DNA of 64,000 nucleotides. It comes from Acholoe squamosa (taxonomy: Eukaryota > Annelida > Polychaeta > Phyllodocida > Polynoidae). The DNA lies in assembly GCA_949317995.1 (NCBI GenBank), contig OX439036.1:29210354-29274353 (forward strand), given 5' to 3'. The notes under the pieces were generated by a model. It searched no databases. It was not told where the DNA came from and saw only the letters and a program-made list of their open reading frames with translations. The stretch's first letter is position 1. The number at the start of each line of letters is the position of its first letter. Shown one piece after another: positions 1 to 64,000 of this stretch. The position numbers and the translations under genes are program-made.

Positions 1-1388
1 AAGGCAGTCTTTATTGCTCCCGATATTACCTCTGTCTGGAGCAGACTGAATCCCGATTGCCAGACAAAATGGCCTACACAGAAAGTAGTCGGGATGTGGA
101 GGCATTGGGACACAAGGCAGCTCATAGCAAGGATGTAAAATGGTCAGACGCTCACAAACGCATTTATTCTCAACTAATTGCCCACTGTACGGAAATAGCA
201 TACTGCACAATGTGGAGCGTAGTAAACAAGCAGGATGATGGATATGAACTACTCCGATACCATCTACCTGTCCTAATAGACTAGCGACCAAAAGACGAGA
301 AAAAAGCACCAATTGCCGGGTTTGGTACACTTAGTGCTTGACCATCGTATGACCTGTCTCCTGCGACACCTGGGTGTAGGGGTTTGTAGCAGGAGGGGGT
401 TGGGTGTTGGGAAATAAATACAGGGCTGTTAAGGAGGGAGGGATCGATGGTTCAAGGACAGGTTACAGGTGAGAGATTGCAAAATGCCCTATATGGAGAA
501 CTACCTAGAAAGAAGGTAGCTACGGAGCAAGAGTTGGTGGAGTGGTTTGGGAAGGTACAAAGAAGGGGTGATGCTTGTAGAGAAGGAGGCTTGGGGGAGC
601 GCTAGAGGGCACGTCACAGCTGTGTCACCAGGGAGATCCAACAGGGGGCGTGACACGTCTTCCTTTTGGGCTTGAGGGCAAACACTCACACGGTGCGTTC
701 GGGCAGCGGTTTTCTAACCATATGCAGTGCATTATGGGTAGGGGTGACCTCGAACGCTAACTACCCCACCTCAGCTGGTTCCCTCCACCCCCTTCCACCC
801 CAGCCAGGTCTGGCTAGGTACCAGTCCTTAACTATGCTTGGGAGTGTAGTAAGTTGACTCAGGGATCAACATTGACCTACATGGGGCAGACCAATAGGGG
901 GTGGCCTTACAAACCAGCATTGATCCCTCGGCCGTACTCCGAACGCACCGAATGTCACCCCCATGCACGCACGTTGTCCAATACAGCCAACACAAACCCC
1001 TTTAACGGTGAAACGTCCCACCGTTTAGTATAAGCAACTGACAACTTGTGTTGTCAGCTAGAATTTATACTTTTGGGTTTACTAAAGCCCCCAGATACAT
1101 ATGTGACAAGCAGCGTCTGGAGAACTCAACCAACTACATGGGAGATTAGGGGCTCCGCCTATGATTCCCAGGTAAAGCTGATTTGAAAGGATGTTAAACA
1201 GGTGACATCAGCTTCGCATCGCTAGGGGTGGTCCAGACACTATTTGACAAGTAAACCTCTCTTATAATAAAGGGGGAAATCAGGCTTGTATAGCTTAGAG
1301 CGCTGGCTGATAAATGTCACATCCAAGGAAATAAAAAATAATGATCATTTTAACAATCTTTATTTATTTTTTTTTTAATCTTTTTATC

Positions 1389-1397
<9 letters not shown>
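1..1397. other. Intergenic or intronic host DNA, no gene recognised
   Basis: Mixed-composition DNA with only short open frames. A frame open from the window edge to a stop near 284 is noted under rejected items. No splice-bounded exon, RNA gene or element ends were found here. Confidence 0.5.

Positions 1398-1478
<81 letters not shown>
1398..1478. repeat. (TA)n microsatellite
   Basis: About 80 bases of uninterrupted TA dinucleotides inside a T-rich stretch. The open frame that crosses it encodes only an alternating Ile-Tyr run and is not a gene. Confidence 0.95.
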
Positions 1479-1479
<1 letters not shown>

Positions 1480-1524
1480 TTTTCAGATTTTTTATTTTTA
1501 TTTTTTTAATTTATTTATTTATTT

Positions 1525-1697
1525 CAGGGATGTAAGTCAGGAATAGGCAAAAATCAGGAACCATAAGTTCACTTTATATAAAAGCCTTCTATTTTTCACA
1601 AACAGCCCTCCTTACCACTCATGTAAGGAAAATAAATGTCATTCAAAAATTTCAGAAATCAGGAAATCCTGATAAATCCTGAAGACTTACATCCCTG
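1525..1697. mobile_element. Small inverted-repeat (MITE-like) element, 173 bp
   Basis: It begins cagggatgtaagtc and ends with the exact reverse complement gacttacatccctg, giving 14-bp terminal inverted repeats. The interior carries several tcagga/tcctga motifs. Both flanks are ATTT-type repeats, so the target duplication cannot be read clearly. The CAGGG-type ends would suit a hAT-derived non-autonomous element, but that is inference. Confidence 0.6.
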
Positions 1698-2738
1698 TTA
1701 TTTATTTATTTTTTTTGGGGGGGGGGGGTCCAGGTGCATGGCAGGATACATGTTTAGAGAGTTTCACGGTGAGTTGTTCTGAAATATTGAAGAAATATCA
1801 AATCATTTTAGTAGCTAACCTAAAGGAGTGTTTGGTAGTGGAAGCCTACCAGAGAGTGGAGTATGATCATCTCAACGCCCCCCCCCCTTCCCCTTGCATA
1901 TGGTGTCCATAGTGGGTGTGTCACTGCAGCCCTCCATAGCCTGCCGCCACCACCTGCAGTGCCACCTATGCTGCCCCTGGGGAGGCATGTTTTTCTTGGT
2001 GTCTGGCGGACCCCGCGTCCACTCACCCTCCTGTAAAGTGGTAAGGGTGAGTGAGTCCTGGATCCTCCAGTCTCTTCACGACCCATCTCTCTCTAGTGGC
2101 CAAATAAACAGGGCCTGGGAGAAGTCTCGAGTGTCGCCGCTCGGCCGTTGTCGGACTCTCCCCTACTGCCAGTGAGCATCTCTGAGCACCTCTGAGCACC
2201 TCTGAGCAGATGAATGCTGCTTGGCTTATCAGTAAGTGTAAACATGGCGGGACAGGAATGCTGCTTCAGTGACTGCCATCACCAAGACAACCTGTGAATG
2301 GTCATAGATTGTAAAGGAGCTCATGCTAGACGAAACACTCAGTACCCCTTATAGCCAAGTGCCATTCAGGTGTACATGTAGTCTACCCATGTTATAATCA
2401 ATAAATCGCCACCTGGTAGAAACCACAGGTGCATATATTGCGGAATGAAATGTCTAAACGATGTAGATTTGTAGACAGTTCAGGGTGTGTCACCTAATAC
2501 AAAGTCACTGTGTAGTTGTATTCTACCCACCTCCTAGTCCTACTGCCTAAAACACCTATTCCTTACCCTATACCTACAGCCGCCGGCCACAATTAGTAGC
2601 CTCTGTGTGACAAACTGAAATGACGCGCACTAGTACACATTATTACATGACTTCTGTGATTTTGTGTGCTTTTTCTGGATATTCCCATGCACATACCTGT
2701 CGATATTGCACACCATGATGCATGCATCATGACTTTTG
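1698..2738. other. Host DNA with poly-G/poly-C tracts, no gene recognised
   Basis: Contains a G tract near 1717-1728, a C tract near 1879-1888 and a short gagcacctct direct repeat near 2181-2210. The open frames are short, overlap on both strands and resemble no family I know. Confidence 0.4.
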
Positions 2739-2834
2739 TAAGGAGGCATGTTATCCATGTAAGGAGGCATGTTATCCATGTAAGGAGGCATGTTATCCAT
2801 GGATAACATGCCTCCTTACATGGATAACATGCCA
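2739..2834. repeat. 21-bp direct repeats folded into a palindrome
   Basis: The unit taaggaggcatgttatccat occurs three times in a row from 2739 at 21-bp spacing. It then continues as its reverse complement across a centre of symmetry at ccatgg (about 2798-2803). The transcript of either strand could form a long hairpin. Confidence 0.85.
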
Positions 2835-2871
2835 TGTTATGTATGTTACATGTTAAAACCTACGAAATTTT

Positions 2872-2965
2872 TCATTGCCAGGGTAGGGGTCGAACCTGCA
2901 GTCTCAGATCCCAAATCCCACTCCCTATGCAGTGCGCCACAGGGACTGACGAGAAATGCTTTGTT
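2872..2965 (-). repeat. tRNA-like segment, probably a SINE head
   Basis: On the minus strand a good B-box-like motif (ggttcgacccc) lies downstream of an A-box-like stretch around ggcgcactgcataggg. The two ends do not pair as an acceptor stem, so this is not a working tRNA gene. It abuts other SINE-like sequence, which supports a tRNA-derived short interspersed element. Confidence 0.4.
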
Positions 2966-3073
2966 AGAACCAGGTCTTAATATGATAGGCAAGACGAGTC
3001 CCAGTCCGGGCTGTCTGCTGCCATAACCGCGAGACGCTCTCAAACCAAACCAAGCCAAGCCCAGAGGTGTGTG

Positions 3074-3220
3074 GCCTGGTGGTCTAGTGGGTAGCGCATT
3101 GCGCTCAGCTGCTAGAGGTAGGCGGGACGAGTCCTGGTCCGGGCGTATATTTTTTTTCGCTGTAGCTGTCTGTGACGACTGCAGGACAGGTTCAGACCAA
3201 ACCAATGGCTGCCGGGCACC
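3074..3220 (+). mobile_element. tRNA-derived SINE copy, about 147 bp
   Basis: An A-box-like motif (tggtctagtggg, 3080-3091) and a degenerate B-box (gggacgagtcc, 3124-3134) lie at tRNA-like spacing. The copy is bracketed by the direct repeat gaggtgtgtg at 3064-3073 and 3221-3230, consistent with a target-site duplication. Sequence just upstream (about 2985-3063) shares the gacgagtcc..gtccgggc and accaaacca motifs, so a truncated copy of the same family seems to lie head-to-tail beside it. Confidence 0.6.
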
Positions 3221-3290
3221 GAGGTGTGTGTACAATTTTTGTTTTCAACTTGAATTTATTGATTATCTATTGATTATCCTGTAATAAAAT

Positions 3291-3443
3291 AAGTAGTTAA
3301 TGGATATGTCATGACTTGTGACTGATATCCAACAATAACATGCAACTCGGGTGGCTAACATGCAACTCGGGGGGCTTCGCCCCCCTCGTTGCATGTTATT
3401 GTTGGATATCAGTCACGCGTCATGACATATCTATTAATTACTT
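3291..3443. mobile_element. Fold-back element with about 55-bp arms
   Basis: Two arms are near-perfect inverted repeats, including tgatatccaacaataacatg on the left and its complement on the right. The centre is gggggcttcgccccc, a hairpin with a short loop. A piece of the left arm (taacatgcaactcgg) is duplicated next to the loop. No coding capacity is present. Confidence 0.85.
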
Positions 3444-4355
3444 GTTCACTAACCTACTGGAACTGAGTACTACCGTTATGCATACCATGTATACACGTTT
3501 TGACACCATATGCAGAGTTTATATGTATAGACGTTACAACATTTTGCATGTGTGCACTCCACAGGGCCACTGATACTCAAGGATAACAGGGCAGAGAAAA
3601 ATGACACTTGTCAGAGCATCACTGTAAAAGTGATATGGAAACCATGTCATGTGATAGTCCTTGCATTGCTTTGTGAGCCATTGTGAACATATATACATTG
3701 CATCTATAATCAATATTGTGGTACTTTAAGGGAGCATTTCTTCAACGTGTACTTGGTAGCAACATGAACACAGAAGAATTAAATTTGTCTCAATTCTAGA
3801 CACCCCTTGAGTACCACGATTGATGAGTGCAGGCTGTGAGTCTATGTCTGTCAACATGGTGGCAGCAGTCACAAACACAAACTGTCAATATTTAACATGC
3901 GTGCAGGTGCAGCCGAGGAGGGACGGGGGTTGAATGGGTGCGACACCTCGTCCTTGCAACCTCTGACCCATGCGACCCTAAACTATCCACTCTTGGAGGA
4001 TGTCGGTGGGGGATGTGCGTGTGTATGAGTTGCTAGAGAAGAGTGGGATGGGGGTGGGGTGCGACGACGCGACAAACAGCCTCCGACTTATTCACCTGTC
4101 GGCCTGTCGACAGTGGAGCCACCAGAGCAGGGAAAACAGTTCATGTACCCCTCTAGTCCATCTCATTAACCCTCTCTGCACAGCGGGTGCGTCCTCGCTA
4201 TGTGCGACGTCCTGTGGGTCTCCAGATAGGCCTACTCTATCTGGACAAGGTTACAGGAAGGTCATATCAGACAGCAGGTCACTAGGCCAGATGTATACAT
4301 ACATATGGACGCATGTGCAGGAGATAAGACATTCAAACAGCTAAAAAAAACAAAA

Positions 4356-4388
<33 letters not shown>

Positions 4389-7300
4389 AAACAGATGATC
4401 ATGGATATTGGTACTCTAATTTGTAGGGTAAAAAGTGATAAAATGGTTGTGAGTTACTGTAATTTATGTAAGGATCAAAATAATTAATACTGAAAATATA
4501 GGTTATTGGAAATACATCCAAAATGTAGGAAAGGGCGGTGTTTTGTGCCCATGTGTATATAACATAAAGTGTCTGTATGGATGGTCTCTATAGGCAAACC
4601 TGACTGATCTATGTAGGCCTGTTGAAATGGGTAAATTGAGCGTGGATGAGGTGGAAACCATGGAGATGCAGCGGTGTATTTACCAGGGTTTTAGACATAC
4701 AGGAGGCACCAAGGTTGAGGATGTGTGCACTGTGTGAGGGGTATCAATGATACCTGCTGCTGACTTGAGATTGGGGAAAGTTTGGTAGGAAGGAGGGAGG
4801 GGGCTCCTACATAGTCCCTCCACGCACCCCAGCCCCTAGAAAGCTCAACAAACATGGCCGTGCGGGGATTAGCGGCATCAAATGCCCAGGTGTGTCTATC
4901 CCCGAGACAAGCAACACGTCCTGAATAAAACCCACTTTATCGTGTTTACCACCTCCATTTTAAGAGAGGCTGTTTTCTCCCTGTCTCTCTTTCACAAATT
5001 CTGTACATTTTCCCCCTTCGATATTCCAACTGTTGGATCTGATATTGGTGGGTAATGTCTCAACATGCGTATCAGATGCATTGTACAATAGACTATTGTT
5101 CATTCAATAACTATACCATGAAAGCATATCAAATGCACAGAATTGGTTCTTATACTGAAGACCAGAGCAATGATTAAAGAAGGGGCAAGATCCCCTCGCC
5201 AAATGCTTGATCTATTTGTGTGATCCACTTCCATAGTATGTAGAATAGGATAAGTTGTCATGTCTCTACGCTATAGCATTAGGCATGGACATGGCAAACT
5301 GCATATTGTAAGACGGTCACAGCCCCCTGGTTATGACAGTGCCTGCTCCGTGACCCATAACAGACCACGGCACGTGACAAGACCCGTTATGTGACCCAGC
5401 ACAGATTATGATAACTGGAGGGCCGTGACAGCAGCTCCTGGTGTGTGAATGAAGATCAATATTGACGAATTTTTAAGGAGGACTTTACAGCTTCCTCTGT
5501 CAGTAGGTATCTAACACACACTATAACCGACTCGACTGAATAGACTTACATTGTGAAAACAATCATTCTTGCATGACCTACCTGGGCAATGGATTGATAT
5601 TGATTTCACTGGACAATGGATTGATATTGATTTCACGGACTTGTTATGCCTTGCATTGTAATAAAATCAGCAGCTTGGGGCTTAATGGTAGTCTTATACA
5701 GGGGAGAAAAGACATGGGCAAACTAGTGGATACAAGGTGTATGTTTAAAATGTGAGCCGAAAGAGGAACTGGACCCCGAAGAATTGTTCACAGTGAAAAG
5801 GAGTCAAAGCTTGCCTTTTATATAAGATACATGCACAGCGTGGACCACTGCTACAGAGTCATTGCAGATTGCATCCTCTGCGAGGGGAATCACAGTCTGT
5901 GGGACTCCCAGTGTAGATAGAGTCCAGCATTATTGACTCCTAAATGTGGGTTTACAATTTACCACTAGGTGGCTAGAGCTTCTCTGCTTTTCCACTCGAG
6001 GGCGTGGAAAACAAATTTTTATTGACTCATTTCACTAGCATTTATTCTTACGTTTTGATAGAATCATATTTCTAGTGATCTGAACATGAAGGAACAGACT
6101 GATGACGAGCAGATCAATCCATTTTGATTTCCAAGGGTAATGTCATACGTTTGTGTATATGGATGAAACGATAACAGGTAGTGTACAGGTTTGTGATTTT
6201 TTATTGCTGTTATTTTTATAATGGAATTTCTGTTCATGTTTCAACTCAGGTGGGAAGGTGAGGTCTCATCACCACAAAGTGGAAACTCCTACAGTTAAGT
6301 ATGAAAGTAGGGTTTTAGTTTGGGTTTCCTATCCCATCCTCAGTCCCAAGGGTTGGGTGTATCTATTAGCGGCATGATGGATTCGGATCCTTCTCCCTTT
6401 GATCCTGTAACGGCCCAGCAGGGGTCCAAGCTAACCGAAACCTGTTTTTAGAAGGCTCTCTCCCTGTGAAGGCTTCAAGTGTTTGAGATGGACTCAGCGG
6501 GTGCATACAGCCTTACAATGTAGGCAGTAACCGCTACAGGCTGCCAATACAATATCACTGGCGTCCATGTACCCTCACACAATAGGCAGGCAGGCGCAGG
6601 GTGTCCAGGAGAGGGTACCCAAAGGGGACATACTCATCAAACCCCAAACCCCGTTTATAATGATTAACGGTTTTTGAACCCCGCTACTATTGTGCCGTAA
6701 ATGAGAGTCGAGAAATGGTGTGCAAGAAGTCAATAAAACACATTTAGAACCATGGAGGGTGTGTTTAGATGGACGTTTTGTTTCTTGCAGTGCCCCCGGT
6801 GGGATTACATGCTTTTAATAGGATGTAGAGTCGAGATTGCCTGTTACACCACCGACATGAAGTCAGTGTGGGTAGTAACATAGAGAAACAATGGCCTACG
6901 GGGCTTTAACATGTAGTGGCTACAAGGTAGTGCATTCTGGATCTATTATCAACATGCGTGCACACCACCTACCGTCACTGTGGGGTAGCTATCTGTAAGT
7001 ATCAGGAGTGGGCCAATATGCACCACCCTATAAACGATGGGAATGGTTTATAAAACGTTCGGACACTCTTCTGGACTCGTCTGATGGAACTCTTAATATG
7101 AACACAACGCCTGTTCAGAACAATAATACCCCATCCAGTGGCTGTCAAAATATGTCCCTTACTTTGAGTTTTACAATCATACATGTACACATAAGAGAAT
7201 ATGCCTGCATTGTAGGTGCCAAGCCCCACAGCAATGTATGCGCCTGCCCCCATGAAGACAAATTAAAGTATATTTAAGGGTGGGTTTAGTTTCCCAAACA

Positions 7301-8460
7301 GACCACAGGGCATTGGGCTGTTGACCTGGACGATTAGGTACATTCCCTGCTTGTAAACCCAGCTAGCTTGGGTTGTGGCTTAATTTTACCCAGCTAACAC
7401 TATGGCACGTTTACATACATTGTAGTCGTCACAATTGCACCTAGGCATGATCTTAGGCAGTGCTATGTAAAGGCGGAAGGACTTGACTTAAGTGCTAACT
7501 CAAATAATGTTCTTGCCAAGTGCGATTTACCAATGTCAGAGGTGTCAGTTGGGTGTTGGTCCAACCTCTGAGAATTTTAGGACCATTGAACCTTTCACAA
7601 GTGGAAGGATTTCTCAACATATAAAACTGCACTCAAGTCTACATTTGAGGAGCCTCTGAACCTCTGAAAGTAGATGAACATCTGAAGGTCTGACAGCTCT
7701 GCAATGTATACTACAGGGAGGGACGAGACTGTGGGTAAACATATCACTCAAGTCTAAATTAGACCAAGTATAAACACTGCCTGCATGTGGGATCGTAAAG
7801 GCTTATACCATGAGGACCTGTCAGGCACAAAAGTCAACATTGTTTTACCGAAGAGTTTTAACTCGTGATGTATTCATCAATGAGATAAAACAACACTTGC
7901 CACGCTCTAAACTTAATATTATCTGATTCACCAAACCAAGTCAGTTGATGATCTCTTTAATTTTATTTACATGTCATTTAGAGTTATACTTCCCTACTGC
8001 AATGCGGGCCAAGTTTTAGAAGTGTTTGACCTTAATTGATTCGGATGATATACCAGTGATTGAATTTTAACTTCACCATTTACATATGGATGAAGGGCTA
8101 ATCTAGGTGATAAGCTGTTAATATATTATCCATTACATGTATGTGTTTATTCAAATCAGCATCAAAGACACAACCTGTCTTGCCGGAGTGTAATCACAAG
8201 TAATTAGACTGGGTTTGGGGGATGATCAGATAAATGAAATAGGGAGTCGGGCTGCTACACCAACCAGAGACAAACAGATATACACAATCACACTTCACCC
8301 CTGACCTGTGTGGGATCCAGGGCCGTCTATTCACTAAGGTAAACGAGCATGACATGTAATTAGTGGCAATTAAAGTGAGGCACAATCACAGCACATCTTG
8401 AACATGAGGAATAGGGTTATAGTCGTCTGCATGGGTGTTGATATATATGACATAATATCG
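3444..8460. other. Host DNA, no gene recognised
   Basis: Contains a (CAA)n run and a two-copy 24-bp tandem duplication near 5579-5636 (unit around caatggattgatattgattt). Open frames are short and unconvincing on both strands. Confidence 0.4.
4351..4391. repeat. (CAA)n microsatellite
   Basis: Twelve or so CAA/ACA triplets follow an A-rich stretch. The apparent poly-glutamine in one frame is a product of the repeat. Confidence 0.9.
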
Positions 8461-8540
8461 ATAGTCCACTTGGCCTCTGTCGGCCGATTGAGCCATACAA
8501 ATCCTATATAAAATCTGGCGACAGAGGCCAAGTGGACTCT
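8461..8540 (+). mobile_element. 80-bp palindromic MITE, copy 1
   Basis: It starts atagtccacttggcctctgt and ends with the near-complement acagaggccaagtggact. The core is gattgagccatacaaatcc..tatata. The same 80-bp unit occurs twice more, at 28221-28300 (inverted) and 28314-28393. Exact conservation of length and ends supports a discrete mobile unit. Confidence 0.75.
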
Positions 8541-11500
8541 CGGTGTAAGCTTGCAAAATAGTTTTACTTAGTACGTTGTAATAGTAGTGTATTCCAACTA
8601 CCCTGTAAGTCCAGTACACATTATGCTACAACTAGATATATCGCCGCCGTGTTACAAACCTGTCAAATAAAGTCGAGGACAGTATTTATTGGACTTTATC
8701 TATGTATGTATGCAATTAGATTGACACTATTTTACAGATGTCCTCGAAACCAGCTACCTGTGCTATTACAGCTATAAAAGACTATCGGCTGTAAACTAAT
8801 AATAAAAGATGCACCCGTAGAATTGTTAACTGTGCGTGCACGGAGATCAATACAGGAGATGACAGTGCCGCAGGGTGGTGAGATTCACCCCACACTACAC
8901 TGGTTTTCTGTACACTGCCCTGTTGGTCTGGTGTCAGCGTGTGCATATAATTACACAGGTGTGGTGTAAAGATGTGCATCAAAGGGTCCGCCCTCCAGGT
9001 ACGACCAGGTCTGTCTCACCCTTGTGGTACTACAGGTAATGATAAGTGCTCCTCAGCACTAGGAATTATGTGCTTCTCAATCAGGACTAGGGGTCTACAA
9101 CATTCCTGACAATAATTCACTTATGGCCACGTCACTAAATGGGATCAGTCCAGTGTAAAGAGAGATCCGATCCGCCATTAACCTTACTCCTTAGGCTCAG
9201 TGCAAACCACAAAAAACTAGTTAAAACAGATGGCATACACGAATGCCTACTATAGGATATAAAACTCATTGAGTTCAATTCCCGTGTCCTTCAGTTTATG
9301 AAGTAAGAATTTTAGAATGTTACTAATGCGTATATGCATATGTAGAATATCTATGCATAGATATATGATGTTGGTTAACATAGATACTACAGGTACTCAT
9401 ACTAAACCAGCATAACATTGATAGTAACAGTCTTTCAATGTGTATACATAGCTTGTGTATCTGTATGGATTTGTTGCAGCATGATACAAAAAGAAAAGGA
9501 TTTTTTTTTTTCAGAAAAAAAATCAATAAATACGTAAATATCAAGCTCAAACTCAGGCGTAAATGATGGGCTTTGACATACCGGGTATTTAATGGTTTGC
9601 TGTGGTTTGTTTTGTCTATTTTACTTACAGAGGATAACTCCAACGTGTGTGATGAATCTTTATCACGGAAGGACAGATCAGCTCAACACATCGGCAGCAA
9701 CAAACTATCAGCAAATAATGTGAACCCCTGTCGCCTAAAATAAAATTGTAACATCTAAACACATAATAACTAAATACAATCCAAAAATCCACCTCGATTT
9801 TTCAAACATGCAGGCGAAAGTAGATTTTAAAACTACCAACTACATATGTTTTTAAGGTTTCTCTGGGTCTGGTGAGCTGGTGGTAAACGTCGTAAAAATA
9901 TAGCCCTGTAAGTCAATTAGCATTCCCAGTTTTGAAATTATTATTGCAACATGCATGCGATGACCTTAATTACTATACTCAATGTACACTACTATATTTT
10001 TTTTCGCGAGAAACCCATTTTTGGGCCTGTCTGACTTGTCGGCTATGCTGTTGAGAAGTGCCAAGCCAAACGGTTTGTGAAACGGATTAAATCCATTATG
10101 TAATATTAAGCCATGTCCACAAGTCCGTGGGCACTTTTACAACCTCACAGTCGGACTGCCTTTTGAAAACAGCAAAGGGCATTCTTCTCACACCCACTCA
10201 ACACTGCAGCACATTCCTTTCATGCTTGAAAAAGATAGGGACATAGTTGTGTGGAAAACTAGCCTAGTTTTTCCTCTAAAATACACTTACATTTGTACAT
10301 TGAAATCAGCGACATTGATAGAAGCCTGTCACTATGACAATCAGTCTCTATGTACATTCTGTGTTAGGATGTATAATACATAATCTACTGACGTTTTGAA
10401 GTGATATGCATGTTTCAGTGCGATATGAAACCCCCAGAAATATGCAATTTCAATAGACGTGTGTGCTAAAAATATTCATCCTATGACGCAAATTTGCATA
10501 GCCAATGGTTTGATATTCTTCATGTCAATACAATGATGTCACTATAGAATAAATACGCGTCCTTTTACATTCTATCAACTTTGATGTTTGCAATGCTTAA
10601 CAAATTTGTTCAACTACTGAGAGAAACGTGCTTCAACTCTTCAGCTGACTCGAACGTTGTTGTGGAGTATAGCGGAGCTACCTATATCTTATGGATCTAA
10701 AAGAATAAGTATGCATGGAAAAGGGTGAAAACGTAGTAAAGAGTGAATCAAGCAATGGGCAGTGAGGCAGTTACTGTTCAGCCTCCTTTCACTATCTGCC
10801 CCTCCACACCCTACCCCCCTAAAAGCCTGCACCACAGCATACAGGTGGGGAGTCGGGTCGACATGAAAGAAAGCCAGCCCCCCTGGAGACTGAGGTGGAA
10901 TAAAAATACAGCCCATGGAGAGGATTGTAGGACCTCCTATGTACGAGGGTGAGTAGCAGGGGTATGGTATAAACTGATGTAAGAAGCGAATGGCGGGAAA
11001 ACGGATGGACAGGTAAGTGGAAGGGCAGGTTGGCCTTCCTATCTATAGCTCAGGTGAGGTCCTTAGCCCGGCCATGGTCAAGCAGAATGTGGGGGGGGGG
11101 GGGGCAATCGACGCGCCTTACGTCAATTTGTTCTGTGTATAAATATTTAAAACCGTTAAGGGTCGGTCAGCTTCATCGGCCCTGCTTTAATCTACTATTT
11201 ACTGCACTGGTAGGTTAAAGACCCAATGGACTATGTTTATCATACATGGAGAGTGTATGATGAGAACCTACAGATATAAAAATAAACGCTACGTGCTACT
11301 TACGTCAGAATTCGCCGCCTTAACACCTCCAAATCTCCAACTGCCTCCGAAATGACGGCATAAGAAGATTTTACAAATGGATTGCTTGTTTAAGCTGACA
11401 ATTTCCTCACCTTACGGGCATCAGCCTTTCAATCCAATTTCCCCTAGGGTGGCGTTTGTTAACATCTAAGCGGATAACTACACCTATTTTCTGTGATTTG

Positions 11501-14500
11501 ACCCGACCAATAAGAACCTGTGGTAAGCCTATTATTTCAGCTGCATAGCCTGGTAAATTAGGGCTCAGTGTACATGCAGCTAAATGGGCACTGAAGGACT
11601 GAATGGCGCTAATGACTGACTGAGGGCAGCATTGGGTTAACAAAGTCAAGCGTGAAATCACCAACTTTAGGCTGCCATATAAGCACCCCACTGCCACAGC
11701 CATAACTAAAATACATAGCACAACAATTGCTTCTCCATTGTAGCTTAATCCCTGAGTTTTATGTTCTAAGTATACTTGTATCCTCTGTCACTATGCATAC
11801 TGGTAGGGCTAATCACACACTATTAGGTGTCATACGAAACACGCAATTTGGTAAATTTCTATAGATGTATTTGTTTAACCCAATTTAACAATCAACTGCC
11901 TTCATGAGAGCAGCATCCTTTCCATTGAACCAGAGATATAGTAACATATGGTTATTGCGGTCAAAGTATTGTGTATTTTGTGCATTGATTGCAATTTACT
12001 ACCGTGTTTGCAAATAGGTTACTGCACACAGAATGTGATATTGAAGCGACAGTTTTCTCCAAATGGACACGTCGGGAACACATACACATATATGATGTGC
12101 CATCTCAACCAACTTAATAATAGAGGTTCACAATCTTATACCATGCCATCCGTATCTCAGTCCGATCTCAGTGTTACAACTCTGATTAAGGTAGGAGAGG
12201 ACCCTCCAAACTACTGGTATATCATAAGTCAATACTGACTCTCCAATATCACCAGTGTCGTCCCCTGACCATAACCCGGGCGGGTTGCCGGGGCGGGTTG
12301 CAGACCCTGGAGGCCCTGGACTGGCTGGTGATCGCTCACAGTACACGTCCCGACCACCCTCCTGGCCATGCTGACCCCTCATCCATCACCGCTGGTACGC
12401 TGGTCCGTGGGGGCGGGGTCCCTGTGACATTACTGACCACCGACGTATTGCCTCTATTACCCGGACCTCACTGGATCCCTACCCTTTTATTTAGACCTCA
12501 TATAGGCCACTAACCATTCCTCATGGACCTCGCCTATACCCTATACCCAATACCTCTGCCCCTGCTACCACACGGTACAAGTCTCTGCTTATAACTATAG
12601 TTTAGAACATGAAACCGCAATATCGACATGCACCGGTAGTCTTCTTGGTTCTCATTATTTTAGCAATCAGATCAGTACACCTGGTCCGATATCGTTATCA
12701 GCTCTGTCCTACGTACACATCCCTAGCTCGTTCAGCCTTTTGATAGCCTCAAGGCAGGCGACAGCAAGGACGCCGTGAGTAGTATATGAAATGGCGGTCT
12801 ATGTATGGCACCGTATGAGGTAACAAAATATTGTTTGCAGCGGGGTTTGCAGCCTTCCTTCAAAAATCTTTAATCTCCTGGTGTCTTTTCACGTGGGCCC
12901 TATGTCAGTATCTATTCTTATGTTATGGAAATACATGCGCTATCTGGCTCTCCCAAGGTTAACGTGGTGTAATGGTATATGGTGAGCGTGTATTAATAGG
13001 CGTCCTTGTTGGTGCCCTAAGGCGTCTACTAAGTAGTTCCAATACCACCCCAACCCCCTCCCACACACACACATGAAGTTCTACCAGCCGATAATCAGCG
13101 GACCAGACCAGAGACGTGAGGTGCCATACCCGCCCCACCTTTGATGCACTAATGACGACCAGGTCTGTTTGAAACTGCTTAACAACCCGCCCCCGGGGAC
13201 TGTCCCAGTCCAACCCGATATCTTGGGTATCTATATTTCTGCCTCTAAATCTCATGCTCAGGAGGCTTCTCCATGCCCCCCCCCCCTCTCCCGTCTCAAG
13301 AGCAATGCCAAATCAGCATTTATAGATACTTGGTGTGTTTAAGACGGTATTAAAATATAACTGTTTGGCAGAGACCACACATGGTCACTTGACAGCACAA
13401 CTGACAGCGGTATACTGCGGGGTATGTCCCTCTAACTTAAAGTTTCTTCTAAGTCAAATATAGAGAACATGCCGTTTCACTAGATACAAGTACTGGTTGA
13501 TATTCGTATATACCTGGGACGAAAAGGGAAGGGGGGGGGGTATCCGAACTCCCTTATACTAAGCCTACACTGTTGCACCCATCAACTTTACTATCACAAA
13601 CTCCACCTGCTACCCATCCAACATCCATCTGTACAAACTCCATTTCAGCTAACCTATGATCTGCGGTCAGGTTATTACCTCCAGGCAAACAGGGATTACT
13701 AATTTTACTAATTCAATGCCGATGGTCCGCTTGTGTGTGTATTTTTGAGGCGTGAGCTCAGTGGAATTAAGGGGAAATGGGGTTGGTATAATAATTGGAC
13801 TTTGGTCAGCGGTCCGTGGACGGAAAGGGTGCATGACCCATCACTTCTAAGGTCGTGATGATTATGGTAATACTACAGGTATAGTTGTATACCGGTTGGT
13901 TTAAAAGAGTTGAATCTTGATATATCTGTGATATAAAGACAACTGGCCACGAACAACGACAGATGGTACAAACCTAACTTATGATGTATGCTTTTACGAT
14001 GTTGATCAATTTTCGATAGTAGAACTGGTTGATATTCACTGCTTGCGTATACAAATCAATATCATATATATGGACTCGGGAGGTTATTTCAAACTGGACA
14101 CCATAGGTCGTGAAATGAGTGTAGTAGTCTTTCATAAGATTGGCCTGCATTAATCTAGGAACTATAGTCCGACTGCTCTACCAAAACCCTATGTGATGAC
14201 ACTCAGTCACACAAGCCCCAATCTAGCTGATTTGAAATGGGCTCCTGATCATTCCCCGCCATTAGTGTATATCATCTTCCTGGATATTCCTCTATACTAT
14301 ACCAATACATGTACCATTAACACGTGGTTGTTGACTATGCACACATGCTATCCCTACTACAATATATAGGGAATAATGGTAATATTAAATGTTAGATTTA
14401 TTATTGTATAGTTAAAAACCTGTGAGTATAGGCAGGGAGTCAGCCACCCCTGATGATAGGCGCGGTGTGCTCAGACACTCAGCCATGTGTGTGCTAATTA

Positions 14501-16485
14501 GTAAGGTGATACTTGTGGGATAACGAGTCAGGTCTATGCAGTATCCTCCGCCCTCTTACCCCAACAAGCACACATCTCTTCATCCGCCATGCTCTCCACG
14601 TCCTTTGGGTACATTCAGCCGCTCCGTCAAGCAGACCCAGTGCCTTTGGGGATTACGTAATGCCCCCTGGGCCTAGGCTAGCTGAAGGGTATTATATCAA
14701 CGTTTATTGATATTCCTCCATTGGTCACAAACCCCCTACCCAGCAGCCGCCGCAGCTTACACCAATATTTGACGAGCAACTCACTGCCAGTCGACAAACA
14801 CCTAATGACAGGGACAAGACAGGTCTGGCCTTTATAGGGATACAGCTACCCCATCTTCCTGTCATGGCCCATCACCTATGAATGCCATATAGATATCACC
14901 ACTGTCGTATTAACATTATATTATCCACCCAGCATATTCAAGTGAATATACACCCGTACACTGGTATATTTGGGGAGTACATCTGAAACTGATAAAGGGA
15001 GTGGGGGTAACATCATCCAGCTGCCACTGCAGTAGTGTGAGCAATGTAATCAATATTGAAGTTTCCTAATTGTATACTGAAATTTTCCATACTCACGCAG
15101 ACATCTACTTATTGACCATATAACATATGGGTGTGCTGAGAGATCCAATCACAATGTATACATACCTGCAAAATGTCAGAGAAAAGACAGCGTAAGTGAA
15201 TGTAGATTTATAAATGTAAACATATTATATTCACGAATATTACTTTTAATGTACATATACTTTCCACTTAAACCTACTAAAATATGCTGTGTTAGGGCGT
15301 CATTCATCAAAAATTCCATTTATACACATACAAAGACGACTTTATGTTGGTTGCTAATGGAATGGTCCACAGCAAGTTAGAGGATTTCAGGTACCTACAA
15401 TTCTAAAGCTTGTGAACAATGATGTGTGTTTTGTTGTGAAAATGAGATGCTGCTCAAGATCAGAGGACCTATGTAGATGGCCTCTTGTGACTCTTCATTG
15501 ATTTACGTTTTGGTAACACAATTCATCCTCCTCAGCGTGGAATACTTTCAGACTTGCGACTACTTTAATCAAATGAAATGAGAGTTAGAGATGTGTGCTT
15601 TCTCGCAGTTAAATGGGTCTCCTAACACGGGCTGACAGTTAATGAGGTATAGTGTATAAGTCAGTGCCCAGTCTCACCTGAAGGTTTTTTTATCACCTGG
15701 GTCACCTGGGCACTGTGTGGACCTTCTGTCCTCCCCCCCCACCCCCCCCCCCCCCACCGTGACCCCCCAGTGGGCAGGAGAAAGATGACCAACTCACACG
15801 ACGGTCCTAAGGAAGGCCCTGCCAATTACAACTACTGATTGTGTCCACAAAAGGGCCTCCCCCGAAAATAAACGGAAAATGCTGGCTGTTGGACTGTTGG
15901 TAGGAGGTGGTGTGCGACCAGCGGGCGGTCAGCCTGAGGCACGCCAGGACGATGTACTTCGAAGATAGACCAAGGGGAAAGAGATGGAGGCAAACAAAAA
16001 GTACCACTGCTTTTCACGTCACCTTAGGGACTTTTTAATTTCATTTCAGACCCAGAGATTACAGAGTCGTGGTGGTAGCCTGGGACTCTCAGTAACTGAG
16101 TAGGTACACAAGGTCCCCCGTGAATTTCAATAGCTTTCAGTAGACTTAACTGAGGACCAAGCGTTTTACATTGCAAACTCTCAAGGAAGGTGACATCGAA
16201 TTACGTAAGACCTAGGTCCAAGACATGGTACACAAAACAACCACAAAAATGTCCTGTATGTGTCCACTCGACGTCCCTATTCACCTCCATTTGCACCTCA
16301 CAAGATACAGTAGTCGTCTTAAATCGCCATCAAAGGGACTATTTCTGCACACATCAAAGCTTGCGATATTTCCTATTTCTCTGGACACGTCAACTCCGCC
16401 AAAGTTGTATGTATGAATACCGAAGCATGAATATAAGATGGCAAGGAGCTTGGGGACTGAGACCAGTGTATGTAAGATGCTGTGG
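8541..16485. other. Host DNA, no gene recognised
   Basis: AT-rich stretches alternate with GC-rich islets. A poly-G run lies near 11092-11104 and a poly-C run near 15734-15757. A few short frames end at donor-like GTGAGG or GTACGC sites, for example about 11405-11721 on the minus strand and 12301-12392 on the plus strand. No protein family could be named, so they are not called genes. Confidence 0.35.
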
Positions 16486-16775
16486 CTATAGATGTAATAC
16501 AAAAAAAATCATGTCACCGTAATCCATGAAGTGTATTGATGGCCAGATCTGCTGTATAACTGTATAACTTGATACAAGTGCTGGTACCTTTGTTTTGGTT
16601 ACTAGCTGAAGAAGCTGGGATAAGCAGTATAAGCAAGCATGCATACAGGAACACAGGGCTTGTAAGAAGTATTGCCATACATTTATGGAATCATACGTGA
16701 TGAAGAACATATACCGATATGCTGCAAATGTTACTGGAGGGGGACAAAGGTTAATGTTTGAAATAGATATCCTGC

Positions 16776-16810
16776 CTGAAGAAGAGCAATAAAATTGCTC
16801 GAAACGTTGC
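16776..16810 (+). ncRNA. Hammerhead-ribozyme-like core, possible Penelope-like element remnant
   Basis: CTGAAGA (16776-16782) fits the hammerhead CUGANGA box. It is followed by a perfect 7-bp stem II (gagcaat with attgctc, loop aaa) and then GAAAC (16801-16805). Hammerhead motifs of this kind are known from Penelope-like retroelements. I could not find convincing stems I and III or the cleavage triplet, so this may be a decayed or half motif. No reverse transcriptase frame survives nearby. Confidence 0.4.
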
Positions 16811-18005
16811 ATAGATATAAAAAAGTTCCCCCCTTATCTCGATGTCAATTACCCCAATAAAAGAAAAATCAACTTAATTCAACTTGTCTGGTTTTGTGTG
16901 GATATTTGGTTTATTTTTTAAATTGAAATAGAAGATGACAAAACCAACAACTTTGAGATTTGCTGATGGGCACATACAAGACACGTCATTCGTGAATAAT
17001 TGTGTATTAACTATTTGGCATGTCAGATCTTCGATATAGACCCCAGTCCCTTCTCCAACCTGCTTGCTCTATTAACCTTGGGGGAGGGCCTGGGTATGCA
17101 CACCTATCATTCCCATCGATGCCATTATGGATCGAAAATGTGAGGGTGGGGGGTAATTTGGGCCCCAAACGTGTCAGGTGGACGTGGGGAGGGGTGATGT
17201 GCTTCGTGGACATAAAGTATAGGCAGACTAAGTCATGCCACCTTGACAGTCTAATTTGCCCTCCACAACGTACGCCGGCCACCTGTCGCCGCCAGAGGGA
17301 CACTTGGGACGCTAGAGGGTGACGGTAGTGGTGTCAGATATTAGAGTATATCGTCCTCTTGCGTTGTAAACCGACTGAAATGCTAACAGGAAACACTATA
17401 AAAGGGTAAATAATAATATGTGGAGCAACAAATGAAAATGGGCCCAATATAAATGGGAAGTCACACATGCTTACTTCAACTAAAGGTGGAATGACAAGAC
17501 AAAAGCTCCGTAGATATCATCATGGCCAGCGAGTGCATTGAAACAAAAAAAGTAATGCCTTGAGACAGTAAACAGCCTTTAAGAGACTGGTTTCCCTATT
17601 ATTGCTATATGGGGTCAGGAGCCTGAGATCAGACTGTCTCAGTGGTCGGTCCTGGACCCGCCTGGGGACATTTTCTCCTGGTGGTTGGGTCATTAAAGGA
17701 AGACAACTGAAGGAGTCGTTTTATACTTAACAGCATTGCCCTATACTTATAGTGAGTGCTGACCCATATTATAATATGTAAAGTACATATAATAGGATGG
17801 TTAGATAGGACGTGTACTCACCTTGGCAAGTTAGGGCGTAAAATTATAATTCTAGCCAGAATATGTAAACTTGGCCTTGTCTGTATATCAACGCCCTAGA
17901 ACATCTTTCATTTTTTTATCATGCTAATCTCTGGATGCGATATAGTAAGATGAAGTAAGATACCACTGCACAGAAGTAATAAACAACTGTAGATACTAGA
18001 TATAG

Positions 18006-18958
18006 GAGTCAGGTCGCCAGAAAGCAGTAGATCTTGTGTTTTGGGGTCATTTTGGACTCTTGTGGCTCTAGAGAAAGAAGTTGTGAATCAATCTTGCTTT
18101 TATATAGACTCATTTGATAGAGGACACTTAGGGCTATCAGAAAGGTGTAAATTTGTGGTGATCCATCAAAAACTCATAGACAAATAGCCTGGGGAAGTGA
18201 AAAAAAAAAATGTCAAATTTGTCCTTTTTTGACTTTTTGTATCTTTTACAAGTATCATGTATTGAATAAAGAACATCTAGGGCATCCCAAAGTTATTTTT
18301 TTGTATTGTAAATGATCATATGTTTTTTTTCCCCATGAGGTTTGGACATATTACTGATTGAGAATTTTTCATCATGTGTCTTTGAAAATAGAAATCTGTA
18401 ATTTGTAACGTCCGGTACCTAAATCTAAATCAGTTATAAAACATGGAAAAGATGAAGCTTCAAAGCCTTAGTCATTACCCATATGAAGGGCTCTATTATC
18501 CCCTACTTTGGTGAAAAAATTGTGTGTCTATCAGCATTTGTCTCCATGTGAGAGCAGCTTATGTGAAATAATTCTGATAAAAGTACTGGACGTTACATAA
18601 CGTGCGGTATTTTTATCATCATGTAAGAGGCAGTCTACTATGCATGCATAACTCAAATTTTGTTCCATTTTGTAATTGAAGTCAATAATAGACATATTGA
18701 CCTTGTTATTTCATGTGTTTGTTATGCATAATGGGACATTCCCATATTCTGAGAGTAACTTCAATTACCTCCATATTTCATCATTTTGGTACCGGACGTT
18801 ACATGACACAAAATAAGGCCTAAGTCGGTATTTTTTGGTTTTCTGAGCTGAGGGGATGTCCCTTCATAAATTTGTTAAGGTTATATAAAGTAATTAGAAA
18901 AATAATTTTTCAGGCCCTTCAAGGGCAAAATCTTACACTTTCTGACGACCTGACCCAT
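18006..18958. mobile_element. Non-autonomous DNA transposon with terminal inverted repeats, about 953 bp
   Basis: The left end reads gagtcaggtcgccagaaag and the right end, complemented, reads gggtcaggtcgtcagaaag. The flanks share TATAG (18001-18005 and 18959-18963), a possible 5-bp target duplication. Inside, a 15-bp motif gtaacgtccggtacc (18405-18419) recurs inverted at 18788-18802, with a partial copy near 18583-18597. These could be subterminal transposase sites. No transposase frame is present. Confidence 0.6.
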
Positions 18959-21900
18959 TATAGATGTAGACTATGTCACTGCATGTACGTGGGAAATGAA
19001 AGATGTGTGTACTTTGCTGAATGAAATGTGTCTATCTTAGCTAATAATGATCCAGAAAGCTAATTGAGTGTTACCGTCTTTGGAGGCTTCATCCCAATCC
19101 CCAATCGTCATTACAATTGTGGGGGAGGGGGGATGCTCCTGAAATCCTTTGGGCATTATGCAAGACACGTGGGCCCGCCTATCTAAGCCCTAGCTATTCA
19201 ATAAGATGGGAATTGTTTGGCCCATGCTTTGCCCCCACGAGGGATCACCTGTACCCAGCCAGTCATTAATCTACGTATAGGTACTGGCTATACCGAGGTA
19301 TATGACTTTACAGGTACGAATCCATCGAGCTTCTACAGGCACGAGTCCATCGTGTTTCTGTATACTATTTACAAAGTACTCAGTGCCATATGAACGCAGA
19401 AATGTGGGGTGGAGGGCAAGGAAAGAGTCTGCATTAATTCCGATCTGTGCAGATATTGATAGGGACGAACTGACACCTGGTTAGCCCACAGATAAAGCTG
19501 GGCAGGAATGTCCTTAATCTCTCCTACAAAACATGTTTGGTTTAAAGGGTCAGGCCTCTCTGACTCTCCCTAAACTGACCAATGAGCCGCACATCCTTGG
19601 CTAGCCGCATGCTTGACCCCTGGTCAGTAATGGAGAGATAGGTAAAGGTGGTGATGGGCAGAGAGGGGAGCAGTGGGCGGAGGCACGTCTTGAGTGACCA
19701 CCACACCCCTGAACTGACCCTCTCTATTTGGTCAGTCTCACCTGCCTCCACTCTACTCCTCTCACACGGTCAATACTGACTGTGGAGGATTTTAGCAGCA
19801 AACATTCACCACCCTGGGGGTCTTTGGCCCTTGTGCTCCACGCCCTCCAGGGAAGTGGGTAAAAACTTTCCACGGGCACTCACTGCACCTAGAATCCACA
19901 CCCTCTCCTCAAACCCACCCTCACTACTTCTGTTCAACCACATGGGGACATTTATAGAACGGGGTATACCTGTTGCCACCCCGAACATGCAAATAGCCTG
20001 TCATTATTGTTTTTTCCCTTCGGATGTAAGTTTGGGATAGGGTATGGTGGGACAGGTACAGACACGGTATAGCTGTTAGGTTTTTTATCTGTCCTAGTTG
20101 TATGGTCTTTGTTTAGTTTTGTACTACAATCGTGAGGATTTGCCTTCATTTAATTTTTCTATTCAAAGTAGGGCAGTAGTTCTAGTATAACTTCTTTAAA
20201 TATAACTTTGGGTGCATCAGTAAAAATTAAAGTGATAAAGAACATACGGTACATATACATGTAGAAAGTTTTAAGTGTGTGACCTGTACCATTGGTCTAC
20301 CTGAACCATACATAAATGTTGCACATTTATCAAGAGGCACTTGCACCAACCGCCCTCCACCCATCCCCGAGCCTCTGTACCCAAACTCCCACACCCACAC
20401 AAACTGACGAGGACAGCTTGGTGTATTTTTTAATGAACCTACAATCATGTGAACCACTTCCTATAGAGGTCTGTGACATAAATCACCAAGTGTGCAAGTC
20501 TGAGTTCCGGATCACCCGCAGGGAAGTGGCTGTGATTCATGGGGCTCGAGGTGTCTCTGTAGGACGCCTGGGAATCTCTGCCCAACACCAGATCTCAATG
20601 TGTAAACGAGAAAGTGCCCATTTCAAAGAGGTATGGGGAGGAATGTGGGCAGCATTAACGATTACGTATATACAGCCTCCCACCTGACATCCTTTCTTAT
20701 GAGCAAATTATCACCTTTTTCTTAAGTAAGTTTTTTTTTTACCTTGATAGTCAAAGGCGTTTACGGATAGGAAAGGAGACTATAGATCTACAAAATGCAA
20801 GATATTTTCTAAATTGTTTTTTGAAGGGACGATTCTAGTGGTACTTTTTAATGTTGCAAAACAAGCATACCATGCAATGAACCCTATCAGCATCTTAACA
20901 ATTTTATTGTGATGGCATATTCCATATTGTAATAGCTATTACATCAATACTATAGAGAGAGTTTTGGGGTATGTACCTTTGGGCAAACCGTTGGCCCAAC
21001 ACCTGCCCTCATTTCACTTCAAATACATATACATCACGCTAAATTGACTGCATTGCCAGCTGCTGTTATTAGCTAATGAGCCGCCTGTATACAAAATGTA
21101 CTATACACGTTATACGCTGGAACCTGTCAATGCCTTGGAGAGATGGGATTGCTTAGGCAATTTCCCACATTTGCTGAACCATGTTTTTTTTGTGTGTTTT
21201 ATTGTTGTTGTTGCTTTTGAAGACCCCCTTAATTTTTTTACATCGTTCTATTTCCCTAGATGAATGTGTTATATCCTATGTCAACGATTATCAGTGATCC
21301 CCCAAAATGTGCCTACCCCAGCAGTGTAGCTACTGACGCCATTTGTGAAGGTCTCCTTTGAAGTGTAACAAAAAACATATCACTCGTACCTCCAAAACTA
21401 TGCTCACAAGGTAAGGCTACTAGGGCGAAGATAATACAATTATCGACCAACTACCTCTAGACGGGGTAGCTTCAGTCTGATGGGGGTGTTGGGGGTGGGA
21501 GGAGCAGACGCATACCTGTATAAATGCTTAGGTAGGTGTAGAACCATTCTCTGTGTAAGCGACATCTGCAAGAAACACATAGGCTGACCATCCAACCACT
21601 ATCTGTGTAAAATAAGCAGTCTCTGTAGTACCGGGGGTACCTATTCATCCACTATCTGCTGAAGTTAATGTTATCTGCAAAAAGAAATCAAACTTCTCCA
21701 ATAATCGGTCAAGGCACATACCTTAACGTGATGTCAATATACTTAGCTTATATGTGGCAATCTGATGTGTCTTTGATACAGATATCTTTTAAACCCACTC
21801 GATGGGAGACAGATAACGTTGCTTTTTACAAAGATAGTGAGTGTTTGAATGGTCAACCTCTGATTGCAGTACTACAGACACAGGTTCTTAACACAGATAG

Positions 21901-24900
21901 AGGTTGTACAACAGGTTCGTATACCTTCCCGGTGCGCCACATTTTACCTGTATAGCTTACATCTAACACACTTCAAAGCTATAGAGGCTCTGAGCAAACA
22001 TGTATACAGGAATGAAAGACTTGTTTTAGATGGTCAGATAAGACATCAAAGATCAATATGGACATCCCTGTTATACACTGAGCACTTGTACACTAACTGA
22101 GAAGTGATACTCACCAGGATTATTACCCTCAGTGACTTCACTATTTTGCTGTATCTTCTAATGGTTATATCCACTGCTAACATCAATTTGTTATCAAAAA
22201 AGATCAATTGTAACAGTGAGTGCATTAGACAGTCAGATGCTCCATCGGCATGAGTTGAACATTTCGGTATGTTCACTTAGAATGATATTGCATTCTATGC
22301 CCATTTGAGGTCAGTGGAATTAACCACCAATGAATGTCATTATGTTTGTGGTATTATACCCTTATAGGTCGGCTTGTCAGTGTCATGAATTAGCCCACTT
22401 GTGTGGTCAGAGCGATGTCATTTTAAAGAAAGGGGATCTCTCTAACACCTGTGCCTTCCCTTACCAGCCTGTTGGCCTATTTCTTTTTACCCCTGACACC
22501 TACATCCTATATTTACTATAATGCTAGATACTGCTAAGCCCGCTTCTATGTGTGGGCGGATGAACGTATGTAATTTTTAAACAGGTTATCAGTCATGGGA
22601 AAATGTAAATGCAATTACATATAGTCAACAATTCCTGGTACACACAGATATAGATGTGCCACTGACTCAATTGACGCCACTAATCTGCATTGATATATTC
22701 TTTTGTAGATCCCATTTGCTCATTATGACATTGATCTTATAATCCAATAAACCCTTCCTTCCATGCGATCTTACCAGTAGCCCCGACCTGCACCCTATAC
22801 CACCATACCCCCCCCCCTCCACCCTTGTCCTCCCCGTCCAACCCAACCCCATCTGGACCCTCATCTAGATCCTCCTTCCTGATCCTCCTGTACCACTCAT
22901 CATCCGTCTGTTGCTGATCCCAACCCACCTGACTTTCTCAGCACCCGGTGACCCCTGTCACACCCACCACACCTCTAAATGGCCCATCAGTGGGTCTATT
23001 CCCCTCTCCTAATCGGCTAAACACTACCCCCAACCAGCACACCTGTACTGATGGTTTTGTGAATTAAGGCATGCTCAGATCAACCAACATGTACTGGCGT
23101 ACATGCCTCCGCCCTCGTCCAGGTTCTAAAATATTTAGACCCAATTGTAACACTTGTGATGCTACCTTTAGTGGTGCTGAGTTTATGTAAATTATGAATG
23201 AGAGTAAATGTACATTACAATGGAAAATGATAAGCTATTTATATGGCTAAAATGCATTCAAAATCTCCCACGATGTGAAAATCTTTTGATGTGCTGTTGG
23301 AAGTAAATACCTAATGTGGTCTTCTGTCAATACACACATATGTGATTCTCCAAACTGATGGGGTTTAAACACGGGCAACGTCAATTTGAAACCTTTCTAT
23401 TAAAGCCCTGAATGAAAGAACGTACCGATTCACCTCCGAGCACTCCCATGACTAAGGACCATAAACGTAGTTTAACTTCATTAATGATTTATAAGATCTA
23501 TCAATGTCTTGAAAGCCACCTACAGTAACACCTGTGTGAAGACAATATACTCAAATTATGTCTGCCTCCGATCAACACGTGGTACATCTCCCCACATAGT
23601 TACCCCGGAATATTTTAGCCTTTATCCATGGTTTTCAATACCATATACCCTGATGTAATGGGTTCCCTTATATATCTTTTATGGATATTTTACATGCTGG
23701 ACATTCCCTAGCATGTACCTGCAAACCTTGTAGTCCATTCATCTTTAATACTACCTAGACTATGATTAGCGTTTCGTGGGAGGTCTGTACACTATATTGA
23801 GAATCGTTTTATGCCTTTGATTCTCCTCCCTTTTCCTTTTTATATCTCATTTGGGTATTGCTTTTTGATGATCAGTTACCATCTTTCCTTTTTTTATTCT
23901 TCCAAAATGATGTTTTTAAAAGAAAACAAATATTCTATTCTTGATATAAAATTCTTTGGGTCCCGTTCATGTTAAGAGACGTCTTGTGTGCGGTCTAAAA
24001 ACATAAATACTGCATGAACGTTGTTATAAGCACTTTTCTTCTTTCTTTCCTTTTTTTTTTTTTTTGACATATATACGTACCCGATTCGAACAGAGGCGCT
24101 CGGATTGATCTTTCAATGGTCGTACACCTTCAGATTACAATGGCCATCATAAGACAGGAGCAATGTCAATCTACTCTGAAAAGGTGTATAGTACTAAACT
24201 GAAAAGGGGAGGGGCGGGGTGGGGTGAAGTGGAGTGCGAAGGTAGCAGTTGAGTGGTAGGAGTGACAGCATGACAGGAGGTCCACCAGCGAGCAGTCGTC
24301 CTTCCGGATCCGGCGCCGGTAGTGGCCTTTGGTCTGTCGTTCGGATCCAGATCAAACACTCACCTGCCACCCCGGATCCAGCCCCATCCCCTGTATAACC
24401 CTGCCCCACCGCCCTCATCCACCCCCTACTATTAAGGGGTAAGTGGGTATATCGGCACGAGCCTTGATACTATGGTTATCCTACTGTGTCGAGCTCTATG
24501 TTTTATTTCTCAGCAGGGGGTCTGTGGCGGATACAAGTTTTGTGAGAGGATATTGGCCGTACCAGATAGGACTATATATGCTGTAAATATGTGGTACAAG
24601 ACTATAGATCTACCTTACTATGTACTTTACATTAACATTCAGGGACTGCAAACAATCATACACATTATCTATCTATATATCCATATCCATGTCACCGGTA
24701 ATTCTTTCCAAGTATCATGGAATAACGTTTGTTATTTATCACAAAGTGTGAGATATCCCTTCCCGGTTATTACTGCTCCAAACCAGATTGGTATCCATGT
24801 GAATTATCCCAGTCCACATAATTCTATCTCATATATCTGACATGGTATATTCTAATATCTGCAGGAGATCTGCCAAACTATGTCTTTTTGACATGCAGGA

Positions 24901-27900
24901 GGAAAGTCAGACCCGGAGAGACCACGTGGATCAGTACAGAGGGGGATCCCCATGTCGTAATGACACCACGTGGGGGCTGGTCAGCCAGCAACCGTCTATC
25001 ATTGGGGTAATGTTACTACAAAATAAAACACATTATCGACATGTGACAGTGCCTCATCTGATTGATGTCTCTGTCTTAGTACAGTAATATGTGCTTTGGT
25101 ATATGGGCCTGACGTATGTAACGACTCATCTGACTTCATATGTTTACCGTAGATTATCGGTATGTACAAGAATAGCATACATGCTTAGACCACAGCCCCC
25201 TTAAACATAGATATTTTCACCAACAGAGACTTGAGTTATAGACTGAAGAAAGTAATGTAACACATGAAGGGTCACATGATCGCCTGGAGGAATTACACAG
25301 CACCTCTTGCCAAGATCATTGCACTTCTTTGGGCGTACACAGGTAACCTGATTAAAATGGATAAAAATGTCAGTCTGGAAGGAACTTTTGACACATAAAA
25401 TGTAGAAGAATCCGGGGGTCTTATGATAGGGAAATAACAGGTCTCGATCCCATGATTACTCACGCTCCAGTGGTCATGTGGTAGACATGTGTTTATCTTT
25501 AGTACATCTCCAGTACACGCGGGGGAGCCACCAGGTTAGACTGATACCATGAGGTCTAGGTAGACGTTGTACATGTACATGTAGAGAGAGAGCTATGCAT
25601 GCATCATGACTGATGTATGGTACACATGCACCTTATTCTTATAATAACAGAGCATTGAAAGTAGCCACTCAGATGAGGTATGTATTTATGGATCACCTTG
25701 GCCTACCTGCAGTCCCTCTCTTGTGAAAAAAAAAAAAACACACACACACACACAAACAACAACACAGAGGCAGTTTTAAGCGGTTGTACATATCTAAGGA
25801 TATCTAAGATGGGGTGTTTAGCCTTTAGGTGGGCATTCAGATATGCGGATGCATTCTTGGGAGCAGAACCCTGGTTGGTAGGGACCTGGCAAAGGGTCAA
25901 ATTATGTAGGCAATGTATTAGAAAAAGTAACCTTTTTGCTGTTTTCTTTTCTAATATTGGGATTAGAAAATAGTGGATCAAGTATGCGATGCAAATTTTT
26001 GATATATTTCAGAATTTGTAACTCACTTTTCTGTCCGATGTCTAGATCTGTTCTGATAAGGGTTTTCACACCTTTTTCTAGTACATTTCCTATTTAATTT
26101 AACCCTTCATGAGCATTCTTATCAGTAGGCAGATAAGGCTGATAAGGGCAGCACTGGTTGCTATGACGTCACTGCTGCTCCCAAGAATATACAAATGTAG
26201 AGTCAGAGTCAATGCCTGTGCTGCAGTAATTAAATACCATTGCATCAGAAATCCCATAAAACTAATAACTGATTGTAAGAATATGAAAACCAATATCCAA
26301 TCACCTCATTCAATTAAGCTTTATTGTGATGAGCATATATGATAAGCCTACAGACATATGGAATACCGTAAATTAGTAAATCAATTTGTAGAACCGGATC
26401 TGGAGTAGATCTATGGAGTATAAAACACAGTTGAAAACTATGATAAGGAGAATTTCCCACAAAGCTTCCACAAGGGAACATGTGTAGTTTATATGACCTG
26501 AGATCGTGATCAGGACTTGCACGTGTCGTCCCTGCCAAGAGTTAGTACATACAGGGGTGGAGAAATAGTTGTGACAATCTGCGGGTACTGACACCCACAC
26601 ACCATGGAGGAGGTCATCCAGGTGGTTACAGCCACTTACATCTTACTCCACGCTTCCTCCTCCAGTGCCAGGTACCACCAATACAAAATACGTGTCAGCA
26701 TGGTCACCCCTATTCATCATAAGAAAGCTTCCACTAAACCACCCAAGCCTTAAGGACACCCACAAAATATGACTTCTAATAGCATGGCACTGTTTTGCAA
26801 GATTATCAGCTAGTGCTATGTATACCGGTAAAGGTGTAAATCCTTTGGTTCTTATTTACAGGCACACTTTCTATCATGAATAAGAAATCTATACTGCCCC
26901 CGTCCCAAATCCACCGATACTGTCATAACCTTGCTGGTGCTCATTAAAACGTTAGTACCCGGGCGATATAATACTTAAACCAATTTGATTATGAATTTGT
27001 GACCATACACTGTAACCAGTGGATCAAAAGGTCCCAAATGATGATAGGACATGTTAAAACTAAAACAGTGCCCATTCGACAGTGCTAACCGTCTAATCTA
27101 TACCTCGCTACTCTGTCAATACCCCCCCCCCCCCCCACACACACACATTATCTCAGAGGGCTAAAGTAAGTAGCACTATAACGCCCTTCACCAACACCCC
27201 ACGTCACAGCTCCCATACCTCGTACACCTACACACCACGCGACTGTCAGGGAGTTACCATACCTGTTGGCCTATTTTTTTTCTACACACGGGAGGAAACA
27301 GTGTGGTGTTGTGTTCTCTGCAGGTCTACAGTGCACACTTCCTCCGGAGAAAATCACACAATTTACAAATACCCTTACAATCTGCCTGGTTGGCTACCAA
27401 GCGTGACCACTGATATTACAAACTGCTAAATAGAGGTTCAAAACATCCGGCTCTATATCATGATTTATATAAGTAACGATGTACTGAATAGTCTGGTTTG
27501 GAGGTGAATCCCCTAACTACTGGTAATTTAAATAGGTACTTTATTAATATTGAACTTACCCATTTCTGTACCAGAAAAGCTAAGTTAGGTAACTGGAATT
27601 CATTACTATTTCTTGCTGCACCACTATGCTGACATATGATCTTTTCTTTTGTATGTATTTTAAATATGGTAAAACTTCATACATAATCGAGTAGTTAAAT
27701 CATGGTATAACATGTTTTATCTATATGTATAACTGCCGAATGTTCTATTCTAAAAAGGGGGGTGGGGGCTTCAGTCTCAGTGATAACCACACATGCCACT
27801 TGTGTAGCTATGAGGAATCATGTGACAGATTACTATCACTGTGTGATGAGTAACTGTAATGGAGCTGCTCTCAAATACCACATGATATGTATACATGCAC

Positions 27901-28220
27901 TCTATATTATATCCGCCTTCACAACCTTGGATCGTTGTCTGTATATGTTCAGCATTACATGTGTATAGATACTCGGTTCGGGGACAGGTTTCTTATTGTT
28001 TGTAGTTTTGTGGATTATATATCTCACTGGGGAAGGAGTTCCAATTTATTTTAGAAATTTTATTTTTGATAGATCTATGCAATATTCTCTCGTATTATAA
28101 AGTGGAGTATGTTAAGTGCCGTTTAGTTTCGAGAACATTTTTACATTGTACTAAACTAGAGTGTAGACTGCGTTATCTCTAGGAGGATCATATCCTTGTG
28201 GTAATTCACACCTAACACCC
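18959..28220. other. Host DNA, no gene recognised
   Basis: Contains a (CA)n run near 25738-25754 and a C-tract/AC-repeat compound near 27121-27147. A stretch at about 24040-24160 on the minus strand has a B-box-like tgttcgaatcggg followed by an A-rich tail, possibly a SINE end. Segments near 20473-20630 and 24897-25006 have acceptor- and donor-like borders but no recognisable product. Confidence 0.35.
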
Positions 28221-28300
28221 ATAGTCCACTCGGCCTCTGTCGCAGGAATTCATATAGGAAATGTATGGCTCAATCGCGCAACGGAGGTCAAGTGGACTAT
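28221..28300 (-). mobile_element. 80-bp palindromic MITE, copy 2 (inverted)
   Basis: Same unit as at 8461-8540 but in reverse orientation. On the minus strand it reads atagtccacttgacctccgt, then gattgagccatacatttcc, then the closing arm. It lies 13 bp from copy 3, and the two form a head-to-head pair. Confidence 0.75.
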
Positions 28301-28313
28301 CGTCATTACACCC

Positions 28314-28393
28314 ATAGTCCACTTGGCCTCTGTCACGTGATTGAGCCATATATTTCCTATATAAATTTCTGTGACAGAGGCCTAGTGGACTAT
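28314..28393 (+). mobile_element. 80-bp palindromic MITE, copy 3
   Basis: Begins atagtccacttggcctctgt and closes with acagaggcctagtggactat. The core gattgagccatatatttcc matches copies 1 and 2. A small taatg/ttaca-like spacer separates it from copy 2. Confidence 0.75.
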
Positions 28394-31300
28394 CAGTGTT
28401 ATGTTCAAGGACATGGGGATCGACTACATAATAGTCATAGGGGGATGTATAAGTTGTTGAATCTAAGCATTACGACATCCCGTGTTAAAAGGGTATAAGT
28501 AGATCTTTACCTATCCACACTTGACACACATCGCACACCTACGCCCCCTCCCGGCCTGTCACGATCCATGTAGGACGGTCTTGTGGGACAACAGGAAGTG
28601 GGCAGACCACAGAGCAGCCCGCAGATCCAGCCCTCCAGGGTAAGGAGGGGGTTGCCCCATCCCCCCCCCCATATATAACATCGCTTTCAGTATTCAACTG
28701 CAGCAATTGTGTATGCGGTGTGATAAAGCCCCAGGTAGGTGGGAGGATCCCAATCTGGGGGATCTAAACATGATCTTACAGGTAGATTCTCCATGGGGCA
28801 GCAGCGCTAGTGTGGGGGTGGGGATCCCCCCGGCCAGTGGAGAAACACACGGAAAGATCCAATCTAGGGTCTAATAGTGGTAGCCGCAGAGGGCAATTAC
28901 TGGATCCAACACAGGTCTGGGCAAGCCTGGCAGAACTATACAATGCGTTTCCTTGGGGCGGGGAGGGGGGATAAATGTTGTCGTCATAGTAGTGTATTCA
29001 TTCTGGATACCCAACACTCGGTCATGGTACTGAGTTTTACATTTTTGGATCCTTAGTTCTCAGTATCCTGCCCCGGACTCTGTGAACCAGGAGGAGACTT
29101 GGGGGCGGGGGGGGGGGCATGTATGGGTATGGGCGTTTGTTTCCTGACCCCTTCATCTGTGTAACCAGGGAAGTCTCCCTGGTGTAACCCACTGTTACTT
29201 CCTAAACTACTCATATTAAATGTTGCATTAATAGTGATTTAGGTTGAACCCTTACCAGTAGTACAGGACGTTCAATCTGACGTACATATTCACATATAAA
29301 AGACACTGTAAGTCTAATGTAGCTATAGTTCGATATTTGTCTAGAAACGCACTTGATGTTTGCTTTTGCAATGCATTGTATAGATTACACTCAATGCAGA
29401 AATTGCTGCGATTGATCGAGATGCTCGAGATGGTGATGGAATAGACCTTGCCACATACAATGATACATAGATCTGTACAGGTTTGCCACAGATCTTCAAA
29501 ATCATTCACATTCTGTGAATTCACCCTGGGCCCTAGCTAGCAGGCCAGCCAAGTCTAGTGGGTATGACTTTGGCTGGTAACAGATCCCACTCAATCCAGT
29601 GGGGTTGAAAAACAAGTCATCCATCATTTTAGGCAGTATGAGGAACTAGGAGGTTTAAGTAATGTCCTATGTTCAAGTATAGACACTTTACTTTGTAAAT
29701 TCACTTACATTGTTGCCTATCAGTTGAATGAAACTCTGTTACATATCCATTTGTAAAATGTTCCCTGGTCACAACCTATCCTTTGTCACTTTGTTATGGT
29801 TTCACTCTGTGGAGCTGAGATCCAGCTAGCCGTAGCCCTTTCCCTACAGAGGGAGGTAGTGTGAGATAGGGTGGTTAGCAGTGGGCAAACAAGTTCAACT
29901 CCCATACCTAGAGGTCACTACTAGTGTGAATCAGGTGTCTCCATCTGGCCAAAGTGGTGAGAAATGCAAACAAATATGCACCACAGCACACCACACAGTC
30001 CAAAGATGGCCAACTTGGATCCAGGATTATGATAACTGGGACACTTTTGAGCTACAACAATTAAACAGTTAAGTATGTAAAACTATGAGAGGTACACACA
30101 AAAAAAATAAGGCATTAGTTTACATATCAGCCCACCTTACTTTTCAAGACTAGGATGTTTATGCCTCAAACTCAGTGACTTCCCTAGCCCCCAGTGATTG
30201 TATGGGACACTGTTATCGACTGTACCATACACCCTAGGTACAGGCGATGTAAATTGACTACCCGGGCCCTACCCTACAACCTCACAAACATATGATTGCT
30301 AGGGCCGATCCATAAAGTATTATCATACTAGGGGGTGAGGATGTCCAAAATGGGGTATTGGTAAAGTGTGTCACACTTTGTGAGGGGGGGGGGGCAAAAG
30401 GCCCAAAAAGCGTAACATGATTTATGCATCAGCCCTTACTCCACATAGGGTATATAGATGGGTGGTGATCTATGGTCCTGCCAGGCCTGTCCATGGGGCT
30501 ATCTCCTGATAACCCCACGTCCACGGGCAGACATGTCATCCACGGGATAGAACAGAAATAGTTCTTATCTAGGACTACCTGATAAAAGAGGTTCTACAGT
30601 ATACAAAGTGTGGCAGGCCCACACATTCAGTGATACAAAGTATATGGCTGCACACATCATCTTTATATACTATTTCAATGACCAGTGTTCTGATACAGTA
30701 TCACTTTCCCAGCTACATATATACCGATTTAAAAAAAGTTCAAGGAGTCAACGGTCAGATTTGTACAGTCCTCTCCTGCAGCAGACCATGCTAAAAGCCA
30801 TTGCTGCATAGACTGGGCCATTTATTTGTGCACAACACACTTACATACTATCGCCTTTCAGACTAATCTCATGCCTATCACCGATCATCTTTGATCTAGC
30901 CCCGATGTACTGACCTCTGACCTTTTGATTGACACTTTAGCATGGGAACCCTTCTGATGCAACCCCTCAGGGGACACTACCCCACTAACAGGGATGATTG
31001 GTAGACTACTGGAGAGCTTCGTGAATTAGTCCGTGAATTAGTCCAGCCCCTCACCGTCCCATTATACCGAATCAATGGGTTTTAAGATTTAAGGGCTTTT
31101 CTATTGAGGATCTTTCTGAAATAAACCACTTTGGTTTCTTTTTTCCAACCGCACGCCCTTTAAACAGCCACTAAGATGTGTTATAATTTTGCGAATGGGG
31201 CCTCGTTGGACCCTGGCTAGAGAGCAAATCACAGCATGTCGCATCTGTCTGTAGCTATCAGGACTACCACTCAGCATGAGTTTTTACTGCCTCTTCCCAT

Positions 31301-34300
31301 CCTCCACCAGACACACAGCCACGAGATATATAGAGTGGAGCGTCGCGGCCCAAACAATACTCCCTATTGTAAGCTAGCACAGGGCCCTGGTGGTGTGCCC
31401 GCTACGATCATCACTAACATCACCCTGGAGGAGGAGCGCTGGTGAAGGACAGGTATGGGGCTTTCTGTGCCATGTCTGGGACAGCGAATGTCTACATTAC
31501 AGACCCCAGTAGTACACACGTATAAAGCACATCCTGAATAATGTTGAAGTCAGACCATACAAAACTGGATAGGGCATACACAGCCACAGACCGATGTTTT
31601 GAAAGTGATGCTATCAAATATTCAATCCCCTTCCTTTTTCTTCATGGATACTGTTCACCTTATGCAGGCCATCTAGCACCGTCAACCAAGAACTGGCTGA
31701 ACATTTATGTTATTACAGGTATCTGTGCTTCCAGGGAAGGGAAGACTTGAGATGGTGGGGGTATGAATGTAGCAAAGGGCCAATGAGATAGGGCAGAGTA
31801 CCCCCCCCCCCAACACACACACACATATATAGATAGAACGTTGCTCCAGGTGATGGATCTCCGACTGGTGCTGAGTGCTGTTTCACATACCTTGAAGCAG
31901 GCCGGTTATGCCGAGAATGTCAATAGCTACCCATAATCTATGCCCATAATCCCAGAGGGTAACTGGCAGTGGGCAAGCAGACTAATTGTACGTACAAATA
32001 TATACTAATATACTACGCCTGGCACATGTATGTATTCGGGCTTCCCTAGCCCACTTAAAAGGGTCTATATCTCTTCTTTCCTATCCCCTCAGGATGTGTG
32101 TGGTGCACATATGCGCGGGCACTGACACATTCCTCTGTTAAATTATCAACCTGTGAAGCACGGGATAGCCACTTAGTGCCGCTAAAGTGCTGTAAAACAC
32201 AAATCAATCAATCAACATGTATGTATTGGGAGATGGGGTAAATGCTACTGGTCTACTGTTCATTCAACTCGGCCAACCCTCGCCGCCCCTTCATTAAAGG
32301 GATCTTAATCAAGGGTGATTAATGATCACAGTTCTTGTATCGTGTGCATGAACTGGCTGCAGCAAATATACCCCTATACTCCATGCATGTGGTGAGGTTT
32401 CCGGGTAAACTTTGCATAGAAGTCATATACATTTAATAGGGACTAACTAGCTGGGGCCATACTAGAAGAAGAATGACAAAAATGGCTACTATCTTATTTC
32501 TGTAATTATCATCTGAATCAGTGCCATGACACTGAGAGGACGATTCCACGGCTCGCCATATGCAGATGCTGTATCTGATGGTTTTCATTTTGATAAGACA
32601 GTCTGACCTCTGTATAAGACAGATTAACCATGCATGTCCTTAACGTCACCTGTGACCTTCATTATGGCATGTCCGACGCGACACAAGTGACGTTATTACA
32701 CAATGTTACACTTTTCGTGACGTCACACTTTAAATGGAAAAGTGGAGGGGTAGAGTAGCTATGTCAGTTCTCTAGGTTACCTGTCCATACAGGTAGATAG
32801 GCCTTAGGGAACCGATCTCATGACCTAAATCAGATCCCAAAACGCTGAGGTATAGGAAGACTAGATTTAGGAACTTGTGCAAATAACAGAAGCCCCTGTG
32901 GTATATAGTCATCCCCCCCCCCCACACATATACCTGTACTCTAACCCTACTGCAACTTGTCAAACTGACCAACGCCAAGTGAGGGAATGACCACTGCCGG
33001 CGTCCACTACCTGAGGACCTACACCCATTTCCGGTAGTGAACAAATGCCCGAGTGTCCCCTCAGATTAATTCACAAGCGTACCCCGACAATGACCGTCAC
33101 TGGTGGTCAGCTTTAAAAAAAAACATACACTGACTTCCAATGGTCCCACCATGGGAACACAGTCGCCAACTCCATTTCACACTCCATAAACTGCAGGTAT
33201 TCCCACTTCGTTCAGGGCTTTTGGTGGGAGAAGGGTGGGGGGGGGGGACTTTTAATTCATGAGTGCAACGATTACTAGGTATGTGTAAATGACATATTTC
33301 AATTGGTATGAGTTTTCAACTTGCCATCAGACGTAACAATGCATGTGAATGGTCAGCAGGCTATGGAGCTATCTCTTGGTATTGGTGTATTGATGTACAT
33401 ATCATGTACTGATCAGGCCCGTAGCCAGACACTGTGGGGGGGGGGGAGCTCAAATAATTTAGGTGGAATATAAATATTCGTGTGGCGAAGTTTGTTTGTT
33501 TAGTTTTATGTCCGGGGGCCATCGAGGAACTCAGACATTCAAGGTTTCTCGGACATTAAGTCCTTTCTTTTCTTTTTGGACAGGTATTTATATGCTGCTT
33601 GCCCGACACAGCAGTGACCGAATCTATGAATGACCGAATCTATGAGATGAATGACTGAATCTATGAGGAGGGTCGAGGGGGAAAACCGCTACCGGGGCTT
33701 CATTCCCCTACTCTTTTCGAAGGATAGCAAGTGTTCTTTTATTTGCCTGGTCCCATAGGAAGGGCCAAACAAACCACGGCCTTTGATCACTCAGACGTGG
33801 TTCACTGAGGGGGAATCCCATGGCAAAAAACAAGCATGTAAGCCCAGGCCCGTGCATATGGACACCAGCTGCCCACATGCTCACCCCAAGACACAAGAAA
33901 CCCCAAGTTTGTCACCTTTTATGAATCTGGTATGCCCACTGTTAGTATGGAAGGAGATTTCTCCTTGTGGACTCCCAATGAAGTTATTCTGCTCCTTCAT
34001 GCCCTCACATGAAGGTCCCCACTCCACAGGGGGAGGCGTGGCGAAGTGATGAAAACCGCAAGCGATGCATAGCGACAATAACTGACAATAACCCAGGAGT
34101 CTACAACAAGCATTGAAGCTGTAATTTCCTTGATACAACAAAACCTTATACATATACTGACTTGAATATCCATTCATGCACCCAAAGTTAATAACATAGA
34201 TGCACCTCAAACCACGCCGTCTGCTGCACTCAGCAGTAAGTATAGATGTCTTAAATGTCATAACTGGATATGATATTTTTTGATCATTTATGTTGCCACT

Positions 34301-35984
34301 GCCAACAAACTGACATGTGTATAAGGGAACATTTAACAATTATGTCACTGGTATTTAGGCATTTTTCAGGACCCACCCACCCATTTGTCACTGTTTTTGT
34401 ATGGAACATATAGAGAAACCCAAGACCCCCATCCCCTAAGCAGTGACGTCATTGTTGAACGTTCCCAAAAATGAAAACTTAGCACGTAAGACAAACTCAA
34501 ATAAGTGAGCCTCTGTGCAACATGTCAAACATACCATTGGACCTGGTGGCCCTGTAATATATTTACAGGTTGACGCTGTGTGTAAAAAGACCATCTCGAT
34601 TCCTAACAGTACGGGATTCTTTCGTGCATTATGGGTCTGGAACCTCTTTCCAAAAATGACAGGGCCTCCTGGTGACCACAGAGTACTTAGGGCCAAGGAC
34701 CAACCTCTGATGGTTCATATACATGAGCAACAGATTTATGGACCCCTGTGAGTGCAACTCTCTAGAATGTTGAACCAGAGGTTAGAGAATGGGGTCATTG
34801 CGGTCCATGGGCCTGTCAGAGAATATGCAGGTGATACCACTGGTCAGCTGCGCCGTGGGTGGGCACATGGGGGTACGTGGTACACGTCTCTGGGAGTCTT
34901 GTAAAAATTTGTTCTGGATCCGGTGCCGGGTGCTGATCAGCTGCAAACTTGAGAAGACTAAGAATGGTATGGAATATGTGAGAATAGTTGGGAAGAGGAG
35001 GTCAGAATCCATACTCATAACTGTAACAGTTTGAATTAATTGCTCAAGGATTTTATAAGATATTGAATCTTTCATTTCATTTCTTGTGATATTCTCAATC
35101 TTATCCTTTTTTGGTCTATCTGGATATTTTTTTGATAAGCATGTGTCAACTTCTTTGGATTGATTCCTAAGCTTGAACATCTATGGAGGGGAATATTTTA
35201 GAAAGGATGAAGTTCATTTCTGACTTCATAACTTGTAAAAAACTGGCCTCGATCGACCTGTGTATATGTGACCTTTATAGCTCGCTACCTTTATGGCCTG
35301 TTAACGACAATTTAATGCGGCATACACAGCTCCACCTGGTAGATATAATCTGCCTTGATATGAGCATGTGCCACAACTATGAGACACGCCCGCTGGTATG
35401 GTGCTATGTGATCAAAGCAGTCCAGCCCACCGATAATCACTGATCAAAGCGGCCAAACTTGTTAAGGGTCCCCGGCCATGTATCTAAAACCAGATAAAGG
35501 GCCCTGCTGAAATCTAATCTTGTGGACATTATGACATTATCCAATTAGTTCACAAATCCTTTTTCAAATGAGAAGGTATTCTCAGAGGGCATCTGTAGGA
35601 AAAGCAATCTTTCCTTGTTTTATAGAGTTTGGGATTGCAGCAGGCCTATAGACAGCTGAGATGGTAGCCAAAAATAGTTCGAGCCTTCGACATGTACAAG
35701 GAGGGGGGGGGGGGGGTGGGTGGCAGAAAAAGAAACCCGCTTCATTGCCCGTAATCATCTGGAGAACCCCACTATACGCAATCATGACCAAGGAAAAATT
35801 GGGCGTTGTGCATTGAAGCACAGAAGGCTCAGGGTAGGTACCATAAAACTCTCTATCAACCCTGTAGGGTCACAGGAATCAGCACTTGCGAAATATTGAC
35901 TAATTACTTACAAATAGAAACTATTATCTATACATGTACTGACACCAGTCTGGCATAATCTTCTCTTACTAAACCTCTTGGACT
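28394..35984. other. Host DNA, no gene recognised
   Basis: Many C or G homopolymers occur (near 28663, 29110, 30386, 31801, 32913, 33238, 33438, 35702), several directly followed by AC or GT repeats. A 14-18 bp tandem motif tgaccgaatctatga repeats near 33613-33667. A splice-bounded open segment at about 31312-31435 is discussed in the findings. Confidence 0.35.
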
Positions 35985-36116
35985 GCTGGCCCCCTGGTGT
36001 GCTGGCCCCCCGGACACCTGGCCCCCTGGACACTTGGCCCCCAGACACTTGCCCCCCAGACACCTAGCCCCCGGACACCTGGCCCCCTGGAAACCTGGCC
36101 CCCTGGACACCTAGCA
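35985..36116. repeat. GC-rich minisatellite, unit about 16-17 bp
   Basis: About eight imperfect copies of a unit like ctggccccctggacac. The minus strand is strongly G-rich (ggggccaggtgtccag), so G-quadruplex formation is possible. The open frames here only translate the repeat. Confidence 0.85.
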
Positions 36117-36189
36117 CCCTTGCTCCCAAATCCCTCCCTCATAAATCTATTCACTTGAGCAAGTCAAATGTCAATTCACGGGAGTTAGT

Positions 36190-36283
36190 GACTTTTCTCT
36201 CTTTATTCTTATATGATTGAACAAAAGCGTCTCACATTTAGACGCTTTTGTTTAATCTATGTAAGAATAAAGAGAGAAAAGTC
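36190..36283. repeat. Fold-back element, 94 bp
   Basis: Outer arms gacttttctctctttattct and agaataaagagagaaaagtc are exact complements. An inner hairpin (aaaagcgtc/gacgctttt) sits in the middle. The structure is strictly two nested stems around a short loop. Confidence 0.8.
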
Positions 36284-36584
36284 GGGCCTGGACCTAAGCC
36301 TATGAGGAAATGGATTGGAGAATCATTCAAAAGTGATCTTCTTTTTTTTTTTTAAATAATCATGGTAAATAGATGAGTGCATGTTTAGTTATTTTTTCTT
36401 GCATGAATATACAGACAAATATATGAACTAATTGTCTATAACAATTTTATTAATGTATAACTTTTATTTTCTAAAAAATGTAAACTGAAAAATGGACTTT
36501 TGTTTATTTTTAAACTCTACAGCCTACGCGGCGGTATAGACTCAGGGTGATCCCTGAGCCAAAAATGTATGAACCAAAATAGAC

Positions 36585-36652
<68 letters not shown>
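36585..36652. repeat. (TA)n microsatellite
   Basis: About 67 bases of uninterrupted TA dinucleotides. The minus-strand open frame through it is an artefact of the repeat. Confidence 0.95.
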
Positions 36653-36654
<2 letters not shown>

Positions 36655-36911
36655 TAGTTAAACCAGTTGTCATTATGTTAGTGTCAAACCAGTGTATATA
36701 TCCATTTCTAAGGCATGCTGTATATCCAGTTTGAGCACCCTCATTCCGACAATGGCTTACCATGATATAAAATTGGTATGATGGCTTGTGGAAGGTTAGT
36801 GCTGCGCTATATGGTAAAATATAATTTGCATCCAAAGTTATTAATATGTGAAATAGGAGTAATTTTGTCTGCGCCAGGGCCTTTTTGTCTGGAGAAAAAA
36901 AAGCTTCCTTT

Positions 36912-36942
<31 letters not shown>

Positions 36943-39078
36943 GAAGAAACCTTTCCAACCAGTTCCATTATATCGTGTTAAAATACCATGTCGGAATGGT
37001 CGACATCACCTACCTTACGCCCATATGGTGGGTGCAGGCCAAAGGCCCCTATAAACATCCCCCCTCCCCCATCTCATCTATAACCACCTTAGAGGGACAT
37101 CCATCCACAAAGCACTGTCATTTGAAAGTGAGCTAAATTAAATTTGGTCTAATTACCCTTTGTGGTGCCGCCCCCTAGCGTGAAGGTCAGACCAGGCTAT
37201 GCTTCAGTTGGCCAGAAGGCGGTGCCCCAACACGATATAGGAGTGTAGTGAAGGGGGTGGGGAGCTGAGCGTGTAGCTAGTATGGGATACAAGGGCATCA
37301 TTAGAAGACAATACTGACAGCAGGTAGCTTGACCACCCCTGGATCCCGTGCATCTGCCTAGTAGTTTAAAGAAAGGGCGTTAAGAGGCTATTTCCACACC
37401 ACGTGTACCCTTGTCCATTAAATCAAGTTTGTAAATGCCTTAATTGGCTGCCCATGAGAGTGTGATCGGGATGAGAATGCCCTATGTGTACCTGGGAGCT
37501 GGGGCGTGTAGTGAGGTCGGCGGATTGGCGTGGTGGTGAGGAGGGGAGGAAAAGAGGCATACAGGGATGGCATGCATGCCAACATAGCTGACCATCTGCT
37601 GTTCCGGATCCGGTCTGCTGATCCTCTAACACCAGAGGTCGCCCAGAGGTCGACGCTGTTTGCTAAGGGCCACGCGCCCTTTTGAGGGGCCTATGTGCCT
37701 CACCACTGTATGTGAAAGCACACAGCACCCCTTTCACTGCTGTACTCATTTACATAGGCCTGCAGCTTTAAATCAATCAGAATCACAATGGTGACGAGTG
37801 CTGCTGATGAACTGGTGATACACTGGTGAAAGTGCCAAGACTAGTCTATTCAGTTTGCACCTCTTTCACTGCCGACAACTGAATCAGTGATGAGGCGATC
37901 ATCAAAAAAGCCCTTCAGCCAGTGCTCGCATAATCCAAGCTCCGTCAGGTATCTACTATCTACCAGTATCAACCATGTGAAAACACTGTGGATGCACTGT
38001 ATCAGAATAGACGACCAACCAACAAAGGGCTACAAAGGGATGATTATGAAAACAATTCCTCGGGTTCAACAACATAAGAATAGAGTATTTGGAATGGGAG
38101 CAGGGACATCAGAAGTGTAGACGTACTACCTGTAATGCCCCAGCAGTATTAAACTGACCCCGCCCCCCTTCCAGCCTTTTCAGCAGCCTACGGTGTGCGG
38201 CCACCTGGCCCCTGACCAGCTCCGTACCCATATCGCATTAGGCACCTCATAGTGTCATTAATAACGCCATGAATCACACTAATGTTGTTCAGGCCCGCCT
38301 ACACCTAATGCTAAAGACTATTCAGTATTTTAAGTGACAATGTCCTCGTATATACAGAACACCTCACAAATTACACCTGGCAGGGGTACACAGGTGTAAA
38401 CCTTCACATATATATCTACGCCAATGTCCAGTGCCCAACATTATAATGATGATACTGTGCTTTGTTGGTGGATATGTTGGATGTGGGGTCAGGGATGCTA
38501 GGGGTGTGGCTGAATGTCGTTAGTCATCTCCACTTTCAGAAGCCTCCACATGCAATTTCATACACGTTATACACACATTTTGTACGAGCCCTTTACAACG
38601 TTCCCCACGATGCATCCCATACTGGCCACACATGCAAGCGGTACTATAGTTGTGGGGAGTATCAATGGATATAGACGCAGGAGGTAATGACAGCAGTTAT
38701 AGATGTCTGCTTCGGTTGTTACATGTATAGTCTCATTGTTGAGGTGTCAAAGCATATTTCGATGCAAATGATTGTAGTTCTATGGGTAAATGTATAATTC
38801 ATAAGCTGACCTTGGTGGGGTATGATCACGTACCCCATTCTAGGTGCGTAGAAGTGTGAGAGGGGTGAGACTGTTTGCCCTCCCTTCCCACCCCTGGAGA
38901 GAGCCAGGGCGAAGGTCATACATACAAGGTCATCTTTCGGTGCGCGGTGGAGAAAGTTAGCTATTTTAAAGTGTCCGGAAAGCTTCATGAAACCGTGGGC
39001 CACGCCTCTTTACATCAGTTGTACCAGAGGTGTTGCTTTAACATATTATTAATTGCAGACATCGATTACTTGCAGATA
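36653..39078. other. Host DNA, no gene recognised
   Basis: Contains a C tract then an A tract near 36914-36936 and otherwise unremarkable DNA. The short open frames overlap on both strands and show no family signature. Confidence 0.4.
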
Positions 39079-39397
39079 AGGGAGTGGTCATTATTTATCA
39101 ACAGGGGGGAGGGTGGGTTTGAGGGGGGGGGCGTAAAAATTTCAGACCCCTCCCGAGGGGGGGCTAAAAAGATTTTGACCCCTCTTGAGGGGGGGGGCTA
39201 AAAAAATTCACCCTCTTTTTAGCAAAAAAGCCCGCGCGCTACTATAGATCAAAGAGGGGTGCGAAAACTCTCCGCACCTCCGGCGCGGGAGGGCACAAAA
39301 AATTTTGACTGCCATCGAGGGGGGGGCGTAAAAAATTTTCGCGCGTCCGCGCGAAAACCCACCACCCCCCCCTGTTGATAAATAATGACCACTCCCT
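39079..39397. mobile_element. Inverted-repeat MITE, about 320 bp
   Basis: Left end agggagtggtcattatttat is the exact complement of the right end ataaataatgaccactccct. The arms continue through a run of Gs or Cs (acagggggg / ccccccctgt). The interior is built of repeated blocks of the type gagggggggc-taaaaattt in both orientations. No transposase frame is present. Confidence 0.85.
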
Positions 39398-39517
39398 AAG
39401 CATTAACGTCAGTCCTGTCACCAATTGTGACCTATGAAAGTGAACAAATCCTGTCCAGCAGTAGTCTAGACTGGCGACAGTCCCCGGGCTCTCCTTCCAA
39501 TGCCACTATAAGCTACT

Positions 39518-39518
<1 letters not shown>

Positions 39519-39568
<50 letters not shown>
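39519..39568. repeat. C tract followed by (CT)n microsatellite
   Basis: A run of about 9 Cs passes directly into about 40 bases of CT dinucleotides. Confidence 0.95.
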
Positions 39569-39571
<3 letters not shown>

Positions 39572-42500
39572 GTGCTGTAGATTCATTTGGAATTGATTCA
39601 CTAGAAATATTTTTAATTATTGTTTTCTCACTTTATTTCTATTCTCTCATATTAGAATCTACAGACTTGAACAAGTCTAGCGTTAGTCTTGTAACATGAC
39701 CACTAACCAAGCAAGCTCACGCCGCCCCACATGCCGGACGCTGCAAGACTAGTCCAGCAGGTCCTTCGAACCTCTAGTAGCCCTGTACCTGGCGCCCTCT
39801 CGGTGGCATTTCAGGCAGTTTGCTCCACCCATTGCCCTCCAGATACCCTTTTTGTTGAATAGAGCCCTTATTTGCCACACCCACCCCTATATACTGCCCT
39901 GAGAGACTGGTAAAGCGGCCTCTGCCATCATCCCATACAAATAACCCCCTTCTCAATCTGTTACGTCACTTTGAGGGATCCAACTAAAGCACTTTCAAGA
40001 GACTATCCCGCTGGGGCCATTCTAGATTACATTCTACTAGCACACCGGTAGTTACCGAGGTATTGGTCAATCTGGCTGACGCTTAATGCCCCTGGAGTTT
40101 AGTGCAGGTAATTTTACTGCATGTACCAATAGGTAAATTTCTACAATTTTCTAGCACTTTATTAAAAGTAACATTTATCCATATGTGATCAGACATGCAG
40201 GACACTTTAGGTCCAACCTATTTGATATGTGTATATGGATATGGCCAAACACATAAAGACACTGGTTTGGTCTCTATCTGGGCCTACTTGTAGGGCTCGG
40301 GCTGTTTAAAATGGACAGGATAGGGACTGGGCCTGTAGACTGGTGCCCGTCGGTTCTCGCTGGGCGTCTTAACCTAGGAGAACACGTCAGCGGAGCGAAG
40401 CGCAGCAGTGTCTGCCGATAAACACAAGGGGCCCAGTGTACTGGGCCTGACATTATTCCACTGCCAAAGCCTGTCCCATCAGCCAGCCACACTGACAGCT
40501 ATGGCCAACCAGACTCGGGAGCCAGTACTAACAAGCTGCAGGGGGATTAGCATTAACTTTGTGACATCCGGACCTGATGTCTATTCAAAGGGTCATCTGC
40601 AATCTCCCTGGTCAGACGGCGTGTCTTGTGAGCCCCTGTCTCACCGGACCTAAGCAACTCCCCACATTGCTCCCCTCCTATACAAATCCTATTTCGGGGG
40701 GATGTCAGCATAGTCGGGTTGGGGGCGGGGGTGATGGGGTGGGTAGGATATAGGGTGAGTGTACAGCAGGTTTACCTGTATCACAGCAGAGATCTATGCA
40801 GGCAAGCTGGGCTTAGTTTCTACCCTTGTCAGCAATCTGGGCTGTAATCCTTGTAAATCCTGTAGAGACGAAGGTCGTGGCTGGCTCACAATAGCGCAGA
40901 GAAGATGGTGCAGGTTATCTCACACCTGTAAAGGTGAGGTTAATACCTCTCAGGCTACTGGAGGCAAAGGGTCAGGTGAATCCTAAACCCTGATAATGAT
41001 AGCATTTATCCCACAGCAGGGGTACTCTCCTTTCTGTGCTGTAACCTGCCAAACCCTGCTAGTTGTGCATTGGGGAGGATATGTAACAATGGTATTTGGC
41101 CTGAGCATTTTGAGTAACAGTCGGTTTTCATGGCCGTTACCTTGTTCTTAACTCTTTGATAAATGAGGTAATTTGCTCAAATACGTATCGGGTAATATTA
41201 TGTAAGTAAGTGAACAGCACAGACACAACATGAAAATAGAAGTCGTAACCATAAGCCAGAAGGACAGTCCTAACAATTTCAAATTAACATTATTGAAAAA
41301 AAGCCCCATAGTCAATTAATAGACGATCTCCATGGCTTCTGGGTCATGTGTATATATCGTGGTGACTGAAGAGTACCGTGTATTCCACACTAGCTTCTAT
41401 TGATTTCAATGTGCCTTGGAAGTATATTTCTGAGGAGAACATTCATAACTTCTATATGGTCGTGACATACAACATTATTACGTGTATATGTTTTTTACTT
41501 CCTTCTGTTGAATTATATTTTATAGCATCAACACACTTACATACATGTACCGGTAGGTGTAATGTAGCTGACGTCAAAACAACATGCATAATATGTACGT
41601 GCATTTGCATCATGAAATGTGTCTACTGAAAGTGTTGTGGGGTTTATCATCAAATACCCTCATTAGTGAGGATACACCCATGCAATCACTTTCAGGAGGA
41701 TAACAAATATCACTAAGTAGCTCTCCCAAAGCCTCCTCGTTGCCTAAAGTGGGATATCAATACGGGCCATATCAATGTTACCCTATCATAACGCAAACAG
41801 GCGGGCAACACCCCTCTTCCTACTCGATCAGTGCGTCCTCGGACCCACCCAACCATGATGCACCACCACCATCAAGTGCATCCAATATCTCGACCAAATC
41901 CTAAATACCGGGCCATGTCTCCAGAGGCTGTAAAGCTGATGTATTTAGGTATAGGGTAGGGGAGTGGGGTCATTGGCACTTCTCAATATGAGTGTCGGCA
42001 ATGCAGTCTGCGACGCTCTTTTTGCTTCCCTCTCAATTACTTCCATCCCCTTTGAATAAGCCCTCCTCCTCCCTCCTCTACAGTCCAGCCAAATACATCC
42101 GGCGATCCACGCCATCTCACAAGCCTCGTCGCATCATCGAGCATTACAGAAGACTTCTAGCAAAGGGAGCCCTGTGCGCATCCATTTCAAAGGTGTAGAT
42201 CAAAGAGGTAGGTATCGATCGACCGAAGACAGGTCACTGTACCAGAAAATTCGGGCGGAAAGCTATTCTGACATGTTCATGGTGTGCTGCATATCATAGG
42301 TGTGAGTATGCAGGAGAGAGGGGAGCTTTGTTGGTCGGGGGAAGGTGAGAGAGGAGCCAGCAACCCCCTGGTGTTTTATGTGGGGGTGGCAGGTGGGTAG
42401 AGGATGATCTCTCATTCTAGTATAGGCCACACACCTGAGAGGCAACGTGCCTCCAAGCCTACATCCGGAGTGGCCATTCATCCCTCAGAGGCCCCCTCCC

Positions 42501-45500
42501 CCACTCCCACAATCCAGCCACAAACCCTTATCTGCCCTCACACACTCCAATTATTACTGATAGGACTTACCCTTATGTGTTTTGATCACAGCCCCCTGAG
42601 GAGGTTGTATATGTTCCTTATAGTGTGCACCACAGGTGGTGATGGTGGTCGTTAGTGGTTGGGGGCTCCCCCAGTAGCCTACCTGGGCGAACTCTAAAAG
42701 TGTTTGATCCTCCAAACTCACTTCCACTTGTCTGTCAGCCCCCTTGTACGTGTTTAATTAGCTGTCTTTCAATTGCTATAAATTTTGAATTCTTTTCAAG
42801 AAAGTACAAGGGCGTCCCTGGTGGTACATAAAGCCGACAAACAGGCATAGCTTTTCACAATAGAGAATGGGGAAAATGCCTTCTTGACCACTTCCTGTGC
42901 ATAGATCAAGCCAGGGTGTATAAATACATATATGCAGAGGTAGTGGCACATCAGTGTGATCGAAAACAGACCACAGACATTAGATGTACACGTCAATGGT
43001 CAAGACAGGAAGCCCAACCGACAGTAAGGGCCTAGCTTGATCATTACAGGATTACACGCCCACTCCTTTCCCATAGCCAGACATCCCCAATTAGCACGAC
43101 CCTTTTCCAAACCACCTTCTCCTGGGGTCAGAGGTCACACAGAACATCACCATCTGTGCATAGCGAACAGCATCGCTGACACATTAACATCTTAGGGAGT
43201 GATAATTTTTTTAACAACAAGGGGGGGGGGGGGGGTGGTGGTGGGTTCCTACGGAATGAAAACGACCATTTTGTTTTAGTGCAGTTGATGACCACCCGGA
43301 TGGGTCAGACTCCTGCAACTCGGCTGTACATCCATACAATGTATCTCACCTGACACCATCCAATCGTGGGACGGTCCCCTACAACAAAACTACACCCCCC
43401 CCCGCCCAAGACAACCCCCCCCCCCCCCAATGAAAATTTGCTTACAACGTCCCTGAATACACATCACCTACATACACAAGAGGGGCTCGTTGACTTGTAT
43501 GGACCAGTAGATACATTCTAAAGTATATAACACAGAACGTCCAGCCTGTTGTCTAAATAATGAAGGACTACAAACCACAAAAAGAATATTTAATATTTCT
43601 CACCAACATTATAACACATTCCCACAATTTTATTTTCTACACTCCACAAGCATATATCCGGGGTTCCGCAATATGTGCATGTAGCGTTTGGGAAGAATCA
43701 AATCCATAACAAAATATGAAAAGCACGCCTTGCACTTCTGTGCTTTCTTCTGTAGTTCTCCTTGGTCCTACAAAAAAAGTATACTATTACTTTAGTAGTG
43801 GTCAGTGCACATTAAGCATGAGTGAATGACAGGAATGGTCAGGATTCCCTGGTCAGTCCACATTCACCCTTTAACCTACATTCGCCCCCTCACAGACCTA
43901 CTGAACCAGCTAACACCCTTTGCATGATCGATCCATGGCCATTCTCCCAGCATTAATTTCACTTAATTTGACTTTTAAAATGCATTAAATTGAAAGTTTT
44001 TTGCAGTGCAATTTTCCTGTTGGCTCGTCCAGAATACGTGTTTATTAGTGTGGGGGTGCAAGTGGCTGTGGCAGCGGTCTTCTTGCCTCCACCTCTCTGT
44101 GAATAGGACTTACTGATTATAGTATGTCTCCATGTCAAAACGAGATGAACCGGTGTTGGATAGAGCCTCAAGTGCACTTATCTGAACAAGCTAGTATTCT
44201 TACAACAAGCAAATAAAATGGATTTAGCTCGAACCCTAGTGGTCAGCCCGGACTGGTCCTTAAGATAGGGAGGAAGCATGCTCCAGTGGGCATCTACAGG
44301 TCCAACGGGGGAGGTTATGTAAAAGGCTGACACATGGTGGGGTGACAACTTGCCCTAATCCTTCAGCAAAGTAAATTAGGGTTGGAAGCTGAATAGGTGG
44401 CTGTGGGAAGTGGTGGTATGCGCGTGTCATTAGTGGGGCTTTGATCAGCTGGCCGGTGCTGGGTTCTGTATCTTCTAGTCAGTACAGGACAGGGGTCAGT
44501 TGCTATGTGGGATGGGGGTGGTTCTCGAGGTGGTATAGGGTGCTAGAGTGCAAGGGCAGGGGGGTAGCCCACACATGGCCATAAGAAGGTCGACTCTGTA
44601 GATATATAGTCTACACACACTCTAATCTATTCTCACTCTCGACAAACTGACCCCCCCCCCCCCCACCACCACCACCACAACCAGTAGTGGCGTGGGCGAT
44701 GGGCCACTCAATCAAAAAAAATCTAAGGATCTCCACTTCAGCATCGTTGTCCTTGTTGAAGTTTTATTCAGCCCAATCATTTCATTTCAGATACACAGTA
44801 GTATTAGTTGAGATAAAAAGAACATAATACATGGTTGTGATTGCCTGGTCTAATATTACTATTAGAGCTGTACTGGGACATTAATACATTCAATCTCGAC
44901 AACATCACTTTTATAGGAATGATTAAGCACTGATTTAAGTACATGTATGCTGTATACAGCAATCTTTGCCTTTGGTGTCATTTGTACTATCCCCTTAGGT
45001 GCATGTCATGATCTCCAATTATGGTCAATAAAGTTGAAATTTGTTCTTAAAATATGCTCCTGTACCTTTTGTTATTTGTTATGACTATTGCCCTTGATGT
45101 AGAATCTTCAGAATTGTATATACAATATTTTGATAGTTTCGTGAATGTGTCCAAACATATGTATGCATGTATGTACAACGTAGGGAAGATGGCACACATG
45201 TACTATAGCCATACATGTTCCTATCCCTGAACATGTCTAACGCATAAGTTTACCATGAATCAACCACATAATACAAGTTCTAATCTCACACTTTCACACT
45301 TCGTACCAGAAACCCCCAATATTCAAAATGTCATCATAAGCACGATACCCATTTATCTTTATTCTTCCACATGACTAGTAGGAGACCCTAAATACATACA
45401 CGGGTTATATATAGCTAACGCATTTTTGGCGGGAACCAAGTGACGCTACCCCAGCCACTCTTGGCCCAGCTGGTACTTTCCATCCCCACCCCCTTCCCTC

Positions 45501-47248
45501 ATACACATACCGTCCCTCTTCAACCTAAGCTCTCCCTGAGTTGACCTTGCAGCCCAGAGTGGGGAAACGGTTGTAAAGGACGTGTCAGGCTGACCTAGCA
45601 GCTAGATGGCAGTGTGGGGCAGCATGTTTCATAGACATAGACTAGCTACAGTCTCTGAGCCCTTTCAACATACCGGTGTGGTCCGATTTTGTCCGACTGT
45701 GTGTTATCTGCTTAATGACCCAGCCAGTAACCGGGGCAATCATATATTCATGCACAGCCTCTCTAACATATTTCATAATTTCATCGGCTGATTTGAATTG
45801 AAAATTGAAAAAAAATCTGTTATCGTTTCATCAAACATCCACAAAGCCCAAGCAAGTCATTACAAGGGTGGTTATCATTTCAGGTCAGGGTCTGTTGGGT
45901 ATAAACTGAACCCACTGTTTGTTATCTAACCTTACACAAAGTTACAGACAGGGACCAAGGTGGCTGAGGGTCATGTTACTTAGCAATCGTGAAGAAGAGG
46001 CAATGGAAGGGACAGTTAGGATTCATGTCTGCTCTCTGACATGCCTTGTGGTGATGGTTTGAATAGTACTCTTGCTGACTAGATCAGGGATTTTCCATGA
46101 GGAGCCCCTTGAAGTTGAGGTATAGACTTAGTGACCAGTAGTCAATGGTAACCGTCAAAGGATAAAGTTCTCTCGTAGTTAGAGTACAACAAAACATAAA
46201 ATAGTGATTGAATTTGTCAAAATCGAAAATGCTTGGGCAGTGCATGTAATCTTCTTGCTAATGTAGAGCTACTCCCATACTGATTAAATTGTCCATTCCC
46301 CTAGTCGTCTCTATTCATTCCTGTCCAAGGAATGCAAATCCAAACCAGAGATAGCATCTTTAGGGTGTGGAAGTTGCTAGGTGGGTGGTAGATAATTTGA
46401 CAGTAATAGAGAACTGGCCAGTAGGGTCAAAGGTGAAGCTGGTCTCTTCCTGCATGTACCCGGCGGGGTGACCCTGGGAAAGGATGGATCCACGCCCCCT
46501 CCCCATCACCACACATACCAACAGCAGAGTGCACTGAGAACCCTCGGCACCTCATACCCCCATTTTGATTATCACCATAATGGCCCGTGGCAGAGATCTT
46601 AGCTAGGAAGCTGCAGTGTATATAGCACAGATGGGAGGTCACAGACTGACAAGGACGTCATTGTTTCTTTTCCCTCTAGTAATGGTAGGTGCGTGTTGGT
46701 CATTAATTATGATCCTGGTGACTGATATATCATTGGGCGTTATCACCAGGTATATCATACTGTGGTCGTCACCGTGTAACTTTATATCCAGCCCGACGTG
46801 AGAAGTAGCACCGGTTGGTACTGAGCCGAGCACTAAGATAGGGAGGTTTGGAGAGAACGATGGGGTGTCCCTGCAATGACCTGTCGCACTGCTTCCCGCC
46901 GGCAGCACGATAAGCAAAGCATTTGACAGGGCCCCTAGGGTTTCAATACTGCAGGCTATGCAAAGGACAGAGTGGCAAGTGTCCTGCGACAGCCTTACCG
47001 TTCACCAATGAGAATAGATCTTTGCATAGGGAAAAGTAGACTGGTTCAATGTCCAACAGTCAAATCAGATTAATCTTCCTCTTTCTGACGTATATAGCTG
47101 AAACAGCATACTGGCAGTGATGCATATAGCAACAGTCCTTTCTTACATGTAAGTGTCTGTGGTAAACTTCATGTGGAATATATACATGCAAAGACAACAT
47201 CTCTTGACCTATCTATAAGGAGAGTATCAGAGCAGCAGCATTTCTGTT
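39569..47248. other. Host DNA up to the retroelement insertion, no gene recognised
   Basis: Contains G tracts (near 43221), C tracts (near 43397, 43418, 44652) and a (CCA)n run near 44664-44679. One cysteine-rich open segment at about 40759-40935 ends in a good donor-like site and is listed in the findings. Nothing else is supported. Confidence 0.4.
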
Positions 47249-47252
47249 CTAC
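47249..47252. repeat. Candidate target-site duplication, left copy (ctac)
   Basis: The four bases just outside the left LTR are ctac, and the four just outside the right LTR (63238-63241) are also ctac. Four-base duplications are usual for Ty3/gypsy integrases. The call depends on where the LTR ends are placed. Confidence 0.55.
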
Positions 47253-48603
47253 TGTCATACTTGTGATTGGCATGATCAAGTTGTCATATGAGAAATATCA
47301 TATGACTAGTGGTGTAAGGAGTAAATACATCAGGCTCATAATAAAATAATGTTATTTCCAGTTGTCACTGGTTTATTCAGCTTTAGGCAACATGTAAGAA
47401 ATATCAATCATACAGTAGTTAGTATGTAGGTAATTAGTACATACAGTAAACATACAGTAATTTATAAAGTACAATATTCAGTTCCACTCCACCTGTGAGG
47501 TATTAATAATACAGTGTCCAGCATACTTCTAGGTGGGTTCCCACACCTAGCTCCTGACCTGCTGCTTAGAGGAATAATGTAATAATGGATAACTTTACCC
47601 TCTGGTGGAAGTCTTGAAGAAGATAGCCTCTGGCCACTAATGGTAGGAAACCAATGCCTGTCTAGCATAGTTTCACCATAGTGCAGTGGTATAGCAGGTA
47701 GCAGGAGATGACTGGAGATGTTACCTCTAGAGCGGTTCTTGGTGATGTGTCTTCCTGGAGGTGCAGACAGGCTATTTGTAGCAAATCTTGGAAAAGCACC
47801 TCCAGACTGACTGGAGCCAGCAGCATCTGCCTAACTCTACAATTGTTTGAGGGGACCCTTTCAAGTGTCACAGGGGGACAAAGGACCCCCATGGACGCCG
47901 CTATGGCCCCCATTGTCTCGGTCGGTTCTGCATCTTTAGACCCTCATATCTCGGCCGTTTATGCTTGTATAACCGCCATTTTGGGCATGCGCAGAGCTGA
48001 ATGTGCCAAGATTATAATGCCCGCTGGATAGGCGCGTAACTCCCGCCGGTTTGTCTGTAGCTCACTCGGAGGTCGATTCAGTCTCCATGGCGTAACTTCC
48101 TTAATACTGGGAGTTCAGCCTTGATCTTGGGCTCATTCTGACCGTCTAATTATGGGCTTTCCATAGAATTTTTGATATTTGACCTAGGTTGCTCAGGAGC
48201 GACGCTAGAGCGACCGGAAGGTTATGGCGTCGTGCTTATGTAACCCATTGTTCAGTCCTTAGAGTGCTCAGACACTCATGACGGCGTCAGCGGTGCTCAG
48301 GCACCCGTGACGGCCGGTTGCATTCACTTACAAGTTATTAATTTGTGCATTGAACCATGAGGTCGCACACTGAGACCCTTATTCTTATTATATTGTGCAG
48401 TGAACCATTAGGTCGGACCTTTTGATGTCATAAACTTAGTCTAACTGACTGTGGCTGGTGTGCAGTGGGGCATGAACGCTCTTATGTAAAGTTTGACCCC
48501 TCTTATAGCTCTTAGAACCAACCTATGTATTAATTTCATAGATATTTCTTTGATTAATACAAAATATGTTACAATTTATGGAATAATAAAATGGTATATC
48601 ATA
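47253..48603 (-). repeat. 3' LTR (left copy)
   Basis: About 1,351 bp, matching 61888-63237 with one single-base indel (near 47340), two internal substitutions (about 47990 and 48200) and two mismatches close to the outer edge (47262, 47265). On the minus strand, TATAAA (47466-47461) would place the start of R near 47435. AATAAA (47377-47372) would place cleavage near 47355. This gives a long U3, an R of about 80 and a U5 of about 100 bases. These boundaries are inferred. Confidence 0.92.
47372..47377 (-). promoter_or_regulatory. Poly(A) signal of the element (AATAAA, minus strand)
   Basis: On the minus strand the 3' LTR contains AATAAA about 120 bases before its end and downstream of the predicted TATAAA box, the expected place for the retroelement polyadenylation signal. 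The identical site in the right LTR is 62006-62011. Confidence 0.5.
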
Positions 48604-48608
48604 GAATA

Positions 48609-48621
48609 CTCCCTCTCCCCC
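48609..48621 (-). other. Candidate polypurine tract
   Basis: On the minus strand the sequence just before the 3' LTR reads gggggagagggag, followed by a few bases (tattc) and the LTR start. A purine tract at this place primes plus-strand DNA synthesis in LTR elements. The short gap to the LTR edge is slightly unusual and leaves the exact LTR start uncertain by a few bases. Confidence 0.6.
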
Positions 48622-48957
48622 GAAAGAATGCGAAACTCCGTCATTTCGCCGAGGGAATGTACAATTTATACAATTTTTACCTTATTTTTGGAGTTATATA
48701 CTGTTTTGTAAGAGGATTTGAAGTAATGGGGAGTGCTTCAAATGCAATTTTTGTGGTAGAGCTTTGTCAGTATAAACAATTTTCTCCTGGGTATAAGTAC
48801 ATTTCCGAGTTTCTATATCTTACTATACCAGAGCTTATTTGCTTATGTAACATCAATTTTGGGTACAATTTTCCATTTTTATGTACAACATACAATTTGG
48901 CAAATAGTGTGCAATTTTGGCATTTAATATTCAATTTAGCGTGCAAATTGAACATAA

Positions 48958-49285
48958 ATGACAATTTCAGTGTGCAAATTTACAATTTCGCGTGTAATTG
49001 CGTTCAATTGACAATTTCAGTATGCAAATATATAATTTTTGCGTACATTTGGCAATTTAAGTGTGCAAATATATAATTTTCGCGTATATTTGGCAATTTT
49101 AGTGTGCAAATATATAATTTCGCGTGCATTTGGCAATTTTAGTATGCCAATGTATAATTTTCGCGTATATTTGGCAATTTTAGTGTGCAAATATATAATT
49201 TCGCGTACATTTGGCAATTTTAGTATGCAAATATATAATTTTGCGTTCAATTGATAGTTTCTGTATGTACATATATAATTTTGCG
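48958..49285. repeat. AT-rich tandem array, unit about 40 bp (81-bp dimer)
   Basis: Eight or so imperfect units of the form gtgcaaatatataattt-cgcg-tatttggcaatttta. Two alternating variants give an 81-bp higher-order period. It lies inside the element, between the antisense gene and the 3' LTR. The minus-strand frame of 113 codons through it repeats the unit and shows no sign of being a protein gene. Confidence 0.85.
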
Positions 49286-49406
49286 TACAGCTTGGATACA
49301 CATAGAAATGTTGATTTTCTAAAAATCTGACTTCAGTGTATGAATTGGGTACAGACATACAGTATAATGTGCAACATATAATTCAAATGTAAATTGGATA
49401 CAACTT
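49286..49406. other. Spacer between the two AT-rich arrays
   Basis: AT-rich non-coding sequence with partial relatives of both flanking repeat units (cgtacag.ttggataca, gtgcaacatataattc). Confidence 0.5.
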
Positions 49407-49625
49407 ACAATCTAGTGTGCAAACATACAATTTTAGTGTGCAAATTGGGTACGAGCGTACAATCTGGTGTGCAAACATACAATTTTGGTGTGCAAATTGG
49501 GTACGAGCGTACAATCTGGTGTGCAAATATACAATTTTAGTGTGCAAATTGGGTACGAGCGTACAATCTGGTGTGCAAACATACAATTTTGTGTGCAAAT
49601 TGGGTACAAACGTACAATCTAGATT
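49407..49625. repeat. Tandem array, unit about 52 bp, four copies
   Basis: The unit runs gtgtgcaaacatacaatttt, then a second gtgtgcaaattgggtacgag and cgtacaatctg. Four copies differ by few bases, so the array looks recently amplified. It is distinct from the 40-bp array but shares the gtgcaaa..acaattt core. Confidence 0.85.
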
Positions 49626-50383
49626 ACACTATTCAATTTATGGGATTTGAGACAAATTTTTCCGAGGGCCGGAAAAACAAAGTACTTCATATACAATAGG
49701 CTTGTTTGTCTCTGAGTTACTCATTGATTTTGCTATATGGGTGTATTAATTGGCAATTTCGGCAGTGGGCCGCTGCTTAATTGACTTTTCCCCTAGCCTT
49801 TTGAGTATGTGTCCCTGAAAGAGATTTATTTGGTGAGTATCTTAAGTAAACATGTTTTATGTCAACAATTTTCTCAACAAATTTTTTTTTTTTTTTTTTT
49901 TTTTTCATTCATTTTTCCAACAATTTTCTTGGATACCTAAAGTGTGTTACTTTAAGTAAACCTTGGCATAGTATACAAGTGCTAGTGGGTACAAAAACTG
50001 TCTTAGTTATCTACCTGCATTCATGTATATTAATGTTAGATTTGTACAATTTTACAATTTGTAATTTGCAATTTCGCAATTTTGCGCGTATATGCGCGCA
50101 TTAATCATTGATTTTTGTGAGAATACCATAGATTTTCATATTATACATCAACAAGTGGCTGTGTATATAATTTTTTTTTTTTTTTTCCTAATACTTTGAT
50201 AATTTCATTGACAGTGGAGGTGTGTCAGGAGTGAGATGTGAGTCTCCTCCCTGGTGTGCTCATGCAGTGGTGGCACTTGAGGTGCTAGGTGCCAGATTTT
50301 GGCATGTGTCTGTGGCAGTGCCTAGCTTGGTGTCAGTGGACAGTTCAGGGTGAGGGGGGGGGGGGGGGGTGTGTGTGTGTCCA
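49626..50383. other. Non-coding region upstream of the antisense gene
   Basis: Contains long T tracts (49879-49905 and 50169-50187), a cgcaattttgcgcgtatatgcgcgca stretch near 50070-50100, and a G run followed by (GT)n at 50355-50380 immediately upstream of the proposed promoter. No open frame of note was seen. Confidence 0.5.
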
Positions 50384-50419
50384 TTTAAGGAGTGTGTGGC
50401 TGGTATTGGAGCATCAGTT
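50384..50419 (+). promoter_or_regulatory. Candidate core promoter of the antisense gene
   Basis: A TATA-like box (catttaagg, TTTAAG at 50384-50389) lies about 30 bases before an initiator-like TCAGTT (50414-50419), whose A would be the first transcribed base (about 50416). This gives a 5' leader of about 32 bases to the ATG at 50448. Spacing is right for a TATA-initiator promoter, but both motifs are short and the assignment is inference. Confidence 0.4.
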
Positions 50420-50447
50420 CCTCTCTGGAAGTCACTGCTGTAGTACC

Positions 50448-50927
50448 ATGGCCCACCTACAAGCTCTCTTTGCTCTGCCTGTCCCCCAGGTGATGGAGGT
50501 GGGGAGTCCAGCTAGGGCCCTGGTTGAGTCTAACCAGACCATCCATTATGGGTACATAGTGAGTAACTACAAAGAGATCATAGAGCATGGTGATGTGATG
50601 GTCTGTAATTACTCCTGCCATTATTTCCTGGGCTCAGCCTTGCGTCGGGGGGCCACTGTGGCCCTTCTGTCTAGGGCCTTGGGCAGTATGGGTTTCTGGC
50701 CCATGGATTATAACCTAGGGCCGCGGGAGCGAGTGCTATGGGATTATTTGTTGGCGGCATCCCTCCTCGATCTTGCGGCATCCGGGGATCCATCCACGGC
50801 TGCCGAGTATGGACTGGGGATGCTGGAGGCCCGGCTCGCTGAGTGGGAGCAGGATCACGGCCATATGTATGGCTCGGACTCGGCCCCGGACTCTCCCATT
50901 GATGTTGAACCCGAGGATCTGTGGTAG
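50448..50927 (+). CDS. Antisense accessory gene, unknown 159-residue protein
   Basis: An intact intronless frame runs opposite to gag, pol and env, between env and the 3' LTR. I chose the ATG at 50448 because its context is taccATGG and it follows the candidate promoter by about 30 bases. The same frame is open further upstream (to 50289, with another ATG at 50304), but that part includes poly-G and GT repeats. The protein has a mixed N-terminal half with several Cys, His and Tyr residues (about 50-70), a helix-prone Leu/Ala/Glu-rich part (about 100-140) and an acidic Asp/Pro tail ending in EDLW. No signal peptide, membrane segment or known domain is visible. GC content and codon use look like a real gene and unlike the AT-rich flanks. 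Convergent with env: their stops are about 150 bases apart. A histone-type stem-loop follows the stop. It may be a captured host gene or a viral regulator; the function is unknown. Confidence 0.75.
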   Translation: MAHLQALFALPVPQVMEVGSPARALVESNQTIHYGYIVSNYKEIIEHGDVMVCNYSCHYFLGSALRRGATVALLSRALGSMGFWPMDYNLGPRERVLWDYLLAASLLDLAASGDPSTAAEYGLGMLEARLAEWEQDHGHMYGSDSAPDSPIDVEPEDLW

Positions 50928-50969
50928 GATCCCGACTGACTGAAACCTAGGGTGTAAAAACCCGCCATC

Positions 50970-51012
50970 CCAAAGGCCCTTTTCAGGGCCGGCAAATTGT
51001 CCGAAAAGTTCT
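50970..51012 (+). terminator. Histone-type mRNA 3' stem-loop and possible downstream element
   Basis: CCAAA is followed by GGCCCT-TTTC-AGGGCC (50975-50990), a perfect 6-bp stem with a 4-base loop. It matches the consensus of metazoan replication-dependent histone mRNAs (GGYYYTTYTCARRRCC) at every position. It lies 47 bases after the stop codon, the usual distance. About 12 bases after the stem comes the purine-rich ccgaaaag, where a U7-paired histone downstream element is expected. The 3' flank (ggcaaa) departs from the common ACCCA. On the other strand it is also a hairpin but lacks the consensus loop. Confidence 0.75.
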
Positions 51013-51076
51013 GAATACTGTCTCTGATGTGTTGTCTCCTGGTGGTGGACTGGGGGCAGCCTAGGCTGTGGGCAGT

Positions 51077-53701
51077 CTAGGCTGTTTCCACAGTCACCGG
51101 GGAGGGCTGGTGGTTTAGAAAATTAGCAATAGTCTGCATGTTTGACCTTGCGGTCTCCTCCTGTTGTTCGTCAATAATTATATCTGTTGTATTTTCCAGT
51201 GCTGTCATGGTCACCGGGCTGGTGCCACAATCATTCTGGAGAAGCATGGAGTAGTACAGTCCTTTGTTTTTAAGGGCTGGTATAGTACTGAACCTAGTGC
51301 GCCAAGGTAGGTGTATCACCTGAGGGAGGTGATAAGCAAATTCTCCTCTCTGTGTTGTTATAACTGCTGGTCCATTCCAGGTAAATATAGCCTTAGGTAG
51401 TGGGAAGGTTTTAACCACTATATCCTTATAGGTAGGGGCAGCTGCTGATTTAATCTCATCAAATTCATGTGGTATTGGCCTCAAGGGTAGCGCGAAGTTT
51501 GAGTCTCCACAATATATTTTAAAATATATTGTGGGGTTTGTGCGCTTGGCCACATTTTTCTTGCCACAGTGTGTCTGTGCAAATTTCTTAAGGTACTTCA
51601 TTATTCTGTAGGCTGAGTAGATGGTCAGGGTGAATAATATAGCAATTATCAGGGTGTGGGTTTCCTGAATTGTGAGGAAAGGGGTGTGGGTTTCCTCTGT
51701 AGGGGTTAGTTTGGTAGGATTCTTATCTGGGAGCAATTTGTGTAGGGGCAGCTCGGTGACTAGTCTGAATGCTTTGGCTGTAGGCAGGTAGGCTACAGTT
51801 CCTCCTAGTCGGTACAGTTTGAGTAGTATGTATACTATAAAAATGTGAGCTGATATCCCTAGGATGAGTGCTAAGCTTTGGAAGATTGGATGCTCTGTAA
51901 CTCGACGTAGGTATGATTCCTCGTAGCGCGTTTCCATTTCCTTATTAAGGTTGGAGGCATCTTTTAATACTGTTTTAGCAAAGGGCTCTAAATTTAGTTG
52001 AGTAATATCATCCATGATTGGATTTTCCTGTAGTTTTTCTAAGGTTCTAGAAAGGTTTACTACTGGGAAATTTGGAAGATTCTCTCTTTCATCTGGTTTG
52101 GTTTCAGAAATTTTGTTAAGTGCTGCCATGAATGGTAAATTAATTGTCTTGAGAATGTAATGAAATGATAAGGTTGAGTTACAGGGCAACCTTGTGTTTG
52201 GAAGAGAAAATTCTCCTACACTGATCGTGCACCCACAGGGTACACCTATGATTGAGTAGGACTGGGCCTTCCGAGTTTCAGACGTTTTACCATGGCAGTT
52301 GATAAAGTAATGGGGTTCATTAGTAGTGACCAGATACTCATCTTCAGAAATGGAAATAGCATGGGTGGTAGGTGCTTGCAGTGGTGAAACTGTAAACTTG
52401 CAATGTTCCTTAATCTGTTGAGCCTGGTTAGTAAAAATGGCTACAGGGCATGTAGGCCTGTGTTTATAGATTCTACCATTTACATCTCTGCATACCTTTA
52501 CTGTAGTACCTTCACATGCCTGCATGTCTGCTGAGTCCAATTCGATGAATAATGATTCGTCGTAAGATACTGCTAGAAACTCAGTTGTGGTTTGTAATTT
52601 GGTGACTCCTCTGGTGGGGGTCTCCTGTGTGTCTATAGGCATGGGTGATGTAATCATTTGGTACAGTTTGAAGGTAGAGGTGGTAGATTGAATTATAATG
52701 TCCAGATGAATATATATATGGTGAGCTGAGTAAGTGTATGAGGTCAGCTTCTGTGAATAATAGAAATCTAAGTCATTAATTGCGACTTGTGCTCCAGGGT
52801 GTGTAATCCTAAGTTTGTTATTAATGTCAATTAGGTATCTAGCAAGGTCTGAGGGTGGTACTATATCAGGGGTTAGGATTCCTGATGATAGCATCCTCAG
52901 GGCTGTATTTGTCCTTTGCAGTGATTGAACTGTATTCATTCTTGCTGCTATGATAATTAGTGCATCATTTAATACTTGCATTTTCTCCCTTTGAGTTTTC
53001 TCGTGCCTTGAATATGAGTCAAGTGACCTGGACATGTTAGAGGCCCACAGGTTGACGGTGTCACCTATGGTGTTGATTGTGCTGTCCAGTACCTTCTTAT
53101 CTTGGATGTATGCTTTAACAAACTTATCTTGTCTGTCTGTGATCTTTTCAATGAGATTAGCTGCTTCCTGGTCCTGTTTAGCAAATTTTCTTAGTATTTC
53201 ATCTATGTTCTTGAGCTGTCCCATTACTTGGTTTACATCTTCTACTGTGGCTAGACCTAGCACACCGCGAAACAGGGGTGCTAGAAAACCCAGTATGGCC
53301 TCTCTTTTGGCCTTGTCCAATGTGTTTATGGGGTTGGATAAGAACAATTTGATGGAGGCTAGTGTTTCATTTATCTCCTTGTCTGCAATTTCCAGCAAGG
53401 TGTCTAGCTCCTTAGCTTGTTGGATAATTTGGCCAGAGGTATGATCTTGTAGAGTAGGAGTGGTCAAATGGAGTATTCTATCCCTTATGGATCCTTGGGT
53501 AACGGGTGCCCGAGGTATCTTGTAGGGAATAGCTAACAACAGTGTTGTGGTTGTATGTCCATTGACCAATGGTTGAGGGCTAGGTTTGAATACTACTCCT
53601 ATGTTTTGTCTCACCACAGGTGTATAGCCTGCAGTAAGTGGTTTTATAGTATATAATAACAGCATAGTTAGCAGTATGGGTGAAACTCTCAGTCTCCCCA
53701 T
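51077..53701 (-). CDS. env: Env-like class I fusion glycoprotein (errantivirus/F type)
   Basis: An 874-residue open frame, start chosen at the ATG of 53701 (context accATGG); upstream codons lack an ATG. It begins with a hydrophobic signal peptide (about 7-24). A basic KAKR at about 130-133 could be a furin-type cleavage site. It is followed by a hydrophobic Gly/Leu/Ala stretch (about 135-151) and the ATVEDV motif, the layout of fusion peptides in gypsy-type Env and baculovirus F proteins. A heptad-rich coiled coil follows, then a cysteine-rich region at about 395-510. Several N-glycosylation sequons are present (NET, NMS, NLS, NST). One membrane span lies at about 608-628, a second hydrophobic segment at about 684-700, then a long tail of about 175 residues, which is more than usual. 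It is likely expressed from a spliced mRNA. No breaks were seen. The family call rests on layout and short motifs, not on a search. Confidence 0.82.
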   Translation of the reverse strand: MGRLRVSPILLTMLLLYTIKPLTAGYTPVVRQNIGVVFKPSPQPLVNGHTTTTLLLAIPYKIPRAPVTQGSIRDRILHLTTPTLQDHTSGQIIQQAKELDTLLEIADKEINETLASIKLFLSNPINTLDKAKREAILGFLAPLFRGVLGLATVEDVNQVMGQLKNIDEILRKFAKQDQEAANLIEKITDRQDKFVKAYIQDKKVLDSTINTIGDTVNLWASNMSRSLDSYSRHEKTQREKMQVLNDALIIIAARMNTVQSLQRTNTALRMLSSGILTPDIVPPSDLARYLIDINNKLRITHPGAQVAINDLDFYYSQKLTSYTYSAHHIYIHLDIIIQSTTSTFKLYQMITSPMPIDTQETPTRGVTKLQTTTEFLAVSYDESLFIELDSADMQACEGTTVKVCRDVNGRIYKHRPTCPVAIFTNQAQQIKEHCKFTVSPLQAPTTHAISISEDEYLVTTNEPHYFINCHGKTSETRKAQSYSIIGVPCGCTISVGEFSLPNTRLPCNSTLSFHYILKTINLPFMAALNKISETKPDERENLPNFPVVNLSRTLEKLQENPIMDDITQLNLEPFAKTVLKDASNLNKEMETRYEESYLRRVTEHPIFQSLALILGISAHIFIVYILLKLYRLGGTVAYLPTAKAFRLVTELPLHKLLPDKNPTKLTPTEETHTPFLTIQETHTLIIAILFTLTIYSAYRIMKYLKKFAQTHCGKKNVAKRTNPTIYFKIYCGDSNFALPLRPIPHEFDEIKSAAAPTYKDIVVKTFPLPKAIFTWNGPAVITTQRGEFAYHLPQVIHLPWRTRFSTIPALKNKGLYYSMLLQNDCGTSPVTMTALENTTDIIIDEQQEETARSNMQTIANFLNHQPSPVTVETA

Positions 53702-54526
53702 GGTGCTTGTGTAAAGCAAGTTTGCTGTTTAAAGTCTTGTCAAATTTGTAGTGATTTGGTGCTGGTAAAGTCTAAGTGTATGGTGTAACACTTTAAATGA
53801 AGTGGTTCAAACTGTACCTTTGCAAGATTGAGCTGTCTTGGCAATATGTCCGGTGAGTCTATAGAGGTTGACCAGTAAATGGTAAGGTCAGGTTGAAGGT
53901 GAAGTAGGTGTGTTCTTTATCCTAGTGCAGTCTCTCCTAATGGAGAAGTGGGCTGGCTAATTCCCAAGTGGGGTCCTGTAGACTTGTGTTCCAGACTGCA
54001 GCTGGATGAAGACTGATGGTGGGCTATGGTCCACAGTGCTTCTTATGTAGCCTACCCTACCCACATCCATTGTGGGCCTGGTATTGTTTCTCTGGAGTCA
54101 TGTACCTAATCTCCAGTGTCTGCAACTGAGGGGTTCTATTGTGTAATCTGTGTACTGGTAATTAGCTCCTCCTGTCATCCAGGACAGCCATTCATGACCG
54201 TCTAGACAGTTGTCTGAGTGTAGCTTATAGGGTCAATTGATCTCTATAGACTGCTGTGTTGGCATAGCGCGCTCTTTCATGTGGGGATTAGGCTTTAGAC
54301 ACTCCATTGTGTTACCCTTACTCTTCTTAGACTTCATGTCTGCTTTACTTGGGGGGTCCCAGTCTTTGACCCTTTCAGAGGCAATAACCTACTGATATAT
54401 TTACAAATTTGATTGGCTTTATATACATAGTAATTCATTATCAGTCACACATGTCTTATGTGTGGATGAAGAGAATTTGTAATACATTTTGAAAATCTTA
54501 TGTCTTTTGGTATCTCAATCTTGTTT
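53702..54526. other. Non-coding gap between pol and env
   Basis: 825 bases with no open frame of note on either strand, but inside the element. It presumably carries the env mRNA leader or splice acceptor. I could not pick a unique acceptor. Confidence 0.5.
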
Positions 54527-57500
54527 CTAATTTCTTGAAACTGCACCACACCTAGATGTCTTCCTTAGTATGTGGTGTGCAGGCCTAGGCTTGATAGGGC
54601 CTATGCCTGTGGTTTCTCTTGTAAGGGTGATATCATTTTTGTTCCTTACAATTTTGCTGTAGTATTTGGCCTCATGTGGAATAAGCCTGTGTGCAAATTC
54701 ATTATTTCTGACAGCCATAACCTTTTTCAGTCTGTCTATGTGCACTGGTCTGGCCACCAATAGATTGGTGTCCAGGTTTTTGAGTTTGGCACTTGTCAAA
54801 CTAGGTCTATCTACTACAACATATGGTCCCATAAAAAGGGGTTGAAGTTTCTTACACTCTGTGTTGGTCAGGATTCTTGGTATGTTTAGGTACACCATGT
54901 CGGTGACCTTGATTTCCTGTGGTGTAAGTTTCTTATCATATCTATCCTTCCTTTCCTTTTGTAGCTTGGCGACCCTTTCTATAGCTTTCCTCCTAGAGGT
55001 ATCTTGATTTGTTATCATGTTAGCTACATGGTCTGCTACTGTGGATATGTCTTCCTGTATTCCCAGCCCTAAGTCCATTGGGGTGGCTGGGTTTCTTCCA
55101 TGGAGTAGGAAGAAAGGGGTGAATCCTGTGGTTTGGGATTCAGTGTTGTTTAATGCAAAGGTTATGGGTTCAATAAATGAATCCCAATTGTTTTGGTGCT
55201 TTGAGCAGAATGCTCTGAGTGCTGTGCCTATGCTAGCATTGAATCTCTCTACAAGCCCATTTGATTGTGGCCTGTATGGTGAGGAGAATTTATGTTTGAT
55301 CTTGAGGTGTTTAGTTAACTTTGTGAACTTTGCACCTGTATAACATGTCCCATTGTCTGTTTGAAGAGTGGCTGGTGTTCCATGATGACAAATTATATTC
55401 TTGTAGAACTCTGCTGCTGTTGTCTCAGCTTTTAAGTCAGTAGTAGCCCAAGCTGTTGCATATCTGGTAGCATAATCTATGCAGACTTGTATATGTTTGT
55501 TTCCCCTGGCAGTTGTGGGAAGTGGTCCCACCGCGTCTAGGTTTAGGAACTTCATTGGTGAAGTCATGTACTCTCTCACTGTCATTGGTGTTTTGTGTGA
55601 GTGTACTTGCCTTTTTGCTGTGAGGCATGTGTGGCAGGTGGAAACATATTTTGTTGTGTCTGCTAGCATAGACTTCCAATATACCCTAGGTCGGAGTGCT
55701 GACAGCATCCTACTTGAACCAAGATGGCCGCCGGTAGGTGAGTCATGGAAATACTGTAGTGTACTTGTTACCCATTGCTGTGGTATAACAATTTGAAGTG
55801 GTACAGTATTGGTTTTTCTCCAATTTATGGGGCATATATGGACTAATGTACCATTTACCAAGGTGTATGTCTGGCCTTGGTTGATGATTCTATTTCCTTG
55901 TGCTTTTGGTGCAGGCAAGGTCCCATCCTCAAGATACTGTATGAGGGGCAATAGGTCCTTGTCTTTCCTTTGTTCCAAGCCAAGGTTTGTACCTGAGATG
56001 GATGTGTCGGGAATCTGATCCAGTAGTTGATTTATATCTAGCACATGTTGTTTTATTCTGTCTCTTTCTTTTTCTTTTTCATCGACTATTGGCCTATCTT
56101 GTGCCTTTTGTTGGGGTGTGTCACTCTTGTTTTGGTGTGTAGGCTCCTTTGGAGGGCCTATTTTCGCCTTAATGGGAGTGGCAACCTTTTTCTTTAAAGG
56201 CACAATTTGCTTTTTGTCATTCTTCTTTGTCTCAGAGTTCTTTGACTTAGTAGATGCAGTGTCTTTTGTGACATTTTTCCTGGCAGGTGGGGTTTTGGTA
56301 GGTTTGTTTCCTGTGACCTTTTTCTCATTTAGAATAGTTTGTGATTGTGTGGGGGGTTTTGGTGTGCCCTCCTGAATCATTTCTCTAGTCTTTGAGCGTG
56401 TGGTCATAGGACACAAATGGTTTGATGTTTCCTCTCCCTGCATAGGTTCAAAGAATCTGACTGATTTAGAAGTTACTTGAGTAATAGCATATATTGTGTC
56501 TTCTGGATCTTCATCATCTGAGTCAGGTGGGGTGAAGGGTGGCTCCTTAGGAGTTGCCTTCACTATCTGATTGAGTGATGAGAATTCAATAGGCTCGAAG
56601 TCATTATCTGGAAAGAGTTGTGAGTATTCTCTCTCACAGTGGCAAAACACATAGTGTGTAGATTGCTTCAAGATACCCCTAATGGGTGTCTCTGGCCTTT
56701 CAATGGTGTTGGGTGGATCATCCCTTTTGAATGGTACTTTCTTTGTTACTTTTGCAAACTTGGTTCTACTGGCTGCTCTAACTCTCCTTGGTGGGGGTGG
56801 AGGGTTAGTCATGGGTCCAGAGTCTGGGTATTCTCTTCTAGACATAGCATCTGGTGGTGTGTTATCATCACCTTTCACGTGTTGGATGGTGAATGAAAAT
56901 TGTTGTATGTCTAGAGCCCATCTGGCCCATCTATGTGTGAGTCCTGTATTGGTTAATAGTGGGATTAGGGCTGCATGGTCTGTGTATAATTGGAAGTGTC
57001 TGGTCTCTAGATAGTGTCTGAAGTGTAATACTCCATACACTACTCCCAGTAGTTCTCTCTCTGTGGTATTGTAATTTCTCTCATGTTTTGAGAGGGTTCT
57101 ACCTGCAAAGGCTACTGGTCTGAGCACTCCTTCATTATCTCTCTGTGAGAGTACAGCTCCTAAACTCACATTGGAAGCATCAGTTGCCAAACTGAACTCT
57201 TTCTCATAGTTTGGATATCTGAGAAGAGCATTGGTACAGAGGGCATGCTTTAATGTTTTGAAAGCATTATCTGCCTCTTCTGTCCAGACAAATGCTTTGA
57301 GATGTGTCTGTAGATCATATAATGGTCTAGCAATTTGGGCATAACCTTTGATAAACTTTTTGAAGTATTGGCATAGGCCTGTGAAGGATCTGACATTTTT
57401 GACTGATTTTGGTGTTGGGAAGGTTTTGATTGACTCCACCTTTGTGGGAGATGGTTGCAGTCCCATGGGTGTGACTCTCATTCCCAAGAAGTCTATTCTG

Positions 57501-59257
57501 TCTATGAAGTATTCACATTTTGATTTCTTCAGTTTGAGTTTACCAACTCTTAGGCTGTTGAACACGTCTTCCAGGTCATGGAAGTGTTGTTCGATTGATG
57601 GTGATAATACCAATATGTCATCTAGGTATGGTAGGGCACATTTGTATTTGAGTTTGTTCAGAATTAATGTGACTAGATGGCAGAATCCCGCCGGTGCCGT
57701 CGCTAAACCCATCGGCATCCTTTCATAGACATATTTTTTGTCATTTGCTATGAATGCGGTTTTATGCTGATCCTCCTGTCTTATAGGAATTTGAAAAAAT
57801 CCCTGTTGGGCATCTAGCTTACTGAATACTCTTGGTCTGAGTGACCCTATCATGTCTAGAGTGTCATCGGCCCGGGGTGTAGATAAGGCTTGATTTATCG
57901 TGTTCTGGTTCAAATAACGAAAATCTGTGACGAGCCGATGGCCTCCCGATGATTTTTGTACTAAAAAGGATCTGGAGGCCCAGGGGCCCTCGGCACATTC
58001 TCTCAGAATGCCCTGTTGTACTAGCCTTTCACACTCTTCCCCTATAGCGGCCTGTTTTTCTGGTGTTTGTCTATATGGTAGGAAATGACATGGTACTGCC
58101 TCAGGTTTTACATGTATTGAGTGTGTATACAGGTGTGTGGCACCAATGTCTCCATCTTTTCCTACAAATACATCATCATACTTGGTCAGCAGTGATTTTA
58201 ATCTATCATGCTGATCTTTGGATGTGAGCACAGATTTTGGTGGAACATTCTCTTCTAATTCTGGCTCGAGGTCATGTGCCTCACTATGTATAGCAGCTAT
58301 TTCAGAGAGTCTGATTGAGTTGGGTTCAGGGTCAGCATATGTGGACTCACAGTCTGAGTCTGTGTCACTGAATTGAGTTACATCCTCAGGCCGTATGGCT
58401 GAGATGGATTGATCAGTGTGTGGGGTAGTGTCTGACACCTGTTGAGGTTTTTCTAAATCAGATTCCTTGACTTCCTGAAATAGAGCTATGATGGCACCCT
58501 TTTTGATTTTATGTGGGCGCCTGCTGGTGTTGAGTAACACTAGGGGATGTTTGTTATTTTCCCTGGGGGTTACTGCTGCCCTTTGAACTAGATATGGGGC
58601 ATTGTTATTTCTTTGGAGGTTATCTACTACTCCAGTTTTGCCTTGCAGTGATTGAGTAGATGTGACCTTACCCAATACTGCAAGTTCAGAGAATGGAGGG
58701 ATGGTAAAATCCCTCACTGCCCTAATGGGTTTGAGAATTTGTTCAGGATCAACATTAAATTCAATTTGAGATTTTGTAGTGCTTAAGAAATCTGTGCCGA
58801 GAACAACGGGCTGTGTGAGGTTGGGAATTACAGCAAATTGGTATTGGAATCTGACACCTTGGATTCTAAAGTTCAGCATAGCTGAATGTCTAACATGACA
58901 CACCGATCCATCTGCCAAGTGGATGTTGATTTTAGATTTCCTCAGTTGGATATGGAATCTCTTTTGGAGATCCATGAGGAATGATTGTCTGACACAGGTG
59001 ATAGTAGCACCTGTATCAACCAAACATTGTACATCTGAAACATCATATAGATTTGCATTGATACAGCCATTTTGAAGAAGTACAATAGAAAGCTTGGTAC
59101 TCTCACCTGTATCCTTTGATGATGAATCTGGTGGGGTGATGTGTATCACTGATGGACGTCTCTGTCTGTTAGATGGTAGATTGGCACTAGCAATTGTCTC
59201 TGGTTGGATCTTTGTTAATCCTGATTGATTGTTTGTATTTGGGGTGTCACAGTGCAC
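54527..59257 (-). CDS. pol: Pol polyprotein: protease, reverse transcriptase, RNase H, integrase
   Basis: 1,576 codons without a stop. No ATG lies at the upstream end (the first codon listed here is GTG), and the frame stays open into the end of gag, so it is probably made as a Gag-Pol fusion by -1 frameshifting. Residues are numbered from 59257. Aspartic protease: DTGA at 81-84. Reverse transcriptase: about 390-600, with LDA at 481-483 and the catalytic YLDD at 544-547. RNase H: TDAS at 692-695, acidic residues near 733-735, YTD at 758-760 and the closing D near 803. A proline-, lysine- and acid-rich linker runs from about 810 to 1060. Integrase: zinc site H1171, H1178, C1208, C1211; catalytic D1241, D1301 and E1337 with a 35-residue last spacing; GPY at 1477-1479 in the C-terminal module. 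All catalytic residues are present. Confidence 0.97.
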   Translation of the reverse strand: MHCDTPNTNNQSGLTKIQPETIASANLPSNRQRRPSVIHITPPDSSSKDTGESTKLSIVLLQNGCINANLYDVSDVQCLVDTGATITCVRQSFLMDLQKRFHIQLRKSKINIHLADGSVCHVRHSAMLNFRIQGVRFQYQFAVIPNLTQPVVLGTDFLSTTKSQIEFNVDPEQILKPIRAVRDFTIPPFSELAVLGKVTSTQSLQGKTGVVDNLQRNNNAPYLVQRAAVTPRENNKHPLVLLNTSRRPHKIKKGAIIALFQEVKESDLEKPQQVSDTTPHTDQSISAIRPEDVTQFSDTDSDCESTYADPEPNSIRLSEIAAIHSEAHDLEPELEENVPPKSVLTSKDQHDRLKSLLTKYDDVFVGKDGDIGATHLYTHSIHVKPEAVPCHFLPYRQTPEKQAAIGEECERLVQQGILRECAEGPWASRSFLVQKSSGGHRLVTDFRYLNQNTINQALSTPRADDTLDMIGSLRPRVFSKLDAQQGFFQIPIRQEDQHKTAFIANDKKYVYERMPMGLATAPAGFCHLVTLILNKLKYKCALPYLDDILVLSPSIEQHFHDLEDVFNSLRVGKLKLKKSKCEYFIDRIDFLGMRVTPMGLQPSPTKVESIKTFPTPKSVKNVRSFTGLCQYFKKFIKGYAQIARPLYDLQTHLKAFVWTEEADNAFKTLKHALCTNALLRYPNYEKEFSLATDASNVSLGAVLSQRDNEGVLRPVAFAGRTLSKHERNYNTTERELLGVVYGVLHFRHYLETRHFQLYTDHAALIPLLTNTGLTHRWARWALDIQQFSFTIQHVKGDDNTPPDAMSRREYPDSGPMTNPPPPPRRVRAASRTKFAKVTKKVPFKRDDPPNTIERPETPIRGILKQSTHYVFCHCEREYSQLFPDNDFEPIEFSSLNQIVKATPKEPPFTPPDSDDEDPEDTIYAITQVTSKSVRFFEPMQGEETSNHLCPMTTRSKTREMIQEGTPKPPTQSQTILNEKKVTGNKPTKTPPARKNVTKDTASTKSKNSETKKNDKKQIVPLKKKVATPIKAKIGPPKEPTHQNKSDTPQQKAQDRPIVDEKEKERDRIKQHVLDINQLLDQIPDTSISGTNLGLEQRKDKDLLPLIQYLEDGTLPAPKAQGNRIINQGQTYTLVNGTLVHICPINWRKTNTVPLQIVIPQQWVTSTLQYFHDSPTGGHLGSSRMLSALRPRVYWKSMLADTTKYVSTCHTCLTAKRQVHSHKTPMTVREYMTSPMKFLNLDAVGPLPTTARGNKHIQVCIDYATRYATAWATTDLKAETTAAEFYKNIICHHGTPATLQTDNGTCYTGAKFTKLTKHLKIKHKFSSPYRPQSNGLVERFNASIGTALRAFCSKHQNNWDSFIEPITFALNNTESQTTGFTPFFLLHGRNPATPMDLGLGIQEDISTVADHVANMITNQDTSRRKAIERVAKLQKERKDRYDKKLTPQEIKVTDMVYLNIPRILTNTECKKLQPLFMGPYVVVDRPSLTSAKLKNLDTNLLVARPVHIDRLKKVMAVRNNEFAHRLIPHEAKYYSKIVRNKNDITLTRETTGIGPIKPRPAHHILRKTSRCGAVSRN

Positions 59258-59280
59258 TGGCCCATCGGCACTGTGACATC

Positions 59281-60918
59281 CTAGTTTTCCTGGTTCTGTG
59301 GGGTGGTTGAGATGCTTGCCACCAGGAGTTTGGAGATTTGATCCATCACATGAGGTGGTATTTGGGGGTTACTTTGTTGGTTCCCCTGGTAACCTCTTGT
59401 GTCAGGTTTGTAATCCTCCTGGCGTGGGTTGGAACCCTGGTTATATTGACCAGAGTTGCTGTATTGACCGGAGTTGTTGGATCTCTGGTTGTTGTAGGCG
59501 CCATTGTTGTTGTAGGATCCACTGTTGTAGTTCCTATGTGGACTCTGGCCCCTACTGTTGGATCCTTGACTATAGGATCCAGTGTTGTTTGAACCCTGGC
59601 TGTTGTTGTAGGATCCACTGTTGTTGTAGGATCCAGAGTTGTAGTTCCTATGTGGACTCTGGCTCCTACTGTTGGATCCTTGATTATTATAGGATCTGCC
59701 ATTACTTGGGGTTCTGTCTCTCCTATCACTGTATGAAGAGTTACCATTGTTGGAGTTGGAAGAGCTGTTGTCTTTCCTACTGTTGTGACCCCCCCGGTTG
59801 TTGTTGTTGCCCCCTCTACCTCTGCCTCTATTGGATTGGTAGTTGGGGTCATAGTTATTTCCTCTGTATCTACCGGTAGGGTCTCTTGATGCAACCTTAG
59901 CTTCCTGTTGCCTTACATGGGCACTAGACATTAGGTTAACATCTTCATCTGAACTAGTGCTGATTTCCTGGACCTTTTTCTTAGTAGGCTGTGGGTTGGT
60001 TTCTGCATCCCTTACCTTCCTAGATCTCTCTTGGGTCTCAACCTCTAGGGCTAGGTCTAGGGCTTGGTCAAAAGAGTCTATTTTCTTGTTCTCAAGAGCT
60101 ACAGAGATCCAGGGCCTCATGCCTTGGGTAAATGCCTTGCTTAGGGTTTCATCACTCTGGCGTTGGGCATTACACACTTTCCTGAGATGGCATGCATAGT
60201 CTAGAACAGGTTCATCTATCTTTTGTGCACGGAGTGCAGTCCTTGAGATTATATTGTCTCGAGTAGCAAAATACTCTTTTAATTTATTCACTACATTGGT
60301 CCATGTCAACATATCAGGTGTGGCACTCTCCCTGAAGGATTCAAACCAAGCTAGTGCTTGTCCTTCGAGGTACTTGGGTAAATATGTTACCATGGTGTCA
60401 CTGTCTGTCACTTTGTACTTATCCTTCAGATATTCTGGGAATTTGTGATCAATGAATAATGCTGTTGACATGAGTGGTGATGGGTGTGAAAAGGTTTTGG
60501 GTTTTGTTACCTCATGTATCCTGATCTTTCTGTCGTCCTGCTGTTTATTGTCTATGAGCTTGGTCATGTTGGACACCATGGAGATTATGATGTCATCTTT
60601 GGATCCAGAGGCAGATGGTGTGACAACAGGTGTGATGGCAGGTGTGGGAGGTTGTGGGGTCTGGGATGATACCATCTTCATGAGATCTGCTATCTGTTGT
60701 TGTTGTCTCTCTAGGGACTTCCGCTGATCTTCCATGGCCTTCTGTTGAGCATCTATTGCTGCATTCCTCTCTGCCAGTTGTTGGTTGAGGATCCTCTCCC
60801 TTTCCTCCTGCTGGGACTTGTTGGTCTCTAGGGCAGTAACTGCATCTTGGATGGCCTTCTCATAGGCCCTTATCTTCTCAGCTGTCTGATTAGGTTGGGG
60901 GCCTTCATCGGTGTCCAT
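59281..60918 (-). CDS. gag: Gag polyprotein without a zinc knuckle
   Basis: 545 residues from the first ATG (60918, context atcATGG). The frame stays open a further 128 codons upstream to 61302 without any ATG, giving a Ser/Thr/Pro-rich stretch that could be translated from a non-AUG start. Numbering from 61302, a coiled coil of Gln/Glu/Lys/Arg lies at about 140-210. A retrotransposon Gag core runs from about 270 to 425, including the typical YLEGQALAWF and later LDLALEVE. An Arg-Gly, Asn, Ser and Tyr-rich tail runs from about 480 to 640 with repeated SYNN and SPHRNYN blocks. No CCHC zinc knuckle is present, so the low-complexity tail presumably binds RNA instead. It ends at TAG 59283-59281, overlapped by the pol frame. 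Confidence 0.9.
   Translation of the reverse strand: MDTDEGPQPNQTAEKIRAYEKAIQDAVTALETNKSQQEERERILNQQLAERNAAIDAQQKAMEDQRKSLERQQQQIADLMKMVSSQTPQPPTPAITPVVTPSASGSKDDIIISMVSNMTKLIDNKQQDDRKIRIHEVTKPKTFSHPSPLMSTALFIDHKFPEYLKDKYKVTDSDTMVTYLPKYLEGQALAWFESFRESATPDMLTWTNVVNKLKEYFATRDNIISRTALRAQKIDEPVLDYACHLRKVCNAQRQSDETLSKAFTQGMRPWISVALENKKIDSFDQALDLALEVETQERSRKVRDAETNPQPTKKKVQEISTSSDEDVNLMSSAHVRQQEAKVASRDPTGRYRGNNYDPNYQSNRGRGRGGNNNNRGGHNSRKDNSSSNSNNGNSSYSDRRDRTPSNGRSYNNQGSNSRSQSPHRNYNSGSYNNSGSYNNSQGSNNTGSYSQGSNSRGQSPHRNYNSGSYNNNGAYNNQRSNNSGQYSNSGQYNQGSNPRQEDYKPDTRGYQGNQQSNPQIPPHVMDQISKLLVASISTTPQNQEN
59284..59290 (-). promoter_or_regulatory. Candidate -1 ribosomal frameshift site at the gag stop
   Basis: The last gag codons are CAG GAA AAC followed at once by TAG. 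The heptamer G-GAA-AAC resembles an X-XXY-YYZ slippery site with an imperfect first half. The pol frame is -1 relative to gag and is open through this point, reading on across the stop. The downstream bases (gtcacagtgccgatgggcca, then gtgcactgtgac) contain a cacagtgc/gcactgtg inverted repeat that could form a stimulatory hairpin. Confidence 0.5.
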
Positions 60919-61296
60919 GATGGAGGGTGTGGGGGAGGTGTCTCTGGAGGAGTGGCTGTCAAAGGCTGGAGCTGGGGTGGAGGATCTAGATGAGGGTGTG
61001 GATCCACCCCCTGAGGCAGATCCTTCTTCCCCTGAGGTAGATAGCGTGAGTTGGGCGTCCTGTAGAGATCCCTGGGAAATGTTGGATCCCTGAGAACTGG
61101 TTGTTCCCTGAGTAGACAGGGTGGGTGGTGTGGGGTCTACTGAGTGTGGGTCTGTTGTATTGGAGGCTGGTTTGCCTCCTGTGGGCCTCCTAGATCTTGG
61201 TGGGAGGGAGACCTCTTCAACAGGCCCCTGACTACGTAAGGTCTTTGTGTGTTGTTCTGCCAGCTTGACTGATAAGGCCTTGATGTGTGTGGTGGA
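60919..61296 (-). other. Leader segment with upstream gag-frame extension
   Basis: The gag frame continues without a stop through this stretch and would encode a Ser/Thr/Pro/Gly-rich peptide, but there is no in-frame ATG. It could be an N-terminal extension of Gag from a non-AUG codon or an untranslated leader that is open by chance. Confidence 0.4.
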
Positions 61297-61710
61297 CCTC
61301 ACTGACGTGTGGGAGACCTCACTGACGTGTGGGAGACCTCACTGACGTGTGGGAGACCTCACTGACGTGTGGGAGACCTCTCTGACGTGTGGGAGACCTC
61401 ACTGACGTGTGGGAGACCTCACTGACGTTTGGGAGACCTCACTGACGTTTGGGAGACCTCCCTGACGTTTTGGGAGACCTCACTGACGTTTTGGGAGACC
61501 TCACTGATATATTAGAGATCTTACTGTTGTGTGAGAGATCTCATTGATGTATGGGAGATCTCACTGATGTGTGGGAGATCTCATTGATGTGTGGGAGATC
61601 TCACTGATGTGTGGGAGATCTCATTGATGTGTGGGGGATCTCACTGGTATGTGGGAGATCTCACTGGTATGTGGGAGATCTCACTGGTATGTGGGAGATC
61701 TCACTGGTGA
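61297..61710. repeat. Leader tandem array, about 20 units of 20-21 bp
   Basis: Two sub-families lie side by side. Ten units are of the type ctcactgacgtgtgggagac (61297-61500), each with a TGACGT core, the last few changing to gacgttt. About ten more are of the type ctcactgatgtgtgggagat (61501-61710). The array sits in the element's 5' leader, between the primer-binding site and gag. In Drosophila gypsy, the Su(Hw) insulator made of repeated protein sites occupies this same place, so a regulatory role is plausible. Confidence 0.9.
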
Positions 61711-61869
61711 CCTTGGTGGGTATGGTGTCAAGGTCAAGGTCACTGGGTGGGTGGAGTGGGTCTAACTGTGTGTATGCAGTACCAGCTTTAATTTACTGTG
61801 TGCATGATTGTTTTTAGTTGTGTTACCAGCTTTAAATTTTATGAGCCTGTGAGATATGGGATCTTAGTA
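61711..61869. other. Leader between the primer-binding site and the array
   Basis: Non-coding, with a short caaggtca direct repeat near 61729-61741. No open frame of note was seen. Confidence 0.5.
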
Positions 61870-61884
61870 GGATGTTCTCCACCA
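61870..61884 (-). other. Candidate primer-binding site
   Basis: On the minus strand, three bases (aag) after the 5' LTR end comes tggtggagaacatcc. It begins with the TGG expected to pair with a tRNA CCA end. I could not match the following bases to a particular tRNA. Confidence 0.35.
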
Positions 61885-61887
61885 CTT

Positions 61888-63237
61888 TGTCATACTAGTA
61901 ATTGGCATGATCAAGTTGTCATATGAGAAATATCATATGACTAGTGGTGTAAGGAGTAAATACATCAGGCTCATATAAAATAATGTTATTTCCAGTTGTC
62001 ACTGGTTTATTCAGCTTTAGGCAACATGTAAGAAATATCAATCATACAGTAGTTAGTATGTAGGTAATTAGTACATACAGTAAACATACAGTAATTTATA
62101 AAGTACAATATTCAGTTCCACTCCACCTGTGAGGTATTAATAATACAGTGTCCAGCATACTTCTAGGTGGGTTCCCACACCTAGCTCCTGACCTGCTGCT
62201 TAGAGGAATAATGTAATAATGGATAACTTTACCCTCTGGTGGAAGTCTTGAAGAAGATAGCCTCTGGCCACTAATGGTAGGAAACCAATGCCTGTCTAGC
62301 ATAGTTTCACCATAGTGCAGTGGTATAGCAGGTAGCAGGAGATGACTGGAGATGTTACCTCTAGAGCGGTTCTTGGTGATGTGTCTTCCTGGAGGTGCAG
62401 ACAGGCTATTTGTAGCAAATCTTGGAAAAGCACCTCCAGACTGACTGGAGCCAGCAGCATCTGCCTAACTCTACAATTGTTTGAGGGGACCCTTTCAAGT
62501 GTCACAGGGGGACAAAGGACCCCCATGGACGCCGCTATGGCCCCCATTGTCTCGGTCGGTTCTGCATCTTTAGACCCTCATATCTCGGCCGTTTATGCTT
62601 GTATAACCGCCATTTTGGGCATGCGCAGAGCTGAATGTGCCAAAATTATAATGCCCGCTGGATAGGCGCGTAACTCCCGCCGGTTTGTCTGTAGCTCACT
62701 CGGAGGTCGATTCAGTCTCCATGGCGTAACTTCCTTAATACTGGGAGTTCAGCCTTGATCTTGGGCTCATTCTGACCGTCTAATTATGGGCTTTCCATAG
62801 AATTTTTGATATTTGACCTAGGTCGCTCAGGAGCGACGCTAGAGCGACCGGAAGGTTATGGCGTCGTGCTTATGTAACCCATTGTTCAGTCCTTAGAGTG
62901 CTCAGACACTCATGACGGCGTCAGCGGTGCTCAGGCACCCGTGACGGCCGGTTGCATTCACTTACAAGTTATTAATTTGTGCATTGAACCATGAGGTCGC
63001 ACACTGAGACCCTTATTCTTATTATATTGTGCAGTGAACCATTAGGTCGGACCTTTTGATGTCATAAACTTAGTCTAACTGACTGTGGCTGGTGTGCAGT
63101 GGGGCATGAACGCTCTTATGTAAAGTTTGACCCCTCTTATAGCTCTTAGAACCAACCTATGTATTAATTTCATAGATATTTCTTTGATTAATACAAAATA
63201 TGTTACAATTTATGGAATAATAAAATGGTATATCATA
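61888..63237 (-). repeat. 5' LTR (right copy), promoter of the element
   Basis: About 1,350 bp, nearly identical to 47253-48603. Transcription should run leftward: TATAAA on the minus strand at 62100-62095, predicted start near 62066, AATAAA at 62011-62006. Upstream in U3 are imperfect direct repeats, including gtgctcagacactcatgacg with gtgctcaggcacccgtgacg (about 62898-62947) and gtgcattgaaccatgaggtc with gtgcagtgaaccattaggtc (about 62980-63049). These are candidate enhancer modules. Confidence 0.92.
62095..62100 (-). promoter_or_regulatory. TATA box of the retroelement promoter
   Basis: TATAAA on the minus strand, about 90 bases upstream of the LTR poly(A) signal and 210 from the LTR end, which gives a sensible U3-R-U5 layout. 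The same box in the left LTR is at 47461-47466. Confidence 0.5.
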
Positions 63238-63241
63238 CTAC
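63238..63241. repeat. Candidate target-site duplication, right copy (ctac)
   Basis: Matches the ctac at 47249-47252 outside the other LTR. Confidence 0.55.
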
Positions 63242-63328
63242 CATTCTTCCTGCCTGGCAATTTCATTTTGAGTGGTCAGCCCCCCTCAAAGGGTCTAGTG
63301 CATATGAGCTGATATAGTGTACAGGGTT

Positions 63329-63495
63329 GACATAAGCAAATGTCCACGACCATGGAATATTTTTGCATCGTATTCACTGAGGTGAGGCTGTCCGTATTCA
63401 ATGAGGCCTTATAGGCAGAGTTGAATGCAGACAGGCCCCACGAAGGTGAATGAGATCAAAAATGTTCCATGGGAGTGGACATTTGCATTTATGTC
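63329..63495. mobile_element. Small inverted-repeat (MITE-like) element, about 167 bp
   Basis: The left arm gacataagcaaatgtccac..ccatgga and the right arm, complemented (gacataaatgcaaatgtcca..ccatgga), pair over about 45 bases with few mismatches. It lies about 90 bp outside the retroelement. No coding frame is present. Confidence 0.7.
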
Positions 63496-64000
63496 ATGGC
63501 CTATGGAGTTAATTTGCTTATAGATAAAGAATACAAGTATATTGTATTCCACCCCCCCCCCCCATTGAATATGGCTGTTCTAGTACTAATCTATAGTAAC
63601 GATCGTATCTGCCATGACATAAATACATATCCTCATGGGACAAGCTAAGGGCTGCAGCCGTAACGTCCTTTGGAATAGCATCGTAAAGCACATCGATACA
63701 ATACCAGTATCTCTGTAAATTCAAGACACATTTATTCACGGGAGGGGTGCTGAATATGGACTAGTAAAATTACATCCGAGAACAACGCCCCTCATAAAAG
63801 ATAGGACGATCTGGCGGAAGCACGTGACGCAGGCCCCAGCGATGCAGGGCATGCTTTGAAGCTTATTTTATTTGGCCTTTCACTTCGTTTGATATATGTG
63901 GTTTGTCTGCTCTAATTCAACTATTTCTCAACTACCTATATCCCTAAGACGACTTTCCTTACTACCTATATTCCGACTCCTCTCCCCCATCTGTGGGTCT
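63496..64000. other. Host DNA to the window end, no gene recognised
   Basis: Contains a C tract near 63551-63563 and otherwise nothing I can name. Confidence 0.5.

Follow-up and report, generated by a model that had tools for sequence, protein, structure and literature searches.

An antisense gene with a putative histone-type 3' end in an env-bearing Ty3/gypsy-type element of Acholoe squamosa

Plant Ty3/gypsy elements of the Retand lineage (Grande, RIRE2 and Retand) carry antisense ORFs encoding a TRP28 domain, as described in the excerpted text of PMC11963269. Antisense accessory genes are also known near the 3' end of env-bearing retroelements, namely HBZ of HTLV-1 and APH-2 of HTLV-2, and in the portions of PMC10186651 considered here HBZ-type genes have 3' LTR promoters and inefficient polyadenylation. 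The 3' ends of replication-dependent histone mRNAs are processed by SLBP and U7 (PMC2781718, in excerpt). Among the matches listed from the open-licence literature, judged by titles and the first parts of abstracts, no paper reports a histone-type 3' end for a retroelement gene, and none besides that on Retand reports a similar antisense or accessory gene of gypsy- or errantivirus-like elements.

The locus described here lies in a 64,000-nucleotide stretch (the window, C2:29210354-29274353) of the 1.48-Gb assembly of Acholoe squamosa. It shares with the Retand elements the Ty3/gypsy affiliation, an additional ORF that runs antisense to gag-pol and follows the last sense gene on the side of the 3' LTR, tandem repeats in this part of the element and retention of the ORF in most recently active copies, as far as the excerpted PMC11963269 describes them. 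Unlike Retand, it contains an env-like gene, its antisense protein (P0004) gives no Pfam match and thus no TRP28 (PF04195), and the gene is flanked by promoter-like and histone-type 3' signals, none of which is mentioned for Retand in that excerpt. The likeness to HBZ and APH-2 is one of position and strand; whereas HBZ-type transcripts have an LTR promoter and polyadenylation, the present gene shows a TATA/initiator-like pair inside the element and a histone stem-loop. With histone mRNAs the gene has in common an uninterrupted frame, a short predicted 5' UTR, the stem GGCCCU/AGGGCC and the motif AAAAGTT (13 versus 12 nt after the stem), but it encodes a non-histone protein and resides in a mobile element, not in the histone cluster at C6:82.68-82.77 Mb. 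The window very probably holds a maintained accessory gene, antisense to the retroviral genes, which would be expressed from its own TATA/initiator promoter as a histone-type, non-polyadenylated mRNA.

The element and its antisense frame

The features of the element, which occupies the minus strand of the window, are as follows:

61888-63237, minus strand: 5' LTR, 99.63% identical to 47253-48603, with CTAC outside it at 63238-63241
59281-61338, minus strand: gag frame (stop to stop), Pfam Retrotrans_gag and Ty3_capsid
54527-59368, minus strand: pol frame, Pfam RVT_1, RT_RNaseH, Integrase_H2C2, rve and gag-asp_proteas
51077-53728, minus strand: env-like frame, 56-61% identical to three public proteins
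51004-51010, plus strand: AAAAGTT, like the histone downstream element (host core histones; kept in homologs)
50975-50990, plus strand: histone-type stem-loop GGCCCTTTTCAGGGCC (RF00032, consensus pattern, host histone stem)
50448-50927, plus strand: antisense gene, 159 codons plus stop (ORF, copy comparison, diverged homologs)
50413-50418, plus strand: initiator-like ATCAGT (ATCAGT in L038, L080, L091 and L085; ATCGGT in L084)
50383-50389, plus strand: TATA-like box ATTTAAG (at the aligned position TATAAAAG in L080/L091, TTTAAAAG in L085 and L084)
48926-49622, no strand: AT-rich tandem repeats (about 40/81 and 52 bp) in the spacer that separates the antisense gene from the 3' LTR
47253-48603, minus strand: 3' LTR (LTR pair alignment), with CTAC outside it at 47249-47252

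The LTR pair differs by four mismatches in 1351 aligned bases and is flanked by a 4-bp target duplication; this high identity, together with CTAC at both ends, indicates a young copy. The gag frame matches Retrotrans_gag (2.4e-05, 24.9 bits, cut-off 24.1) and Ty3_capsid (8.4e-07, 29.0 bits, slightly below the cut-off of 29.1), and the pol frame contains protease, RT, RNase H and integrase domains in the order of Metaviridae. The env-like protein has no Pfam match above cut-off and no relative in viral_contigs (82 pattern stretches), but at least three public relatives at 56-61% identity were present among the matches listed (7999 candidates scored). Of the relatives tested against Pfam, P0007 matches Baculo_F (PF12259, 6e-06) and P0008 has no match. 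The Baculo_F match of an env relative and the gag, RT and integrase matches identify a Ty3/gypsy-type element with env, as originally predicted; the env assignment is based on position and on P0007. LTRs, target duplication, gag, domain order and env all agree with Ty3/gypsy elements of the env-bearing kind. The copy number of the AT-rich tandem repeats varies among otherwise near-identical element copies. A 20-bp repeat, present 21 times at 61286-61706, lies between the 5' LTR and gag and reaches into the start of the gag frame. A scan of the window gave no RNA family at the gathering threshold and no tRNA.

The antisense frame, placed between env and the 3' LTR, is a single unbroken frame of 159 codons on the plus strand, opposite the minus-strand gag, pol and env, and starts in the Kozak context ACCATGG; both points had been noted in the original prediction. 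Its GC content (0.57) was said to exceed that of AT-rich flanks, which holds for the upstream side (0.32 over 48604-50213) but not for the immediate neighbours, which are GC-rich as well (0.56 at 50214-50447 and 0.54 at 50928-51076). An upstream in-frame start, giving a 207-codon frame, was rejected and the downstream ATG chosen, since a G tract lying between the two starts differs in length from copy to copy; the lengths of the open frames also vary among the matches of the protein search of the host genome. ORF length is weak evidence, because 139 of 5000 first-order Markov sequences modelled on 50214-51076 contained an equally long ORF on either strand; the frame is taken as a gene because of its conservation.

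No domain had been recognised in the product, and P0004 indeed has neither a Pfam family above cut-off nor a histone family match, nor a credible match among PDB sequences. In a set of 5.8 billion proteins, searched at E up to 10 by a method that detects only proteins with common 5-residue words, no relative was found with the single sequence (856 candidates) or, among the matches listed, with a 10-row alignment (7996 candidates). Ten antisense sequences compared with Pfam at E up to 1 gave only Rpn9_C (0.08; two of ten). A 22-residue match in viral_contigs (L001), which runs against the direction of the phage-like genes around it, was dropped as chance. In the searches made, the protein is therefore an orphan by sequence. 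AlphaFold2 reached a mean pLDDT of 42.9 with nine close rows and of 51.3 (pTM 0.41) with ten more diverse rows, the latter model being all helical; the protein is possibly mostly helical, and the predicted model was too poor for a fold search. The C-terminal motif EPxxLW is kept in all ten aligned sequences, and residues 143-149 vary in length and sequence.

Conservation of the antisense frame

A protein search of the host genome, in which the best 150 of 1673 first-look candidates were scored, yielded 150 matches that all cover the whole antisense frame without a stop. This set is biased, as ranking was by protein score, and a fairer sample of 40 copies was obtained at the DNA level, with the final 624 bases of env as the query (best 40 of 1091 candidates). 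All 40 are identical over the query, and the antisense frame is open in 37 and frameshifted in three, an outcome in favour of a gene on the test by stops and frameshifts in sister copies that had been set for it. Variants present in at least two of these copies comprise 19 silent and 14 replacement changes, against an expected silent share of 28.9% (p=5e-4), while the same test in the five other frames gave p values of 0.067 or more. Single-copy variants (12 silent, 30 replacement) match the expectation without selection and differ from the shared ones (Fisher p=0.018). Most of the shared variants should have passed through an active element. Across all 68 fetched copies, 65 are open, with silent to replacement ratios of 21:15 for shared and 12:30 for single variants. 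The same contrast is seen in env (51077-52000, 40 copies), with 9:1 for shared and 12:17 for single variants.

Diverged homologs were reached by a genome search with RF00032 alone, the histone stem-loop family, at E up to 10 (best 75 of 291945 candidates scored). This search gave at least 71 matches, at least 42 of them above cut-off; the window copy and the core histones were not among the matches listed. At the same E threshold all 14 prokaryote control genomes had matches too, none above cut-off. Stretches around 19 of the 71 matches were fetched. Upstream of the stem-loop, four contain histone H1 genes (L072, L075, L082, L083) and five contain P0004 homologs, with tblastn identities of 65% (L080), 51% (L085), 48% (L084), 48% (L081) and 47% (L073). 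In the remaining ten neither was found; among them, L089 comprises only 301 bases and L087-L090 are weak, at under 26 bits. Because the protein played no part in this search, the link of the gene to a histone 3' end is more than a coincidence in a single element. The stem-loops of the five homolog loci are no separate evidence of conservation, as they selected these loci; the ORF homology was unselected.

Other ORFs were found next to such stem-loops. Non-histone ORFs precede a histone stem-loop in L074 (268-723, minus strand; 152 aa with an acidic tail) and L078 (895-1218, plus strand), and L076 and L079, which are 85-92% alike, have non-histone ORFs or repeats at this position. The adjoining ORFs of L074, L078, L076 and L086 match no Pfam family above cut-off, and the flanks fetched for L074, L078 and L073 gave no gag, pol or env match. 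Of the 71 RF00032 matches, 34 have the same score of 34.3 bits; 30 of these are no more than about 325 kb away from the end of a contig, and the other four are at high coordinates on C10 and C11.

The homologs in L080, L085 and L084 are open at 49-66% identity, while those in L081 and L073 are broken; L091, which holds a twentieth RF00032 match (C3:35398), contains a near-copy of the L080 homolog. Pairwise Nei-Gojobori comparison of the window with L080, L085 and L084 gave dN of 0.21, 0.36 and 0.41, dS of 1.0, 2.0 and 2.1, and dN/dS of 0.21, 0.18 and 0.19, values that are rough for the distant pairs because dS of 1-2 is near saturation. The low dN/dS anticipated for related elements is thus borne out. 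Among the six frames, the proposed one alone contains no stop in any of the three homologs, with pS exceeding pN at p values of 4e-13, 6e-14 and 9e-13, respectively. The mirrored minus frame shows a weaker silent excess (p 1e-5 to 1e-4), yet has 11-14 stops, and codon tests ruled out minus-strand frames across the ORF as coding. The antisense frame is a genuine gene under purifying selection. The homolog sample covers few diverged lineages, and the family size is a lower bound.

The 3' end of env lies beside the antisense gene in L080, L091, L085, L084 and L081. Since diverged homologs keep this neighbour, the association of gene and element predates about 50% protein divergence. L073 and L093 (C4:17376500-17379600) contain a decayed homolog and a stem-loop, and the sequence fetched there matches neither gag nor pol nor env. 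L080 and L091 (C3:31000-38400) are open homologs that point in opposite directions, with 3 kb between them, close to an ACCCTA array of telomere-like kind; both have an env tail, truncated in L091. The antisense gene may have spread by subtelomeric duplication.

The history of the antisense gene appears to be mosaic. In the same sister elements, env dS is 0.15 over 96 codons (L091) against 1.0 for the antisense gene, and 0.25 over 477 codons (L094, adjoining L084) against 2.1, so that silent divergence at 50448-50927 is about 7 to 9 times that at 51077-53728. Between L080 and the window, upstream non-coding sequence at 50089-50222 is 87% identical and the gene stretch 50287-51127 only 77%. Six of the young copies show no difference in env over 624 bases, yet their antisense genes are only 93-95% identical to that of the window. 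The antisense gene, whose divergence greatly exceeds that of env within one and the same element, thus appears to have a longer history than the sequences around it. This is most simply explained by exchange between lineages in the course of reverse transcription; alternatively, the antisense gene may have changed faster.

Histone-type 3' end and promoter-like signals

A compact set of signals around the ORF had been predicted and is present, consisting of ATTTAAG, ATCAGT, a histone-type stem-loop and AAAAGTT. The stem-loop begins 47 nt past the antisense stop and has the 16 nt, 6-bp stem and 4-nt loop of GGYYYTTHTHARRRCC-like elements; its consensus pattern has one exact match in the 64 kb and none in 100 shuffles. 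RF00032 aligns to it over the full length of the model, and the score of 23.5 bits (E 1.2e-4 for 201 bases) falls short of the curated gathering score of 34 bits. Among the homologs, L073 (39.8) and L080 (34.3) exceed this score, and L081 (33.6), L084 (33.1) and L085 (32.4) fall short of it. The host core histone cluster was located by a PF00125 search, and one 4.9-kb repeat of it was taken as the reference (L070), which also includes a 5S rRNA gene (3794-3912, minus strand). Host H2A, H2B, H3 and H4 end in GGCCCT, four loop bases and AGGGCC, followed by AAAAGTT 12 nt on. The element has the same 6-bp stem. The core histone loops are CCTA, CTAC, TTAC and CTAC, so that the consensus pattern used for the element finds no match there; host H1 loops include TCTC and TTTC. 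Searched with RF00032 at E up to 0.1, the reference repeat gave only H4 (23.1 bits) and H2B (19.6). Since both lie below 34 bits, this cut-off fails to separate true cases in this host, and the 3' end of the element scores as well by RF00032 as the host core histones do.

The AAAAGTT of the element, at 13 nt past the stem, lies, by sequence, within the spacing of about 12-15 nt typical of the downstream element to which U7 binds, close to the 12 nt of the host. Counted by reference columns, 36 of the 40 copies selected by env have the 16-nt core without any change; one of these 36 (L045) has an extra loop base. An alignment of 3' UTRs from the window, L038, L080, L091, L085, L084, L081 and L073 shows an identical stem with the loops TTTC, TTTT and TGTA, and AAAAGTT is kept in all of these homologs except L073.

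Upstream of the ATG, the TATA region reads TATAAAAGG in L080 and L091, TTTAAAAGG in L085 and L084, and ATTTAAGG in the window and L038; the window version is degenerate and the weakest. The initiator-like ATCAGT follows about 30 nt downstream of the TATA-like box; transcription would then begin at about 50416, and the 5' UTR would be about 32 nt long. TATAAAA or TATAAATA precedes each of the four core histone genes of the host; no TATA box is evident in front of the two H1 genes considered. An internal promoter rather than the LTR had been suggested to drive the gene, and the conserved TATA-like box and initiator-like site are sequence evidence for it; they favour an internal start over one in the 3' LTR.

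Origin, expression and significance

HBZ had been cited as a parallel and proves a poor model of expression, as HBZ-type transcripts start from the 3' LTR and are polyadenylated in the excerpted account of PMC10186651. A transcript of that kind would here start at an antisense promoter within the 3' LTR, be spliced at the acceptor-like sequence at about 50213 and be polyadenylated further downstream, and the stem-loop would be incidental. A poly-T tract followed by cattgacag/tgg does lie upstream of the gene, ATTGACAGTGGAGGT is also found upstream in L080 and L085, and exogenous retroviruses use antisense transcription from the 3' LTR, according to the same excerpt. It is nevertheless very unlikely, given a conserved TATA-like and initiator-like pair about 30-65 nt before the ATG and a stem, spacing and AAAAGTT that match the host histone genes; the text of PMC10186651 nowhere uses the terms 'histone stem' or 'internal promoter'. 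An additional start in the LTR, with splicing to the acceptor-like sequence, may nevertheless occur. That the frame is open by chance within GC-rich sequence, for which the long ORFs of the Markov sequences speak, is refuted by the comparison of diverged lineages, where dN/dS is about 0.2 and this frame alone stays free of stops over about 27-41% nucleotide divergence, leaving it a negligible probability.

The gene had further been suggested to be of captured host origin. A captured gene would be expected to arrive with its own promoter and a histone-type 3' end, and the decayed L073 homolog has no recognisable env, pol or gag in its locus or in about 1.75 kb downstream. The suggestion has lost ground and is unlikely, however, as no homolog in Pfam, PDB or the protein database and no histone family match came out of the searches made, and as four of the five diverged homolog loci, as well as the near-copy L091, retain the env 3' end by the gene. 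Purifying selection and the conserved promoter-like and 3'-end signals support the reading preferred here, that of an antisense accessory gene maintained by the element.

Transcription of this accessory gene would run antisense to gag-pol-env from the TATA/initiator promoter and would be ended by the host machinery for replication-dependent histone mRNAs (SLBP and U7 snRNP), yielding a short, intronless, non-polyadenylated mRNA. In histone mRNAs, SLBP and U7 snRNP bring about a cut a few nucleotides past the stem, no poly(A) tail is added and expression is linked to S phase. By analogy, the mRNA of the element would be made and translated mainly in S phase, and this timing would coincide with the making of new DNA copies and with chromatin assembly. 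Transcription, U7/SLBP processing and S-phase timing are the inferred parts of this mechanism. The opposite orientation allows a complete promoter and 3'-end signal to be carried without cutting of the genomic RNA, which is spared because the signals act only when read on the other strand; placed in sense, the pair would both initiate transcription and cut that RNA. The element probably uses the histone mRNA pathway for an S-phase-timed antisense message, encoded in a swappable cassette whose alleles are much older than the adjoining env.

Antisense retroelement genes were already known, and those in the excerpted PMC10186651 rely on promoters in the LTR and on poly(A) signals. A search handle is provided by histone stem-loops that lie apart from histone genes, which gave access to the antisense family in the host genome without the use of its sequence. 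If true, the proposed mechanism would constitute a new route by which a retroelement obtains a separate, cell-cycle-timed mRNA while its genomic RNA remains undamaged, and the conserved histone-type 3' end would explain why the gene must be antisense.
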